Shown piece after piece: positions 1 through 64,000 of a stretch of DNA of 64,000 nucleotides. Both the position numbers and the translations under genes were made by a program. Position 1 is the stretch's first letter; each line of letters begins with the position of its first letter. The stretch spans positions 682,001-746,000 of the forward strand of contig NZ_JAGIXS010000001.1 in assembly GCF_030014915.1 (NCBI RefSeq), read 5' to 3'. The stretch is from Pelomonas sp. V22 (GTDB taxonomy: Bacteria; Pseudomonadota; Gammaproteobacteria; Burkholderiales; Burkholderiaceae_C). The notes below the pieces were generated by a model. It had not been told where the DNA came from. It searched no databases and saw only the letters and a program-made list of their open reading frames with translations.

Positions 1-2
1 CC

Positions 3-1652
3 CGCGACAGCATGGACTACGACGCCGTCATCGTCGGCGGCGGCCCCGCTGGCCTGGCCACGGCCATCCGGCTGAAGCAGCGCGCCGCCGCCGAGGGCAA
101 GGAGATCTCGGTCGTGGTGCTCGAGAAGGGCTCGGAGCCCGGCGCCCACATCCTCTCCGGCGCGGTGATGGACCCGCGCGCGCTGAGCGAGCTGATCCCC
201 GACTGGCAGGCCCAAGGCGCGCCGCTCGGCCAGGCCGTGACCGGCGACGACATCCTCTTCCTGTCCGAGACCGGCAGCACGCGCACGCCCGACTGGCTGG
301 TGCCGCGCAACTTCCACAACGACGGCTGCTATGTGGTCTCGCTGTCCAATGTGGTGAAGTGGCTGGCCACGCAGGCCGAGGCACTCGGCGTGGAGATCTT
401 CCCCGGCTTCACCGCGGCCGAGGTGCTGTACGACGAGCAGGGCCGCGTCAAGGGCGTGGCCACCGGCAACCTCGGCATCGGCAAGGACGGCCAACCGCAT
501 GACGGCTTCCAGCTCGGCATGGAGCTGCTCGGCAAGTACACGGTGTTCGCCGAAGGCGCACGCGGCCACCTCGGCAAGCAGCTGATTGCCAAGTACCAGC
601 TCGACGCCGGCAAGGACCCGCAGACCTATGCCATCGGCATCAAGGAGCTGTGGGAAGTGCCGGCCGACAAGGCCAAACCCGGCCTGGTGGTGCACACGGC
701 AGGCTGGCCGATGACGGACGACACCTTCGGCGGCGGCTTCCTCTACCACCTGGAGGACAACAAGGTCACCCTCGGCTTCGTGATCGGCCTGGATTACCAG
801 AACCCCTACATGAGCCCCTTCGAGGAAATGCAGCGCTGGAAGACGCACCCCGCGATCCGCGCCCACATCGAAGGCGGCAAGCGCATCGGCTACGGCGCCC
901 GCGCGATCAACAACGGCACGCCGCAGGCCCTGCCCAAGACCGTGTTCCCGGGCGGCGCCCTGGTCGGCTGCGATGCCGGCTACCTGAATGCTGCGCGCAT
1001 CAAGGGCAGCCATGCGGCAATCAAGTCCGGCATGCTGTGCGCCGATGCGATGGCGGACGCGCTGTTCGCCGGCCGCGCGCAGGATGAGCTGGCCGCCTAC
1101 CCCACGGCCTTCGAGGCCAGTTGGCTGAACGAAGAGCTGCAGCAGACACGCAACTTCAAGCTCTGGTTCAAGAAGGGCAAACTCACCGGCCAGCTGATGA
1201 CCGGCATCGAGCAATGGCTGCTGCCCAAGATCGGCGTGGCCTCGCCGCCCTGGACCCTGCATGGCAGCAAGCGCGACAACGAATGCCTGCGCCCCGCCGC
1301 CGAATGCCAGCCGATCGCCTACCCGAAGCCCGACGGCAAGCTCAGCTTCGACAAGCTCTCCTCGGTGTTCATCTCGAACACCAACCATGAAGAGAACCAG
1401 CCGGCCCACCTGACCTTGAAGAACGAGGGCGTGCCGGTGGCGGTGAATCTGGCCAAGTACGCCGGCCCCGAAAGCCGCTATTGCCCGGCCGGGGTCTACG
1501 AGTTCGTCAAGACCGATGCCGGCGAGGACAAGCTGCAGATCAACGCGCAGAACTGCGTGCACTGCAAGACCTGCGACATCAAGGACCCGACGCAGAACAT
1601 CGTCTGGGTCACGCCCGAGGGCGGTGGCGGGCCGAACTACGCGGGCATGTGA
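3..1652 (+). CDS. etfD: Electron transfer flavoprotein-ubiquinone oxidoreductase (5' partial)
   Basis: ETF-QO passes electrons from reduced electron-transfer flavoprotein (acyl-CoA and amino-acid dehydrogenases) to ubiquinone at the inner membrane. An N-terminal FAD-binding GGGPAGL motif follows the first in-frame ATG at 12. The C-terminus carries the 4Fe-4S cysteines in YCPAGVYEF and CVHCKTCDIKDP and ends in a typical GGGGPNYAGM tail. The reading frame stays open to the window edge (R-D-S before M). Family members normally have a short leader before the flavin motif, so the true start probably lies upstream of the window. A strong hairpin follows the stop. The assignment is secure; only the start is not. 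Confidence 0.95.
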   Translation, partial: RDSMDYDAVIVGGGPAGLATAIRLKQRAAAEGKEISVVVLEKGSEPGAHILSGAVMDPRALSELIPDWQAQGAPLGQAVTGDDILFLSETGSTRTPDWLVPRNFHNDGCYVVSLSNVVKWLATQAEALGVEIFPGFTAAEVLYDEQGRVKGVATGNLGIGKDGQPHDGFQLGMELLGKYTVFAEGARGHLGKQLIAKYQLDAGKDPQTYAIGIKELWEVPADKAKPGLVVHTAGWPMTDDTFGGGFLYHLEDNKVTLGFVIGLDYQNPYMSPFEEMQRWKTHPAIRAHIEGGKRIGYGARAINNGTPQALPKTVFPGGALVGCDAGYLNAARIKGSHAAIKSGMLCADAMADALFAGRAQDELAAYPTAFEASWLNEELQQTRNFKLWFKKGKLTGQLMTGIEQWLLPKIGVASPPWTLHGSKRDNECLRPAAECQPIAYPKPDGKLSFDKLSSVFISNTNHEENQPAHLTLKNEGVPVAVNLAKYAGPESRYCPAGVYEFVKTDAGEDKLQINAQNCVHCKTCDIKDPTQNIVWVTPEGGGGPNYAGM

Positions 1653-1680
1653 TCGCCGTGTGATCGCAAGGCAATCGTAG

Positions 1681-1707
1681 AAGGGGCGACCGCGGTCGCC
1701 CTTATTT
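1681..1707. terminator. Bidirectional terminator between etfD and the GNAT gene
   Basis: GGGCGACC and GGTCGCCC arms with AAGG/CCTT extensions form a near-perfect hairpin followed by TTATTT on the plus strand. It lies between two convergent genes, so it can serve both. Confidence 0.7.
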
Positions 1708-1711
1708 CCGT

Positions 1712-2152
1712 CTACAGCTTGTAGTCGTAGCGCAGGAAACCTCCATGCTGGCCCACGCGGTCGTAGAGGCGGCGGGCCCGTGCGTTTGTGTGGTGGGTCA
1801 GCCAGTAGTAGCGCGCCGCGCCCCGGCCTCGCGCCACGGCGGCCACCGCCTCGATCAGCGCCGCCGCAGCGCCCTGCCCCCGCGCGTCCTCGGCCACGAA
1901 CAGGTCCTGCAGATAGCAGACCCTGTCGCTCCAGGTCGAGGCATGCATCAGGTAATGCGCGAGGCCGATGACGCGGCCGCCCTGCAGCAGCACGAGGCCG
2001 TGAGCCTCCTGGCCCGCCAGCAGCTTCTGCCAGGCGCGCTCATAGCCGGCATCGTCCAGCTCGGTTTCATAGAACTGCTTGTAGCCGCGAGCGAGCGGCT
2101 CCCAGCCGGCACGGTCGCCGGCCTGCAGCGGGCGGATCTCGAAATCGCTCAT
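1712..2152 (-). CDS. GNAT family N-acetyltransferase (PaiA-like position)
   Basis: A 146-residue Gcn5-related acetyltransferase that should move an acetyl group from acetyl-CoA to an amine. Motif A is visible as QDLFVAEDARGQGAAAAL (the R-G-Q-G-A pyrophosphate loop), followed by a C-terminal TNARARRLYDRVG segment typical of the fold. The ATG at 2152 shares one base with the stop of the upstream PaiB-like gene (TGATG), so the two are translationally coupled; a GTG one codon earlier is also possible. In Bacillus, paiA (a polyamine-acetylating GNAT) sits beside paiB. By analogy a polyamine substrate is possible, but this is inference. Confidence 0.85.
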   Translation of the reverse strand: MSDFEIRPLQAGDRAGWEPLARGYKQFYETELDDAGYERAWQKLLAGQEAHGLVLLQGGRVIGLAHYLMHASTWSDRVCYLQDLFVAEDARGQGAAAALIEAVAAVARGRGAARYYWLTHHTNARARRLYDRVGQHGGFLRYDYKL

Positions 2153-2766
2153 CACAGTCCCAGCCTTTCCATCCAGTCCACCATCTCCTGCCCACGCGCG
2201 CCCTGCCCGGCGAAATGCGCGCGCACCCGTTCGCGCTCGGCCGCCGCGCGGTTCTGGCTCAGCTTGGCCTTGGCCTCACAGCGCGTGACGCGGATGCGGA
2301 AGCCGACGATGGCGCCGAGCAGCTTTTCCTTGAAGTCCTCGGGCAGCGCGATCCACTTCGCTGCATAGCCCGGCTCGTGGCGCGCGATCAGCCGCTTGAG
2401 CAGATGGTCCTTGGCGAGCGGCTGGTCGACCAGCTCGATCCGGCCATAGACATGGGCCGCCAGGTAGTTCCAGGTCGGGACGGCGAGGTGGGTGGCGTAG
2501 TGGCTCGGCGAGACATAGCCGTCGGGGCCACCGAACACGGCCAGCACCTCGCCCTGCTGCTCCAGCCAGCCCCAGTGCGGATTGGCGCGCGCCATGTGGC
2601 CCTCCAGCCACCAGCCCCCTTCGTCCTCACCCCAGGACAGCGGCAAATGGCTGACAAAGGGGCGACCGTCGGCATCCGGGCCTATCAGCGCGGCCAGCGG
2701 CCGTTCCTCGATCAACTGGCGCACCAGGGCCAGATCGTTCAACTGGAAATGGGTGGGGTTGTACAT
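2152..2766 (-). CDS. FMN-binding negative transcriptional regulator, PaiB family
   Basis: A 204-residue protein of the PaiB/FMN-binding split-barrel family. It begins MYNPTHFQLND, as PaiB homologues do, and contains the family signatures SHLPL, GHMARANPHW, YVSPSHY and PTWNYLAAHVYG. The frame runs open far upstream (to about 3180), but that stretch is antisense to the MocR gene and has no family similarity, so ATG 2766 is chosen; AGGAG lies just before it. It is the first gene of a two-gene unit with the GNAT, divergent from the MocR regulator with under 80 bp between them. Despite the family name, direct DNA binding is not visible from the sequence. Confidence 0.88.
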   Translation of the reverse strand: MYNPTHFQLNDLALVRQLIEERPLAALIGPDADGRPFVSHLPLSWGEDEGGWWLEGHMARANPHWGWLEQQGEVLAVFGGPDGYVSPSHYATHLAVPTWNYLAAHVYGRIELVDQPLAKDHLLKRLIARHEPGYAAKWIALPEDFKEKLLGAIVGFRIRVTRCEAKAKLSQNRAAAERERVRAHFAGQGARGQEMVDWMERLGL

Positions 2767-2813
2767 GGCTCCTCTCGTCAAAGTGAACCGACTGTAGGGC
2801 GCTGCTTGGTACG

Positions 2814-4313
2814 ATGAAAGCTCCAATATCCGCCAATTCCATGGAACCAATCGACGCCAGTCTCGGCCTCGACGCCGCCGGCATCGCCCTCTTGCCCGGT
2901 GCCCAGCTCGGCACCCAGCTGCATGAGCAGCTGAAGGCGCGCATCCTGCAAGGCCAGCTCCCGGCGGCGCTGCGCCTGCCCACGACGCGGGCCCTGGCCG
3001 AGGCGCTCGGCATCTCGCGCAATACCGTGGTGCGGGTCTATGAGCGGCTGCTTTCAGAAGGCTATCTGCAGACCCGCGTGGGCGACGGTACCTACGTCGC
3101 TGCCCTGCGGGCCACGCCATCCCGCACCGTGGTTCATCTGCCCACCGAACCCGCGCCGCCCGACACGCCAATGTGGGCACGGGTCCAGGCCTTCACGCCG
3201 CCCCGGCGGGTCGAGGGCCCGCCGCGCGCCTTCCGTCATGGCGTGCCGGCGCTGGAACTGTTCCCTGCCGAGACCTGGTCGCGCCTGCTGGCGCGCTTCT
3301 GGCGGCGCAGCGATGCCGGCCTGCTGGGCTACACCGAGGCCGCCGGCCTGCCGCGCTTGCGCGAGCTGATCGCCGCCTACCTGAGCCACAGCCGGGGCCT
3401 GCATTGCACGGCCGAGCAGGTCATCGTCACCAGCGGCGCCCAGCAGGCGATCTCGCTGGCCGCGCTGGCCCTGCTGAAGCCCAGCGACCGCGTGGCCGTG
3501 GAGTCGCCTGGCTACCGCGCGGCGGCGGCGGCCTTGTCATTGACCGGCGCCGAACTGCTGCGCGTGCCGGTCGATGCCGAGGGCCTGCAGGTGGCGGCGC
3601 TGGAGGCGCTCGGTCCCTGCCGCCTGGTCCATGTGACGCCTTCGCACCAGTTCCCGTCCTGTGTCGCCATGAGCCTGCCGCGCCGGCTCGCGCTGATCCA
3701 CTGGGCCGAGCGGCAGGACGCCTTCCTGCTCGAGGACGACTACGACGGCGAGTACCGCCACGCCGGCCTGCCGCTGGCGCCGCTGGCCTCGCTGGACCGC
3801 AGCCAGCGCACGCTCTATGTGGGCAGCTTCTCCAAGCTGCTGGCGCCGGGCCTGCGTCTCGGCTACCTGGTGGCACCGGCCGGCTTCGCCACCGTGCTGA
3901 CGCGCTTGCGCGGCCTGCTGGACCGCCATTCGCCCATCGCCGAGCAGACCGTGCTGGCCGACTTCATCGAGCAAGGCCATTTCCTGCGCCACCTGCGCCG
4001 CGCCCGGCGCGCCGCCACGCAGCGCCGCGATGCCCTGCTCGAAGCCTGGCAGCGCGAGTTCGGCAGCGCCCTGCCGCTGGCGCCCATTGATGCCGGACTG
4101 CATGCACTGCTGCCGCTGGAGACGCCGGCGCAGGAGGCGCGCCTGGTGCAGCTGGGCCGCGCCGCCGGGCTGGAGCTGGCCGGCCTGCGCGAAGTCGGCG
4201 GCTTGCCCTCGCACAGCAGCCGCGCCGGCATCGTGTTTGGCTTTGCGGCCGTGGCACCCGCGCAGCTGCGTGGGGCGGTGCGCAGCCTGCACAAGGCCTG
4301 GAACAAGGGCTGA
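2814..4313 (+). CDS. MocR/PdxR-type GntR family regulator with aminotransferase domain
   Basis: A 499-residue chimera. The N-terminal GntR winged helix-turn-helix is about residues 25-95 (LRLPTTRALAEALGISRNT then VVRVYERLLSEGYL). It is joined to a fold-type I aminotransferase domain with the PLP lysine K341 in SFSK, plus EDDYDGEYRH upstream. Such regulators use PLP as effector or coregulator. ATG 2814 is used; ATG 2841 (MEPIDASLGL) is an alternative, and a TACGAT -10-like hexamer at 2810-2815 would favour it. It is divergent from the PaiB-GNAT pair, so those genes are its likeliest targets. Confidence 0.9.
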   Translation: MKAPISANSMEPIDASLGLDAAGIALLPGAQLGTQLHEQLKARILQGQLPAALRLPTTRALAEALGISRNTVVRVYERLLSEGYLQTRVGDGTYVAALRATPSRTVVHLPTEPAPPDTPMWARVQAFTPPRRVEGPPRAFRHGVPALELFPAETWSRLLARFWRRSDAGLLGYTEAAGLPRLRELIAAYLSHSRGLHCTAEQVIVTSGAQQAISLAALALLKPSDRVAVESPGYRAAAAALSLTGAELLRVPVDAEGLQVAALEALGPCRLVHVTPSHQFPSCVAMSLPRRLALIHWAERQDAFLLEDDYDGEYRHAGLPLAPLASLDRSQRTLYVGSFSKLLAPGLRLGYLVAPAGFATVLTRLRGLLDRHSPIAEQTVLADFIEQGHFLRHLRRARRAATQRRDALLEAWQREFGSALPLAPIDAGLHALLPLETPAQEARLVQLGRAAGLELAGLREVGGLPSHSSRAGIVFGFAAVAPAQLRGAVRSLHKAWNKG

Positions 4314-4410
4314 TGCGCTTGCACCCAGCGCCAGCCGCCTATAGATTGCGGGCTCCGCGAACACGCGCTCGATCCCACCCGCAATTCCACACAAGGCAGC
4401 AGGCACCACG

Positions 4411-5208
4411 ATGAGCGAACCCCGGATACGCGTCGGCATAGGCGGCTGGAACTTCGAACCCTGGCGCGACAACTTCTATCCCAAAGGCTGGTCGCAAGCC
4501 CGCGAGCTCGAGTACGCCAGCCGCCAGCTGACGGCCATCGAGATCAACGCCACCTACTACAGCTCGCAAAAGCCCTCCACTTTCGCCAAGTGGCGGGCCG
4601 AGACACCCGCCGGCTTCATGTTCTCGCTGAAGGCCTCGCGCTTCGCCACCAACCGGCGCGTGCTGGCCGAGGCCGGCGAATCGGTGCAGCGTTTCGTCGA
4701 GAGCGGCATCGCCGAGCTCGGGGACAAGCTGGGCCCCATCGTCTGGCAGTTCGCACCGACCAAGAAGTTCGATGCGGCCGACTTCGAGGCTTTCCTGAAG
4801 CTGCTGCCAGCAGCCGTGGGGGGCATTGCGCTGCGCCACGCGATGGACGTGCGGCATGAGAGCTTCAAGAGCCCGGCCTACGTCGCCTTGGCGCGCCGTT
4901 ACGGCGTGGCCACGGTGTTCACCGAATCCGACGACTACCCAGCCATCGCCGATGCGACCGGCCCCTTCATCTACAGCCGCGTGATGCGCACCGCCTCCGA
5001 GCTGCCCGCAGGCTGCACGCCCGAGGTGCTGGACGGCCTGGCCGCCAGCTGCCGCGCGTGGCACGACGGTAGCCAGCCCACGGGCCTGCCGCTGGTCGAG
5101 CCTGCAGGGACCGACGGTGCCGCCCGCGACGTCTTCCTGTTCTTCATCAGCGGCGCCAAGGAGCGCGCGCCGGCCGCTGCCATGGCCCTGATTGATCGCC
5201 TGAAATGA
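4411..5208 (+). CDS. DUF72 family protein
   Basis: A 265-residue member of the YecE/DUF72 TIM-barrel-like family of unknown function. Family signatures are RVGIGGWNFEPW at the N-terminus, EINATYYSSQKPSTFAKW, GFMFSLKASRF, and later MDVRHESF and YSRVMR. Its last codons overlap the next gene by the ATGA arrangement (5205-5208), so it is probably co-transcribed with the Ntn hydrolase. A second, longer DUF72 gene lies at 54236. No function should be assigned. Confidence 0.88.
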   Translation: MSEPRIRVGIGGWNFEPWRDNFYPKGWSQARELEYASRQLTAIEINATYYSSQKPSTFAKWRAETPAGFMFSLKASRFATNRRVLAEAGESVQRFVESGIAELGDKLGPIVWQFAPTKKFDAADFEAFLKLLPAAVGGIALRHAMDVRHESFKSPAYVALARRYGVATVFTESDDYPAIADATGPFIYSRVMRTASELPAGCTPEVLDGLAASCRAWHDGSQPTGLPLVEPAGTDGAARDVFLFFISGAKERAPAAAMALIDRLK

Positions 5209-7361
5209 GCCCCATGAAACGACTCTGCCTCGCCCTGTTCTGCGCCGCCCTGCTCTCGCCCACCGCCCAGGCTGCGGAGAAGCGCGACGTGACCATCACC
5301 CGCGACAACTGGGGCATCGCCCACATCCACGGCAAGACCGACGCCGACGCGGTCTTCGGCATGATGTACGCCCAGGCCGAGGACGACTTCAACCGCATAG
5401 AGACCAACTTCCTGCAGGCCCTCGGGCGCCTGGCCGAGGCCGAAGGCGAGTCGGCGCTGTACCGCGACCTGCGCCAACGCCTCTTCATCAACCCGGCCCA
5501 GCTGAAGCGCGACTACGCCAGCAGCCCGGCCTGGCTGAAGGCGCTGATGAACGCCTGGGCCGGAGGCCTCAACCTCTACCTCGCCAAGCACCCCGAGGTG
5601 AAGCCACGCGTGCTGACCCGCTTCGAGCCCTGGATGGCTCTGGCCTTCAGCGAGGGCAGCATTGGCGGCGACATCGAGCGCGTCAACCTCAAGCAGCTCG
5701 AAGCCTTCTATGGCAAGACCCGACCCCAGCAAGTGGCACTGGCCGCCGAGGCCATGCCCGTCACCGTGGAGCCGACCGGCTCCAACGGTTTCGCGGTCGC
5801 GCCCTCGCGCAGCGCCTCGGGTCATGCCCTCTTGTGGATCAATCCGCACACCTCGTTCTTCTTCCGCTCCGAGCAGCAGGTGACCAGCGATCAAGGCCTC
5901 AACGCCTATGGCGCCGCCACCTGGGGCCAGTTCTTCATCTACCAGGGCTTCAACCCCCGCGTTGGCTGGATGCACACCTCGAGCCAGGTCGACAACATCG
6001 ACGAATACCTGGAGACCGTGGCGCTGAAAGGCGGCCGCTGGCACTACCGCCATGGTGGCGCGCAGAAGCCGCTGCAGCAGCAAGAGATCACGCTCAGCTA
6101 CAAGGCAGCCGACGGCTCGCAGGCCACGCGTCGCTTCACGACCTACCGCAGCCACCATGGCCCGGTGGTGCGCCAGGATGGCGAGCGCTGGGTCAGCGTG
6201 GCCCTGATGGAAGCGCCGCAAAAGGCCTTGATGCAGAGCTTTCTGCGCACCAAGGCGCGCAATCTGAAGGAGTTCCGCGCCACGCTGGACCTGCACACCA
6301 ACTCATCCAACAACACCGTCTATGCCGATGCCGACGGCAACATCGCCTACTTCCACGCCAACTTCATCCCGCGCCGCGACACCCGCTTCGACTGGACCCA
6401 GCCGGTGGACGGCAGCGACCCGGCGACCGACTGGGGCAAGCCACTGAGCGTGGATCAAAGCCCCAAGGCCATCAACCCGGGTAGCGGCTGGGTGCAGAAC
6501 GTCAACGACTGGCCCTGGTCAGCCGCCGGGCCCGAGCACAGCCCTCGCCAGCAGGACTTTCCGGCCTATGTGGACGCCGGCAGCGAGCAGCCGCGCGGCG
6601 TGCATGCGGTGCGCCTGCTGAGTCAGCGCAGCGGCTTGACGCCTGAGTCGCTGGCGGCCCTCGCCTTCGACCCGGACCAGCCCGCCTTCGAATGGATGCT
6701 GCCGCGTTTGTTCAAGGCCTTCGAGGAGACGCCGGCGCTCAAGGAGAAGCTGGCCGAGCCCATCGCCCTGCTGCGCGGCTGGGACCACCGCTGGTCCAAC
6801 GAATCGGTGGCCAACACGATTGGCAATCTATGGGCCGACGACCTGTGGTCGCGCACCTCGGAGCCAGCCCGCAAGCGCCGCATGGGCATCTACCCGTACA
6901 TCGAGAAGCATGCGACCAACGAAGAGCTGCTGGCCTCGCTGACGGCCGTGGTCGAGCGCCTGCAGGCCGACTTCGGCAACTGGCGCCAACCCTGGGGCGA
7001 GATCAACCGCTTCCAGCGCGAGAGCAGCGCCATCGTGCAGCCCTTCAGCGACGACAAGCCGAGCATGGCCGCGCCCTTCACCTCGGCGCGCTGGGGCTCG
7101 CTGGCCTCATTCGGCGCCAACCGGTATCCCGGCACCAAGCGCTTCTACGGCAACAGCGGCAACAGCTTCCTCGCTGCCGTGGAGTTCGGCCCGCGCCTGC
7201 GCGCCATTGCCATCAGCGCCGGCGGCCAGAGCGGCCATGCTGATTCGCCGCACTTCAAGGACCAGACGCAGCGCTACCTCGATGGCCGGCTGCGCGAGGT
7301 ACTGTTCCATCCGGATCAGCTGGCAGGCCAGGTGGCCAGGCGCTACAGACCAGGCGACTGA
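5205..7361 (+). CDS. Penicillin acylase family Ntn-hydrolase (secreted amidohydrolase)
   Basis: A 718-residue periplasmic N-terminal-nucleophile hydrolase precursor. A signal peptide (MKRLCLALFCAALLSPTAQA) is followed by an alpha-chain region. The conserved autoprocessing site is T-G-S-N-G-F, with S193 as the predicted nucleophile and new beta-chain N-terminus after cleavage at G192/S193. Family members hydrolyse beta-lactam side chains, acyl-homoserine lactones (PvdQ, QuiP) or related amides; the substrate cannot be read from the sequence. Start codons at 5205 (coupled to DUF72) and 5214 are both possible. It converges closely on the diguanylate cyclase gene. Confidence 0.88.
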   Translation: MSPMKRLCLALFCAALLSPTAQAAEKRDVTITRDNWGIAHIHGKTDADAVFGMMYAQAEDDFNRIETNFLQALGRLAEAEGESALYRDLRQRLFINPAQLKRDYASSPAWLKALMNAWAGGLNLYLAKHPEVKPRVLTRFEPWMALAFSEGSIGGDIERVNLKQLEAFYGKTRPQQVALAAEAMPVTVEPTGSNGFAVAPSRSASGHALLWINPHTSFFFRSEQQVTSDQGLNAYGAATWGQFFIYQGFNPRVGWMHTSSQVDNIDEYLETVALKGGRWHYRHGGAQKPLQQQEITLSYKAADGSQATRRFTTYRSHHGPVVRQDGERWVSVALMEAPQKALMQSFLRTKARNLKEFRATLDLHTNSSNNTVYADADGNIAYFHANFIPRRDTRFDWTQPVDGSDPATDWGKPLSVDQSPKAINPGSGWVQNVNDWPWSAAGPEHSPRQQDFPAYVDAGSEQPRGVHAVRLLSQRSGLTPESLAALAFDPDQPAFEWMLPRLFKAFEETPALKEKLAEPIALLRGWDHRWSNESVANTIGNLWADDLWSRTSEPARKRRMGIYPYIEKHATNEELLASLTAVVERLQADFGNWRQPWGEINRFQRESSAIVQPFSDDKPSMAAPFTSARWGSLASFGANRYPGTKRFYGNSGNSFLAAVEFGPRLRAIAISAGGQSGHADSPHFKDQTQRYLDGRLREVLFHPDQLAGQVARRYRPGD

Positions 7362-7367
7362 GGGCCA

Positions 7368-9998
7368 CTAGCGTCCTGCCGAGGCCCGCACGATACGGCC
7401 CTTGCCAGCGCGCTTGGCCCTCAGCAGGGCCTGGTCGGCCAGGGTGAGCAGCTCTTGCGCATCGACGCCGTCCTGCGGTGCCAGGGCCACGCCCACGCTG
7501 GTGCCGACCTGCACCGAGAGGACGCCGCCCAGGTCCACCGGCTGTTCGATGGCCTCGACCACTCGCTCGACGATGGGCCGCCATTCCTCGGCCTCGCTGA
7601 GCACGGTGAGCAGCAGCACGAACTCGTCACCACCTACGCGCGCGGCCGTGTCATGGCCACGCAGCGCCTGCTGCAGCCGCTGCGCGATCTGGGCGAGCAG
7701 CGCGTCGCCGGCGTCGTGGCCATGCTGGTCGTTCACTTGCTTGAAGCCATCGAGGTCGAGGTAGCAGACTGCCACGTGCGTTCCGGCGCGCTGTGCCGCC
7801 GAGATGGCCTGCGCCATCCGGTCCGACAGCAGCAGGCGGTTGGGCAACTGGGTCAGTGCATCGTGGAAGGCGATGTGCTCGATCTGCGCCTGCATCTGCT
7901 TGAGCGCGCTGATGTCGACCATGGTCCAGAACGATTGATCGCCTTCGATGCTGACGCCGCTGAGGTCGATCCACAGCAGATGACCGTCCTTGTGCCGCAT
8001 CTGCAGCTGGGTGCGGAAATGAAGGCCCTGTGCCAGCAGCGGATAGGCGGCCGCACCCAGCGCCTCGAAGGAGGCATCGTCCGGATAGAGCAGGCGCGCC
8101 GACTGGCCGTCCAGCTCGCCCGGGGCGTAGCCGAAGATGCGGTCCAGGCCCCGGTTCTTCCAGACGGCGATGCGCCCTTGCAGCTTGATCATGCCGACGA
8201 TCTCGCTGTCCAGCATGGCGCTCTGCTCGCGCATCAGGCGCGCGGCCTCGTGACGGGCTTCATGTTGGGCGGTGACGTCCTGGCTGGCGCTGCGGCTCAT
8301 CAGGAACTCGCCATCCGGCCCTCGGATGGCATCGGCCGTGATGCGCAGGATGCGCGAGGGCGCGCCGGGCGGCGCGATGCGGACCTCGACGCCATCGAGA
8401 CGCCCTTGCGCCTTGGCCCGCTCAAAGCGCACGGCAAACTCGGCCCGCCCGCTCTCGTCGAGGAATTCGCTCATGTGCGCGCGGCCCATCAGCTCCTCCT
8501 TGCTGCGGCCCAGCCAGGCGGCCATGGTCGCGTTGACGTGGACGATCACGCCTGCTGCATCGAGCGAGTGATAGCCGCAGGGGGCGTTGTCGTAGAGGTC
8601 GCGGATCTGCGCCGCCGAGCTCTCGATGGCGGCGAGCATGCGCTTGCGCTCGGTCACGTCGCGGGCGGAGCTGAAGATGAAGCGCTGGCCGTCGATGTCG
8701 GCCACGCTGAGATGCAGCTCCACGTCGATGAGGCTTCCGTCGTCGCGGCGGTGCTGCACCTCGACGCGCTGCTTGTCGCCGGCCTTGATCTTGGCCAGCC
8801 AGGCCGAGATCTGCGCCTCGTCCTGGTTGGCGTCCCAGCTGCTGATATGGCGGCCGAGCAAACGCTCGCGCGTGGAGCCCAGCATCTCGGCGAAGGAATC
8901 GCTCATGGCCACCAGGCGGCCCTGGCTGTCGACGATGTGGATGCCGTCGCCGGCCACGCGCTGCAAGGCGAGCGTGCGCCGCGTGGCAGCCGCCAGCTCG
9001 CGCACGCTGCGCGCTTCGCGCCGGCCAGCGGCATAGATGGCCAGCGTGGCCCCGAGTATCGGCAGCCAGGCCAGCAGGGCGAGCAGCGAGACCTGCCAGA
9101 CCTGGGCGCGCCAAGGCGCGAAGAAGCGCTGGTTGTCCAGGCCCGCCAGCACCACGAAAGGCCAGCCCTCGACGCGGCGGTAGGCGCTGGTGCGCTCCAC
9201 GCCATCGGACGCGAGGCGCGAGACCACCAGCCCATGTTCAGTATTCAGGCGCAGCGCCTGCTGCAGCTCGGCCGAGATCGGGTGGGTGTCGATGGCCGGC
9301 ACGGTCGGGTTGCCCGACACATGGCGAGCCACCAGGCGCATGTCCTCGGTGCGCAGCGAAATGGCGTCGCCCGGCTCGAGCTGGTAGTGGGCAAAGAGCT
9401 GCCTGAAATGCTCGGTGGTCACGCTCGCATAGAGCAGGCCGGCGAAGCGGCCTTCAACCATCACCGGCCGTGCCAGGCCCACGACCCAGTGACCCGACAC
9501 GCGCGACTTCACGGGACCGACCAGCACCACGCGGTCCTGCTGCTGGCGCGCCCGGATGAAGTAGTCGCGGTCGGCAATGCTGACCGCCGCGCCTTCATTC
9601 AGCTGATTGCCCCAGCGCACCTGGCCCTCGGCATCGGCCATGCGAAAGCCCTCGACGGCCGGCAGAAAGCGCTGGTGCGAGCTCAGCGTCTCGTTGACCT
9701 CGGCATCGCGGAGCGGACCGCGCCGGCGCAGCGCCGCAATGCCTTCCAGCGTGGCCTGCATCATGGCGTCGACACGGGCGAACTCGGAGGCCACATTGGC
9801 CCGCGCGATGGCGACCAGGGCATCGGCGCTCTCGCGGGCTCTCGCGTCAAAGGCGCGGTGGCTGGTGTGCAGCAGCAGAGCGACCAGGCCGGCCAGCAGC
9901 AGGGCCACGGCGAGATTGGCCAGGGCCAGCGCCATGACCAGGCGGTGGCGCCTCTGGCGCTCCTGTTGGACGGAAGGCAAAGACTGGCCCAGCGGCAT
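7368..9998 (-). CDS. Membrane diguanylate cyclase with Cache sensor and PAS domains
   Basis: An 876-residue enzyme predicted to make cyclic di-GMP from two GTP. The order is: a transmembrane helix near residues 20-42, a periplasmic Cache-type sensor to about 295 (ADRDYFIRARQ and VVGLARPV signatures), a second helix near 300-325, three PAS units between about 345 and 700, and a C-terminal GGDEF domain. The active-site motif is intact (GGDEF at 789-793). An RxxD inhibitory site (RGHD, 780-783) sits exactly five residues before it, so product feedback inhibition is expected. No EAL domain follows. It sits downstream of the AraC gene on the same strand with a 94 bp gap. Confidence 0.93.
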   Translation of the reverse strand: MPLGQSLPSVQQERQRRHRLVMALALANLAVALLLAGLVALLLHTSHRAFDARARESADALVAIARANVASEFARVDAMMQATLEGIAALRRRGPLRDAEVNETLSSHQRFLPAVEGFRMADAEGQVRWGNQLNEGAAVSIADRDYFIRARQQQDRVVLVGPVKSRVSGHWVVGLARPVMVEGRFAGLLYASVTTEHFRQLFAHYQLEPGDAISLRTEDMRLVARHVSGNPTVPAIDTHPISAELQQALRLNTEHGLVVSRLASDGVERTSAYRRVEGWPFVVLAGLDNQRFFAPWRAQVWQVSLLALLAWLPILGATLAIYAAGRREARSVRELAAATRRTLALQRVAGDGIHIVDSQGRLVAMSDSFAEMLGSTRERLLGRHISSWDANQDEAQISAWLAKIKAGDKQRVEVQHRRDDGSLIDVELHLSVADIDGQRFIFSSARDVTERKRMLAAIESSAAQIRDLYDNAPCGYHSLDAAGVIVHVNATMAAWLGRSKEELMGRAHMSEFLDESGRAEFAVRFERAKAQGRLDGVEVRIAPPGAPSRILRITADAIRGPDGEFLMSRSASQDVTAQHEARHEAARLMREQSAMLDSEIVGMIKLQGRIAVWKNRGLDRIFGYAPGELDGQSARLLYPDDASFEALGAAAYPLLAQGLHFRTQLQMRHKDGHLLWIDLSGVSIEGDQSFWTMVDISALKQMQAQIEHIAFHDALTQLPNRLLLSDRMAQAISAAQRAGTHVAVCYLDLDGFKQVNDQHGHDAGDALLAQIAQRLQQALRGHDTAARVGGDEFVLLLTVLSEAEEWRPIVERVVEAIEQPVDLGGVLSVQVGTSVGVALAPQDGVDAQELLTLADQALLRAKRAGKGRIVRASAGR

Positions 9999-10092
9999 CT
10001 CGGTTCAAGCATCCTGCGGTGTCGGCAACCGCTTGCAGCGATTCTGCGGTATCTGCTGCCGATTCCGCACGACCTGACACCGAGGATCGGCC

Positions 10093-11082
10093 CTATCCGC
10101 CAGCAGGTGCTCCAGCCGCCATCGCAGCCCCGGCTTGTCGACGCCGCCAGGCGGCCGGCGGCATGCCGTACTCGCGCCGGAAAGCGCGGCTGAAGGCGGT
10201 GTCGGTCTGGTAGCCGATCTCCTCGGCAATCTGCGCCAGCGGCGCATTGCTGCGCGCGAGCAGGTTGGTGGCGAGCAGCATCCGCCATTGCGCCAGGTAC
10301 TGCATGGGTGACTGGCCGACCAGTTGCGAGAAGCGCTCCGCCAGCACCGAACGCGAGCTGCAGGCCTCCTGGGCCAGCGCCTCCAGCGTCCAGGCGCGCG
10401 CCGGCTCGGCATGCAGGGCGCGCAAGGCCGCACCGACGATGCGGTCGTTGACGCCGGCCAGCCAGCCGGTGCGCTCACCCGACTGCTCGTTCATGTGGAT
10501 GCGCAGCACCTCGATGAACAGCACCTCGGCCAGCTTGGCCAGCAGGCCCTGGCCGCCCGGCCGGGGCGAGCGCGCCTCGGCCAGCGCATAGCGCACCGAG
10601 GCCTCCAGCCACAGGCCCGCATCCGAGCCTCGCACGCTGACCTTGAGCACCGGCGGCAGGCCGGCCAGCAGCATGCGCGCCAGCCTTGCGTCGCAGGCGA
10701 GGTAGCCGCAGACCAGCTTGGTCGTGGCACCGCCACCGCCATAGGCCAGCAGGCGCGGCCGCCGGGCCAGCACCTCGTGCAGGCGCGCGCCCGTGGCCGG
10801 CGGCAGGCCGGGCGCCGAGCCCATGCGGTGCGCATGGCCCTGCGGAAACACCACCACGTCGCCAGCCACCAGGCGCAGCGGCTCAGCCTCGCCGAGCTCC
10901 ACCCAGCATTCGCCCTCGGTGATCATGTGGAAGATCACGACCCGCTCGGCCGTGGGCTCCAGAAACGGTGCCGCCGCATCGGCATGCGGCGCCTGGTAGC
11001 ACCAGGGCGCGGTGAAGCGGCCATGCAGGAAGATCGCACCGACCAGGCGGACCACGCGTAGCGTCTGCGACAAGGCATCCAT
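10093..11082 (-). CDS. AraC family transcriptional regulator with cupin sensor domain
   Basis: A 329-residue regulator. The N-terminal cupin-type domain carries VAGDVVVFPQGHAHRMG. The C-terminal double helix-turn-helix includes LEALAQEACSSRSVLAERFS and LAQIAEEIGYQTDTAFSRAF followed by GMPPAAWRR, the classic AraC end motif. It lies 9 bp downstream of the OsmC-like gene on the same strand, so the two probably form an operon and it may control that operon or the divergent methyltransferase pair. The ligand is unknown. Confidence 0.9.
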   Translation of the reverse strand: MDALSQTLRVVRLVGAIFLHGRFTAPWCYQAPHADAAAPFLEPTAERVVIFHMITEGECWVELGEAEPLRLVAGDVVVFPQGHAHRMGSAPGLPPATGARLHEVLARRPRLLAYGGGGATTKLVCGYLACDARLARMLLAGLPPVLKVSVRGSDAGLWLEASVRYALAEARSPRPGGQGLLAKLAEVLFIEVLRIHMNEQSGERTGWLAGVNDRIVGAALRALHAEPARAWTLEALAQEACSSRSVLAERFSQLVGQSPMQYLAQWRMLLATNLLARSNAPLAQIAEEIGYQTDTAFSRAFRREYGMPPAAWRRRQAGAAMAAGAPAGG

Positions 11083-11091
11083 GGGCCGGCC

Positions 11092-11625
11092 TCAGATCGC
11101 CATCACGTCGACACTCAAGCTCAGCGGCGTGGCCTGCTCCACGAGGCCGCTCACCGGCGCGCAACTGGCCACCGAAGCCACCAGGGCCTGCAGCCGCTCG
11201 GCCGGCACGCCCGGCGCGCCTATTCGCACCCGCAGCTCCACGGCCAGTGGTCCGGCCGGCACGGCGTGGCCATCGGCATCGGGAATGGCCAGCACGCCGC
11301 GCTGGTCGGAACGGCTGGTGGCGCGCGCCTCCAGCGTCTGCAGCACGATGCCCTCGGCGGCCGCCGCCATCGCAATGCGGGTCACGGCGCAAGACGCAAG
11401 GCCGGCACGCCACAGCCAGCCGGGCGTCATCGCGCTGTCTTCGCCGCCGATCTCGGCCGGCATGTCGGTCAGGACCGAACGGCCGGTGTCGCTGTGCACG
11501 CTGGTGCGCAGCCCGCCGTCCCAGCGCGCCGTGGCAGCCGAGTCCTGGCCGATGCCGGCCTGCGGCTTGCGGCGCAACACGGCGCTCACCCGTTCCATCG
11601 AGGCGGCGATCCTGTCCATGCTCAT
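11092..11625 (-). CDS. OsmC family protein (putative thiol peroxidase)
   Basis: A 177-residue OsmC/Ohr-fold protein. The two redox cysteines expected of the family are at C79 (AGLASCAVTR) and C155 (ASCAPVSGL). Family members reduce organic hydroperoxides, but several OsmC subgroups have no proven substrate. The frame continues open upstream to 13086, antisense to the methyltransferase genes; the real start is ATG 11625, with GGGGAGA a few bases before it. It is co-directional with the AraC gene 9 bp downstream. Confidence 0.85.
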   Translation of the reverse strand: MSMDRIAASMERVSAVLRRKPQAGIGQDSAATARWDGGLRTSVHSDTGRSVLTDMPAEIGGEDSAMTPGWLWRAGLASCAVTRIAMAAAAEGIVLQTLEARATSRSDQRGVLAIPDADGHAVPAGPLAVELRVRIGAPGVPAERLQALVASVASCAPVSGLVEQATPLSLSVDVMAI

Positions 11626-11832
11626 GGCGTCTCTCCCCTGACAACAGCTGCGGCGATTCTGCGGCGACAGGCCCGCCACCACCAGCACCGCAAGCCTGTC
11701 TCTGGCGATTGGCGGACGCTGGGGCAAGAGCGGGCGACGATCAGACAGGACGGCGGCATGCCACCGCCACGACAGTGGCCTGCCACGCCGCTGCGCAGCC
11801 CTCCCTCCTTGCAACCGCCACCGGAGATCCAC

Positions 11833-12645
11833 ATGAATGCACCGCTTGACCTCGCCGCCCTCAAGACCCGCCAGCAAGCCGCCTGGGGCAGCGGCGACTA
11901 CGCCGTGATCGGCACCACGCTGCAGATCGTCGGCGAGACATTGGCCGAAGCCGCCGACCTGAGGACGAACGAGCGGGTGCTCGACGTCGCCGCCGGCAAC
12001 GGCAATGCCACGCTGGCCGCCGCGCGGCGCGGCTGCCTCGTCACCTCGACGGACTATGTCGGCAGCCTGCTCGAGCGAGGCGCTGAACGCGCACGCGCCG
12101 AGCGGCTCGACGTGCAGTTCCAGGTGGCCGACGCCGAGGCCCTGCCCTTTGCTGACGGCAGCTTCGATGCCGCCCTCTCCACTTTCGGCGTGATGTTCAC
12201 GCCCGACCACCGGCGCGCGGCCGATGAACTGGCGCGCGTGGTGCGCCCCGGCGGCCGCATCGCCCTCGCGAACTGGACGCCCGACAGCATGGTCGGCCGC
12301 ATCTTCAAGCTGCTCGGCCGCTACGTACCGCCGCCAGCCGGTGTGCAGCCTCCATCGCTGTGGGGCACGGAGGCGCATCTGCGCGAGCTGTTCGGCAACA
12401 AGGCGGCCCGGCTGCAGATCACACCGCGCCAGTTCGTGTTCCGCTACCGCTCGGCGCCACATTACGTCGAGGTCTTCCGCCAGTGGTACGGGCCGGTGAA
12501 CAAGGCCTTCGCGGCCCAGACGCCCGACAAGGCGGAGGCCCTGGCGAGCGAATTGATCGAGCTGCTGGAGGGGCTGAACCGCGCGGGCCCGAGCTCCCTG
12601 GTCGTGCCGGCCGACTACCTCGAAGTCGTCATCACGCGCGCCTGA
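11833..12645 (+). CDS. Class I SAM-dependent methyltransferase
   Basis: A 270-residue Rossmann methyltransferase of the UbiE/MenG-like (Methyltransf_11) group. Motif I is VLDVAAGNGNATLAAARRG, an acidic residue follows in TSTDY, DAEALPFADGSFDAA is the post-motif segment, and VVRPGGRIALANW is motif III. ATG 11833 is chosen over longer in-frame openings because GGAG precedes it and the protein aligns from there. It is divergent from the OsmC-AraC pair and almost contiguous with the second methyltransferase. The substrate is unknown. Confidence 0.88.
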   Translation: MNAPLDLAALKTRQQAAWGSGDYAVIGTTLQIVGETLAEAADLRTNERVLDVAAGNGNATLAAARRGCLVTSTDYVGSLLERGAERARAERLDVQFQVADAEALPFADGSFDAALSTFGVMFTPDHRRAADELARVVRPGGRIALANWTPDSMVGRIFKLLGRYVPPPAGVQPPSLWGTEAHLRELFGNKAARLQITPRQFVFRYRSAPHYVEVFRQWYGPVNKAFAAQTPDKAEALASELIELLEGLNRAGPSSLVVPADYLEVVITRA

Positions 12646-12662
12646 AGGTGACCACCGGCGTG

Positions 12663-13535
12663 ATGACCGGCGTGAATGCGGACGATCGCCTGCAGCGCCG
12701 CATCCAGCGCTACGGCTGGGACCGCGCGGCCGAGGCCTATGCGCGCCATTGGCACGGCCCGCTGGCCGGCCTGCAGGACGAGCTGCTGGCGCTGGCCGCA
12801 CCGGCGCAGGGCGAGGCCGTGCTCGACGTGGCCTGCGGGCCCGGGTTGCTCTCGGCTGCGGCCGCCCGCGCCGTCGGCTCGACCGGCCGCGTGCTGGGCG
12901 TCGACCTGTCGGAGGCCATGGTGAAGGCGGCCCGCCAGCAGGCCGAGGCGTTCGGTCTTGTTCAGGCCGGCTTTGCACGCATGGATGCGGAGCAACTTGC
13001 CTTGCCCGACGCCGGTGTGGACGCCGGCTTCGATCTCGCGCTGTGCTGCCTCGGCCTGATGTACGTGCCGGACCCGGCGGCCGCATTACGCGAGCTGCAT
13101 CGCGTGCTGCGCCCGGGTGGCCGAGCGGTGCTGGCGGTCTGGGGTGAGCGCGTGCGCTGTGGCTGGGCGCCGCTGTTCGGCATCGTCGATGTCGAGGTTC
13201 GCAGCGAGGTCTGCCCGCTGTTCTTCAGCCTGGGGCAAGGCGATGCGCTGGCCCGGCTGTGCGCCTCCGTCGGCTTGCAGGTCAGCCTGCAACGGCGCCG
13301 CAGCGACGCGTTGCGCTACCCCGATGCTGACGCGGCCTGCGCAGCCGCCTTTGCCGGCGGCCCGGTCGCCCTGGCCTGGTCGCGCTTCGATGCTGAGACA
13401 CGGACCCGCGTACAGGGCCGCTATCTCGACGCCATCAAGCCCTGGGCCGACGGCAGCGGCTATCGCGTGCCGGCGGAATATCTGATCGCTGTGGTGCGAC
13501 GTGTGGAGGCTCGGGAGAAAGCGGGCCGGAAATAG
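12663..13535 (+). CDS. Class I SAM-dependent methyltransferase (second of pair)
   Basis: A 290-residue methyltransferase distinct from the one just upstream. It has motif I VLDVACGPGLLSAAAARAVG, an acidic LGVDLSEAM, and VLRPGGRAVLAVWGE. The start is uncertain: GTG 12648, GTG 12660 and ATG 12663 all lie within 20 bp of the upstream stop, and the ATG is taken here. The tight spacing indicates one transcript with the first methyltransferase, ending at the hairpin near 13537. The substrate is not predictable. Confidence 0.85.
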   Translation: MTGVNADDRLQRRIQRYGWDRAAEAYARHWHGPLAGLQDELLALAAPAQGEAVLDVACGPGLLSAAAARAVGSTGRVLGVDLSEAMVKAARQQAEAFGLVQAGFARMDAEQLALPDAGVDAGFDLALCCLGLMYVPDPAAALRELHRVLRPGGRAVLAVWGERVRCGWAPLFGIVDVEVRSEVCPLFFSLGQGDALARLCASVGLQVSLQRRRSDALRYPDADAACAAAFAGGPVALAWSRFDAETRTRVQGRYLDAIKPWADGSGYRVPAEYLIAVVRRVEAREKAGRK

Positions 13536-13536
13536 A

Positions 13537-13561
13537 AAAACCCGCCACAAGGGCGGGTTTC
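13537..13561. terminator. Bidirectional rho-independent terminator
   Basis: CCCGCC/GGCGGG arms with flanking A-run on the left and T-run on the right. It lies between the convergent methyltransferase gene and tRNA-Ser, and suits both strands. Confidence 0.8.
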
Positions 13562-13570
13562 CATACTTTC

Positions 13571-13663
13571 TGGCGGAGACGGAGGGATTCGAACCCTCGA
13601 TGCAGGTTTTGCCCACATACTCCCTTAGCAGGGGAGCACCTTCGGCCACTCGGTCACGTCTCC
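13571..13663 (-). tRNA. tRNA-Ser (anticodon GCU)
   Basis: Reading the minus strand, the acceptor arm GGAGACG pairs with CGTCTCC, followed by discriminator G and an encoded CCA. The anticodon stem CTCCC/GGGAG holds the loop CTGCTAA, giving anticodon GCU (serine AGC/AGU codons). The TTCGAATC T-loop is present, and the length of about 93 nt reflects the long variable arm (TATGTGGGCAAAACCTGCAT region) typical of class II serine tRNAs. Confidence 0.96.
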
Positions 13664-13709
13664 AGAAGAGCCTCGCAGTATAGCAGCGTTTTTCTGGCTC
13701 TCCGGCGAA

Positions 13710-14981
13710 TCAGGCCGAAACTTCCTGGTCGAGATCGAAGGCCTTGTGCAGCGCGCGCACGGCGAGTTCCATGTACTTCTCGTCGATGACGACGCTGGTC
13801 TTGATCTCGCTCGTGGAGATCATCTGGATGTTGATGCCCTCTTCGCTCAGCGCGCGGAACATCTTCGAGGCCACGCCGACATGCGAGCGCATGCCGATGC
13901 CGACGATGGAGACCTTGCAGATCTTCGGATCGCCCATCACGCGCGCGGCCTGCACGGCCGGACCGACGACCTTCTCGAGCAGTTCCATCGTGCGCGCGTA
14001 ATCGTTGCGGTGCACGGTGAAGGAGAAGTCGGTCTTGCCGTCTTGCGAGACGTTCTGGATGATGACGTCGATGTCGATGTTGGCGTCGGCCACGGGGCCG
14101 AGGATCTGGAAGGCGATGCCGGGCTTGTCGGGCACGCCGAGCAAGGTCACCTTGGCTTCGTCGCGGTTGAAGGCGATGCCGGACACGACGGCTTGTTCCA
14201 TGTTTTCGTCCTCTTCAAAACTGATCAGGGTGCCGGACTTGGCTTCCTCGTTGATGTCGATATCCCAGGGCGTGAAGCTCGAGAGCACGCGCAGCGGCAC
14301 ACGGTATTTGCCGGCAAACTCGACCGAGCGGATCTGCAGGATCTTGGAGCCGAGGCTCGCCATCTCCAGCATCTCTTCAAAGCTGATCGTGTGCAGGCGG
14401 CGCGCCTCGGGCACGATGCGCGGGTCGGTGGTGTAAACGCCGTCCACGTCGGTGTAGATCAGGCATTCGTCGGCCTTCATCGCAGCGGCGATGGCCACGG
14501 CAGAAGTGTCCGAACCACCGCGACCCAGGGTCGTGATGTTCATGTCCTCGTCCACGCCCTGGAAGCCGGCGATGACCACGACCTTGCCGGCCGCCAGATC
14601 GGCGCGCACGCGCTTGTCGTCGATGCTCTCGATGCGGGCCTTGGTGTAGGAGGAGTCGGTGGCCACGGGCACCTGCCAGCCGGTGTAGCTGACGGCGTCC
14701 ATGCCTTCGGCTTGCAAGGCGATGGCAAGCAAGCCGACCGAGACCTGCTCGCCGGTGGCGGCAATCATGTCCATCTCGCGCATCAGCTCGGGGCTGCTGC
14801 TGGCGGGCTGCAGTTCCTTGGCCAGGCCCAGCAGGCGGTTGGTCTCGCCGCTCATGGCCGAGGGCACGACCACCATCTGATGGCCGGCTCGCGCCCATTT
14901 GGCGACGCGCTTGGCGACGTTGCGGATGCGGTCGGTGGAACCCATCGACGTGCCGCCGTACTTGTGAACGATCAGTGCCAT
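13710..14981 (-). CDS. lysC: Aspartate kinase
   Basis: A 423-residue aspartokinase, the first step of the lysine, threonine and methionine branch (L-aspartate plus ATP to 4-phospho-L-aspartate). It shows KYGGTSMGS at the N-terminus, a catalytic amino-acid kinase domain with [11 protein letters not shown] and [15 protein letters not shown], and a C-terminal regulatory part with two ACT domains (about 265-423). The length matches the class found in pseudomonads and Burkholderiales. ATG 14981 is used because [10 protein letters not shown] is the normal family N-terminus. No lysine-riboswitch-like leader is seen in the short upstream region. Confidence 0.97.
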
Positions 14982-15091
14982 TTGAATTCTTCTGGGATGC
15001 GCGGAATTCGGGGGATGCGTCGCAGCGAAGCGCCGCATGCATGCGAGCCGTCGATTCTAGCTATCGCAATGCAGCAAAACCCTGATGACGA

Positions 15092-16426
15092 TTACAGGCG
15101 GGCGTCAGGAATCCAGCTGAGGCGGAGCTGCGGCGCGCCTGGTTCGGCGAGGCGGCGCGCGTCCATTCCAAGGCCCGAAACGAAGACCAGCTCATCACCA
15201 CAAAACAGCAGCGGCCCCTGGCGTAGCCAGGCCGGAACCGCCTGATCCTGAAAGCATTTCTTGAGGCTGCGTGGCAGGCCTTTGACATGCGGCTGGAACT
15301 GCTCGCCGCCGCTGCGTTCGCGCATCGTCAAGCATCGCAAGACATCTTCCGAAGCCCCTTCGTTCTGCACCAGCTCGACCTGCCAGGCGCCCTGCCACCC
15401 GGGCTGAGGATAGAGGCCGGGGCGGCTGAGGTCGAGTTGCAGGCTGGATCGGGGCGATACAGGCGACGCTGGCGCCACCGCTTGCAGGCTCAGCAGGCCG
15501 CGATAGAGATGCAGCTCACCGGCGGCGCAAGGCCAGCGGCCGTGGACTTCGGCCTCCTCCAGCAGCCGCAGGACCAAGCTGGCTGGTGCGGGGTCGTCAA
15601 GCACCTGCAACAGCCAGGCACGCAGCGCGTTGCTGGCGCGGGCCGGCGAGAGTTGGCGAAGTTGTCGCAGGTCCAGGCCCGCCTCGCTGGCCAGCAGGGC
15701 CAGGTCATGCGCGGCCATCTCTCGCTGCAGATCCAGCGCCTGTTGCGCCCATTGCGCGGACTGGGCCAGCGCCGCCTCGGCCTGCGGGAAGCTCTCGCTC
15801 AAGACCGGCCAGACCTGCAGGCGCAGGCGGTTGCGGGCGTAGCGGGGATCCAAATTGCTGTCGTCGTCAATGAAACCAAGGCCATGGGCTTGCAGATAGG
15901 CCTCGACAGCCTCGCGAGATCGGCCGAGCCAGGGGCGGACCCAGGTGAGGCCACCACGCTGCTGCAAAGCCGGCATCGCCGCCTGGCCGGCCACGCCGGC
16001 ACCGCGCAGCGACTGCAGCAGGAAGGTCTCGGCCTGGTCGCGCCGATGCTGGGCCAGCAGCAGCAGGTCGGCGCCCTGCTCCTTGGCCATCGCTTGCAGT
16101 GCCTCGTACCGACCCTCTCGGGCCCAGGCCTCGATGCTTTGCGCCGCACCGGGCTGGCCGTCCAGCCGACGGAACAGGAACTGCACCGGCAGCCCCGACG
16201 CCGCCCAGGCCTCGCATTGCTCGCGGCAATGCGCCAGCCAGTCGTCGGCATGGGCACTCAGGCCATGGTGGACATGCAAAGCAAGAACCCGCAGACCCAG
16301 GTCTTGGGCGCTGCGGGCTGTCGCATGGAGGAGCGCAGTGGAATCACGGCCGCCGCTGTAGGCAACGGCAACGACCGGACTATCCGGCAAGGACTCAGCG
16401 GTTCTTGGTGTCGCCGAAGCGGCCAT
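15092..16426 (-). CDS. tilS: tRNA(Ile)-lysidine synthase
   Basis: A 444-residue ATP-dependent enzyme that converts C34 of the CAU-anticodon tRNA-Ile to lysidine, so that it reads AUA. The PP-loop SGGRDS is at residues 24-29, followed by [12 protein letters not shown] and the typical RNRLR element ([12 protein letters not shown]). The C-terminal part is more variable, as in the family. The predicted ATG overlaps the 3' end of accA by 32 bp. No shorter start keeps the PP-loop at a normal distance, so the overlap is probably real. Confidence 0.93.
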
Positions 16427-17366
16427 AGGCCTGCAGGCGCTCGTAGCGGCGCTCCAGCAGGGCGTCCGGCTTCAGGTCGCTGACCTGGCGCAGGGCGTCG
16501 CCGAGGGCGCGCTTCAGGCTGGAAGCCATCTGCTTGGCATCGCGGTGGGCGCCGCCGACCGGCTCGCTGACGATCTTGTCGATCAGGCCCAGGGCCTTCA
16601 GGCGGTGGGCGGTGATGCCCAGGGCCTCGGCCGCCTCGGAGGCGCGGGCGGAAGACTTCCAGAGGATGGAGGCGCAACCTTCCGGCGAGATCACCGAATA
16701 GGCGGCGAACTGCAGCATCAGCACCTGATCAGCCACGCCGATGGCCAGGGCGCCGCCGGAGCCGCCTTCGCCGATCACGGTGGCGATGATGGGCACTTCC
16801 AGCTGGGCCATCTCGAAGATGTTCTTGCCAATGGCCTCGGACTGACCACGCTCCTCGGCACCGATGCCTGGATAGGCGCCCATGGTGTCGATGAAGGTGA
16901 AAACCGGCAGGCCGAACTTCTCGGCCAGTTTCATCAGGCGCAGGGCCTTGCGGTAACCCTCGGGGCGCGGCATGCCGAAATTGCGCAGCGTGCGCTCCTT
17001 GGCGTCGGAACCGCGCTGATGGCCGACGATCATGCAAGGCTGGCCATTGAAGCGGGCCAGGCCGCCGACGATGGCCGGGTCATCAGCGAAATGGCGGTCG
17101 CCGTGGAGTTCCTGGAACTCGGTGAACACCTCTGCGCAGTAGTCCAGGGTTTGCGGGCGCTGCGGATGGCGGGCGATCTGGTAGACCTGCCAGGGCATCA
17201 CATTGCCGTAGATGTCCTTGGTCAGCTGCTGGCTCTTCTTGGAGAGGCGGTCGATCTCTTCGGAGATGTCGACGGCCGACTCGCTTTGCACGTAGCGCAG
17301 CTCTTCGATCTTGGTTTCGAGCTCGGCGATCGGCTGCTCGAATTCGAGGAAGTGTTTCTTGCTCAT
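16395..17366 (-). CDS. accA: Acetyl-CoA carboxylase carboxyltransferase subunit alpha
   Basis: A 323-residue alpha subunit of the carboxyltransferase, which with AccD makes malonyl-CoA for fatty acid synthesis. Family segments are [19 protein letters not shown] at the N-terminus, [19 protein letters not shown], the crotonase-like core [22 protein letters not shown], and [16 protein letters not shown]. Length is normal. It is the upstream partner of tilS in an apparent accA-tilS unit. Confidence 0.97.
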
Positions 17367-17445
17367 CCTGCTAGGGTCTCTCAGTGATGATGGGCCTTGT
17401 CGGCGGGCGGCTCAATGGAGCCGGGCGCGGGAGGCTGCCAGGGCG

Positions 17446-18096
17446 TCAGTAATCCACAGGCAGCGGATCGAGGCTGCGCCAAATGTACCATGTGGCTACC
17501 GAGCGGTAGGGAGCCCAGGCCTCGCCCACTTCGCGTGCCTCGGCCCGCGATACCGGCTCGCCGGAGAAGTAGTTTTCGCTGATGCCCTTGAGCAGGCCCA
17601 GGTCGTCCAGCGGCATCACATTGGGCCGCATCAGGTGGAAGATCAGGAACATCTCGGCCGTCCAGCGGCCGATGCCGCGGATCGCCACCAGCTCCTCGAT
17701 GATGGCTTCGTCGTCCATCTGCTGCCATTGGCGCACATGAACATTGCCAGCCTCGAAGTTCTGCGCCAGGTCACGTAGGTATTCGATTTTGCGGGCCGAC
17801 AGTCCGGCCGCCCGCAAGGTCTCGACGGCCAAGCCGAGCACCGCCGCCGGCTGGATCTTTGAAGACGGGCCATCGGTCAGTGCCGCAAAACGGTTCCAGA
17901 CCGCCTGGGCGGCCTTGACCGAGATTTGCTGGCCGACGACCGAGCGGGCCAGCGTCGTGAACGCGTCGCCCTTGCTCTGCAGCCTGGCCTCGCCGAACTG
18001 GGGGATGAGCTTCTTCATCACCCGGTCGCGCTTGACCAGGTGGCGGCAGGCCTCATCCCAATACTCCGGGGTCACCCCCGCCGATGCGCGTGCCAT
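17446..18096 (-). CDS. DNA-3-methyladenine glycosylase, HhH-GPD family
   Basis: A 216-residue base-excision glycosylase related to AlkA, which would remove alkylated purines. Visible elements are ARSVVGQQISVKAAQAVWNR, the helix-hairpin-helix VAIRGIGRWTAEMFLIFHL, and the downstream catalytic aspartate region in PLDDLGLLKG. It lacks the N-terminal extra domain of E. coli AlkA and matches the short AlkA form. It starts 4 bp after cysS, so the two are co-transcribed. Confidence 0.9.
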   Translation of the reverse strand: MARASAGVTPEYWDEACRHLVKRDRVMKKLIPQFGEARLQSKGDAFTTLARSVVGQQISVKAAQAVWNRFAALTDGPSSKIQPAAVLGLAVETLRAAGLSARKIEYLRDLAQNFEAGNVHVRQWQQMDDEAIIEELVAIRGIGRWTAEMFLIFHLMRPNVMPLDDLGLLKGISENYFSGEPVSRAEAREVGEAWAPYRSVATWYIWRSLDPLPVDY

Positions 18097-18100
18097 CCGC

Positions 18101-19480
18101 TCAGGCCTTCACCCAGGAGGTGCCTTGCGGCGTGTCCTTCAGCTCGATGCCCTGGGCGGCCAGCTCCTTGCGGATGCGGTCGGCCTCGGCAAAGTTCTTG
18201 GCGGCCTTGGCGGCGGCACGGGCGTCGATTTGCGCCTGGATGGCGGCTTCATCGAGGCCGCTACCGCCTTGCAGATAGGCCTTGGGCTCTTGCTGAAGAA
18301 TACCCAGCACGCCTCCGAGGGCCTTCAAGAGACCGGCGCGTTCGGCCGAGCGTTCGCGGTTGACCTCGCCGGCCAGTTCGAACAGCACGGCCAAGGCGCC
18401 CGGCGTGCCGAAGTCTTCGTCCATCGCGGCCTTGAAGGCGGCGGCGCTGGGCTCGCTCCAATCGATCGCCACCTCGGCCGGCGCCACAGCGTCGAGCGCC
18501 GTGTACAGGCGGGTCAACGCCGTGCGCGCATCTTCCAGGTGGGCGTCGCTGAAGTTGAACGGGCGGCGGTAGTGCGTGCGCAGCATGAAGAAGCGCAGCG
18601 ACTCGCCGTCGAACTTATGCAGCACGTCGCGGATGGTGAAGAAGTTGCCCAGGCTCTTGGACATCTTCTCGCCGTCGACATTCAGGAAGCCGTTGTGCAG
18701 CCAGTAGCGGGCGAACGGATAGCCCGCGCCCTGGCTCTGGGCGATCTCGTTCTCGTGGTGCGGGAACTGCAGGTCGGCACCGCCACCGTGGATGTCGAAG
18801 CTCTCGCCCAGCAGCGCGCAGCTCATGGCCGAGCATTCGATGTGCCAGCCGGGACGGCCTTCATGGAAGCCGGCGGGGCCGCCTGCCCACTTGGCATCGG
18901 CCGGCTCCTCGGCCTTGGCGGCCTTCCAGAGCACGAAGTCCAGCGGGTCCTGCTTGCCCGAATCGACGGCCACGCGCTCGCCGGCGCGCAGGTCGTCGAG
19001 GCTCTTGCCGCTGAGCTTGCCGTAGCCCTCGAACTTGCGCACCGCGAAATTGACGTCGCCATCGGCCGCGCGGTAGGCCAGTCCGCGCTGCTCGAGGCGC
19101 TCGATCAGGCTCAGCATCTGCGGCACGTAGTCGGTGGCGCGCGGCTCCTGGTCGGGCGAGAGCAGGCCCACAGCCGAGAAATCTTGGTGCATGGCCGCGC
19201 TCATCTCGTCGGTCAGCTGCCGGATGGTGATGCCGCGCTCGACGGCGCGTTTGATGATCTTGTCGTCGATGTCGGTGATGTTGCGCACGTAGGTGACCTT
19301 CAGGCCGCTCGCACGCAGCCAGCGGTAGATCACGTCGAACGCCATGTTCATGCGCAGATGCCCCATGTGGCAGAGGTCGTAGACCGTGATGCCGCAGACG
19401 TACATGCGCGCATGGCCAGGGTCGATGGGGGCAAAAGGCTCGACCGCGCGGGTCAGCGTGTTGTAGATGCGCAGGGACAT
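18101..19480 (-). CDS. cysS: Cysteinyl-tRNA synthetase
   Basis: A 459-residue class I aminoacyl-tRNA synthetase. The zinc-binding and HIGH-like region is [20 protein letters not shown]; further elements are [10 protein letters not shown] (second zinc site) and the KMSKS loop in [12 protein letters not shown]. The frame is open much further upstream, but the family N-terminus [11 protein letters not shown] fixes ATG 19480. It is first in a unit with the downstream DNA glycosylase and divergent from the TPR gene. Confidence 0.97.
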
Positions 19481-19631
19481 GGGACTTCTGGTGACCGCGG
19501 CCTCGGCTGCGAAAGCCGGCGGCGCGGGAATTCTTCGATGCTTGGGTGCTTCTTCTGGGTGCGGGGGCGGCTGGCGCCGGCCCTGGATGCACCAGGGCGC
19601 GTTTGGCGGCAGCGCCTTAGAATGCCAATCC

Positions 19632-19637
19632 AGTATA
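19632..19637 (-). promoter_or_regulatory. Candidate -10 for cysS
   Basis: TATACT on the minus strand, about 150 bp upstream of the cysS ATG. No convincing -35 was seen, so this is only a suggestion for the 237 bp divergent region. Confidence 0.25.
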
Positions 19638-19717
19638 CCGACAGGGGTCTGGCATCGCGCCAGCACTGACCCTGCCCCGGCGTGCGCATCCGCACCGCAA
19701 CCCGAAGAATCACCACG

Positions 19718-20260
19718 ATGTCCACCCTCCGGCGCCCCGCGCGGCTTCTTGCCCTCCTGGTCCTCGCCCTGCCCCTGGCGAGCTTCGCCATCGCGCCGCT
19801 CGATGAAGCCCAGGCCCTCTGGCACGCCGGCAAGCAAGTCCAGGCCATCGCCGCTGTCGAGCGCCTGGTCAGCCAGTCGCCCAACGACGCCAAGCCGCGC
19901 TTCGCACTGGCCGTGATGCGCATGGAACTCGGTGAGCTCGACGCGGCCGCCAAGCTGTTCACCGCGCTGACGCAGGACTTCCCCGACCTCGCCGACCCCT
20001 TCAACAACCTGGCCGTGATCCAGGCCGGCCGTGGCGAGCTCGATGCCGCCCGCCTGGCCCTGGAACAGGCCGTGCGCCTGCAGCCCGACCATGCGCTGGC
20101 GCAGGAGAACCTGGGCGACGTGCTGTTGCGCCTGGCCGCTCGTGCCTATGAGCAGGCCGCCAAGCTGACCAGCCCCACGCAGGCCCAGGCGAGCCTGAAG
20201 CTGAGCCGCTCGCGCGAGCTGATCGCCAGCAACGCACGCAACAACGACAGCAAGCGCTGA
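19718..20260 (+). CDS. TPR repeat protein with signal peptide
   Basis: A 180-residue exported protein. The hydrophobic leader [15 protein letters not shown] is followed by about two to three tetratricopeptide units ([20 protein letters not shown], then [19 protein letters not shown], then [20 protein letters not shown]). TPRs mediate protein-protein contacts; no enzyme domain is present. A GTG at 19682 extends the frame, but ATG 19718 leaves a proper signal peptide. It heads the cluster leading to the cyclophilins and lpxH on the same strand. Function unknown. Confidence 0.8.
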
Positions 20261-20326
20261 GCCACAATCACTCTCTCGCCGGCCCAGCCTGGCGGCATGC
20301 CCATCCACTCAGAGACCAGACCGCCG

Positions 20327-20914
20327 ATGAAACGCCTCGCCTCCAAGAGCCTGCAAGCCCTGGCCGCCCTCAGCCTCAGCCTGGCCTTCAGTGCTGGCGC
20401 GCTGGCGCAGACCGTGGTCAAGCTGACGACGACCGTCGGTGACATCCGCGTCGAGCTCGATGCCGAGAAAGCGCCCAAGACTGTTGCCAATTTCATCGCC
20501 TACGTGAAGGCCGGCCACTACAACGGCCTGATCTTCCACCGCGTGATCGAAAACTTCATGATCCAGACCGGCGGCTACACGACCAAGCTCGAAGGCCGCC
20601 CGACCAAGGCACCGATCCCGCTGGAGAGCGCCAACGGCTTGAACAACGTGCGCGGCAGCATCGCCATGGCGCGCAGCAGCAATCCCGACTCGGCCACCTC
20701 GCAGTTCTTCATCAACACGGTCGACAACCCCGGCCTCGACGCCGAGAACGCCCGCGACGGCAAGGGCTATGCCGTGTTCGGCCGCGTCATTGAGGGCATG
20801 GAGGTCGTCGACCAGATCCGTGCCGTGCCCGTGGCGGCCAAGAGCGATGCTTTCCAGCACCTGCCGCTCACCCCCATCCTGATCACCAAAGCCATTGTGG
20901 AGTCCAAGAAATGA
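20327..20914 (+). CDS. Periplasmic peptidyl-prolyl cis-trans isomerase (cyclophilin)
   Basis: A 195-residue cyclophilin that catalyses proline isomerisation. The signal peptide ends at AGALA-QT, giving export to the periplasm (PpiA-like). Catalytic-core segments are [18 protein letters not shown]-type [14 protein letters not shown], and [19 protein letters not shown] 20327 is preferred over 20297 because the signal peptide starts there. It is coupled by ATGA overlap to the cytoplasmic paralogue, which suggests a gene duplication. Confidence 0.93.
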
Positions 20915-21414
20915 GCCATACCGTCGAACTGCATACCAACAAGGGCGTGATCCGCATCGAACTCGATGTCGAGAAGGCGCCGCTGTCCGTCGCCAACTTC
21001 CTGAGCTACGTGCGCAAGGGCCACTACGACGGCACGATCTTCCACCGCGTCATCAAGGGTTTCATGATCCAGGGCGGCGGCATGGAAGCCGGCATGAAGC
21101 AGAAGTCCACCGACGCGCCGATCCAGAACGAAGCCAACAACGGCCTGACCAACGATCACTACACGCTGGCCATGGCACGCACCAATGCGCCGCACTCGGC
21201 CTCCAGCCAGTTCTTCATCAACACCACCAACAACGGCTTCCTGAACTTCAAGTCCGAATCGCCTTCGGGCTGGGGCTATGCCGTGTTCGGCAAGGTGGTC
21301 GAGGGCAAGGACATCGTCGACGCGATCGAGAAGGTCAAGACCGGCCGCAGCGGTTTCCATGACGATGTGCCGCTGGAAGATGTGGTGATCGAGCGCGCGG
21401 TTGAAGTCAATTGA
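20911..21414 (+). CDS. ppiB: Cytoplasmic peptidyl-prolyl cis-trans isomerase B
   Basis: A 167-residue cyclophilin without a signal peptide. It has the [14 protein letters not shown] active-site strand with its catalytic arginine, [17 protein letters not shown], and [17 protein letters not shown]. It begins within the stop of the periplasmic cyclophilin (20911-20914) and overlaps the start of lpxH by 14 bp, so all three are one translational cluster. Confidence 0.95.
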
Positions 21415-22171
21415 GACGCCGGCGTTCGCCAGCCTGATCGCGCCGTCCAGCTGGACGGCGATTGATCTGCTGTCGGACCTGCACCTCTCGCCCGCCCTGC
21501 CCCGCACGGTTGAGCGCTTGCGTCGCCATCTGGCTGAAACGCCGGCCTCGGCGGTGCTGCTGCTCGGCGACATCGTCGAGGTCTGGCTCGGCGACGATGC
21601 CCGCTTCGAAGGCTTCGAAGCCGAGATCACCGCCCTGCTGCGCGAAGCCGCCCAGCAGCGTCCGCTGTTCTACATGATCGGCAACCGCGACTTCCTGGTC
21701 GGCGAGCAGATGCTGGCCGACTGCGGCATGCAGGCGCTGGCCGACCCGACGGTGCTCCGCGCCTTCGGACAAGAGATCCTGCTGACGCATGGCGACGCAC
21801 TGTGCCTGGCTGACCTTGAGTACCAGCACTTCCGCGCCATGGTGCGCGACCCGGCCTGGCAGCAACGCACGCTGGCCCAGCCGCTGGCCGTGCGCCAGGC
21901 CTTGGCCAAGCAACTGCGCGATGCCAGCCAGCAAAAGCAGGCCGCACAGGAAACCTACGCAGACCTCGACACCGAGGCCTGCGTGGCCTGGCTGCAAGCG
22001 GCCGGCTGCACGCAGATGATCAATGGCCACACGCACCGGCCGATGACGCATGAGCTGGGCCAAGGCCTGCAGCGCCACGTGCTGTCCGACTGGGACTTCG
22101 ATGACGAGTCGCCGCGTGGCGACGTGCTGCGCCTGAGCGCCGCCGGCCTGCAGCGCATCCAGCTGAGTTGA
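21401..22171 (+). CDS. lpxH: UDP-2,3-diacylglucosamine diphosphatase
   Basis: A 256-residue metallophosphoesterase that hydrolyses UDP-2,3-diacylglucosamine to lipid X on the cytoplasmic face, the fourth step of lipid A synthesis. Metal-ligand motifs are all present: DLHLS (D26, H28), GDIVEVW (D57), GNRDF (N95), THGD and GHTHRP. The start is a TTG inside ppiB; no ATG or GTG lies before the first motif, so a rare start with translational coupling is likely and may limit expression. Confidence 0.93.
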
Positions 22172-22172
22172 G

Positions 22173-22940
22173 ATGTTCGGCCGCCTCCTGAAGGCCTGGC
22201 AACAGCGCCGCGAGGCCGCGCTACTGCAACGCCACGCCATCCCCGAGCCGCTCTGGCAGTTGACGCTGGCGCGCTATCCCTTCGTGAACGCCCGCAGCCC
22301 GGACGACCTGATCGAGCTGCGCCGCCTCTGTTCCCTGTTCCTCGCGCAAAAGGAATTCCACGGCGCCGCCGGCTTCGTGGTCACCGACGAGGTGGCCCTC
22401 GCCATCGCGGCGCAGGCTTGCCTGCCCATCCTCAAGCTGGGGCTCTCCTGGTACGACGGCTTCGTCGGCATCGTCGTCCATGCGAACGAGGTGCTGGCGC
22501 AGCGCGAGTCCATGGATGAGGACGGCGTCGTCCACCAGTACGAGGAGCTGCTGGCCGGCGAGGCCATGGAAGGCGGCCCGCTGATGCTGGCCTGGAGCGA
22601 GGCCGACGCCAGCATCGAGCCGGGCGACAGCGTCTACAACGTCGTCATCCACGAGTTCGCCCATGTGATCGACATGCGCGATGGCTGGGCAGACGGCGTG
22701 CCGCCGCTCGCCAGCACCGCCGAGCGCGAGGCCTGGCTGGACGTGATCGAACCCGAATGGGCCGAGTTCTGCGAGCGCGTCGATGCCGGCGAGGTGACGC
22801 TGATCGATCCCTACGGCGCCGAGAGCCTGGAAGAATTCTTCGCCGTGGCCGTGGAGGCCTTCTTCGTCGCGCCGCTGGAAATGAAAAACGAGCAGCCGCG
22901 TTTGCACGCGCTGCTCGCTGGGTTCTTCAAGCAGGGCTGA
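22173..22940 (+). CDS. mtfA: Zinc-dependent peptidase, MtfA family (M90)
   Basis: A 255-residue gluzincin-like metallopeptidase with the HEFAH motif (H160, E161, H164) and a downstream acidic ligand region (ESLEEFFAVAVEAFF). In E. coli, MtfA binds and inactivates the Mlc repressor of glucose uptake; whether an equivalent partner exists here is not visible. It starts 1 bp after the lpxH stop and converges on clpA. Confidence 0.92.
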   Translation: MFGRLLKAWQQRREAALLQRHAIPEPLWQLTLARYPFVNARSPDDLIELRRLCSLFLAQKEFHGAAGFVVTDEVALAIAAQACLPILKLGLSWYDGFVGIVVHANEVLAQRESMDEDGVVHQYEELLAGEAMEGGPLMLAWSEADASIEPGDSVYNVVIHEFAHVIDMRDGWADGVPPLASTAEREAWLDVIEPEWAEFCERVDAGEVTLIDPYGAESLEEFFAVAVEAFFVAPLEMKNEQPRLHALLAGFFKQG

Positions 22941-22963
22941 AGTTTCAACCCTCCTTCAGTCCG

Positions 22964-25284
<2,321 letters not shown>

Positions 25285-25288
<4 letters not shown>

Positions 25289-25641
25289 GCGGCCTCCATA
25301 ATGCACTGCAAGGGATGGCCTGCACGCCGCGCGGCAGCCAGCACCAATTCAACTTTCGTAGCGGCCACGTCCTTGGTGAACACACCGCAGACGCCCCGCC
25401 CCTCGTGATGGATTTTGAGCATGATCTGGGTCGCCGTATCCAGATCGTGGCGAAAAAATTCCTGCAACACCATCACGACAAACTCCATCGGCGTGAAATC
25501 GTCATTCAGAAGCAGCACCTGGTAGAGGCGCGGCGGCTCGGTTTTCTGCGGCACGCGCTCCAGCGTGGTCGTGCCGTCCACGTCCTCCCGGCCGGGTTTG
25601 ACGACAGGGGGCGCAGGCGGCTGACGGGGGGTCTCTGACAT
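25285..25641 (-). CDS. clpS: ATP-dependent Clp protease adaptor ClpS
   Basis: A 118-residue N-recognin that delivers N-degron substrates to ClpA. The folded domain carries [17 protein letters not shown] and [21 protein letters not shown], the amino-acid-binding surface. The disordered N-terminal tail is proline-rich and longer than in E. coli. It is translationally coupled to clpA (ATGA, 25285-25288). ATG 25641 is chosen; the frame extends upstream without homology. Confidence 0.96.
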
Positions 25642-25781
25642 GGCTTCAATTCTATCGATTGGGCCAGGGCGCCGCCCGCCACCGGCTGCTAACCCATCTG
25701 GGGACGCCGGCCTTAGGCACAAGTGTCGATAGCCAGCTTTCGCACCACCCATACGGGTGGGCCCTCCGGGTCGCTACGAGA

Positions 25782-25811
25782 TTGACACGACGCTGACAAG
25801 CCTTTGAGAAT
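25782..25811 (+). promoter_or_regulatory. Candidate sigma70 promoter of the cold-shock gene
   Basis: A consensus TTGACA (25782-25787) is followed after 18 bp by GAGAAT (25806-25811, four of six matches to TATAAT). It leaves a 5' leader of about 40 nt before the csp ATG at 25856. GGAGA lies directly before the start. Confidence 0.5.
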
Positions 25812-25855
25812 CCGCCTCGGTGCGTTAGACACCGGGATGGAGAATTGGAGAAAGT

Positions 25856-26119
25856 ATGCAATCAGGAACCGTCAAATGGTTCAACGATGCCAAAGGCTTT
25901 GGCTTCATTGAACCCGAACAAGGTGGCGAAGATGTTTTCGCTCATTTTTCGGCGATCAAGATGGAGGGTTTCCGCACGCTGCGACAGGGTGGACGCGTGA
26001 CCTTTGAGCTGGTGCAAGGCCCCAAGGGCCAGCTGGCGCAGAACATCACGCCGGTGGAAGGCGAAGGCGAGATGCCACCGCCCACTGCGCAGGAGTCCAG
26101 CCTGAGCGCCGCCGCCTGA
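25856..26119 (+). CDS. Cold-shock domain protein (CspA family)
   Basis: An 87-residue single-strand nucleic-acid-binding protein. The five-stranded CSD has RNP1 KGFGFIEPE and RNP2 DVFAHFSAI. It carries an extra C-terminal tail of about 20 residues ([17 protein letters not shown]), longer than the roughly 67-70 residue E. coli CspA. It stands alone between its own promoter and terminator, typical of csp genes. Confidence 0.95.
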
Positions 26120-26143
26120 GGCGAGAAGTCAGGCATCAAGACG

Positions 26144-26169
26144 AAGGCCCGCTGCAAGCGGGCCTTTTT
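26144..26169 (+). terminator. Rho-independent terminator of the csp gene
   Basis: AAGGCCCGC and GCGGGCCTT arms with a TGCAA loop, followed by TTT. Confidence 0.85.
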
Positions 26170-26209
26170 GCTGGCGAATCGCAACCCACGAGAGCGGGCT
26201 GCCTGCGAC

Positions 26210-27463
<1,254 letters not shown>

Positions 27464-27517
27464 GGGGAAGCGTCTCCGAAATGATCGAAAAAATTCTAGC
27501 GCGGGCCTGATATGAGA

Positions 27518-27539
27518 AAGCCGGCACGAGGGCCGGCTT
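27518..27539 (-). terminator. Hairpin between the two isocitrate dehydrogenase genes
   Basis: AAGCCGGC and GCCGGCTT arms with a 6 nt loop, followed on the minus strand by TTCTC. It lies just after the monomeric IDH stop, so the two genes are probably separate transcripts or attenuated. Confidence 0.65.
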
Positions 27540-27561
27540 GCATCTGGCGATCAGCGCGCGA

Positions 27562-29799
<2,238 letters not shown>

Positions 29800-29919
29800 G
29801 AGGTATCCAGATCGGCCCATCAAACAGGCCCGAGGGTGAACAACTAGAGCGGCGATTCTAGGGCAGGTGCGTGGGCTGCGGGTCCAAGTCTTATATAAGT
29901 CTTGGCCTTGATCGGCAGC

Positions 29920-30606
29920 TCAGACGGGCAGGCCGCAGAGCGCCGCGACCTGCAGCCAGACACCGTGCCCCAGGGCCCAGCCGGAGGCCGCGATCAGCGC
30001 CAGGCCGGCAGCACGCACCGCCCAGGCCATGCCCCGGGCGCCCACGGCCTTCAGCAGCAGGCCCGGGCCGAGCGCCAGGCCCGCGCCCGAAGCCGCAGCA
30101 AAAGAGGCCATCACCAGGGCACCCGCCGCCGGTCCGCTGGCGAGGCCGGCTGTCAGCAACGCCGATTGCAAGAGACCGCAGGGCCAGGCCACCCACGCGA
30201 GGCCCACGAGGCCCGAGCGTGCCGGCGCCGACAGCACGACCCGCCCTGCCCCCGGCGGCGCCAGCGTCGCCACTTCGGCCTGCCGGCCGATCCGGCTGAG
30301 CCAGGCCGGCTGCCGTGCGAACACCAGCAAATAGAGGCCGAGCAACAGGGCCGCGCCATGGACCAGCAGCCACAACGGCCGCAACCAGGCCGCTGCGCCG
30401 CCCAGCCAGGCCAGGGCGCCCACGCTCGCCGCCACCACGGCACCGCCCAGCGCATAGCTGAGCAGCCTGCCCAGCTGGAACGCGCCTGCCGCACTGCGCC
30501 CGCCGCTTCCGCAGGCCGCAGCCGCCGGGCCGCACATGGCCAGGCAATGGGGCGTGCCGGCCAGGCCCATCATCAGGGCCGAGCCGGCGAGTGCGAGATC
30601 GAGCAT
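29920..30606 (-). CDS. TauE/SafE family membrane protein near the cco genes
   Basis: A 228-residue polytopic membrane protein of the COG2836-type sulfite exporter TauE/SafE superfamily. It begins MLDLALAGSALMMGLAGTPHCLAMCG; the TPHC..MCG pattern is characteristic of this subgroup. About six hydrophobic helices follow. Members commonly sit beside cbb3 oxidase and hemN genes, and roles in metal or cofactor supply have been suggested, but the transported compound is not established. It starts 4 bp after hemN on the same strand. The in-frame extension to 30690 is rejected. Confidence 0.82.
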   Translation of the reverse strand: MLDLALAGSALMMGLAGTPHCLAMCGPAAAACGSGGRSAAGAFQLGRLLSYALGGAVVAASVGALAWLGGAAAWLRPLWLLVHGAALLLGLYLLVFARQPAWLSRIGRQAEVATLAPPGAGRVVLSAPARSGLVGLAWVAWPCGLLQSALLTAGLASGPAAGALVMASFAAASGAGLALGPGLLLKAVGARGMAWAVRAAGLALIAASGWALGHGVWLQVAALCGLPV

Positions 30607-30610
30607 GGGT

Positions 30611-32014
30611 TCAGATGATGCGCGAGAACCGCGCGCGCTGCTGATCAGCCTGCAGATAGCGGTCGAACACCATGGCCACGGCGCGCACAAAGTACCAGCC
30701 CAGGGCCGTCACCTGGATGGCGCCGTCTTCCAGCTCCACCATGCCAGTCTCGGACAATGCGCGCAGCCGCTCCAGCTCGGGTGCGAAGTAACGCTTGAAG
30801 TCGACCAGATGCGCCAGCTCGATGGACTCGAACTCCACCCGACCCTGGCACATCAGCGCCATGATGACGGCGCGGCGCACCAGGTCGTCCCGGTTCAGCG
30901 CGAGGCCGCGCGTGACCGGCAGCTCATCCTGCCGCAGCGCGTCGTAGTACTCGGGCAGCGTCTTGACGCTCTGGCTGTAGGTGGCGCCCACGCGGCCGAT
31001 GCTGGAGACGCCAAGGCCGATCAGGTCGCAATCCGGCTGCGTGCTGTAGCCCTGGAAGTTGCGATGCAGCCGCCCCTGGCGCTTGGCCACGGCCAGCGAA
31101 TCGGTGGACAGCGCGAAGTGGTCCATGCCGATGTAGCTGTAGCCGTTCGAAAGAAAGCCGCCGATGGCGCCAGCGAGCATCTGGATCTTGTCGGCCGCCT
31201 GCGGCAGCTCGGCCGCGTCAATCCGGCGCTGCGGCTTGAATCGCTGCGGCAGATGAGCATAGCCGTAGAGCGCGATGCGGTCCGGCTTCAGGGCCGACAC
31301 CTGGGCCACCGTGCGGGCGAACGAGGTTGGCGTCTGCAACGGCAGGCCGTAGATCAGGTCCACGTTGATCGATTCGAAGCCGAGCGCGCGCGCCTCCTTC
31401 ATCAAGCTCACGACGCTGTCATGGCTCTGGATGCGGTGCACCGCCTTCTGCACCTCGGGATCGAAGTCCTGCACACCGAAGGACAGGCGGTTGAAGCCGA
31501 TCTTGCGCAGATGAGCCAGGCGTTCCGCGTTGACGGTGCGCGGGTCCACCTCGATGGACACCTCTGCCGTCGGCTGCAGGCGGAAGGCCTGGCGCAGGTC
31601 GGCCATCAAGGCCTCCAGCTCGCCATCATTCAGAAAGGTCGGCGAGCCGCCGCCGAAGTGCAGTTGCGACACCTGCGGCTGGCGGTCCAGGTGGCGCAGC
31701 GTCAGCGCCAGCTCCTTGCGCAGGGCCACCAGATACTCGCCGGCCCGCTCGTGGTGCTTGGTGATCACCTTGTTGCAGGCGCAGTAATAGCAGACCGATT
31801 CGCAGAACGGAATGTGCACATAGACCGACAGCGGCGCGCTGCCGCCGACCATGGCCTTGCGCTGCTCCAGTGCCTGGATGTACTCGGTCTCGCCAAAGGC
31901 CTCGACAAAGCGATCAGCGGTCGGGTAGGAGGTGTAGCGGGGCCCGGCAACGTCGAAGCGGCGCAGCAGGTCGGCATCGATGCCGGCGGGTGTTTCATGA
32001 AGCGTCTTGACCAT
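30611..32014 (-). CDS. hemN: Oxygen-independent coproporphyrinogen III oxidase
   Basis: A 467-residue radical-SAM enzyme that makes protoporphyrinogen IX from coproporphyrinogen III without oxygen. The cluster cysteines are C71, C75 and C78 (CESVCYYC), with the extra C80 seen in HemN. It also has GPRYTSYPTADRF, HFGGGSPTF, DLIYGLPLQTP and GMDHFAL. ATG 32014 fits the family N-terminus. It is divergent from fnr across a perfect FNR box, and upstream of the TauE/SafE gene. It provides heme for the neighbouring cbb3 oxidase under low oxygen. Confidence 0.96.
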   Translation of the reverse strand: MVKTLHETPAGIDADLLRRFDVAGPRYTSYPTADRFVEAFGETEYIQALEQRKAMVGGSAPLSVYVHIPFCESVCYYCACNKVITKHHERAGEYLVALRKELALTLRHLDRQPQVSQLHFGGGSPTFLNDGELEALMADLRQAFRLQPTAEVSIEVDPRTVNAERLAHLRKIGFNRLSFGVQDFDPEVQKAVHRIQSHDSVVSLMKEARALGFESINVDLIYGLPLQTPTSFARTVAQVSALKPDRIALYGYAHLPQRFKPQRRIDAAELPQAADKIQMLAGAIGGFLSNGYSYIGMDHFALSTDSLAVAKRQGRLHRNFQGYSTQPDCDLIGLGVSSIGRVGATYSQSVKTLPEYYDALRQDELPVTRGLALNRDDLVRRAVIMALMCQGRVEFESIELAHLVDFKRYFAPELERLRALSETGMVELEDGAIQVTALGWYFVRAVAMVFDRYLQADQQRARFSRII

Positions 32015-32048
32015 GAACGCTACTCTGCCAAGCGCACAGGGATGAGAC

Positions 32049-32062
32049 TTGATCCGCATCAA
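32049..32062. promoter_or_regulatory. FNR box between hemN and fnr
   Basis: A perfect palindromic TTGAT-CCGC-ATCAA. Toward fnr, an AACAAT -10-like hexamer lies exactly 22 bp beyond the box (32085-32090), as expected for a class II FNR promoter with the site near -41.5. Toward hemN the box ends only 34 bp before the ATG, and no good -10 is visible at the activating distance. Confidence 0.85.
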
Positions 32063-32112
32063 TCTCCCTGCGGGTGCGGCAACGAACAATGGCCCACACA
32101 TTGAGGATCATC

Positions 32113-32883
32113 ATGTTGACCGACACCGCCACGAGTGCCATGACCGCCACCAGCCCCATCAAGCCCGAACCCTTCAAGGTCGCCTGCTCCAGCTGCAATC
32201 TGCGCGAGCTGTGCCTGCCGGTGGGCCTGAGCCAGGAAAACATCGACCAGATCGACAGCCTCGTGGGCCAGCGCAAGCAGGTGCCGCGCGGCGAGGCCCT
32301 GTTCCGCACCGGCGACGTCTTCCAGTCGATCTTTGCGGTGCGCACCGGCTTCTTCAAGACCTGCGTGTCCTCGGAAGACGGCCGCGACCAGGTGACCGGC
32401 TTCCAGATGGCCGGCGAGCTGCTGGGCCTCGACGGCATCAGCGGCGACCGCCACAGCTGCGACGCCGTGGCGCTGGAGGATTCGCAGGTCTGCGTGATTC
32501 CGTTCAGCCGCCTGGAAGAACTCTCGCGCGAGTTCAACGAGCTGCAGCGCCAGTTCCACAAGATCATGAGCCGCGAGATTGTGCGCGACCATGGCGTGAT
32601 GCTGCTGCTCGGCTCGATGCGCGCTGAAGAGCGCCTCGCCGCCTTCCTCCTGAACCTCACGCAGCGCCTGCAGGCCCGCGGCTTCTCGGCCTCCAGCCTG
32701 GTGCTGCGCATGACGCGCGAAGAAATCGGCAGCTACCTCGGCCTCAAGCTCGAGACGGTCAGCCGCACCTTCTCCAAGTTCCAGGAAGACGGCCTGCTCG
32801 AGGTGAAGCAGCGCCAGATCCGCATCGTCAACCTGCCGGGCCTGCAACAGCTGGTCAACGGCACGAACTGCGCCGCCAACTAG
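32113..32883 (+). CDS. fnr: FNR-type oxygen-sensing transcriptional regulator
   Basis: A 256-residue Crp/FNR family regulator. The four 4Fe-4S ligands are C25, C28, C34 (CSSCNLRELC) and C116 (HSC). A cNMP-binding-like beta-roll follows. The C-terminal helix-turn-helix EEIGSYLGLKLETVSRTFSK contains the E..SR residues that read TTGAT. Anaerobically it should dimerise and activate cco and related genes. ATG 32113 has GAGG six bases upstream; the longer frame from 32074 would run through the promoter. An FNR box upstream implies autoregulation. Confidence 0.95.
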   Translation: MLTDTATSAMTATSPIKPEPFKVACSSCNLRELCLPVGLSQENIDQIDSLVGQRKQVPRGEALFRTGDVFQSIFAVRTGFFKTCVSSEDGRDQVTGFQMAGELLGLDGISGDRHSCDAVALEDSQVCVIPFSRLEELSREFNELQRQFHKIMSREIVRDHGVMLLLGSMRAEERLAAFLLNLTQRLQARGFSASSLVLRMTREEIGSYLGLKLETVSRTFSKFQEDGLLEVKQRQIRIVNLPGLQQLVNGTNCAAN

Positions 32884-33094
32884 CGGAAACTTCGCGGACC
32901 GAGCGCCGGGCCGCTCCCAAGCCGGCCCGCATTGGCGATGTGCTTGCCGGTCGATCCGGCGAGCATCGCCGTCCCCTCGGGGGAGCGAGCTCGCACCGAT
33001 CAAGCGCCTGCGCGCTCGATCGCGGCTGGCAAGCGCCAACCGGCATGCTTGCCGGTTGGCCGGCCAAGGTACACCTTCGACGAGGGGCTCCGTT
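32884..33094. repeat. Cluster of inverted repeats between convergent genes
   Basis: This 211 bp convergent intergenic stretch holds several palindromes. One is a perfect 10 bp stem with a 4 nt loop (CCAACCGGCA/TGCCGGTTGG, 33036-33059). Another is GATCAAGCGC/GCGCTCGATC (about 32998-33021, one mismatch). A third, imperfect stem surrounds TGCCGG..CCGGC at about 32935-32969. The word TGCTTGCCGGT occurs twice. No gene and no clear U-tract was found, so these are REP-like elements or transcript-end structures. Confidence 0.6.
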
Positions 33095-33376
33095 TCAGCG
33101 GGGCCAGTGAGGGGCGTTTCGGCGCCCCTTTTCTTCTTCATCCGGCAAGCGAGCCAGCAGCACGCTGATGCCGCAGGCGATGCTGATCACCAGCCACAGC
33201 ACCAGGAAGCACAGCGTGTAGGTGCCCTGGATTGAGAGGCCCAGCCGTTCGCTGACCCAGAGGTCGCTGGGATCGACCCCGGCGAAGATCAGCGCCTCCA
33301 GCACGCCGGCCATCAGAAAGGCCGGCCACAGCACGACCATGGCGAGGCCCCGCCCGCTGACCGGCTCGGTGCTCAT
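33095..33376 (-). CDS. Small membrane protein at the end of the cco operon
   Basis: A 93-residue protein with two predicted transmembrane helices (GLAMVVLWPAFLMAGVLEALIF and TYTLCFLVLWLVISIACGISVLL) separated by a short loop, and a charged C-terminus (LPDEEEKGRR). It overlaps the stop of the FixH-like gene by ATGA, so it is certainly in the cbb3 operon. I do not recognise a named family. A role in oxidase assembly or maturation is inferred from context only. Confidence 0.75.
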   Translation of the reverse strand: MSTEPVSGRGLAMVVLWPAFLMAGVLEALIFAGVDPSDLWVSERLGLSIQGTYTLCFLVLWLVISIACGISVLLARLPDEEEKGRRNAPHWPR

Positions 33377-33606
33377 TGGCCGCCCGTGGCCGCGTGGTTG
33401 CGCGCCCGCATCGCCGGCTGCTGGGCAGCATCGTCGATACCGTCGGCCGAGGGCCGCGAGGCCTGCTCGATCACCGGGTCGGGATGGGTGATGGCCAGGG
33501 TCAGCGTGGCGAAGCTCGCCACCACCACCGCAGCCGGACCACCCAGCACCAGCCACATGAATCGATAACGCCACCAGGGCTGAGCTGCAGTCGTTGCGTC
33601 GGACAT
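33373..33606 (-). CDS. FixH/CcoH-like cbb3 oxidase assembly protein
   Basis: A 77-residue protein with one N-terminal membrane helix (MWLVLGGPAAVVVASFATLTLAI) preceded by PWWRYR. It lies directly after ccoG, where fixH/ccoH usually sits. CcoH family members assist cbb3 assembly. ATG 33606 has AAGGAG at good spacing; an earlier ATG at 33630 overlaps the ccoG stop. It is shorter than FixH of rhizobia (about 160 residues), as is common in this order. Confidence 0.78.
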   Translation of the reverse strand: MSDATTAAQPWWRYRFMWLVLGGPAAVVVASFATLTLAITHPDPVIEQASRPSADGIDDAAQQPAMRARNHAATGGQ

Positions 33607-33626
33607 GGGGACTCCTTGTTTTGCAC

Positions 33627-35033
33627 TCATCGTGGCACCACGAAGGTGGATTTCTCGGCCAGCGGGGCCGCACCCGCGCCGTCCAGGACAAACTCGATGT
33701 GCTGAGCGCCAGCCCCCGCCGCTGCGGCGGCCTCGGGCGGCAGGCGCAGGGACACCGTGACCCAGCGCGCCTCGGCCGGCGCCAGCGTGAGATTCATCGG
33801 TGCTGCGAGCTTCAGGCCCTGCAGACCGCGCGCATCAAGCCGCAGCGTCTGCTGCTGTTCGGTGGCATTCATCAGCTGCACGCGGTACACGTTCTCGACC
33901 AGGCCATCCTCGACGATGCGGGCCAGGCTGGCGCGGTCACGCACCACGTCCATGCGCACCGGGGCGCGCGTAGCCAGGCTGTACACCAGGGCGGCACAGA
34001 CCAGCAGCAGCACGGCCGAATAGACCAGCACGCGCGGCCGGAACATGCGCCGTATCAGCTGCAGCTTGGTCAGGTGCTGCGACAGACCGTTCTCGGTGTC
34101 GTAACGGATCAGGCCGCGCGGGTAGCTCATCTTGTCCATCACGTCGTTGCAGACGTCGATGCAGGCCGCGCAGCCTATGCACTCGTATTGCAGGCCCTTG
34201 CGGATGTCGATGCCAGTCGGGCAGACCTGAACACACAGCGTGCAGTCGATGCAGGAGCCGAGGCCTTCGGCCTTGGGATCCGCCTTCTTGCTGCGCGAGC
34301 CACGCGGCTCGCCCCGCTCGGCGTCGTAGCTGATGATCAGCGTGTCCTTGTCGAACATCGCACTCTGGAAGCGTGCGTACGGGCACATGTACTTGCAGAC
34401 CTGCTCGCGCATGTAGCCAGCATTGCCGTAAGTGGCGAAGCCGTAGAACAGCACCCAGAAGGTCTCCCAGGGACCGAGGCCGAAGCCCATCACCTCGGCC
34501 GCCAGCAGCTTGATCGGCGTGAAGTAGCCGACGAAGGTGAAGCCGGTCCACAAGCCGAGGCCTATCCAGGCGACCTGCTTGCCGCTCTTGCGCCAGAGCT
34601 TGTTGAAGTTCCAGGGCGACTTGTCGAGCTTGATGCGGGCCTGGCGGTCACCCTCGAAGAGCTTCTCCACCCACATGAAAATCTCGGTGTAGACCGTCTG
34701 CGGGCAGGCATAACCGCACCACAGTCGCCCGGCCACCGCTGTGAACAGGAACAGCGCGTAGGCCGAGATCATCAGCAGCGCCGTCAGGTAGATGAAGTCC
34801 TGCGGATACAGGACCAGGCCGAAGATGTAGAAGCGCCGGCTGCCGAGGTCGAACAGCACGGCCTGGCGGGCGTTCCATTCCAGCCAAGGCAGGCCGTAGA
34901 ACAGCAGCTGCGTGCCCCACACCAGCGCCCAGCGCCAGGCCGCGAACCAGCCGTGGACGGCACGCGGATGGATCTTGTCCTGGGCCTTGTACAGCGAGAT
35001 GACCTGGACGCTGGAATCTTCGGACTGATTCAT
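33627..35033 (-). CDS. ccoG: Cytochrome c oxidase accessory protein CcoG (RdxA/FixG family)
   Basis: A 468-residue polytopic membrane ferredoxin-like protein. It has several transmembrane helices, CGYACPQTVY, a 4Fe-4S motif CIDCTLCVQVCPTG followed by CIGCAACIDVCND, and a C-terminal periplasmic immunoglobulin-like domain (FixG C-terminal type). CcoG has been implicated in copper reduction during cbb3 assembly. ATG 35033 (MNQSEDSS) is 7 bp after the ccoP stop. It belongs to the ccoNOQPG-fixH transcript. Confidence 0.94.
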   Translation of the reverse strand: MNQSEDSSVQVISLYKAQDKIHPRAVHGWFAAWRWALVWGTQLLFYGLPWLEWNARQAVLFDLGSRRFYIFGLVLYPQDFIYLTALLMISAYALFLFTAVAGRLWCGYACPQTVYTEIFMWVEKLFEGDRQARIKLDKSPWNFNKLWRKSGKQVAWIGLGLWTGFTFVGYFTPIKLLAAEVMGFGLGPWETFWVLFYGFATYGNAGYMREQVCKYMCPYARFQSAMFDKDTLIISYDAERGEPRGSRSKKADPKAEGLGSCIDCTLCVQVCPTGIDIRKGLQYECIGCAACIDVCNDVMDKMSYPRGLIRYDTENGLSQHLTKLQLIRRMFRPRVLVYSAVLLLVCAALVYSLATRAPVRMDVVRDRASLARIVEDGLVENVYRVQLMNATEQQQTLRLDARGLQGLKLAAPMNLTLAPAEARWVTVSLRLPPEAAAAAGAGAQHIEFVLDGAGAAPLAEKSTFVVPR

Positions 35034-35040
35034 CGGGAAC

Positions 35041-35949
35041 TTACTGCTTGGCCCCGCTGTGCGAGAGCGACCAGACATAGGCTGCGAGCACGTGAATCTG
35101 GTCAGGACTCAAGCGCGACTCGTGGGCCGGCATCTGGTTGGTCTTGCCCTCGTTGATCATGCGCATCACCGCCTCTTCGCCCCAGCCGTGCAGCCAGATC
35201 TTGTCGGTCAAGTTGGGGGCGCCCAGGGCCTGGTTGCCCTTGCCGTCCATGCCATGGCAGGCGGCGCAGGCACCGAACTTGGCCTTGCCCAGTTGCGCAG
35301 CGATCGAGTTGTGCGGGCTGCCCGAGAGACTCAGCACATAGTTGGCGACGTTCTTCACGTCTTCGGCACCACCCACGGCTGCCGCCATGGGCGGCATCTG
35401 GCCCTGGCGGCCCTTGCCGATCGTCTGGACGATGGTCTCGTGGCTGCCGCCATAGAGCCAGTCGTCGTCGGTCAGGTTCGGGAAGCCCTTGCTGCCCTTG
35501 GCGTCGGAGCCATGGCAACCCGCGCAGTTGTTGGCGAACAGGCGCTCGCCAATGCCCATCGCCTGCGGATCCTGGGCCAGCTTCTCAGCAGGCTGGCCTT
35601 GGTACTTGGCGTAGACCTGGGCCATGGCTTCCTGAGCCTTCTTCATCTCCTGCTGGTGCTGGCCCTCGCTGCTCCAGCCGAGGCTGCCGGCCATGGCGCC
35701 GAGGCCAGGATAGAGCGCCAGGTAGACACCGGCGAACACCACAGTCAGCACGAACAGGCCCATCCACCAGCGCGGCAGCGGGTTGTTCAGCTCACGCAGG
35801 TCTTCGTCCCAGACGTGGCCGGTGGTGTTGTCATTGGCCATCACACGGCGTCGCGCCGCGATGATCAGCAAAAGCAGGCACAGCACCAGACCCACGATCG
35901 TGGCGCCAGCCACGAACCAGGACCAGCTGGCAGAAACAAAATCACTCAT
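35041..35949 (-). CDS. ccoP: cbb3-type cytochrome c oxidase subunit III (diheme)
   Basis: A 302-residue membrane-anchored diheme cytochrome c that passes electrons from soluble cytochromes to CcoO and CcoN. Two N-terminal membrane helices (about 10-32 and 62-82) precede two c-type heme sites, CAGCH (142-146) and CAACH (228-232), with downstream methionine ligands (for example QMPPMAA). Its ATG lies inside the end of ccoQ (8 bp overlap). Confidence 0.96.
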   Translation of the reverse strand: MSDFVSASWSWFVAGATIVGLVLCLLLLIIAARRRVMANDNTTGHVWDEDLRELNNPLPRWWMGLFVLTVVFAGVYLALYPGLGAMAGSLGWSSEGQHQQEMKKAQEAMAQVYAKYQGQPAEKLAQDPQAMGIGERLFANNCAGCHGSDAKGSKGFPNLTDDDWLYGGSHETIVQTIGKGRQGQMPPMAAAVGGAEDVKNVANYVLSLSGSPHNSIAAQLGKAKFGACAACHGMDGKGNQALGAPNLTDKIWLHGWGEEAVMRMINEGKTNQMPAHESRLSPDQIHVLAAYVWSLSHSGAKQ

Positions 35950-36103
35950 TGCTTGCTCCTTGCGAGCCCGGCTGTTCGTCGGCAAACGGCAGTGCGGCAG
36001 CTTCATCGAAGTTGCGCGCGCGCTGGTAAGCCCACCACACGATGGCGCCGAAGCAGGCCAGCGACAGCAGGGTCACGACGATTCGAATTTGGTTGAGATC
36101 CAT
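35942..36103 (-). CDS. ccoQ: cbb3-type cytochrome oxidase subunit CcoQ
   Basis: A 53-residue single-helix protein (MDLNQIRIVVTLLSLACFGAIVWW then AYQRARNFDEAAALPFAD). It fits CcoQ in length, topology and position between ccoO and ccoP. CcoQ stabilises the oxidase in other bacteria. It is short and easily missed. Its stop overlaps the start of ccoP by 8 bp. Confidence 0.9.
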   Translation of the reverse strand: MDLNQIRIVVTLLSLACFGAIVWWAYQRARNFDEAAALPFADEQPGSQGASNE

Positions 36104-36120
36104 GACAGGGCCTCGCTTGC

Positions 36121-36738
36121 TTATTTCACCGAGGTGCCCAGCACCTGCAGGTAGGCGATCACGGCTTCCAGCTCGGTCTTGCCCTTGACGGCTTCGGCAG
36201 CACCGGCCACTTCCTCGTCGCTGTAAGGCGCGCCGAGGGTGCGCAGTACGCTCAGCTTCTTGCCCATGTCGCTCGCGTCGACCGGGCTCTTGGCGAGCCA
36301 GGGGTAGGCCGGCATGTTGGACTCGGGCACCAGGTCGCGCGGGTTGGTCAGGTGGATGCGATGCCATTCATCGCTGTACTTGCCACCCACGCGCTGCAGA
36401 TCGGGTCCGGTGCGCTTGCTGCCCCACTGGAATGGCCGGTCGTAGACGAACTCGCCGGCCAGCGAGTAGTGGCCATAGCGCAGCGTCTCGGCGCGGAAAG
36501 GGCGAATCATCTGCGAGTGGCAGTTGTAGCAACCTTCGCGCACGTAGATGTCGCGGCCTGCCACCTGCAGCGCCGTGTAGGGCTTGAGGCCGGCTACAGG
36601 CTGCGTCGTGGAACGCTGGAAGAACAGCGGCACGATCTCGACGATGCCACCGACGATGACCGTCAGCAGCACCAACACGATCATCAGGAAATTGCTGGTC
36701 TCGATCTTCTCGTGACCGGAAACGGTTTTGCTTGCCAT
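36121..36738 (-). CDS. ccoO: cbb3-type cytochrome c oxidase subunit II (monoheme)
   Basis: A 205-residue membrane-anchored cytochrome c with one N-terminal helix (about 17-40) and one heme site CYNCH (70-74), embedded in the family segment [17 protein letters not shown]. It works with CcoN and CcoP to take electrons from cytochrome c. It is separated from ccoN by 12 bp. Confidence 0.96.
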
Positions 36739-36750
36739 TGATTGTTCTCC

Positions 36751-38190
36751 TCAGGCGTGGGCCAGCACGGGCGGCACGGCCACCGGCGTGGTCTTGCCAG
36801 CCTGCACGGTCTTCACCACGTTCCAGGCCATGATCAGCATGCCGCTGAGGTACAGCAGGCCGCCGGTGAGGCGCACGACATAGAACGGATAGGTGGCCTT
36901 GACGCTCTCGACGAAGGTGTAGACCAGGGTGCCGTCCGGATTGACCGCACGCCACATCAGGCCTTGCATCACGCCGGCAATCCACATCGCGGCGATGTAG
37001 AGCACGATGCCCAGGGTCGCGATCCAGAAGTGCAGCTCGATGGCGCGCTTGCTGAACATCTCGGTGCGGCCATACATGCGCGGGATCAGGTGGTACAGGC
37101 AGCCCATCGAAATGAGGCCCACCCATCCGAGCGCACCGCTGTGCACGTGGCCGACGGTCCAGTCGGTGTAGTGCGAGAGCGCGTTGACCGTCTTGATCGA
37201 CATCATCGGACCCTCGAAGGTCGACATGCCATAGAAGGACAGCGAGACGATCAGGAACTTCAGGATGGGGTCGTCACGCAGCTTGTGCCAGGCCCCGCTC
37301 AGGGTCATGATGCCGTTGATCATGCCACCCCAGCTCGGCGCCAGCAGCACCAGCGAGAACACCATGCCCACGCTCTGCGCCCAGTCCGGCAGCGCCGTGT
37401 AGTGCAGGTGGTGGGGGCCCGCCCACATGTAGGTGAAGATCAGCGCCCAGAAGTGGACGATGGACAAGCGGTAGCTGTAGACCGGACGGCCAGCCTGCTT
37501 GGGGATGTAGTAGTACATCATCCCGAGGAAGCCGGCGGTCAGGAAGAAGCCGACGGCGTTATGGCCGTACCACCACTGCACCATCGCGTCCTGCACGCCG
37601 GCGTAGGCGGAGTAGCTCTTGAAGAGGTTCACAGGCAGTGCCGCGCTGTTGACCAGGTGCAGGAGCGCCACGGCAATGATGAAGGCGCCAAAGAACCAGT
37701 TGGCCACGTAGATGTGGCGGATCTTGCGCGTGCCCACGGTGCCGAAGAACACGATGGCATAGCTGACCCAGGCGACGGTGATCAAAAGATCAACCGGCCA
37801 CTCCAGCTCTGCATACTCCTTGCCGCTGGTGATGCCCAGTGGCAGCGAAACTGCTGCAGCAACGATCACCAACTGCCAGGCCCAGAAGGTGAACCAGGCC
37901 AGGCCAGGCGCAAACAGCCGCGTCTGGCCGGTGCGCTGAACCACGTGGTAGGACGTGGCGAACAGCGCGCAGCCCCCAAAGGCAAAAATCACCGCATTGG
38001 TGTGCAGCGGCCGCAGGCGGCCGTAGCTGAGCCAGGAGATGCCTCCCAGAAAATCGGGCCAGGCCAGTTGGGCGGCGATGATCACGCCCACCAACATTCC
38101 GACCACGCCCCAGAGGACCGCCGCCAGCGCGAATGCGCGGACCGGTCCGTCCTCGTAGTTGATCGCCGTACTCGGCGCAGTTTGGGCCAT
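36751..38190 (-). CDS. ccoN: cbb3-type cytochrome c oxidase subunit I (catalytic)
   Basis: A 479-residue heme-copper oxidase core that reduces O2 to water at high affinity and pumps protons. About 12 transmembrane helices carry the CuB and heme histidines, visible in [32 protein letters not shown] and [13 protein letters not shown]. The ATG at 38190 has AAGGAG 7 bp upstream. An FNR box and a spaced -10 lie just before it. It heads the structural operon ccoNOQP. Confidence 0.97.
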
Positions 38191-38197
38191 TGCCACA

Positions 38198-38203
38198 CTC
38201 CTT
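38198..38203 (-). promoter_or_regulatory. Strong ribosome binding site of ccoN
   Basis: AAGGAG 7 nt before ATG 38190. It decides for this ATG over the GTG two codons earlier, which would sit directly on the Shine-Dalgarno. Confidence 0.7.
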
Positions 38204-38230
38204 TTCAGTCAATGCGCTTCAATGAAAGGA

Positions 38231-38236
38231 ATTGTT
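38231..38236 (-). promoter_or_regulatory. Candidate -10 of the ccoN promoter
   Basis: AACAAT on the minus strand, exactly 22 bp from the FNR box at 38259-38272. The same hexamer at the same spacing occurs upstream of fnr. It implies transcription start near 38224 and a leader of about 34 nt. Confidence 0.6.
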
Positions 38237-38246
38237 CGGTGGCCGC

Positions 38247-38417
38247 TCAGCGCGAGCCTTGATCGCCATCAACCACCGGCAAGTCATCGTCAATAATTCG
38301 CCCGCCTTCGCGCTCCAGGTCGTCCAACTGGCCACTGTTGAGCGCCCAGCCGAACAAGCCGATCAGCACCAGCACCAACAGCACCGACAGTGGGACGAGC
38401 AGGTAAAGGGATTCCAT
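38247..38417 (-). CDS. ccoS: cbb3-type oxidase maturation protein CcoS
   Basis: A 56-residue single-helix protein beginning MESLYLLVPLSVLLVLVLIG and followed by FGWALNSGQLDDLEREG, the CcoS family pattern. CcoS is needed for cofactor insertion into cbb3 oxidase in Rhodobacter. It starts 14 bp after ccoI. Its last codons contain the FNR box that serves ccoN. Confidence 0.92.
   Translation of the reverse strand: MESLYLLVPLSVLLVLVLIGLFGWALNSGQLDDLEREGGRIIDDDLPVVDGDQGSR
38259..38272. promoter_or_regulatory. FNR box upstream of ccoN, inside ccoS
   Basis: A perfect TTGAT-CGCC-ATCAA. It lies within the final codons of ccoS, about 69 bp before the ccoN start, and 22 bp from an AACAAT hexamer, which places it near -41.5 of the inferred ccoN start site. 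Confidence 0.88.
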
Positions 38418-38431
38418 CGCTCGCTTCCAGT

Positions 38432-40645
38432 TCAGTTTCTGCTCAGACGCAGGGCATTGGCCACCACGGCCAGCGAGCTCAGCGCCATCCCGAGGCCCGC
38501 CGCCCAGGGCGGCAGCCAGCCGGTGAGCGCCAAGGGCACACAAGCCAGGTTGTAGAGCGCCGCCCAGGCCAGGTTTTGTACAACCACGCGGCGCATGCGC
38601 AGGGCCAGCAGGCGCGCGCGCGGCAGCTCGGCCAGCCGTTCGCTGATCAAGACGGCATCGGCTTCGGCCCGGGCCAGCAAGGCGCCCTGCCCCATCACCA
38701 CGCTGGCATCTGCACGCGCCAGCACCGGCGCATCGTTGATGCCATCGCCGACCATCAAGACCTTGTGGCCAGCGGCCTGCAGCTCGGCCACCACAGCCAG
38801 CTTGCGCTCGGGGCTGGCGCCGGCGATGCAGCGCTGCACGCCGGCCGCCGCCGCCACACGCTCGACCCGCTCGGGCGCGTCGCCCGACAGCAGCAGGGTT
38901 TGCACGCCGGCGGCATGCCAGGCCGCCATGGCCTCGGCGGCGCCGGCTCGCAACTGTTCATCGAACTGCAGCCACAGCAAGACCTGACCCTCTTTACCGA
39001 ATGCCAACTGCGCCCGACCGTCCGAGGGATCGCGCCCCTCGCCCACCCAGGCTGGCGCGCCAAGGCGCCAGAGACGGCCGCTCAGGTCAAAAGCCTCGAG
39101 ACCTCGGCCCGGGAGTTCGCGCACGTCGCGCCAGTCGGCCTGCGCTTCGGGCCAGGCCCGCGACAGCGCCTGCGACAGCGGATGGCGCGACTGTGCCGCC
39201 AGTGCCGCAGCCTGCGCGGGCAAGCCGGCGTCGGCGCCCTCGGCCAGCCATTGCTGGCGCAGCTGCAGTTGCTCCTCGGTCAGTGTGCCAGTCTTGTCCA
39301 GCACCAGCATGTCGATCTCCGCCAGCGCCTCCAGCAACTCGGTGCGGCGCAGCAGCAAGCCGCGTCGCGCCAGCGCGCCGGTGGCTGCCACGCGGGCCGC
39401 CGGCGCCGCCAGCGACAGTGCGCAGGGGCAGGTGACGATCAGCACCGAAACCGCCACCCAGACCGCACGCCCCGGTTCATGCCACGACCACCAGGCTGCC
39501 GCCAACGCGGCCAGCAGCAAAACGACCCACAGGAAAGGTCCGGCCACGCGTTCGGCCAGCGCCACGCCGGCCGGCTTCTGGCTCAGCGCCTCGCGCATCA
39601 ACTGCACGATCGCCTCATAGCGGGTGTCGGTACCGACGCGCTCCACGCGCACCAGCAGCGGAGCATCGAGATTGAGGCTGCCGGCGACCACGCCGTCGCC
39701 CGGGCCCTTGGCCACCGGCAAGGACTCGCCATTGAGCAAGGCCTCGTTCACGGCACTGCAGCCCTGCTCCACCCGACCATCGGCCGCAAAAGCCTGGCCC
39801 GCGCAGACGCGCAGCAGGTCACCGGCGCGCAGCCGGCTCGGATGGATCTGCTCGCTGCGGCCTTCGGCATCGAGGCGCTCGGCCAGCTCGGGCAGCTTGA
39901 CCGCCGTACGCTCCAGCTCCTCAGCCGCGCGATGGCGCCAGCGCAACTCGAGGTAGCGCCCGGCCAGCAGGAAGCTGACGAACATGGTCAGTGAATCGAA
40001 ATAGACCTCGTGGCCGAACAAACCGCCGGGCTCGAAGGTGGCGCCGCTGCTGGCCACGAAGGCCACGATCAGGCCCAGGGCCACGGGCACGTCCATGCCC
40101 AGCTGGCGCTGGCGCAGTTGCCGCCAGGCACCGCTAAAGAAAGGCGTGGCCGAGAACAACAGCACTGGCAGGCTCAGCACCCATTCCCCCCATTGCAAGA
40201 GGCGCACCAGGTCGGGCGCCATCTCGCCGGGCTCGGCCCAGTAGATGGGTGCGGCGAGCATCATCACCTGCATCATCATGAAGCCGGCCACAAAGAGCCG
40301 CCACAGCGCCTGGCGTTGCTCGCGCTGGCGCAGTTGGCGGGCCTCGGCGGCCACATCGGGCACGGCGCCATAGCCGGCTTTCTCTATGGCCGCCACCAAG
40401 CGGGCCAGCGTGGTCTGGCCGGGCTGCCAGCGCAGGCTCAGCCGCGCTGCGGCCGCATGCACCGTGGCGGCCAACACGCCGGGCTCGGCCAGCAAGGCCC
40501 GCTCGACGATGCCGGCACAGGCCGCGCAATGCAGGCCCGAGAGCTGCAAGGCAGATAGCGCCTGCTCACCCTCCCAGCGCGTGAAGGGCGCCAGCAGGGC
40601 CGGATCGTCAGGAGGGGCTGGAATGGCGATGCTGGGTGCAGTCAT
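38432..40645 (-). CDS. ccoI: Copper-translocating P1B-type ATPase CcoI
   Basis: A 737-residue heavy-metal ATPase supplying copper for the cbb3 CuB centre. It has an N-terminal metal-binding domain with C40 and C43 (GLHCAACAG), eight predicted membrane helices, the intramembrane CPCALSLAAP motif, the phosphorylation site DKTGTLTEEQ and GDGINDAPVLARAD. ATG 40645 is used; a TTG six codons earlier is possible. It leads ccoS and is followed by the ccoN operon. An FNR-like site lies 60 bp upstream. Confidence 0.95.
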   Translation of the reverse strand: MTAPSIAIPAPPDDPALLAPFTRWEGEQALSALQLSGLHCAACAGIVERALLAEPGVLAATVHAAAARLSLRWQPGQTTLARLVAAIEKAGYGAVPDVAAEARQLRQREQRQALWRLFVAGFMMMQVMMLAAPIYWAEPGEMAPDLVRLLQWGEWVLSLPVLLFSATPFFSGAWRQLRQRQLGMDVPVALGLIVAFVASSGATFEPGGLFGHEVYFDSLTMFVSFLLAGRYLELRWRHRAAEELERTAVKLPELAERLDAEGRSEQIHPSRLRAGDLLRVCAGQAFAADGRVEQGCSAVNEALLNGESLPVAKGPGDGVVAGSLNLDAPLLVRVERVGTDTRYEAIVQLMREALSQKPAGVALAERVAGPFLWVVLLLAALAAAWWSWHEPGRAVWVAVSVLIVTCPCALSLAAPAARVAATGALARRGLLLRRTELLEALAEIDMLVLDKTGTLTEEQLQLRQQWLAEGADAGLPAQAAALAAQSRHPLSQALSRAWPEAQADWRDVRELPGRGLEAFDLSGRLWRLGAPAWVGEGRDPSDGRAQLAFGKEGQVLLWLQFDEQLRAGAAEAMAAWHAAGVQTLLLSGDAPERVERVAAAAGVQRCIAGASPERKLAVVAELQAAGHKVLMVGDGINDAPVLARADASVVMGQGALLARAEADAVLISERLAELPRARLLALRMRRVVVQNLAWAALYNLACVPLALTGWLPPWAAGLGMALSSLAVVANALRLSRN

Positions 40646-40677
40646 TGAGGGCGAACGCAACAAGTGCGTCGCTCCAT

Positions 40678-40683
40678 AATCTA
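40678..40683 (-). promoter_or_regulatory. Candidate -10 of the ccoI promoter
   Basis: TAGATT on the minus strand, 21 bp from the FNR-like box at 40705-40718. It overlaps a CATAAT hexamer on the plus strand (40675-40680) that could serve the divergent DUF192 gene. Confidence 0.4.
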
Positions 40684-40704
40684 CACAAACTGCATGATTT
40701 CCAC

Positions 40705-40718
40705 ATGATTCAAATCAA
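40705..40718. promoter_or_regulatory. FNR-like box between ccoI and the DUF192 gene
   Basis: ATGAT-TCAA-ATCAA on the plus strand, nine of ten half-site positions matching TTGAT-N4-ATCAA. It is 60 bp upstream of the ccoI ATG, so it fits activation of ccoI. On the other strand it covers the start codon of the DUF192 gene. Confidence 0.7.
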
Positions 40719-41157
40719 GACTCGCGCCGGGGCCGGCCTCGCCCTCGCCTTGGCCTGCAGCGGGGTGTCGGCCCAGGACCATGCCCAGCAACTGCCCAGC
40801 ATCCAGCTCGGCGCCGGCATGCACCTGATCCAGGCCGAGGTGGCGCAGTCCGACGAGCAGCGCGCCATCGGCCTGATGCACCGGCCCAGCATGCCCGCCA
40901 ACAACGGCATGCTCTTCGTGTTCGAGCAGCCGCAGCCGCAGTGCTTCTGGATGAAGAACACCTTGCTGCCGCTGTCCATCGCCTTCATCGCCGACGACGG
41001 CACCATCGTCAACATCGAGGAGATGAAGGCCCAGACGCTGGACTCGCACTGCTCGGCCAAGCCGGTGCGCTATGCGCTCGAGATGAACACCGGCTGGTTT
41101 GCCAAGAAGGGCATCAAGCCCGGCACGAAGCTGCGCGGCAAGCCCTGGGGGCAATGA
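40705..41157 (+). CDS. DUF192 family exported protein
   Basis: A 150-residue protein with a signal peptide (IKTRAGAGLALALACSGVSA) and a DUF192 domain recognised by GLMHRPSMPANNGMLFVFE, CFWMKNTLLPLSIAFI and NIEEMKAQT. Family function is unknown. ATG 40705 leaves a normal signal peptide; the frame upstream to 40636 would add a non-hydrophobic leader. No Shine-Dalgarno is obvious. The start codon lies within the FNR-like box, so FNR bound for ccoI might block this gene. Confidence 0.85.
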   Translation: MIQIKTRAGAGLALALACSGVSAQDHAQQLPSIQLGAGMHLIQAEVAQSDEQRAIGLMHRPSMPANNGMLFVFEQPQPQCFWMKNTLLPLSIAFIADDGTIVNIEEMKAQTLDSHCSAKPVRYALEMNTGWFAKKGIKPGTKLRGKPWGQ

Positions 41158-41187
41158 AGAAAGCCGGCGCGAGGCCGGCTTTCTTTT
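41157..41187. terminator. Bidirectional terminator between DUF192 and sodB
   Basis: A perfect 12 bp stem AAGAAAGCCGGC/GCCGGCTTTCTT with a GCGAG loop and T-rich flanks. It overlaps the last base of the DUF192 stop and serves both convergent genes. Confidence 0.85.
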
Positions 41188-41200
41188 GGGGCAAACCCGA

Positions 41201-41782
41201 TCAGGCGTAGTTGGCCTGAGCGAATTCCCAGTTCACCAGGTTCGAGAGGAAGGTCTCGACGAACTTCTGGCGCAGGTTGCGGTAGTCGATGTAGTAGGCG
41301 TGTTCCCACACGTCGACGGTCAGCAGGGCCTTGTCGGCGGTGGTCAGCGGCGTGCCGGCGGCACCGGTGTTGACGATGTCGACCGAGCCGTCGGCCTTCT
41401 TCACCAGCCAGGTCCAGCCCGAACCGAAGTTGCCGACGGCGCTCTTCACGAAAGCTTCCTTGAAGGCGTCGTAGCTGCCCCACTTGGCGTTGATGGCATC
41501 AGCCAGCGCGCCGCTCGGAGCACCGCCGCCCGCCGGCTTCATGCAGTTCCAGAAGAAGGTGTGGTTCCAGATCTGGGCGGCGTTGTTGTAGATGCCGCCG
41601 CTCGAGGTCTTGACGATCTCTTCCAGCGTCTTGCTCTCGAACTCGGTGCCCTTCTGCAGGTTGTTCAGGTTCACCACATAGGCGTTGTGATGCTTGCCGT
41701 GGTGGAACTCCAGCGTCTCGGCGCTGTAGTGCGGTGCCAGGGCGTCCTTGGCATAGGGCAGTGCGGGCAGGGTGTGTTCCAT
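41201..41782 (-). CDS. sodB: Superoxide dismutase (Fe type)
   Basis: A 193-residue cytoplasmic Fe-SOD that dismutates superoxide. Metal ligands are H27 (LEFHHGKHH), H74 (IWNHTFFW), D157 and H161 (DVWEHAYY). [13 protein letters not shown] and [10 protein letters not shown] match the Fe-type rather than the Mn-type consensus. It is monocistronic, with a shared terminator downstream; no Fur-box-like sequence is evident in its short upstream region. Confidence 0.96.
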
Positions 41783-41842
41783 ATCAACTCCTTGTGATGT
41801 TGGGGGGTGACGCAGGTCGGCGCCGATTGTAGGCAGCGATCC

Positions 41843-43147
41843 TCAAACCCTTTTGTCTGTACGGACGACATCGAGGTCGGCCGTGCCGTCGGCGAGCACG
41901 GCCTTGACCTGCTGGCCTGGCTGCAGCTGAGTGACCGAGGTCAGCGCCTTGCCGGAACCGTCGTCCAGCCAGGCATAGCCGCGCGCCAGTACGCGGGCCG
42001 GGTCGAGCGCGGCCAGGCGGGCCTGCAGGCTGTCCAGCCGGCGCTCCTGCGTTTGCAGATGCGTCGGCAAGGCGCGACCGCGACGGGCGTCCAGCACCTC
42101 CAGCTTCTGCTGCTGGATCTGCTGGCGCGTGGGCAAGACCTGGCCCCAGCGCTGGGCCAGCAAGGCCAGGCGGCGGCGCTGCTGTCCGAGCGCTTGGCCG
42201 GGACGGGCGAGCCGCAGGCCGGCGCGGTCGAGCCGCTGGGCCGCACCGTCGAGCCGCTGCTGCACGCGGCGCTGCAGCGCGCGGGCCAGGCCGGCCAACT
42301 CGGCCAGGCAGACCTCGCGCTCCGGCGCTGCCAGCTCGGCAGCGGCCGTGGGCGTGGGCGCGCGCAAGTCGGCCGCCAGGTCGCAAAGCGTGATGTCGGT
42401 CTCGTGGCCGACGCCGCAGATGAGCGGCATGTCGGAGGCCGCCACCATGCGCACCAGGCGCTCGTCGTTGAAGGCCCAGAGGTCTTCCATCGAACCGCCA
42501 CCACGGCACAGGATCAGGGCATCAACCTCGGCTCGATCATTGGCCGTGCGCAGGGCCTTGATCAGGGCGGCCGGCGCTTCCGCGCCCTGCACCGGGCTCG
42601 GATAGATGATGACATCGACTTGCGGCGCGCGCCGGGCCAGCGCCGTCAGCACGTCATGCAGGGCTGCGCCGGCGGTGGAGGTGATCACGCCCAGGCGGCG
42701 GGGGAAGGCCGGCAGCTCGCGCTTGCGGCTGGCGTCGAAAAGGCCTTCGGCTTCCAGCTGGGCCTTGAGCCGCAGGAACTGCTCGAAGAGCGCGCCGGCA
42801 CCGGCCTGGCGCATGGCCTCGGCCACGAACTGCAGCTCGCCGCGCGGCTCGTACAAGGCCAGGCGGCCGCGCAACTCCACCAGTTGGCCATCGCGCGGCA
42901 CAAAGCCAAGCATGCCGGCCGCCCGGCGGAACATGGCGCAGCGCATCAGGGCATTGCCCTCGGCGTCTTTCAGGCTGAAGTAGCAGTGGCCGCTGGCCGC
43001 CCGGGTAAAACCCGAGATCTCGCCCTGCACGGTGACGACGGAGAAGCGCGCCTGCAGGCTGTCCGAGACGGCCGCCAGGAGGCCCGCCACCCCCCAGACC
43101 ACACGTTGCGGCGCGGCTTTGAAGGGCTCAATCATGCGCAAAGCCAT
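41843..43147 (-). CDS. xseA: Exodeoxyribonuclease VII large subunit
   Basis: About 434 residues. XseA is the catalytic subunit of a single-strand-specific exonuclease acting with XseB. The N-terminal OB-fold includes VQGEISGFTRAASGHCYFSLKD. The catalytic domain has RLGVITSTAGAALHDVL, ILCRGGGSMEDLWAFNDE and ICGVGHETDITLCDLAAD. A coiled-coil region follows (about 270-375). Starts at 43147 and 43135 are both plausible, neither with a clear Shine-Dalgarno. Divergent from exbB. Confidence 0.95.
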   Translation of the reverse strand: MALRMIEPFKAAPQRVVWGVAGLLAAVSDSLQARFSVVTVQGEISGFTRAASGHCYFSLKDAEGNALMRCAMFRRAAGMLGFVPRDGQLVELRGRLALYEPRGELQFVAEAMRQAGAGALFEQFLRLKAQLEAEGLFDASRKRELPAFPRRLGVITSTAGAALHDVLTALARRAPQVDVIIYPSPVQGAEAPAALIKALRTANDRAEVDALILCRGGGSMEDLWAFNDERLVRMVAASDMPLICGVGHETDITLCDLAADLRAPTPTAAAELAAPEREVCLAELAGLARALQRRVQQRLDGAAQRLDRAGLRLARPGQALGQQRRRLALLAQRWGQVLPTRQQIQQQKLEVLDARRGRALPTHLQTQERRLDSLQARLAALDPARVLARGYAWLDDGSGKALTSVTQLQPGQQVKAVLADGTADLDVVRTDKRV

Positions 43148-43469
43148 TGCTGGCGCGGGTCCAGAACTCCACAGCCGCGCCAATACTGGGCTGGCGGGCC
43201 ATGTCCGGTGTCACGGACTTGTCACGAGGGGGTAACTGCTTGAATCTCAAGACCTTTTTCCTGCTCAAGAATGAGGCATTCTGTTCCAGGGCGCATTCCT
43301 GCGTGCTTCGCGACAGTTGCGCGCAAATTTGCCCACAAAGTTATCCACAGCATCGGTGGATTGTTGGCGGGTTCACCCGGCCGAAAGCGGCTGCGGCTTG
43401 GGCCCATAATCGCGCGCTGAACGCCGGCACCGGGCCGGCAGCTGCATCGCAAGCCTCGGAGGGACGCCC
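43148..43469. other. Divergent intergenic region xseA-exbB
   Basis: A 322 bp region without a gene. It contains a perfect DnaA box TTATCCACA (43341-43349), a direct repeat GTCACGGACTTGTCAC-like around 43210-43225, and CTTGA-ATC-TCAAG (about 43239-43251). No convincing sigma70 promoter pair was seen on either strand. Confidence 0.5.
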
Positions 43470-44147
43470 TTGTTTTCGATCATACAAGCCGCTGGTTGGC
43501 CGATTTACCCGCTCCTGCTGTGCTCGGTGGTGGCCCTGGCCCTGGTCATCGAACGCATCTCCAGCCTGCGCCGCCGCCGCGTCACGCCGCCGCGCCTGCT
43601 GGACGAGGTGCTGAGCGTCACCAGCCACAGCCTGCCCAGCGCGGATGTGGTGGAGAAGCTGGCCGACAACTCCGTGCTCGGCGAGGTGCTGGCCAGCGGT
43701 GTGCGCGCCGTCATCGTCGAACCGCGCATCACCGAGAACAAGCTGCGCCAGGTCTTCGAGCTGGCCGGCCGCAGCGCCATCCACCAACTGGAGCGCTACC
43801 TGAACACGCTGGGCACCATCGCCACGGCGGCACCGCTGCTGGGCCTGCTGGGCACGGTGGTCGGCATGATCGAGATCTTCGGCAGCCAAGGCCCGAGCGG
43901 CGGCAACCCGGCGCAGCTCGCGCATGGCATCTCGATCGCGCTCTACAACACGGCCTTCGGCCTGATCGTGGCCATCCCCTCGCTGATGTTCTACCGCTAC
44001 TTCCGGGGCCAGGTCGAGGAAATCATCCTGGAGCTGGAACAGTCCAGTGACCGCATGCTCGGCCACCTGATGCGCTTTGCGATCCAGCAGCCGCCTGTGG
44101 CCCCTGGCAACGGCAATGGCAATGGCAATGGCAACAACAAGGGCTGA
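43470..44147 (+). CDS. exbB: MotA/TolQ/ExbB proton channel family protein
   Basis: A 225-residue inner-membrane proton channel subunit that energises TonB-dependent transport with ExbD. Three membrane helices are visible (IYPLLLCSVVALALVIERI, TAAPLLGLLGTVVGMIEIF, and ALYNTAFGLIVAIPSLMFY). TTG start with CGGAGG 8 bp upstream. The C-terminus is a Gly-Asn repeat (NGNGNGNGN). It is first in a run with exbD, lpxK, trm112 and kdsB; no tonB is beside it. Confidence 0.92.
   Translation: MFSIIQAAGWPIYPLLLCSVVALALVIERISSLRRRRVTPPRLLDEVLSVTSHSLPSADVVEKLADNSVLGEVLASGVRAVIVEPRITENKLRQVFELAGRSAIHQLERYLNTLGTIATAAPLLGLLGTVVGMIEIFGSQGPSGGNPAQLAHGISIALYNTAFGLIVAIPSLMFYRYFRGQVEEIILELEQSSDRMLGHLMRFAIQQPPVAPGNGNGNGNGNNKG
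44106..44135 (+). repeat. Hexanucleotide tandem repeat at the end of exbB
   Basis: Five units of GGCAAY in frame, encoding the Gly-Asn tail of ExbB. Short and exact enough for slippage to change tail length without a frameshift. Confidence 0.7.
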
Positions 44148-44150
44148 GCC

Positions 44151-44567
44151 ATGAAGTTCAGACATCGTCGCGCCGAGGAGCCGGAGATCAACCTGATCCC
44201 CTTCATCGACGTGCTGCTGGTGATCCTGATCTTCCTGATGCTGTCGACCACCTACAGCAAGTTCACCGAGCTGCAGGTCAATCTGCCGACGGCCAATGCG
44301 GAGAAGCTCAAGGACCGGCCCACCGAAGTCATCGTGGCCGTGGCAGCTGATGGCCGCTATGCGATCAACAAGCAGCTGGTGGACGGGCGCACGCCCGAAC
44401 TGCTGGCGGCCGCCTTGCGCGCCGCCGCCAATGGCAATGCTGATGCGGTGGTGATCGTCTCGGCCGATGCGGCCGCGGCCCACCAGTCGGTGATCAATGT
44501 GATGGACGGGGCGCGCCGCGCCGGTCTCAACCGGCTGAGCTTCGCCACCCAGGGCTCGACGCAGTGA
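44151..44567 (+). CDS. exbD: Biopolymer transporter ExbD/TolR family
   Basis: A 138-residue protein with a single N-terminal membrane helix containing the conserved aspartate (INLIPFIDVLLVILIFLML) and a periplasmic TolR-like domain. It partners ExbB; its start is 4 bp after exbB. Its stop overlaps the GTG of lpxK. Confidence 0.93.
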   Translation: MKFRHRRAEEPEINLIPFIDVLLVILIFLMLSTTYSKFTELQVNLPTANAEKLKDRPTEVIVAVAADGRYAINKQLVDGRTPELLAAALRAAANGNADAVVIVSADAAAAHQSVINVMDGARRAGLNRLSFATQGSTQ

Positions 44568-45592
44568 GTCTGGAGGCGCGGGTCCAGCGCGCCTGGAGCG
44601 AGGGCGGGCTGCTCGCGCTGGCACTGCGGCCGCTGGGCTGGCTTTATGGCGGCCTGCTGGCACTGCGCAATGGGCTCTACCGCTTCGGCGTCAAGAAGGT
44701 CGCGGAACTGCCCGTGCCGGTCATCGTCGTCGGTAACTGGATCGTCGGCGGTGCAGGCAAAACACCGACCACGCTGGGCTTGCTCGACCTGCTGCAACGT
44801 GAAGGTATCAGAGCCGGCGTGATCTCGCGCGGCTATGGCCGCAGCGATGAAGAAGGCACGAGGCTGATTGGCAGCGACAGCCTCGCCACAGAGGTCGGCG
44901 ACGAGCCGCTCCTGATCCATCTGCGAGGCAAGGTGCCGGTAGCCGTGGGCCGCGACCGCGTGGCCGCCGCCGAGGCCTTGCTCGCCGCCCATCCACAACT
45001 GCAAGTGCTGATCAGCGACGATGGCCTGCAGCACCTGCGCCTGCCGCGCGCGCTGTCGGTGCTGGTGTTCGACGAGCGCGGTATCGGCAACGGCCGCCTG
45101 CTGCCCGCAGGCCCGCTGCGCCAGCCGGCCTGCGAGCAAGTGCCGGACAACAGCCTCGTGCTCTACAACGCCGCCGCGCCGAGCACCGCGCTGCCCGGCT
45201 TCCTGGGCCGGCGCAGGCTCAGCGGCGCGGTCAGCCTGCAGGACTGGTGGCAGGGCCAGCCGGCTGAGATGGCCACGCTGGAATCGTTGCAAGGCCGGCC
45301 ACTGCTGGCCGCCGCCGGCATGGCCCAGCCGCAGCGCTTCTTTGCGATGCTGCGCGAGCAGCAGCTGCAGATCGCCGAGTTGCCCTTGCCCGATCACGCC
45401 AGCTTCAGCCCCCTGCCCTGGCCTGTAGACACGGCCGAGGTGCTGGTCACCGAGAAGGATGCCGTCAAGCTGCGCCGGGAGGCTGTGGGCAGCACGCGGG
45501 TCTGGGTGGTGGCGCTAGACTTCCGACCCGAACCCGCGTTCGAGCAGGCCTTGCTCGAACGCCTCAAGCCGAGACTTTCGAATCATGGATAA
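44564..45592 (+). CDS. lpxK: Tetraacyldisaccharide 4'-kinase
   Basis: A 342-residue membrane-associated kinase that phosphorylates the 4' position of the lipid A disaccharide. Walker A is GGAGKTPTT within [17 protein letters not shown], followed by [14 protein letters not shown], and [14 protein letters not shown] start overlapping the exbD stop by 4 bp. It overlaps trm112 by 8 bp. Exb-lpxK-kdsB linkage is common in proteobacteria and joins envelope energisation to LPS synthesis. Confidence 0.95.
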
Positions 45593-45788
45593 CCGATTGC
45601 TGGAACTGCTGGTCTGCCCCCTGTGCAAGGGCCCGCTGACCCTGCACCGCAGCGAAGGCCAGCGCGAGCTGATCTGCCACGCCGACCGCCTGGCGTTCCC
45701 GGTGCGCGACGACATTCCGGTGATGCTGGAAAACGAGGCCCGCGCCATCGACGCGGCCGAGATGGAAGCGCTCAACGCCGCGCGATGA
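45585..45788 (+). CDS. Trm112 family protein (YcaR type)
   Basis: A 67-residue zinc-ribbon-like protein with CPLCKGPL and [20 protein letters not shown]. It is the small gene normally found between lpxK and kdsB. Eukaryotic Trm112 activates methyltransferases; the bacterial role is less clear. It overlaps lpxK (8 bp) and kdsB (ATGA). Confidence 0.93.
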
Positions 45789-46540
45789 GCTTCACCGTCG
45801 TCATCCCTGCCCGGCTCGCGTCCACGCGCCTGCCCAACAAGCCGCTGGCCGACATCGCCGGCCTGCCGATGATCGTGCGCGTGGCACGCCGTGCGGCGCT
45901 CTCCAAGGCCAGTCGCGTCGTCGTGGCCACCGATGCGCCCGAGGTGCTGGCGGCCTGTACGGCCCATGGCGTCGAGGCCATCGCCACGCGGGCCGACCAT
46001 CCCTCGGGCAGCGACCGCCTGGCCGAGGCCTGTGAGTTGCTGAGCCTCGATGGCACGGACCTGGTCGTCAACGTGCAAGGCGACGAGCCACTGATCGCGC
46101 CCGCCATGATCGATGCCTGCGCTGCCCAGTTGCAGGCCCGGACCGACTGTGTGATGAGCACCGTGGCCCATGCGCTCGAGGACGCGGCCGAGTTCGCGAA
46201 TCCGAATGTGGTCAAGCTGGTGACTGATTTGCGTGGCACGGCCCTCTACTTCTCGCGCGCGCCCATCCCCTGGTGGCGTGATGCGGCCTCGCCGCCCGGC
46301 CCGCAGCCCGGCGCCGCGCTGCGCCATGTGGGCCTGTACGCCTATCACGCGGCCTTTCTGCGCCGCTTCCCGACGCTCTCGGTCAGCCCGCTCGAGCGCA
46401 TCGAATCGCTGGAGCAACTGCGGGTGCTGTGGCACGGCGAGCGCATTGCGGTGCATGTGAGCAGCGAGCGCCCCGGCCCTGGCGTCGACACCCCCGAAGA
46501 CCTGGAGCGCGTGCGCGCCCTGATCACGGCCGGCCATTGA
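45785..46540 (+). CDS. kdsB: 3-deoxy-manno-octulosonate cytidylyltransferase
   Basis: A 251-residue nucleotidyltransferase making CMP-Kdo for LPS inner core. Signature N-terminus [19 protein letters not shown], then [25 protein letters not shown] and [15 protein letters not shown] 45785 overlaps the trm112 stop. The longer open frame from 45623 is an out-of-context extension through trm112. Confidence 0.96.
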
Positions 46541-46613
46541 ACCGAGCGGCTGGCGGGCGAGTTTCCAGCCAGCGTCAATCGGCGCGCGCGTCAGCTTGGT
46601 GCAGGGCGGCCCA

Positions 46614-46622
46614 TGCTATCCT
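46614..46622 (+). promoter_or_regulatory. Candidate extended -10 promoter of adk
   Basis: TGCTATCCT resembles an extended -10 element (TGnTATnnT), about 65 bp before the adk GTG. The possible -35 (TTGGTG, 46596-46601) is poorly spaced, so this is tentative. Confidence 0.3.
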
Positions 46623-46677
46623 CGCGCGCAGTTTTGCGGGGCGCTTTACCTGTATGGCGCCCTGCCCTGAGTATTGA

Positions 46678-47340
<663 letters not shown>

Positions 47341-47362
47341 GTCGCCCCCGCATCGAAATCCG

Positions 47363-47388
47363 AAAGGCCGCCTTCCAGCGGCCTTTTT
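47363..47388 (+). terminator. Rho-independent terminator of adk
   Basis: AAAGGCCGC/GCGGCCTTT stem, CTTCCA loop, then TT. Confidence 0.85.
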
Positions 47389-47400
47389 ATTGGTCGACAA

Positions 47401-47416
47401 TTGACGTTTACGTCAA
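47401..47416. promoter_or_regulatory. LiuR-like palindrome upstream of the SDR gene
   Basis: TTGACGT-TT-ACGTCAA, perfect 7 bp arms with a 2 bp spacer, 14 bp before the SDR ATG. It resembles the operator described for LiuR, a MerR-family regulator of branched-chain amino acid degradation in proteobacteria. The similarity is from memory, not a search. Confidence 0.6.
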
Positions 47417-47430
47417 CGTAAGGAAGAGAC

Positions 47431-48189
<759 letters not shown>

Positions 48190-48217
48190 TGCCAGAAGCC
48201 GCGACAGCGCGACAATG

Positions 48218-48245
48218 AAAAACGGGCCCCGAGGGGCCCGTTTGC
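48218..48245. terminator. Bidirectional terminator after the SDR gene
   Basis: AAACGGGCCCC/GGGGCCCGTTT, a nearly continuous palindrome with A- and T-rich flanks, between the SDR and the TPR gene ends. Confidence 0.75.
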
Positions 48246-48278
48246 ATTTCAGCGTCTTGCCTGTCTAAGGCGAGCTGC

Positions 48279-49535
48279 TTACTTGGCGCCGCGCGTCTGG
48301 ATCACCCACAGGCGGGCCAGCTCGGAAGCGGCATTGTTGGAGCTGCCGCGCGAGGCAGCCTTCCATGCGGCTTGTGCCTTGCCGATTTCGCCACCGTTGT
48401 AGTAGGCCAGGCCCAGGTACAGGTTGGCGTCCTCGGTGCTCTTGACGCCCTTGTCGATGGCGGACTTGATCAGCTGAGTGCCCTTCAGCGTGTCACCGCG
48501 GAAGGCCGTGGCCAGACCCAGCGACACCAGCGGCGTGCCGTCCTTGGACTCGGAAGCCACCTTCTCGGCTTCGGCCGAAGCGGCCTTGGCGTCGGCGATC
48601 TTCTTGCCCAGCAGGTCGGCGAGGCGCTTGTGGCGGGCACCCTCGGCACCCTGACCCAGCACGCCAGCGGCGATGCCCTTCTCGACGATCTTCTTGCCTT
48701 CGTCCGGATAACCGGCCTGGGCGGCCAGCTGGGCCATTTCCATGTAGTCGTCGGCCTTGCTGATGTTGCCGGTGACCAGCTTCAGGCGGTAGACGTCCAG
48801 CGTGTACTTGTCGGAGAAGTACTTCTTCTGGGTCAGGCCGGCCAGGACCTGGGTCCACATTTCCTTGGTCGGGTAGAAGTTGAGCTTCTTCTCTTCAATC
48901 AGGGCAACAGCGGCGTTGTCCTTCTGCTTCAGCGCTGCGAAGTGGGCCAGGTCCAGCTTGTCCTTGGACGGCATGCGGCCGGCGGCTTCATCGGCCTTCA
49001 GGTCGGCCATGGCGTCTTTCAACACGGTGGCCATGTCGCCCGATTTCACTTGAGCGTTCAGCTGCACCTGCTTCATGGCGGGGCTGGCGCCACCTGCTGC
49101 GAAGTACTTGTTGGCCCATTCCAGCGCCTTGGCCGAATTGCCTGCGCGGAGGTAGGTGCCGGCGATGGTTTCCATCGTGCGGACCTGGCTGGCGGCGTCG
49201 ATCTTGCCGGCGGCCTTCAGGGCCTCGAAGCCCTTGACGACCTGGTCGGCATCGCCAGCGCCCGAGGCAGCCGCCATGCGCATCTGCTCGATGGTGGCGT
49301 TCTCCGTGGCGTTGCGGCCGGCCACGCCTTCGGCGTCACGCACCTTGGCCAGGGCTTCCTTGTACTTGGTGGCCTTGATCAGGGCCTGGGCATCCTTCAG
49401 GTGCTTGCCGACCTCGGGGCGCACGCCTTCAGCCTGGGCCTGGGCTTGCGCAAAGCCGACGCCACCTTCAGGCGTGGCGCCGATCACGAAGGCTGCGGCG
49501 CCAACGGCGACTGCGGCCAGAGTCTTGAGTTTCAT
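48279..49535 (-). CDS. TPR-like periplasmic protein of the tonB operon
   Basis: A 418-residue exported protein with an N-terminal signal (KTLAAVAVGAAAFVIGA) and alpha-helical TPR-like repeats throughout (LRAGNSAKALEWANKYF, YLGLAYYNGGEIGKAQAAWKAA). No catalytic motif. ATG 49535 has GGGAG upstream. It is the last gene of tonB-exbB-exbD-exbD-TPR, 70 bp after the second exbD, so a role with the TonB system is inferred. Partner unknown. Confidence 0.8.
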   Translation of the reverse strand: MKLKTLAAVAVGAAAFVIGATPEGGVGFAQAQAQAEGVRPEVGKHLKDAQALIKATKYKEALAKVRDAEGVAGRNATENATIEQMRMAAASGAGDADQVVKGFEALKAAGKIDAASQVRTMETIAGTYLRAGNSAKALEWANKYFAAGGASPAMKQVQLNAQVKSGDMATVLKDAMADLKADEAAGRMPSKDKLDLAHFAALKQKDNAAVALIEEKKLNFYPTKEMWTQVLAGLTQKKYFSDKYTLDVYRLKLVTGNISKADDYMEMAQLAAQAGYPDEGKKIVEKGIAAGVLGQGAEGARHKRLADLLGKKIADAKAASAEAEKVASESKDGTPLVSLGLATAFRGDTLKGTQLIKSAIDKGVKSTEDANLYLGLAYYNGGEIGKAQAAWKAASRGSSNNAASELARLWVIQTRGAK

Positions 49536-49605
49536 CTCGAATATCTCCCGAAAGTAAAAACGCGCGGCCCTTGCGGGCAGCGCGTTCATCAAAGCTTGAT
49601 GGCAA

Positions 49606-50043
49606 TCACTTGGCAAACTGTTCGTTGCCAACCATGCCCATCTTGGTCAAACCATGGCGCTGCACCGAGGCCATCACCGCGGCGACCACACCATACTCCA
49701 CCAGCTTGTTCGGCTTGATGTGGATTTCGGCTTGATCGGCCACGGCCATCTGGGCTTGTTCGCCCAGGCGGCTGTCGAGTTCGGCCATGCTGGCCACCGG
49801 CACGCCGTTCCAGCTGACGACACCGTCGAAGTCGATGAACAGCTCAACGACCGTCGGCTCCTTCGGGGGCGTCTGGTTGTTCGGCGGCGGCATGTCCAGG
49901 TTCACCGAGTGCAGCTGGATGGGGATGGTGATGATCAGCATCACCAGCAGCACCAGCATCACGTCAATCAGGGGCGTCGTGTTGACGTCCATCATGACTT
50001 CGGGTTCGTCGCTACCCGAAGAGCTACCTACATTCATTCCCAT
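49606..50043 (-). CDS. ExbD family protein, second copy
   Basis: A 145-residue protein with the conserved membrane aspartate in NTTPLIDVMLVLLVMLIITIP and a periplasmic domain. It is clearly a paralogue of the ExbD just upstream (both begin MGMNVGSSSG). Two ExbD genes in one TonB operon also occur in Xanthomonas, where the second is needed only for certain functions. Confidence 0.92.
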   Translation of the reverse strand: MGMNVGSSSGSDEPEVMMDVNTTPLIDVMLVLLVMLIITIPIQLHSVNLDMPPPNNQTPPKEPTVVELFIDFDGVVSWNGVPVASMAELDSRLGEQAQMAVADQAEIHIKPNKLVEYGVVAAVMASVQRHGLTKMGMVGNEQFAK

Positions 50044-50058
50044 GCTTGGCTCCTAGCT

Positions 50059-50484
50059 TCAGTTGCGAGCCGGAGGCTCGGTGACGAAGCTGATCTTCAT
50101 GATGCCAGCGCGCTGGCTGGCATAGATGACCTTGCCAACCGACTCATAGCGCGCACGATCGTCACCGCGGATGTGGACTTCGGGCTGAGGGTTCAGCACC
50201 GATTTTTCCTTCAGGCGGGCGACCAGCGTCTCCATGTCGGGCACCAGACCAGTGTTCCAGTAGACGTCGCCGTCCTTGGTCACTGCGATTTCGATGTTTT
50301 CCGGCTTGGTGACACGGACGATGTTCGTCTCTTTGGGAAGAGACAGATTCACCGACTGGGTCACCACCGGGATGGTGATGAGGAAGATGATCAAGAGCAC
50401 CAGCATCACGTCCACGAGGGGCGTGGTGTTGATGGTCGAGACCACCTCATCATCGCCGGAAGAGGATCCGACGTTCATTCCCAT
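50059..50484 (-). CDS. exbD: ExbD family protein, first copy
   Basis: A 141-residue inner-membrane protein with NTTPLVDVMLVLLIIFLITIP and a TolR-like periplasmic domain (VHIRGDDRARYESVGKVIYASQRAG). It lies between exbB and the second exbD, with 15-24 bp spacings, in the tonB operon. Confidence 0.94.
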   Translation of the reverse strand: MGMNVGSSSGDDEVVSTINTTPLVDVMLVLLIIFLITIPVVTQSVNLSLPKETNIVRVTKPENIEIAVTKDGDVYWNTGLVPDMETLVARLKEKSVLNPQPEVHIRGDDRARYESVGKVIYASQRAGIMKISFVTEPPARN

Positions 50485-50508
50485 GATGGGTTCTCCGGGA
50501 AGCGGGGA

Positions 50509-51330
50509 TTAACGCTTGGCGCGGTTGCCCATCAGCACGCCGTGCAGGTCGGCGGCGAAGGCACGCACTTGGCCCATGACGGCCTTGTTGCGGTTGACCA
50601 GCCAGTTGTAGCCCAGCACGGCCGGCACAGCGACGCCCAGACCGATGGCGGTCATGATCAGCGCTTCACCCACCGGGCCTGCCACCTTGTCGATGGAAGC
50701 TTGACCAGCAACGCCGATGGCGGTCAGGGCTTGCAGAATGCCCCACACCGTGCCGAACAGGCCGATGAACGGCGAGGTCGAACCGACGGTAGCCAGGAAG
50801 CCCAGGCCCGAACCGACGCGGCTGTTGACTTCACCCACGGCGCGCTCGACGTTCATCGTGACCCAGCTGCTGTGGTCAATGTTCTCGGTCAGGGCGCCTT
50901 CATGGTGCTCCGAAGCCTCGATGGCCGAAGCAGCGATGAAGCGGAAAGCGCCGGTGTCCTTCAGGCCCTTGACGCCGTCAGCCAGGCTGGCCTTCTTGAA
51001 GAAGGTAGCGCGGACTTCCTTGGCTTCGTTGGACAGCTTTTGCGTGTCCCACAGCTTGGTGATCAGGATGTACCAGCTGCCCATCGACATGATGGCCAGC
51101 AGGAACAGCACGCCCTTGGACACGGCGTCGCCGTGCGACAACATGTGGCCCAGGCCGTAGGGGTTTTCTTCAGCCTTAGGAGCAGCGGCGGCAGCCGGAG
51201 CCGGAGCGGCTTCGGTGGTCGGGGCAGCAGAAGCAGCGTCAGCGGCTTGAGCGAAGGAGGCTTGCGAGGACAGCGCCAGGGTCGCGGCCATTGCAACGGC
51301 GGCCAGGAAGCCGGAGATACGAGAGATCAT
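50509..51330 (-). CDS. exbB: ExbB proton channel protein with N-terminal extension
   Basis: A 273-residue MotA/TolQ/ExbB protein. A cleavable-looking signal (GFLAAVAMAATLALSSQASFAQA) and an Ala/Pro linker (about 30-55) precede the three-helix channel domain (VLFLLAIMSMGSWYILI, STSPFIGLFGTVWGILQAL, MTAIGLGVAVPAVLGYNWL). Signal-bearing ExbB forms are known in proteobacteria. ATG 51330 is chosen because the signal starts there. Confidence 0.93.
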   Translation of the reverse strand: MISRISGFLAAVAMAATLALSSQASFAQAADAASAAPTTEAAPAPAAAAAPKAEENPYGLGHMLSHGDAVSKGVLFLLAIMSMGSWYILITKLWDTQKLSNEAKEVRATFFKKASLADGVKGLKDTGAFRFIAASAIEASEHHEGALTENIDHSSWVTMNVERAVGEVNSRVGSGLGFLATVGSTSPFIGLFGTVWGILQALTAIGVAGQASIDKVAGPVGEALIMTAIGLGVAVPAVLGYNWLVNRNKAVMGQVRAFAADLHGVLMGNRAKR

Positions 51331-51435
51331 GGAGTCAACTCCTAGGAAGAAATCGGATATCGATCGGATATCGGTTTTGGGGAACGAGGGGGCCTTGGTC
51401 CAGGCCCGCCTCATGCGAACGTTGCGGGGCGAGGC

Positions 51436-52083
51436 TTATTCGATGCGGAACTGGAATTCCTGTTCGAACACGTGGTCGCCCGGGCATTCATAGGAATCCT
51501 TCAGGGTGGCCTCGATCGCCTGGTTCATGGCGCGCAGCGCTTTGCGGTCGACACCACCGCGCATGCTTTGCAGTTCCACCGAGACCACGCGGCCCGCCTT
51601 GACGGTGGCGGTGGCCTTGATCAGGGCTTCACCGCTCCAGTTCATGGCGGGAGCCTCAGGCTTGCCCATCTTGGTGCAGACCATGGCGGCGGTGACCTTG
51701 CCGGTAGGCGCAGCCGGGGCGGGAGCCGGAGCCGGGCGTGCCGGCGGCGTCGGAGCCACGTCACGGACGGGAGGCGGCGTCGCCGTCGTCGGCGTGGTGA
51801 TCACGGCCGGCGGTGCCGGGGCGGTGATCACCACTTCAGGCGGCGGCACGAAAGGCGGCGGCGGCGTGTCCAGCTTGGGCGGCGGCGGCTCGACCTTCTT
51901 GATTTCTTCGGGCGGCTTGACCTTCTCTTCGATCACCTTGGTTTCGATCGGCTCGGCCACGGCCTTGACGATCTTGCGCGCGAGACCACTGGCCAGCGCC
52001 CAAATGATCAGGATGTGGATCAGCACAACGATGCCGAATCCAGTCGCGCGCGATGTGCCCTTCTGTTCTTGCGCAAAGTTCAT
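51436..52083 (-). CDS. tonB: TonB energy transducer
   Basis: A 215-residue protein with an N-terminal membrane anchor (FGIVVLIHILIIWALASGLA, including the conserved His), a Pro/Lys/Glu-rich periplasmic stretch (about 55-125), and a C-terminal TonB domain ending VFEQEFQFRIE. It transduces proton-motive force to outer-membrane receptors. AAGGAG lies 6 bp before the ATG. It is first in the tonB-exbB-exbD-exbD-TPR operon. Confidence 0.94.
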   Translation of the reverse strand: MNFAQEQKGTSRATGFGIVVLIHILIIWALASGLARKIVKAVAEPIETKVIEEKVKPPEEIKKVEPPPPKLDTPPPPFVPPPEVVITAPAPPAVITTPTTATPPPVRDVAPTPPARPAPAPAPAAPTGKVTAAMVCTKMGKPEAPAMNWSGEALIKATATVKAGRVVSVELQSMRGGVDRKALRAMNQAIEATLKDSYECPGDHVFEQEFQFRIE

Positions 52084-52670
52084 GCGCGCTCCTTCATAAG
52101 ACTGCCAATCTTTTCCATCATCAGATGTGGGGGTTGTTGACCCTGCACAGCGCCCGCTTTGAAAGTGTTAACAAAGTCCCCAGCTTGGAAGCCGGGCCGA
52201 AAAAACTGCAAATCGCTGGCCGTGCGAGTCGCCAGCAGAACTGCGCGGGATGGGCACTTTCGCACCACTGCGCCCCGACTACAAGAGGGGCACTGCGCAA
52301 CCGCCGGCTACACGAAGATCAAGTCTCAAATCACTGGGTCAGATGGAAAGCCATCACTCAACAAAAATGCCCGCTGGCCAGGGACCTGCGGGCGACTTCC
52401 GGGGGGTGGCATGCGACGACGTAGCAGAACTACTCGTCAGCCTCCCTCGAACGCCTCCCATCATAAATGAGCAGCCCCCTAGCTTGGCCCTGGGGAATTC
52501 CCCAGCTTCCCTGCGAGAGCGCCTTGTCAAGCGGCTTTCCGACCGATGACCAAGCACACTGCACCCCGTCATCGGCTTTTGGTATTTTATTGGTATCGAA
52601 AAGCGTTACGGGTTCCGGAGATAAAGGGTTTTTACTTAGACTGCAGCCGCTTGCGCGCACAGCGCCCGGC
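52084..52670. other. 587 bp region upstream of tonB without a convincing gene
   Basis: It lies between the ldcA stop and the tonB start, both minus strand. It holds a 16 bp perfect palindrome CTGGGGAATTCCCCAG (52490-52505), a TTGGTAT direct repeat 11 bp apart (52579-52596) in a locally AT-rich segment, and an inverted CTTTG-N10-CAAAG about 95 bp before tonB (around 52157-52176). Small frames of 60-100 codons exist on both strands but show no domain, no good start and no consistent codon bias. No clear Fur box was seen. Confidence 0.5.
52490..52505. repeat. 16 bp perfect palindrome
   Basis: CTGGGGAATTCCCCAG, self-complementary with no loop, so a protein-binding site is more likely than a hairpin. 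It is 407 bp upstream of tonB. Confidence 0.55.
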
Positions 52671-53621
52671 TCAATGCCGATGCAGGTGAGGGTGGTGGTG
52701 GTGCTCCGCCGCCCAGCCGATCAGCACCTCTCGCCCCTGCACATAGAGCTCGGCCTTGGCGCCCACGGGCAGGCAGACCTTGGTGCGCACATGGCCGAAC
52801 GGCAGGCCCGTCAGGATGGGCGTGCGGGTACTGGCACGCACCCGCTCGATGGCCGTCTTCAGCGTGTAGCCCCGGTCCAGCGGTGACTTGCGCCAGCCGC
52901 TGAAGTCGCCCAGCACGATGGCCTTCTGCGCATCCAGCACGCCCGCCTGCTGCAGTTGCAGCAGGCTGCGCTCCACCCGGTAGGGATGCTCGTTGACGTC
53001 TTCCAGGAACAGGATGCCGCCCTTGATCTGGGGGAAATGCCGGGTGCCGAGCAGCGAGTTCAGCACGCAGAGATTGCCGCCCCACAGCTGGCCGCGCACG
53101 CCCAGTTCCTCGAAGCCGGCCTCGGTGCGAAAGCCCACAGCCTCCAGTGCACCGCTCATGGCCTCGGTGAAGCAGTCCTGCGTGATGTCGTCGACACCGC
53201 CCTCCTCCTCGCTGCGGCCGAAGTCGTCGCAGGCCAGCGGGCCCGCCCAGCTGATCGGGTGGTGCCCCTCCTTGGCATGGGCCAGCAGGCCCAACTGCAG
53301 CGAGGTCAGGTCGCTCTGGCCGACCCAGCGCGTGCCACGCTCGGCGCTCTTGACCATCAGCTTCCAGTCGATCTGGTCCAGCAGGCGCGTCATGCCGTAG
53401 CCGCCGCGCGAAGCCAGCGCAACGTGGGGGCCGGCCTTGGCGATGCGGTGCAGGGCCGCCAGGCGCGTGGCGTCGTCACCGCCGAAGCGCTGGTGCTTGG
53501 CCAGGGCGCTTTCGTCGATCTCGACATCGAAGCCCAACTTGGCCAGGCGCTTGGCCGCGCGCTTCAGCGGCTGGGCCTGGGCCAGCACGCCGGCCGGGGT
53601 GTAGAGGGTCAGTGAGCTCAT
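52671..53621 (-). CDS. ldcA: LD-carboxypeptidase (muramoyltetrapeptide carboxypeptidase)
   Basis: A 316-residue S66 peptidase that removes the terminal D-Ala from tetrapeptides during murein recycling in the cytoplasm. The nucleophile S103 is in GQSDLTS, with E207 (FLEDVNEHPYR) and H277 (GLPFGH) completing the Ser-Glu-His triad, and SRGGYGMTRLL is the substrate loop. The C-terminus ends in a histidine-rich tail (HHHHPHLHRH). It is translationally coupled to tadA (ATGA, 53618-53621). Confidence 0.93.
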   Translation of the reverse strand: MSSLTLYTPAGVLAQAQPLKRAAKRLAKLGFDVEIDESALAKHQRFGGDDATRLAALHRIAKAGPHVALASRGGYGMTRLLDQIDWKLMVKSAERGTRWVGQSDLTSLQLGLLAHAKEGHHPISWAGPLACDDFGRSEEEGGVDDITQDCFTEAMSGALEAVGFRTEAGFEELGVRGQLWGGNLCVLNSLLGTRHFPQIKGGILFLEDVNEHPYRVERSLLQLQQAGVLDAQKAIVLGDFSGWRKSPLDRGYTLKTAIERVRASTRTPILTGLPFGHVRTKVCLPVGAKAELYVQGREVLIGWAAEHHHHPHLHRH

Positions 53622-54187
53622 GGTTTGTATTCGTCCAGGTGAATGGCCTCCCCGGTGGGGATGGGCTCTTGGTCTTGAGGGGCGGCGGCGCGCGCGCGGT
53701 CGCGGCGCTGGCGGGCCTGCTCGCGGCGTTCGGCAAAGAAGTCGCGCAGCAGCTTGGCCGCCGGCTCGGCCAGCACGCCGCCCTGCACAGCCGTGTGATG
53801 GTTGAGCTGAGACTGGGCAAACAGGTCCAGCACCGAACCAGCCACGCCGGTCTTGGGATCGGGTGCGGCGAACACCACGCGCTTGAGCCGCGCATGCATC
53901 ATGGCCATGGCGCACATGGCGCAGGGCTCCAAGGTCACATAGAGCTCACATTCCGGCAACCGGTAGTTGCCAAGCAGCGTGGCAGCGTGGCGCAGCGCCA
54001 CGATCTCGGCATGGGCCGTGGGGTCATGCGTGGTGATGGGCCGGTTGTAGCCGGTGGCGATCACCTGGCCTTGGCGCATCAGCACGGCACCGACCGGCAC
54101 CTCACCGACCAGCAGGGCGTTGTGGGCCTGGGCCAGCGCCAGGCGCATCGCGTATTCGTCGGCGGGGAGAAGCGGGTCGTCGGTCAT
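53618..54187 (-). CDS. tadA: tRNA-specific adenosine deaminase
   Basis: A 189-residue zinc deaminase converting A34 to inosine in tRNA-Arg(ACG). Zinc and catalytic residues are H59 and E61 (HAE) and C89 and C92 (PCAMC). It carries a C-terminal basic extension of about 35 residues beyond E. coli TadA. It is upstream of ldcA and divergent from the second DUF72 gene (48 bp between starts). Confidence 0.95.
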   Translation of the reverse strand: MTDDPLLPADEYAMRLALAQAHNALLVGEVPVGAVLMRQGQVIATGYNRPITTHDPTAHAEIVALRHAATLLGNYRLPECELYVTLEPCAMCAMAMMHARLKRVVFAAPDPKTGVAGSVLDLFAQSQLNHHTAVQGGVLAEPAAKLLRDFFAERREQARQRRDRARAAAPQDQEPIPTGEAIHLDEYKP

Positions 54188-54235
54188 GGCAGAAGGGGCG
54201 CGGGCAGTGTAGCAAGCCGGCTATGCTGCCGGCCG

Positions 54236-55306
54236 ATGAAGGACGAGGAAGAACCAGGCCCGGCGGCCCTGCAGCACGACCTGTTCGGCGAGCCCATCGC
54301 GGCGCCGGCAAACAAGGCGCCCAAGGCTTCCAACGCAGCCGCCAAGGGCAGCAAGATCAAACCCCAGTTGCCGAGCGACGAAGTGCTGGCGCTGGCCGCC
54401 GCCCTGCCCGCCCAGGCCCGCCTGGGCTGCTCGTCCTGGAGCTATCCGGGCTGGCGCGGGCTGGTCTGGGATGGCGAATATGCCGAGACCCTGCTCTCCC
54501 GCCACGGCCTGGCCGCCTACGACCAGCAGCCGCTGATGCGGGCCATCAGCATCGACCGCGGCTTCTACCAGCCGCTGACGGCCAGCCAGTACCAGCGCTA
54601 CGCCAGCCAGGTCAGCGCCGATTTCCGCTTCACGGTGAAGGCGCCGGCCCTGGTCAGCGACGCCCAGATCCGCGCCGAGGATGGCCGAGGCCGCGAAGCC
54701 AATCCCGCCTTCCTGGACCCGACCTTGGCCGTGCAGCAGTTCATCGAGCCAGCGCTGGAGGGCCTGGGCAGCAAGATCGGCGCCCTGGTGTTCCAGCTGA
54801 GTCCGCTCTCAGGCTCTCAGCTCTCGCGCATGAACGAACAGTTCGAGCGCCTGGAACGCATGCTCGACGCCCTGCCCAGCCTCACCAGCGCTGCTCCGGA
54901 GGCCGCCATCGCCGTGGAGGTGCGCGACCCACAATGGCTGCAGCCGCGCCTCGTGGAGCTGCTGCGCACCCAGGGGGCCACCTACTGCCTCGGCCTGCAT
55001 CCCAAGCTGCCGCCCATCGAAGACCAGCTGTGGCTGCTGCGTGCGCTGTGGCCAGGCCCGCTGGTCGGCCGCTGGAACCTGAACGCCTGCCACGGCCCGT
55101 TCGGCTATGCGGACGCCGAGAAGAAGTACGGCGACTTCAGCCGCATCATCGACCCCGACCCGGCCACGCGCGCGGTGCTGGCCAAGATAATACGCGGCAC
55201 CACGGCCGCCGGCCGCCCGGCCTATGTGACGGTGAGCAACCAGGCCGAGGGCTGCGGACCCTTGAGCGTCCAGGCCCTGGCCCGCGAGATCATCAGCCCG
55301 GGCTGA
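54236..55306 (+). CDS. DUF72 family protein (second, longer)
   Basis: A 356-residue DUF72 protein with an extra N-terminal tail of about 60 residues (Ala/Lys-rich) before the domain start RLGCSSWSYPGWRGLVWDG. Other segments are ISIDRGFYQPLTASQYQRYA, FRFTVKAPALVS and RWNLNACHGPFGYADAEKKYG. Clearly divergent from the 265-residue copy at 4411. Function unknown. The open frame upstream of the ATG is antisense to tadA. Confidence 0.87.
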   Translation: MKDEEEPGPAALQHDLFGEPIAAPANKAPKASNAAAKGSKIKPQLPSDEVLALAAALPAQARLGCSSWSYPGWRGLVWDGEYAETLLSRHGLAAYDQQPLMRAISIDRGFYQPLTASQYQRYASQVSADFRFTVKAPALVSDAQIRAEDGRGREANPAFLDPTLAVQQFIEPALEGLGSKIGALVFQLSPLSGSQLSRMNEQFERLERMLDALPSLTSAAPEAAIAVEVRDPQWLQPRLVELLRTQGATYCLGLHPKLPPIEDQLWLLRALWPGPLVGRWNLNACHGPFGYADAEKKYGDFSRIIDPDPATRAVLAKIIRGTTAAGRPAYVTVSNQAEGCGPLSVQALAREIISPG

Positions 55307-55310
55307 GCCT

Positions 55311-55538
55311 TCAGGGCTGAGCGTCCGAGGCCTTCGCGGCCGCCTGATCGATGGCACTCTGCACCTGCGCCCCCACCGCTGCTGGTGCAGGCAACTGCCC
55401 TACGGAGGACGATGCCGCCGAAGCGCCTGCCACCGGCTTGGCCACTTGCGGCACCAACTGCTTGGCCTGGTTCTTCATCATGAACATCACGATGGCAAAA
55501 GCGACGACCAGTCCGAGGATGCTGAAAGCTGCGCGCAT
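55311..55538 (-). CDS. Small single-helix membrane protein, function unknown
   Basis: A 75-residue protein with one N-terminal membrane helix (AFSILGLVVAFAIVMFMM) and an Ala/Ser/Gln-rich tail. Convergent with DUF72, 4 bp between stops, and 33 bp downstream of the 2H phosphoesterase gene, so probably co-transcribed with it. No family recognised. Confidence 0.65.
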   Translation of the reverse strand: MRAAFSILGLVVAFAIVMFMMKNQAKQLVPQVAKPVAGASAASSSVGQLPAPAAVGAQVQSAIDQAAAKASDAQP

Positions 55539-55571
55539 GTCTTGTCGTCCCTTGGGCGTTAGTGAAGAGGT

Positions 55572-56147
55572 TCAGCCCCGCAAGGTCCAGCGCCCCAGCA
55601 CCACATGCCGGGTCTGGCCTATCAGGCTGTCGATCAGCAGGAACTCGGTCGCCGTCCAGTGCAGCGGCTCCAGCGCCTGCAGCTCAATCAGGGCGTCATC
55701 GTAGAGCAGGGTCAGGTGCGGCGTGAACTTGCCGCGCAGCCCTGTCCCCCCGGCTGCCTGCAGATGCACGCCCAGGCTGCGATGGAAGGCCCGCAAGGGC
55801 TCCAGTGGCTCGCCCGCCAGCAGCACCAGCGGGTTGTTGCGCCGGTTCTGCCGGCCAAAGCTCAGCACAGCATCCAGGCAGATGGGCACGGCCGGCGCAT
55901 GCAGGGCCTGGCCGGCTTCCAGCAGGCGGCGCACCAGGTCCGCCGGAAAGGCCGGGAAATCGCCGACGTGATGCAGGGTGATGTGCAGATGCTCGGCCTT
56001 GAGCGGCCGGCCCTTGAGCCCGAGCGCCTGACGCAGCGCGGCCAGCCGCTGCATGATCAGCCCGGCGATCTGCGCATCCGGTCGCAGCGCGAAGAACAGG
56101 CGGTCGGTCGGCCGAGCCGTTGAGCTGGCGGCAGGGGTGTCGGGCAT
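55572..56147 (-). CDS. thpR: RNA 2',3'-cyclic phosphodiesterase (ThpR/2H family)
   Basis: A 191-residue 2H phosphoesterase of the LigT/ThpR type, opening 2',3'-cyclic phosphates on RNA. Both catalytic HxT motifs are intact: H55-I-T57 (HITLHHVGDF) and H144-L-T146 (FTPHLTLLYD). DRLFFALRPD is the family N-terminus. A degenerate paralogue lies at 57812. Confidence 0.9.
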   Translation of the reverse strand: MPDTPAASSTARPTDRLFFALRPDAQIAGLIMQRLAALRQALGLKGRPLKAEHLHITLHHVGDFPAFPADLVRRLLEAGQALHAPAVPICLDAVLSFGRQNRRNNPLVLLAGEPLEPLRAFHRSLGVHLQAAGGTGLRGKFTPHLTLLYDDALIELQALEPLHWTATEFLLIDSLIGQTRHVVLGRWTLRG

Positions 56148-56273
56148 CGGCCAAGCCTAGCGCATGAGCTGCGGTGATGGCCAGACCCGCGTTGGCGATG
56201 GCCGGCCAGCGGCCGGACGCGCGGCCAGCCTGAATAATCGCGGCTTTGCCGCTCGCGAAAGCACGAACCCGCC

Positions 56274-57521
56274 ATGGTGCTCAACTACATCTGGATCGCC
56301 TTCTTCCTGGCCGGCTTCGGCGTGGCGCTGATACGCCTGATGCAGGGCGACCTGCTGATCTTCAGCCAGGTGCTCAGCGGCATTTTCGACACCGCCAAGA
56401 CCGGCTTCGACATCTCCCTCGGCCTCGTAGGCGTGATGAGCCTGTGGCTCGGCATCATGAAGATCGGCGAGAACGCCGGCGTCATCCAGCTGTTCGCGCG
56501 CGCCATTGCACCCTTCTTCTCGCGCATCTTCCCCGAGGTGCCCAAAGGCCATCCGGCCGGCGGCTCGATGGTGATGAACTTCTCCGCCAACATGCTCGGC
56601 CTCGACAACGCGGCCACGCCGTTGGGCCTGAAAGCCATGAAGGAGCTGCAGGAGATCAACCCGCAGAAGGACACGGCCAGCAACGCGATGATCATGTTCC
56701 TGGTGCTGAACACGGCCGGCATCACCTTGATCCCGACTTCGGTGATTGCGATCCGCCAGACCATGGCCATCGACCAGCACCTGGTGAACTTCAACGCGGC
56801 CGACATCTTCCTGCCCACGCTGATCGGCACCTTCATCAGCTTCGTGGCCGGCCTGGTGGCCGTGGCCTGGGTGCAGAAGATCAAGCTCTACAGCGCGCCC
56901 ATGCTGGCCTTCTTCGGCGGCTTCGCGGCGCTGATGGCGGGCCTGTATGGCTGGCTGCACAACTACCCGCCGGAAGAGATGTCGCGCTACATCGGCCTCC
57001 TGGGCAGCCTGGTGATCATGAGCATCATTGTGGCCTTCGTCGCCGTGGGCGCCTGGCGGCGCATCAATGTCTACGAGGCTTTTGTCGAGGGTGCCAAGGA
57101 AGGCTTCGGCGTGGCCGTGCAGATCATCCCGTACCTGATCGCCATCCTGGTGGCCATCTCGGTGTTCCGCACCACCGGCGGCATGGACTACCTGATACGC
57201 GGCATCGCCTGGTGCGTGGGCGCCATGGGCCTGCCGACCGACTTCGTGCCCGCCCTGCCCGTGGGCCTGATGAAGACGCTGTCCGGCAGCGGCGCGCGCG
57301 GCCTGATGGTCGACGTGATGAAGACCTACGGCGTCGACTCCTTCCAGGGCAAGCTCGCCGCCATCATCCAGGGCTCGACCGAGACCACCTTCTACGTGCT
57401 GGCGGTCTACTTCGGCAGCGTCAACATCAAGAAGACCCGCTACGCGTTGACCTGCGGCCTGATTGCCGACGTGGTGGGCCTCGTCGGTGCCATCGTCGTC
57501 GGGTACTGGTTCTTCAAGTGA
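56274..57521 (+). CDS. Nucleoside recognition (Gate) domain membrane protein, SpmA/SpmB-like fusion
   Basis: A 415-residue polytopic protein with two Gate-type halves: the first around LWLGIMKIGENAGVIQLFARAIAP and GGSMVMNFSANMLGLDNAATPLG, the second around AVQIIPYLIAILVAISVFR and PVGLMKTLSGSGARGLMVDVMK. These correspond to SpmA and SpmB of spore formers, here fused in a non-spore-forming lineage. The transported or bound substrate is unknown. It is followed by a glutaredoxin gene. Confidence 0.85.
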   Translation: MVLNYIWIAFFLAGFGVALIRLMQGDLLIFSQVLSGIFDTAKTGFDISLGLVGVMSLWLGIMKIGENAGVIQLFARAIAPFFSRIFPEVPKGHPAGGSMVMNFSANMLGLDNAATPLGLKAMKELQEINPQKDTASNAMIMFLVLNTAGITLIPTSVIAIRQTMAIDQHLVNFNAADIFLPTLIGTFISFVAGLVAVAWVQKIKLYSAPMLAFFGGFAALMAGLYGWLHNYPPEEMSRYIGLLGSLVIMSIIVAFVAVGAWRRINVYEAFVEGAKEGFGVAVQIIPYLIAILVAISVFRTTGGMDYLIRGIAWCVGAMGLPTDFVPALPVGLMKTLSGSGARGLMVDVMKTYGVDSFQGKLAAIIQGSTETTFYVLAVYFGSVNIKKTRYALTCGLIADVVGLVGAIVVGYWFFK

Positions 57522-57553
57522 GGCGCCCGGCGCCCTCCGCTTAGACTGCCGCC

Positions 57554-57796
57554 ATGCAACTCAAGATCGTCGTCTATTCCAAGTCCGCCTGCCCGCAGTG
57601 CGACATCGTCAAGAACCTCCTGAAGGCGAAGAACCTCGCCTACGAGGAAATCAAGATCGATGACGAAGAGCAGCGCATGGCCTTCTATGAAAAGTGCGGG
57701 CCGTCGGTGCGTGCTATGCCGCAGGTCTTCATCAACGAGCAGCGTGTGGGCGGCGTGGCCGGGCTTCAGGCGGCATTTGCGCAGCTGAAGCTCTAA
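57554..57796 (+). CDS. Glutaredoxin
   Basis: An 80-residue thioredoxin-fold oxidoreductase with the active site CPQC (C13, C16), in place of the commoner CPYC, then the TVP-like AMPQVFI and the GGVAGL glutathione site. Uses glutathione to reduce disulfides. 32 bp after the Gate-domain gene. Confidence 0.9.
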   Translation: MQLKIVVYSKSACPQCDIVKNLLKAKNLAYEEIKIDDEEQRMAFYEKCGPSVRAMPQVFINEQRVGGVAGLQAAFAQLKL

Positions 57797-57811
57797 GACT
57801 CGGGCGAAGGC

Positions 57812-58375
57812 TCAGGGCTGCGGAAAAGTCCAGCGGCCGAGCACCACATCCTCGCCCTTGCCGAACTTGCCGTTCACCAGCACGAACTCGCTGGGCGTCC
57901 AGCTGATCGGGGCTATGGGCTGTTGCTCAACCGCCATCACGTCTTCCAGCAAGGCCAGATGCGGATTGAAGCTGGCATAGCGGTAGATGCCTGCAGTCTT
58001 AAGCGAAGCTGTGAGCTGCGCGTGGAAAGCCTTCAAAGCCACAAGCGATGCCTCGCCAGGCAGCAGCACCAAGGGATGCTTCTTGGCATCACGGCGCTTC
58101 AAGCTTGAGGCCTGATCCAGCTTGACCTCGAAGGCTGCAGCGCTGAACGAAGCCGCAGCGGCCATCGCCTTGTCAGCGAGCTCTTGCGGAAAGCGCACGA
58201 AGTCGCCGAGATGGTGAAGCGTGATCTGCAGCTCTTCGGCCTTCAGGGGCGCACTGAGCAAAGCCTGCTCGGTACGCAGGCGCTCACGCGCGGCCTCGAT
58301 GCTGGCGAGGGCCGCCGCGTCCGGGCGCAGGGCAAAGAACAGTCGGTCGGTGAATTTGTCGGGACGTGCGGCCAT
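57812..58375 (-). CDS. 2H phosphoesterase superfamily protein with degenerate motif
   Basis: A 187-residue paralogue of the ThpR-like protein at 55572, sharing FTDRLFFALRPDA, ITLHHLGDF and VVLGRWTF. The first HxT is changed to Q50-I-T52 and the second is H139-L-A141, so both catalytic motifs are altered and one histidine is lost. It may be a binding protein rather than an enzyme. ATG 58375 has GGAGG 7 bp upstream. It lies downstream of guaA on the same strand. Confidence 0.85.
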   Translation of the reverse strand: MAARPDKFTDRLFFALRPDAAALASIEAARERLRTEQALLSAPLKAEELQITLHHLGDFVRFPQELADKAMAAAASFSAAAFEVKLDQASSLKRRDAKKHPLVLLPGEASLVALKAFHAQLTASLKTAGIYRYASFNPHLALLEDVMAVEQQPIAPISWTPSEFVLVNGKFGKGEDVVLGRWTFPQP

Positions 58376-58433
58376 CGCGGTGCCTCCAGTCAATTGATCA
58401 TGTTTGTCGGCACGGCCAGGTCGGGCGACCGGC

Positions 58434-60041
58434 TCATTCCCATTCGATCGTCGCCGGCGGCTTGCTCGACACGTCGTAGGTCACGCGGTTGATGCCGCGC
58501 ACTTCGTTGATGATGCGACCCGAGCAGCGCTTCAGCAGGCTGTAGGGCAGCTCGGCCCAGTCGGCGGTCATGAAGTCGCTGGTCTGCACGGCGCGCAGGG
58601 CCACCACGTAGTCATACGTGCGGCCGTCACCCATCACGCCCACGCTCTTCACAGGCAGGAAGACGGTGAAGGCTTGAGAGGTCAGCTCGTACCAGGTCTT
58701 GCCCGTGGCTTCGTCCTTGGTATTGCGCAGCTCTTCGATGAAGATCGCATCGGCGCGGCGCAGCAGGTCGGCGTAGTCCTTCTTCACTTCCCCGAGGATG
58801 CGCACACCAAGGCCGGGGCCGGGGAACGGGTGGCGGTAGACCATCTCGGGCGGCAGGCCCAGGGCCACGCCCAGCTCGCGCACCTCATCCTTGAACAGCT
58901 CGCGCAGGGGCTCCAGCAGCTTCAGGCCCAGTTGCTCGGGCAAGCCGCCCACGTTGTGGTGGCTCTTGATCGTCGTGGCCTTCTTGGTCTTGGTGCCGCC
59001 GCTCTCCACCACGTCTGGGTAGATCGTGCCTTGAGCCAGGAAGGTCGCACCCTTGTGACCCGCGCCCGAGGCCTTCAGCTTCGCGGCTTCTTCCTTGAAG
59101 ACGTCAACGAACAGGCCACCGATGATCTTGCGCTTCTTCTCGGGGTCGGTGACGCCGGCCAGCTGGCCGAGGAACAAGTCTTCAGCCTGCACGCGGATCA
59201 CCTTGGCGTGCAGCTTGCCTTCGAACATGTCCATCACCATGTCGCCCTCGTTCAGGCGCAAGAGGCCGTGGTCAACGAAGACACAAGTCAGCTGGTCGCC
59301 GATGGCGCGGTGGATCAGCGCAGCAGCGACCGACGAGTCAACACCGCCCGAGAGGCCAAGGATGACCTCTTCGTCGCCCACCTGCTCGCGGATCCTCTGG
59401 ACGGCTTCCTCGATGTAGTCGCCCATGATCCAGTCGCCCTTGCAGCCGGCAATGCCGAGCACGAAGCGCTCCAGCATGGCCTGGCCCTTCAAGGTGTGCG
59501 TCACCTCGGGGTGGAACTGGACGGCGTAGTAGCCCTTCTCCTCGTTCGCCATGCCGGCGATCGGGCAGCTCGGCGTGGAAGCCAACAGCTTGAAACCAGG
59601 CGGCAGCACGGTGACCTTGTCGCCATGACTCATCCAGACCTTGAGCATGCCGTGGCCTTCTAGCGTGGCGTGGTCTTGAATGCCATCGAGCAGCTTGGTG
59701 TGGCCATGGGCGCGCACCTCGGCATAGCCGAACTCGCGGTGGTCGCTCCACTCGACCTTGCCGCCCAGTTGCACGGCCATGGTCTGCATGCCGTAGCAGA
59801 TGCCGAGCACCGGCACGCCGCTGTCCCACACGGCCAGCGGCGCGCGCAGCTCGTGGTCCTCATAGGTCGAGGCATGGCTGCCCGACAGGATGATGGCCTT
59901 GGGCGCATAGCTGCGGATGAAGTCGTCCGACACATCGTTCGGATGGATCTCGCAATAGACATGGGCCTCGCGGACACGGCGCGCAATCAGCTGCGTGACC
60001 TGGGAGCCGAAGTCGAGGATCAGGACTTTGTCGTGGTTCAT
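58434..60041 (-). CDS. guaA: GMP synthase (glutamine-hydrolysing)
   Basis: A 535-residue enzyme that aminates XMP to GMP. The class I glutamine amidotransferase has C82 (GICYGMQ) and QFHPEVTHT; the ATP-pyrophosphatase domain has [14 protein letters not shown]; and the C-terminal dimerisation domain ends PATIEWE. It is downstream of the MFS gene in the guaB-MFS-guaA set, 39 bp from it. Confidence 0.97.
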
Positions 60042-60080
60042 GGTGGGTGCTCGAGCTCGTGAAGATTCAGAAGATGGTGT

Positions 60081-61331
60081 TCAGGCCGCTGCGGGGCTGG
60101 CCGCGCGCTGGCGGGCGAAATGCCGCCAGGCAAAGAACAGCGCGAGCGCCTGCAGGGCCGCGCAGAAATAGAAGGGAGCGCCGATGCGCCAGTCGCCGTG
60201 CGGCAGTTCGGAAACCGCGTGCAGCAGCGTTGCGCCCAGCACCGGCGCGATCACGGCCATCATGCTGTTCAGCGAGGACACGGCGCCCATGGTCTCGCCC
60301 TGGTTCTTGGCATCGGCCGCGTTGGAGATCAGGCTCTGGATCGCAGCGCTGGAGGCAAAGCCCAGCACGTTCAGGAAGATGATGGCGATCATCATCCAGC
60401 CCTCGGTGGCCGCGCCCCAGACGAAGTTGGTGACCGTGCCCGAGGCCAGACCGAGGATGACCAGGCGCTGCGGGCTGAAAGCCTTCAGTAGCTTGGGCAG
60501 CAAGAGGCCCTGCACGATCACCGACATCACGCCCACGGCGAACAGCGACCAGCCGTTTTCCTTGGGGCCCCAGCCAAACTTGAAGCTGGTGTAGAGCACC
60601 CAGCTCGTGTGCAGCACGAACTGCGCAAGGCCGGCCAGCGCGATCACCCAAACGAGAGGCCCCACGCCGCGCAAGGCGGCGAGCTTCTGGAAGGCGCTGA
60701 CCGGGTTGGCCTTGCGCCAGTCGAACTGCCGGCGCTGCTCCCGAGGCAGGGACTCGGGCAGCACGAAGAAGCCATAGCACCAGTTCACCAGAGCCAGACC
60801 ACCAGCGACGAAGAACGGCAGGTGCAGGTTGATCGAGCCCAGCATGCCACCCATCACCGGGCCGAGGATGAAGCCCATGCCGAAGGCCGCACCCAGCATG
60901 CCGAAGCGCTTGGCGCGCTCCTCGGGCGGCGTGATGTCGGCCACATAGGCATTGGCAACAGCGATGTTCGCCTGCATGGCCCCGCTGACGAGGCGGATCG
61001 CGATCAGCATCCACAGCGCGGTCGCCATCGCGGTGACGAAGAAGCTGAGCATCAGGCCGGAGAAGCCGAGCAGCAGCACCGGGCGCCGACCGTATTGATC
61101 GGACAGCGCGCCGAGGATGGGCGAGGTCAGGAAGTTGGCGAAGCCGAAGGCAAAGGCCACGGCGCCGTACCAGAAGGCGTGGTCGGCCTGATTGGCCGTG
61201 AAGGTGCCCACCAGCGGCGGCAGCACCGGGATGATCAGGCCGATCGAGATCATGTCGATCAGCACCGCCACCATGATGAAACCCATGCCGGCGGATTTGG
61301 TGGGTCGGCTGGGAACGCTGCTTTCGCTCAC
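60081..61331 (-). CDS. MFS transporter (DHA1/TetA-like) between guaB and guaA
   Basis: A 416-residue, 12-helix major facilitator with motif A in the 2-3 loop (GALSDQYGRRPVLL) and the motif C-like AAFGMGFILGPVMGGMLG in helix 5, the pattern of drug:H+ antiporter-1 proteins. GTG 61331 is chosen with AAGGA before it; the GTG at 61364 lies inside the guaB hairpin. Its position within the guanine nucleotide pathway suggests, but does not show, a purine-related substrate. Confidence 0.87.
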   Translation of the reverse strand: MSESSVPSRPTKSAGMGFIMVAVLIDMISIGLIIPVLPPLVGTFTANQADHAFWYGAVAFAFGFANFLTSPILGALSDQYGRRPVLLLGFSGLMLSFFVTAMATALWMLIAIRLVSGAMQANIAVANAYVADITPPEERAKRFGMLGAAFGMGFILGPVMGGMLGSINLHLPFFVAGGLALVNWCYGFFVLPESLPREQRRQFDWRKANPVSAFQKLAALRGVGPLVWVIALAGLAQFVLHTSWVLYTSFKFGWGPKENGWSLFAVGVMSVIVQGLLLPKLLKAFSPQRLVILGLASGTVTNFVWGAATEGWMMIAIIFLNVLGFASSAAIQSLISNAADAKNQGETMGAVSSLNSMMAVIAPVLGATLLHAVSELPHGDWRIGAPFYFCAALQALALFFAWRHFARQRAASPAAA

Positions 61332-61354
61332 TGCGTCGAATTCCTTAAGTGAGG

Positions 61355-61375
61355 AACGGGGCACTAGGCCCCGTT
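61355..61375 (-). terminator. Hairpin after guaB
   Basis: AACGGGGC/GCCCCGTT with a 5 nt loop, 19 bp past the guaB stop. The T-tract is weak, so partial termination or attenuation before the MFS gene is possible. Confidence 0.5.
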
Positions 61376-61393
61376 CGTCAAACCGCTAACGCC

Positions 61394-62898
<1,505 letters not shown>

Positions 62899-62991
62899 CG
62901 GAAGCAGTTCACGCTCCCGCTCTGGTTGGGGTCAAGCCCTGCCAGTACACTCCTGCGCACCCCTGCAGTAACGCCCCTCGGGCGACGCCCC

Positions 62992-63504
62992 ATGCGACTG
63001 TCGCGACTGTCTCCCACGCTTTGCCTCCTGCTTCTGCTGACCCTGGTGGGCAGCGCCCAGGCCCAATGGAAATGGAAGGACAGCAGCGGCAACGTGCAGT
63101 ACAGCGACCGGCCGCCGCCGCCGGGAACGCCCGAGAAAGACATCCTCCAGAAGCCGCCACAGCGCTACCAACCGGTGGTCGTGCGCCAGCTGGGCGCCAG
63201 CGCCCCGGAAGCTGCTGCAGCAGCCGCGCCGGCCAGCGCCGCCTCCCGCCCCGATGCCCAGGCACAGGCCCGCCAGCGCCAGCAGGAACAGGAGCAGGCC
63301 GCCAAGCAGAAGGAAGAAGAGCGCAAGCAGGCCGCCCAGCGCGCCGAGAACTGCCGCAATGCCAAGGGCCAGCTGCAAATGCTGGAAAGTGGCGTGCGAG
63401 TCAGGCAAACCAACGCCCAGGGCGAGCCCGTGGTACTGGACGACAAGCAGCGCGCCGAAGAAATGCAGCGCTCGCGCGCCGTCATCGCCAGCGAATGCCG
63501 CTGA
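62992..63504 (+). CDS. DUF4124 family exported protein
   Basis: A 170-residue periplasmic protein. The signal peptide ends VGSAQA-QW. The DUF4124 motif is WKWKDSSGNVQYSDRPPPPGTP, followed by an Ala-rich linker and a Gln/Glu/Lys-rich coiled coil (about 85-125). Function unknown; members are common in proteobacteria. ATG 62992 gives the signal peptide. Divergent from guaB. Confidence 0.85.
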   Translation: MRLSRLSPTLCLLLLLTLVGSAQAQWKWKDSSGNVQYSDRPPPPGTPEKDILQKPPQRYQPVVVRQLGASAPEAAAAAAPASAASRPDAQAQARQRQQEQEQAAKQKEEERKQAAQRAENCRNAKGQLQMLESGVRVRQTNAQGEPVVLDDKQRAEEMQRSRAVIASECR

Positions 63505-63567
63505 GCTCGCGGCAGCCGAGTTACCACCTGCGCCGGCCGCCAATCAACGACAGGTCTTGCCGTTGAA

Positions 63568-63918
63568 TCAACGGCTGGTCTTGCCGCCCAGGGGCCTGTG
63601 CCTCGACACGATGCGCTCGCCGCGCGCCTTGTAGCGCTGGCGTCGCGCCTCCTTGGGGTCCACGGTCAGGGGGCGGTAGACCTCGATGCGGTCCTGATCA
63701 CGCAGCGCATGGCTGAGCGGCTGCTCCCTGCCCCACACGCCCAAGGCCAGCTCGGCCAACTGCGGCAACTGATCCGCAAAGGCGGCGCAGCTGCGCAAGC
63801 CCTGTTCCAGCGTGCTGCCGTCGGCCAGATCGAGCCAGGCATGGCGCACATCGCCGGCCTGCGGGCTCCACACCAGCTCGACGCGTATGCGCCCCGGCTG
63901 CAACTCAGCGAGCGCCAT
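63568..63918 (-). CDS. rnfH: RnfH family protein
   Basis: A 116-residue protein of the RnfH/UPF0125 ubiquitin-like-fold family, with RVELVWSPQ, LPQLAELALGVWG, and the conserved DRIEVYRPLTVDPKEARRQR end. It follows ratA in the usual ratA-rnfH order, overlapping its stop by 14 bp. Function uncertain despite the name. Confidence 0.92.
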   Translation of the reverse strand: MALAELQPGRIRVELVWSPQAGDVRHAWLDLADGSTLEQGLRSCAAFADQLPQLAELALGVWGREQPLSHALRDQDRIEVYRPLTVDPKEARRQRYKARGERIVSRHRPLGGKTSR

Positions 63919-64000
63919 AGACGCTCTCGGCGCGCTGCACGAAGCTGTCGACGAAGGTATTGGCCACACGGTCGAACACCGGGCTGACCACGGCCTCCAG
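63905..64000 (-). CDS. ratA: RatA family protein (5' partial, C-terminal 31 residues)
   Basis: Only the C-terminus is in the window: it reads VVSPVFDRVANTFVDSFVQR and ends YGAR, the conserved end of the RatA/Coq10 START-like family. Coq10 binds ubiquinone; E. coli RatA was described as a ribosome-subunit-association toxin. The gene continues past the window edge. Its placement before rnfH supports the call. Confidence 0.88.
   Translation of the reverse strand: MEAVVSPVFDRVANTFVDSFVQRAESVYGAR

What the first reader, a model, noticed from the sequence alone, without database searches (positions are those of the whole stretch)
38231..38272. Matched FNR-box and -10 architecture at ccoN and fnr
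Seen directly: perfect TTGAT-N4-ATCAA boxes at 38259-38272 and 32049-32062, each followed after exactly 22 bp by the same hexamer AACAAT. Class II FNR promoters place the box near -41.5, which this spacing gives. Two independent occurrences are strong internal evidence for a real promoter pair. The ccoN box lies inside the ccoS coding region.
Basis: partly seen in the sequence, partly recalled or inferred. Interest (0 to 1): 0.6.

Follow-up and report, generated by a model that had tools for sequence, protein, structure and literature searches.

The report
Oxygen-switch promoters of ccoN, fnr, hemN
The two sites look like ordinary, strongly conserved low-oxygen switches (FNR-activated promoters) for a high-affinity oxidase and for the oxygen sensor's own gene, and the sensor's site probably also drives a neighbouring heme gene in the opposite direction.

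Summary
Of nine perfect boxes in the own genome (18 sides), only these two have that hexamer at that gap. Relatives show that these are promoters. At ccoN, 63 of 63 loci have a box (up to 2 mismatches) with xAxA(A/C)T 21-22 bp downstream; five control spacings give at most 1 of 63. At fnr, 64 of 108 do (controls 0-5). The class II FNR reading is supported; expression was not tested.

(1) The fnr box is shared with divergent hemN: a -10 stands 21-22 bp on its other side in 80 of 90 loci, and in 58 of 90 (window included) the hemN ATG lies 0-3 nt from the predicted start, so a leaderless hemN mRNA is predicted. (2) ccoI has a third, weaker site. (3) The box inside ccoS is translated in one frame as a (D/E)xxQ motif in 41 of 42 loci; in six others its TGA is the ccoS stop.

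My idea that FNR promoters specifically lack T at -12 failed a control. New member of a known kind.

The parts
38259..38272 (.). FNR box of the ccoN promoter, perfect palindrome, inside ccoS
   Evidence: conserved with its -10 in 63 of 63 ccoN loci, up to 2 mismatches
38231..38236 (-). -10 hexamer AACAAT of ccoN, gap 22; predicted start site 38224
   Evidence: start site follows from geometry, not measured
38188..38202 (-). ccoN start codon (ATG 38190-38188) with Shine-Dalgarno AGGAG (38202-38198)
   Evidence: sequence
36751..38190 (-). ccoN, cbb3 oxidase subunit I
   Evidence: TIGR00780 above cut-off
38247..38417 (-). ccoS, whose 3' end contains the ccoN box
   Evidence: TIGR00847 above cut-off, covers residues 1-45 of 56
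32049..32062 (.). FNR box between fnr and hemN, shared by two divergent promoters
32085..32090 (+). -10 hexamer AACAAT of fnr, gap 22; predicted start site 32097
32113..32883 (+). fnr (P0001), with GAGGA at 32103-32107 before the ATG
   Evidence: NF008365 above cut-off; aligns with solved FNR
32022..32031 (-). extended -10 TTGGCAGAGT of hemN, hexamer CAGAGT at gap 21; predicted start site 32015
30611..32014 (-). hemN, oxygen-independent coproporphyrinogen III oxidase; ATG one base after the predicted start site
   Evidence: TIGR00538 above cut-off; leader length
40705..40718 (.). one-mismatch FNR box upstream of ccoI
40678..40683 (-). -10-like TAGATT of ccoI, gap 21
   Evidence: TAGATT at gap 20-23 after a box (up to 2 mismatches) in 25 of 61 loci, at gaps 26-29 in 1 of 61
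38435..40645 (-). ccoI, copper-type P-type ATPase
   Evidence: TIGR01525 and TIGR01511 above cut-off

Best explanation
These are class II FNR-dependent sigma70 promoters. When oxygen falls, the Fnr of this cluster gains its iron-sulfur cluster, dimerises, binds TTGAT-N4-ATCAA centred at -41.5 and recruits RNA polymerase to a weak -10 (AACAAT). This switches on the cbb3 oxidase operon from a promoter inside ccoS, and activates fnr itself. The fnr box also faces hemN: a conserved extended -10 on its other side puts FNR near -40.5 for hemN, so one FNR dimer probably serves two back-to-back class II promoters, and the hemN mRNA probably begins at its ATG. Shown: sequence, spacing, conservation, identity of genes and regulator. 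Inferred: start sites, FNR binding, activation rather than repression, oxygen response, leaderless translation.
For: Exact sites. ccoN: 63 of 63 loci with box and -10 at gap 21-22, control gaps 0, 0, 0, 0 and 1 of 63. fnr: 64 of 108, control gaps 1, 0, 5, 2 and 0 of 108. Family scan: perfect box + N22 + NANAAT at 45 places in 38 of 150 genomes, reversed pattern in 0 of 150. hemN side: -10 in 80 of 90 loci, both -10s in 57 of 90. Regulator is Fnr. In Herbaspirillum the fnr1 promoter has its site at -42, is class II and auto-activated, and fixNOP is a direct Fnr1 target (passages). The cld promoter of Ideonella dechloratans is FNR-dependent with the -10 placed from 41.5 (passages).
Against: No expression or start-site data. 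44 of 108 fnr loci fail the test. Ideonella dechloratans fnr mRNA was equal with and without oxygen (passage), and E. coli fnr is negatively autoregulated (same passage), so autoactivation is the weakest step. AACAAT is only 4 of 6 to TATAAT. The genome has 8 matches to this protein family. Two further own-genome places with box-like sequence and NANAAT at gap 22 had no obvious gene in my brief look. Many of the loci are closely related, so counts are not independent events.
Confidence: 0.88

Rival explanations
1. The boxes are read mainly by another Crp/Fnr paralogue (Dnr-, FixK- or CRP-like) rather than by the Fnr of this cluster.
For: The own genome has 8 matches to the Fnr protein at E <= 0.001, itself included. 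In Herbaspirillum two Fnr proteins act together at fnr1 (passages).
Against: The box is the FNR consensus as printed in PMC7349173, and the Fnr gene is in the same cluster in the relatives fetched with it.
Confidence: 0.1
2. At fnr the box mainly represses, as in E. coli; activation acts only at hemN.
For: E. coli fnr is negatively autoregulated from a site over the start (passage). A polymerase on the hemN side could block fnr. 44 of 108 fnr loci lack the class II arrangement at fnr, whereas the hemN -10 is present in 80 of 90 loci.
Against: The fnr -10 sits at the activating distance in 64 of 108 loci, not over the box; Herbaspirillum fnr1 is auto-activated.
Confidence: 0.12
3. The hexamers are chance matches and the promoters lie elsewhere.
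For: Only two sites in one window, and a hexamer that is 4 of 6 to consensus.
Against: Conservation at one spacing in 63 of 63 ccoN loci and near absence at control spacings.
Confidence: 0.02

Closest known systems
Class II FNR promoters of E. coli (narG, dmsA, nirB, nrfA, narK)
   Same: Box near -41.5: 19 of 23 FNR-activated promoters with known start are within 4 nt of it (passage of PMC3688515).
   Different: Other genes; there measured, here inferred.
Herbaspirillum seropedicae fnr1 and fixNOP promoters
   Same: Fnr site at -42 at fnr1, auto-activation, cbb3 operon a direct Fnr1 target next to fnr1 (passages of PMC5934665).
   Different: Three Fnr proteins there; a shared box with hemN and a box inside ccoS were not seen in the passages read.
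Ideonella dechloratans cld promoter
   Same: FNR-dependent class II promoter; -10 region placed 41.5 bp from the box centre and needed for activity; -12 is G, not T (passages of PMC7349173).
   Different: Gene on a transposon, tested in E. coli; the fnr mRNA of that strain did not change with oxygen.
Rubrivivax gelatinosus FnrL control of hemN
   Same: HemN responds to oxygen through FnrL (passage of the review PMC4500134; the primary paper was not read).
   Different: Promoter anatomy was not seen.
CRP at a single target activating divergent promoters (El-Robh and Busby 2002)
   Same: Precedent for one dimer of this protein family serving two divergent promoters (title seen in a reference list only).
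   Different: E. coli CRP; here FNR at an fnr/hemN pair, from sequence alone.

Membership tests
Class II FNR-activated promoter | Box TTGAT-N4-ATCAA | tested here: met
   perfect at both sites
Class II FNR-activated promoter | Box centre about 41.5 bp before the start, i.e. 22 bp from box to -10 | tested here: met
   gap 22 at both sites; 63 of 63 ccoN and 64 of 108 fnr loci at gap 21-22; the start itself is inferred
Class II FNR-activated promoter | FNR-dependent, low-oxygen activation | not testable with these tools
   needs expression data
FNR (iron-sulfur oxygen sensor) | Fnr protein family | tested here: met
   NF008365, 238.4 bits against a cut-off of 228
FNR (iron-sulfur oxygen sensor) | Four cysteine ligands and E-x-x-S-R in the recognition helix | tested here: met
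   C25, C28, C34, C127 and ETVSR align with the same residues of solved FNR; which residues are ligands is recalled
Divergent promoter pair on one activator site | A -10 at class II distance on both sides of one box | tested here: met
   57 of 90 loci by the patterns used, window included by sequence
Divergent promoter pair on one activator site | Both promoters need the one site | not testable with these tools
   needs two-way reporters
Leaderless mRNA (hemN) | Start codon at the 5' end, no Shine-Dalgarno | tested here: inconclusive
   predicted leader 0-3 nt in 58 of 90 loci, Shine-Dalgarno-like motif in 1 of the 58; 13 of 90 have 15-22 nt, 10 of the 13 with a motif; 7 others, 12 undetermined. 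Starts are predicted, not measured

The most novel reading that the evidence does not exclude
One FNR dimer between fnr and hemN serves two back-to-back class II promoters that cannot both hold RNA polymerase at once, so sensor autoactivation and heme synthesis compete for one switch, and hemN is translated from a leaderless mRNA in this clade. At ccoN the operator is also protein-coding: the C-terminal (D/E)xxQ motif of CcoS is the FNR box translated, and in the other frame the box's own TGA ends CcoS.
Probability: 0.45. Interest if true: 0.45.

Novelty: new member of a known kind. Interest (0 to 1): 0.3.

Why it matters
It gives base-level, testable promoter maps, with predicted start sites, for the oxygen switch of a group of betaproteobacteria. 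It suggests that heme synthesis and the oxygen sensor share one operator, and it is a warning that a conserved peptide motif (the CcoS tail) can be the shadow of a DNA-binding site rather than a protein function.

Tried and rejected
Idea: FNR promoters specifically avoid T at -12. None of the 45 places listed begins with T. Control: the -10 of rnpB, whose RNA start is given by the Rfam model, read in 27 of the 30 loci fetched (40 of 40 genomes matched; three loci, L159, L174 and L188, dropped because they lie near contig ends and their match is not at 1501). It is GATAAT 23, GACAAT 2, GATACT 1, CATAAT 1. T is missing there too, while the ccoI promoters have TAGATT, so the idea was dropped. An earlier control (TTGACA-N17-NANAAT, matches in 20 of 30 genomes) was not informative: T at -12 was rare there as well, and many hits are probably not promoters.

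Idea: TTGGCAC on the hemN side is a sigma54 -24 element. Rejected by eye on the rows: no TTGC-like -12 element at the right distance in the rows I checked (consensus recalled; no count made).

Class-wide search (370 genomes): perfect box + N22 + NANAAT in 122 of 370; the list was cut, the reversed pattern also scores in a few genomes, and hexamers beginning with T do occur there. No tally was made and nothing is built on it.

One-mismatch boxes genome-wide (133 against 11 for the reversed pattern) were not followed; the list was cut.

Literature: no paper on a shared fnr-hemN box, a leaderless hemN or a CcoS tail as translated operator appeared in the listings (open-licence library only; the lists were shorter than the number of papers found). 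Passages were read in five papers, none in full. This does not prove absence.

Full report
Observation. Two perfect boxes in 64 kb compare with 0.02 expected. The own genome has nine perfect boxes and the reversed pattern one. On the 18 sides of these boxes AACAAT stands at gap 22 only at the two sites of the finding. A looser search (TTGA-N6-TCAA, then AANAAT at any gap of 10-36) finds six places in the genome; three are at gap 22, among them both sites of the finding, and the reversed pattern gives none. With NANAAT at gap 22 exactly there are four places, again including both; the other two had no obvious gene in my brief look.

Genes. NCBIfam names CcoN, CcoO, CcoP, CcoG, CcoS, HemN and Fnr above cut-off, and the ccoI product as a copper-type P-type ATPase. 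Of the 80 relatives fetched with the Fnr protein, hemN is found in 76, ccoN in 67 and ccoI in 62 on the same stretch; several stretches end at contig ends. Titles include Roseateles, Paucibacter, Rubrivivax, Leptothrix, Sphaerotilus, Rhodoferax and Limnohabitans, many of them metagenome bins. By Fnr identity the window is nearest to Roseateles- and Paucibacter-like bacteria; its species was not determined.

Conservation at ccoN. Sixty-three loci (window included) have ccoN with enough upstream sequence. Fifty-five have a box with at most one mismatch, 24 of them perfect, and each of the other eight has a two-mismatch box with the -10 in place. All 63 have a box (up to 2 mismatches) with xAxA(A/C)T at gap 21-22; the same test at gaps 15-16, 18-19, 25-26, 28-29 and 31-32 gives 0, 0, 0, 0 and 1 of 63. 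In 51 non-redundant sequences the columns -12, -11, -9, -8 and -7 carry 1.0 to 2.3 bits, the -10 column itself does not (0.09), and the spacer is at most about 0.35 bits per column. The hexamer is AACAAT or AAGAAT in 30 of 50 non-redundant loci; GATACT, GACACT and CAAACT occur in more distant ones.

Conservation at fnr. Of 108 loci (window included, its duplicate L016 left out), 73 have a box with at most one mismatch, 15 perfect. Sixty-four of 108 have a box (up to 2 mismatches) with xAxA(A/C)T at gap 21-22; the control gaps give 1, 0, 5, 2 and 0. So 44 of 108 fail and the arrangement is common, not universal, at fnr. Several loci are near-duplicates and all are related, so these counts are not independent events.

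Family scan. Perfect box + N22 + NANAAT occurs at 45 places in 38 of 150 genomes of the family; the reversed pattern in none of the 150.

The shared box. On the hemN side of the fnr box stands an extended -10, consensus TTGGCACAGT, with its hexamer at gap 21-22. Ninety loci could be tested (16 dropped for lack of a box, 4 for lack of hemN, L016 as duplicate): 80 have a match there, 64 have the fnr -10 and 57 have both. Among 65 non-redundant loci the ACAGT-like core occurs 39 and 17 times at the two expected adjacent positions; the mean over gaps 5-59, peaks included, is 1.22. In 58 of 90 loci, the window included, the first in-frame ATG after the -10 lies 0-3 nt from the predicted start, and only 1 of the 58 has a Shine-Dalgarno-like motif. 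In 13 of 90 it lies 15-22 nt away and 10 of the 13 have one; 7 have other lengths and 12 could not be given one. The element keeps its distance to the box and not to the ATG, which speaks for a promoter element and against a translation signal. Hence the prediction of a leaderless hemN mRNA.

The ccoS overlap. Of 63 loci with ccoI and ccoN, 4 had no recognisable ccoS anchor. In the other 59 the box lies inside ccoS in 42, the TGA of TTGAT is the ccoS stop codon in 6, ccoS ends elsewhere in the box in 1 and before the box in 10. Of the 42, 41 are in one frame and 41 have a (V,I,F,L,A)-(D,E)-x-x-Q motif. An earlier count with another ccoS finder and boxes of at most one mismatch gave 40 of 53 inside. 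TIGR00847 covers residues 1-45 of the window's 56-residue CcoS, not this tail.

ccoI. A one-mismatch box at 40705-40718 is followed on the minus strand by TAGATT at gap 21. A box (up to 2 mismatches) with TAGATT at gap 20-23 occurs in 25 of 61 loci, at gaps 26-29 in 1 of 61.

Regulator. P0001 aligns over most of its length with solved FNR; cysteines 25, 28, 34 and 127 and the ETVSR stretch have counterparts there. That these are the ligand and recognition residues is recalled. The own genome has 8 matches to this protein, itself included.

Failed control. The missing T at -12 is not special to FNR promoters: in 27 usable rnpB loci the -10 is GATAAT 23, GACAAT 2, GATACT 1 and CATAAT 1.

Comparison. 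In E. coli 19 of 23 FNR-activated promoters with known starts are class II (passage of PMC3688515). Herbaspirillum fnr1 is class II at -42 and auto-activated, and fixNOP is a direct Fnr1 target (passages of PMC5934665). The Ideonella dechloratans cld promoter is FNR-dependent in a class II arrangement, but fnr mRNA there was equal with and without oxygen, and E. coli fnr is negatively autoregulated (passages of PMC7349173), so autoactivation in the window is the least certain step. The finding is a well-conserved new member of a known kind; the shared fnr-hemN box with a leaderless hemN, and the operator read as CcoS tail, are small additions not seen in the searches listed under Tried and rejected.

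Noticed in passing
L160-L187 (rnpB loci): The -10 of rnpB is GATAAT in 23 of 27 usable loci, with G and not T at -12: a housekeeping -10 that departs from the textbook consensus.
   Followed up: partly
32089-32112: An in-frame ATG at 32089 overlaps the fnr -10 hexamer and lies before the predicted start site, so a gene caller could start fnr too early.
   Followed up: no
40705-40718: The ccoI box overlaps the ATG of the small gene on the + strand (40705-41157; no NCBIfam match), so operator and start codon share bases.
   Followed up: no
L005:1501-1560 (own genome C2:546483): Another perfect FNR box, with CACAAT at gap 21, stands before a gene that reads like a SulP-type transporter (label recalled, from the sequence).
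   Followed up: no
L007:1501-1700 (own genome C7:20378): A perfect FNR box lies upstream of a gene that reads like a copper P-type ATPase with heavy-metal-binding repeats (label recalled); its -10 is unclear.
   Followed up: no
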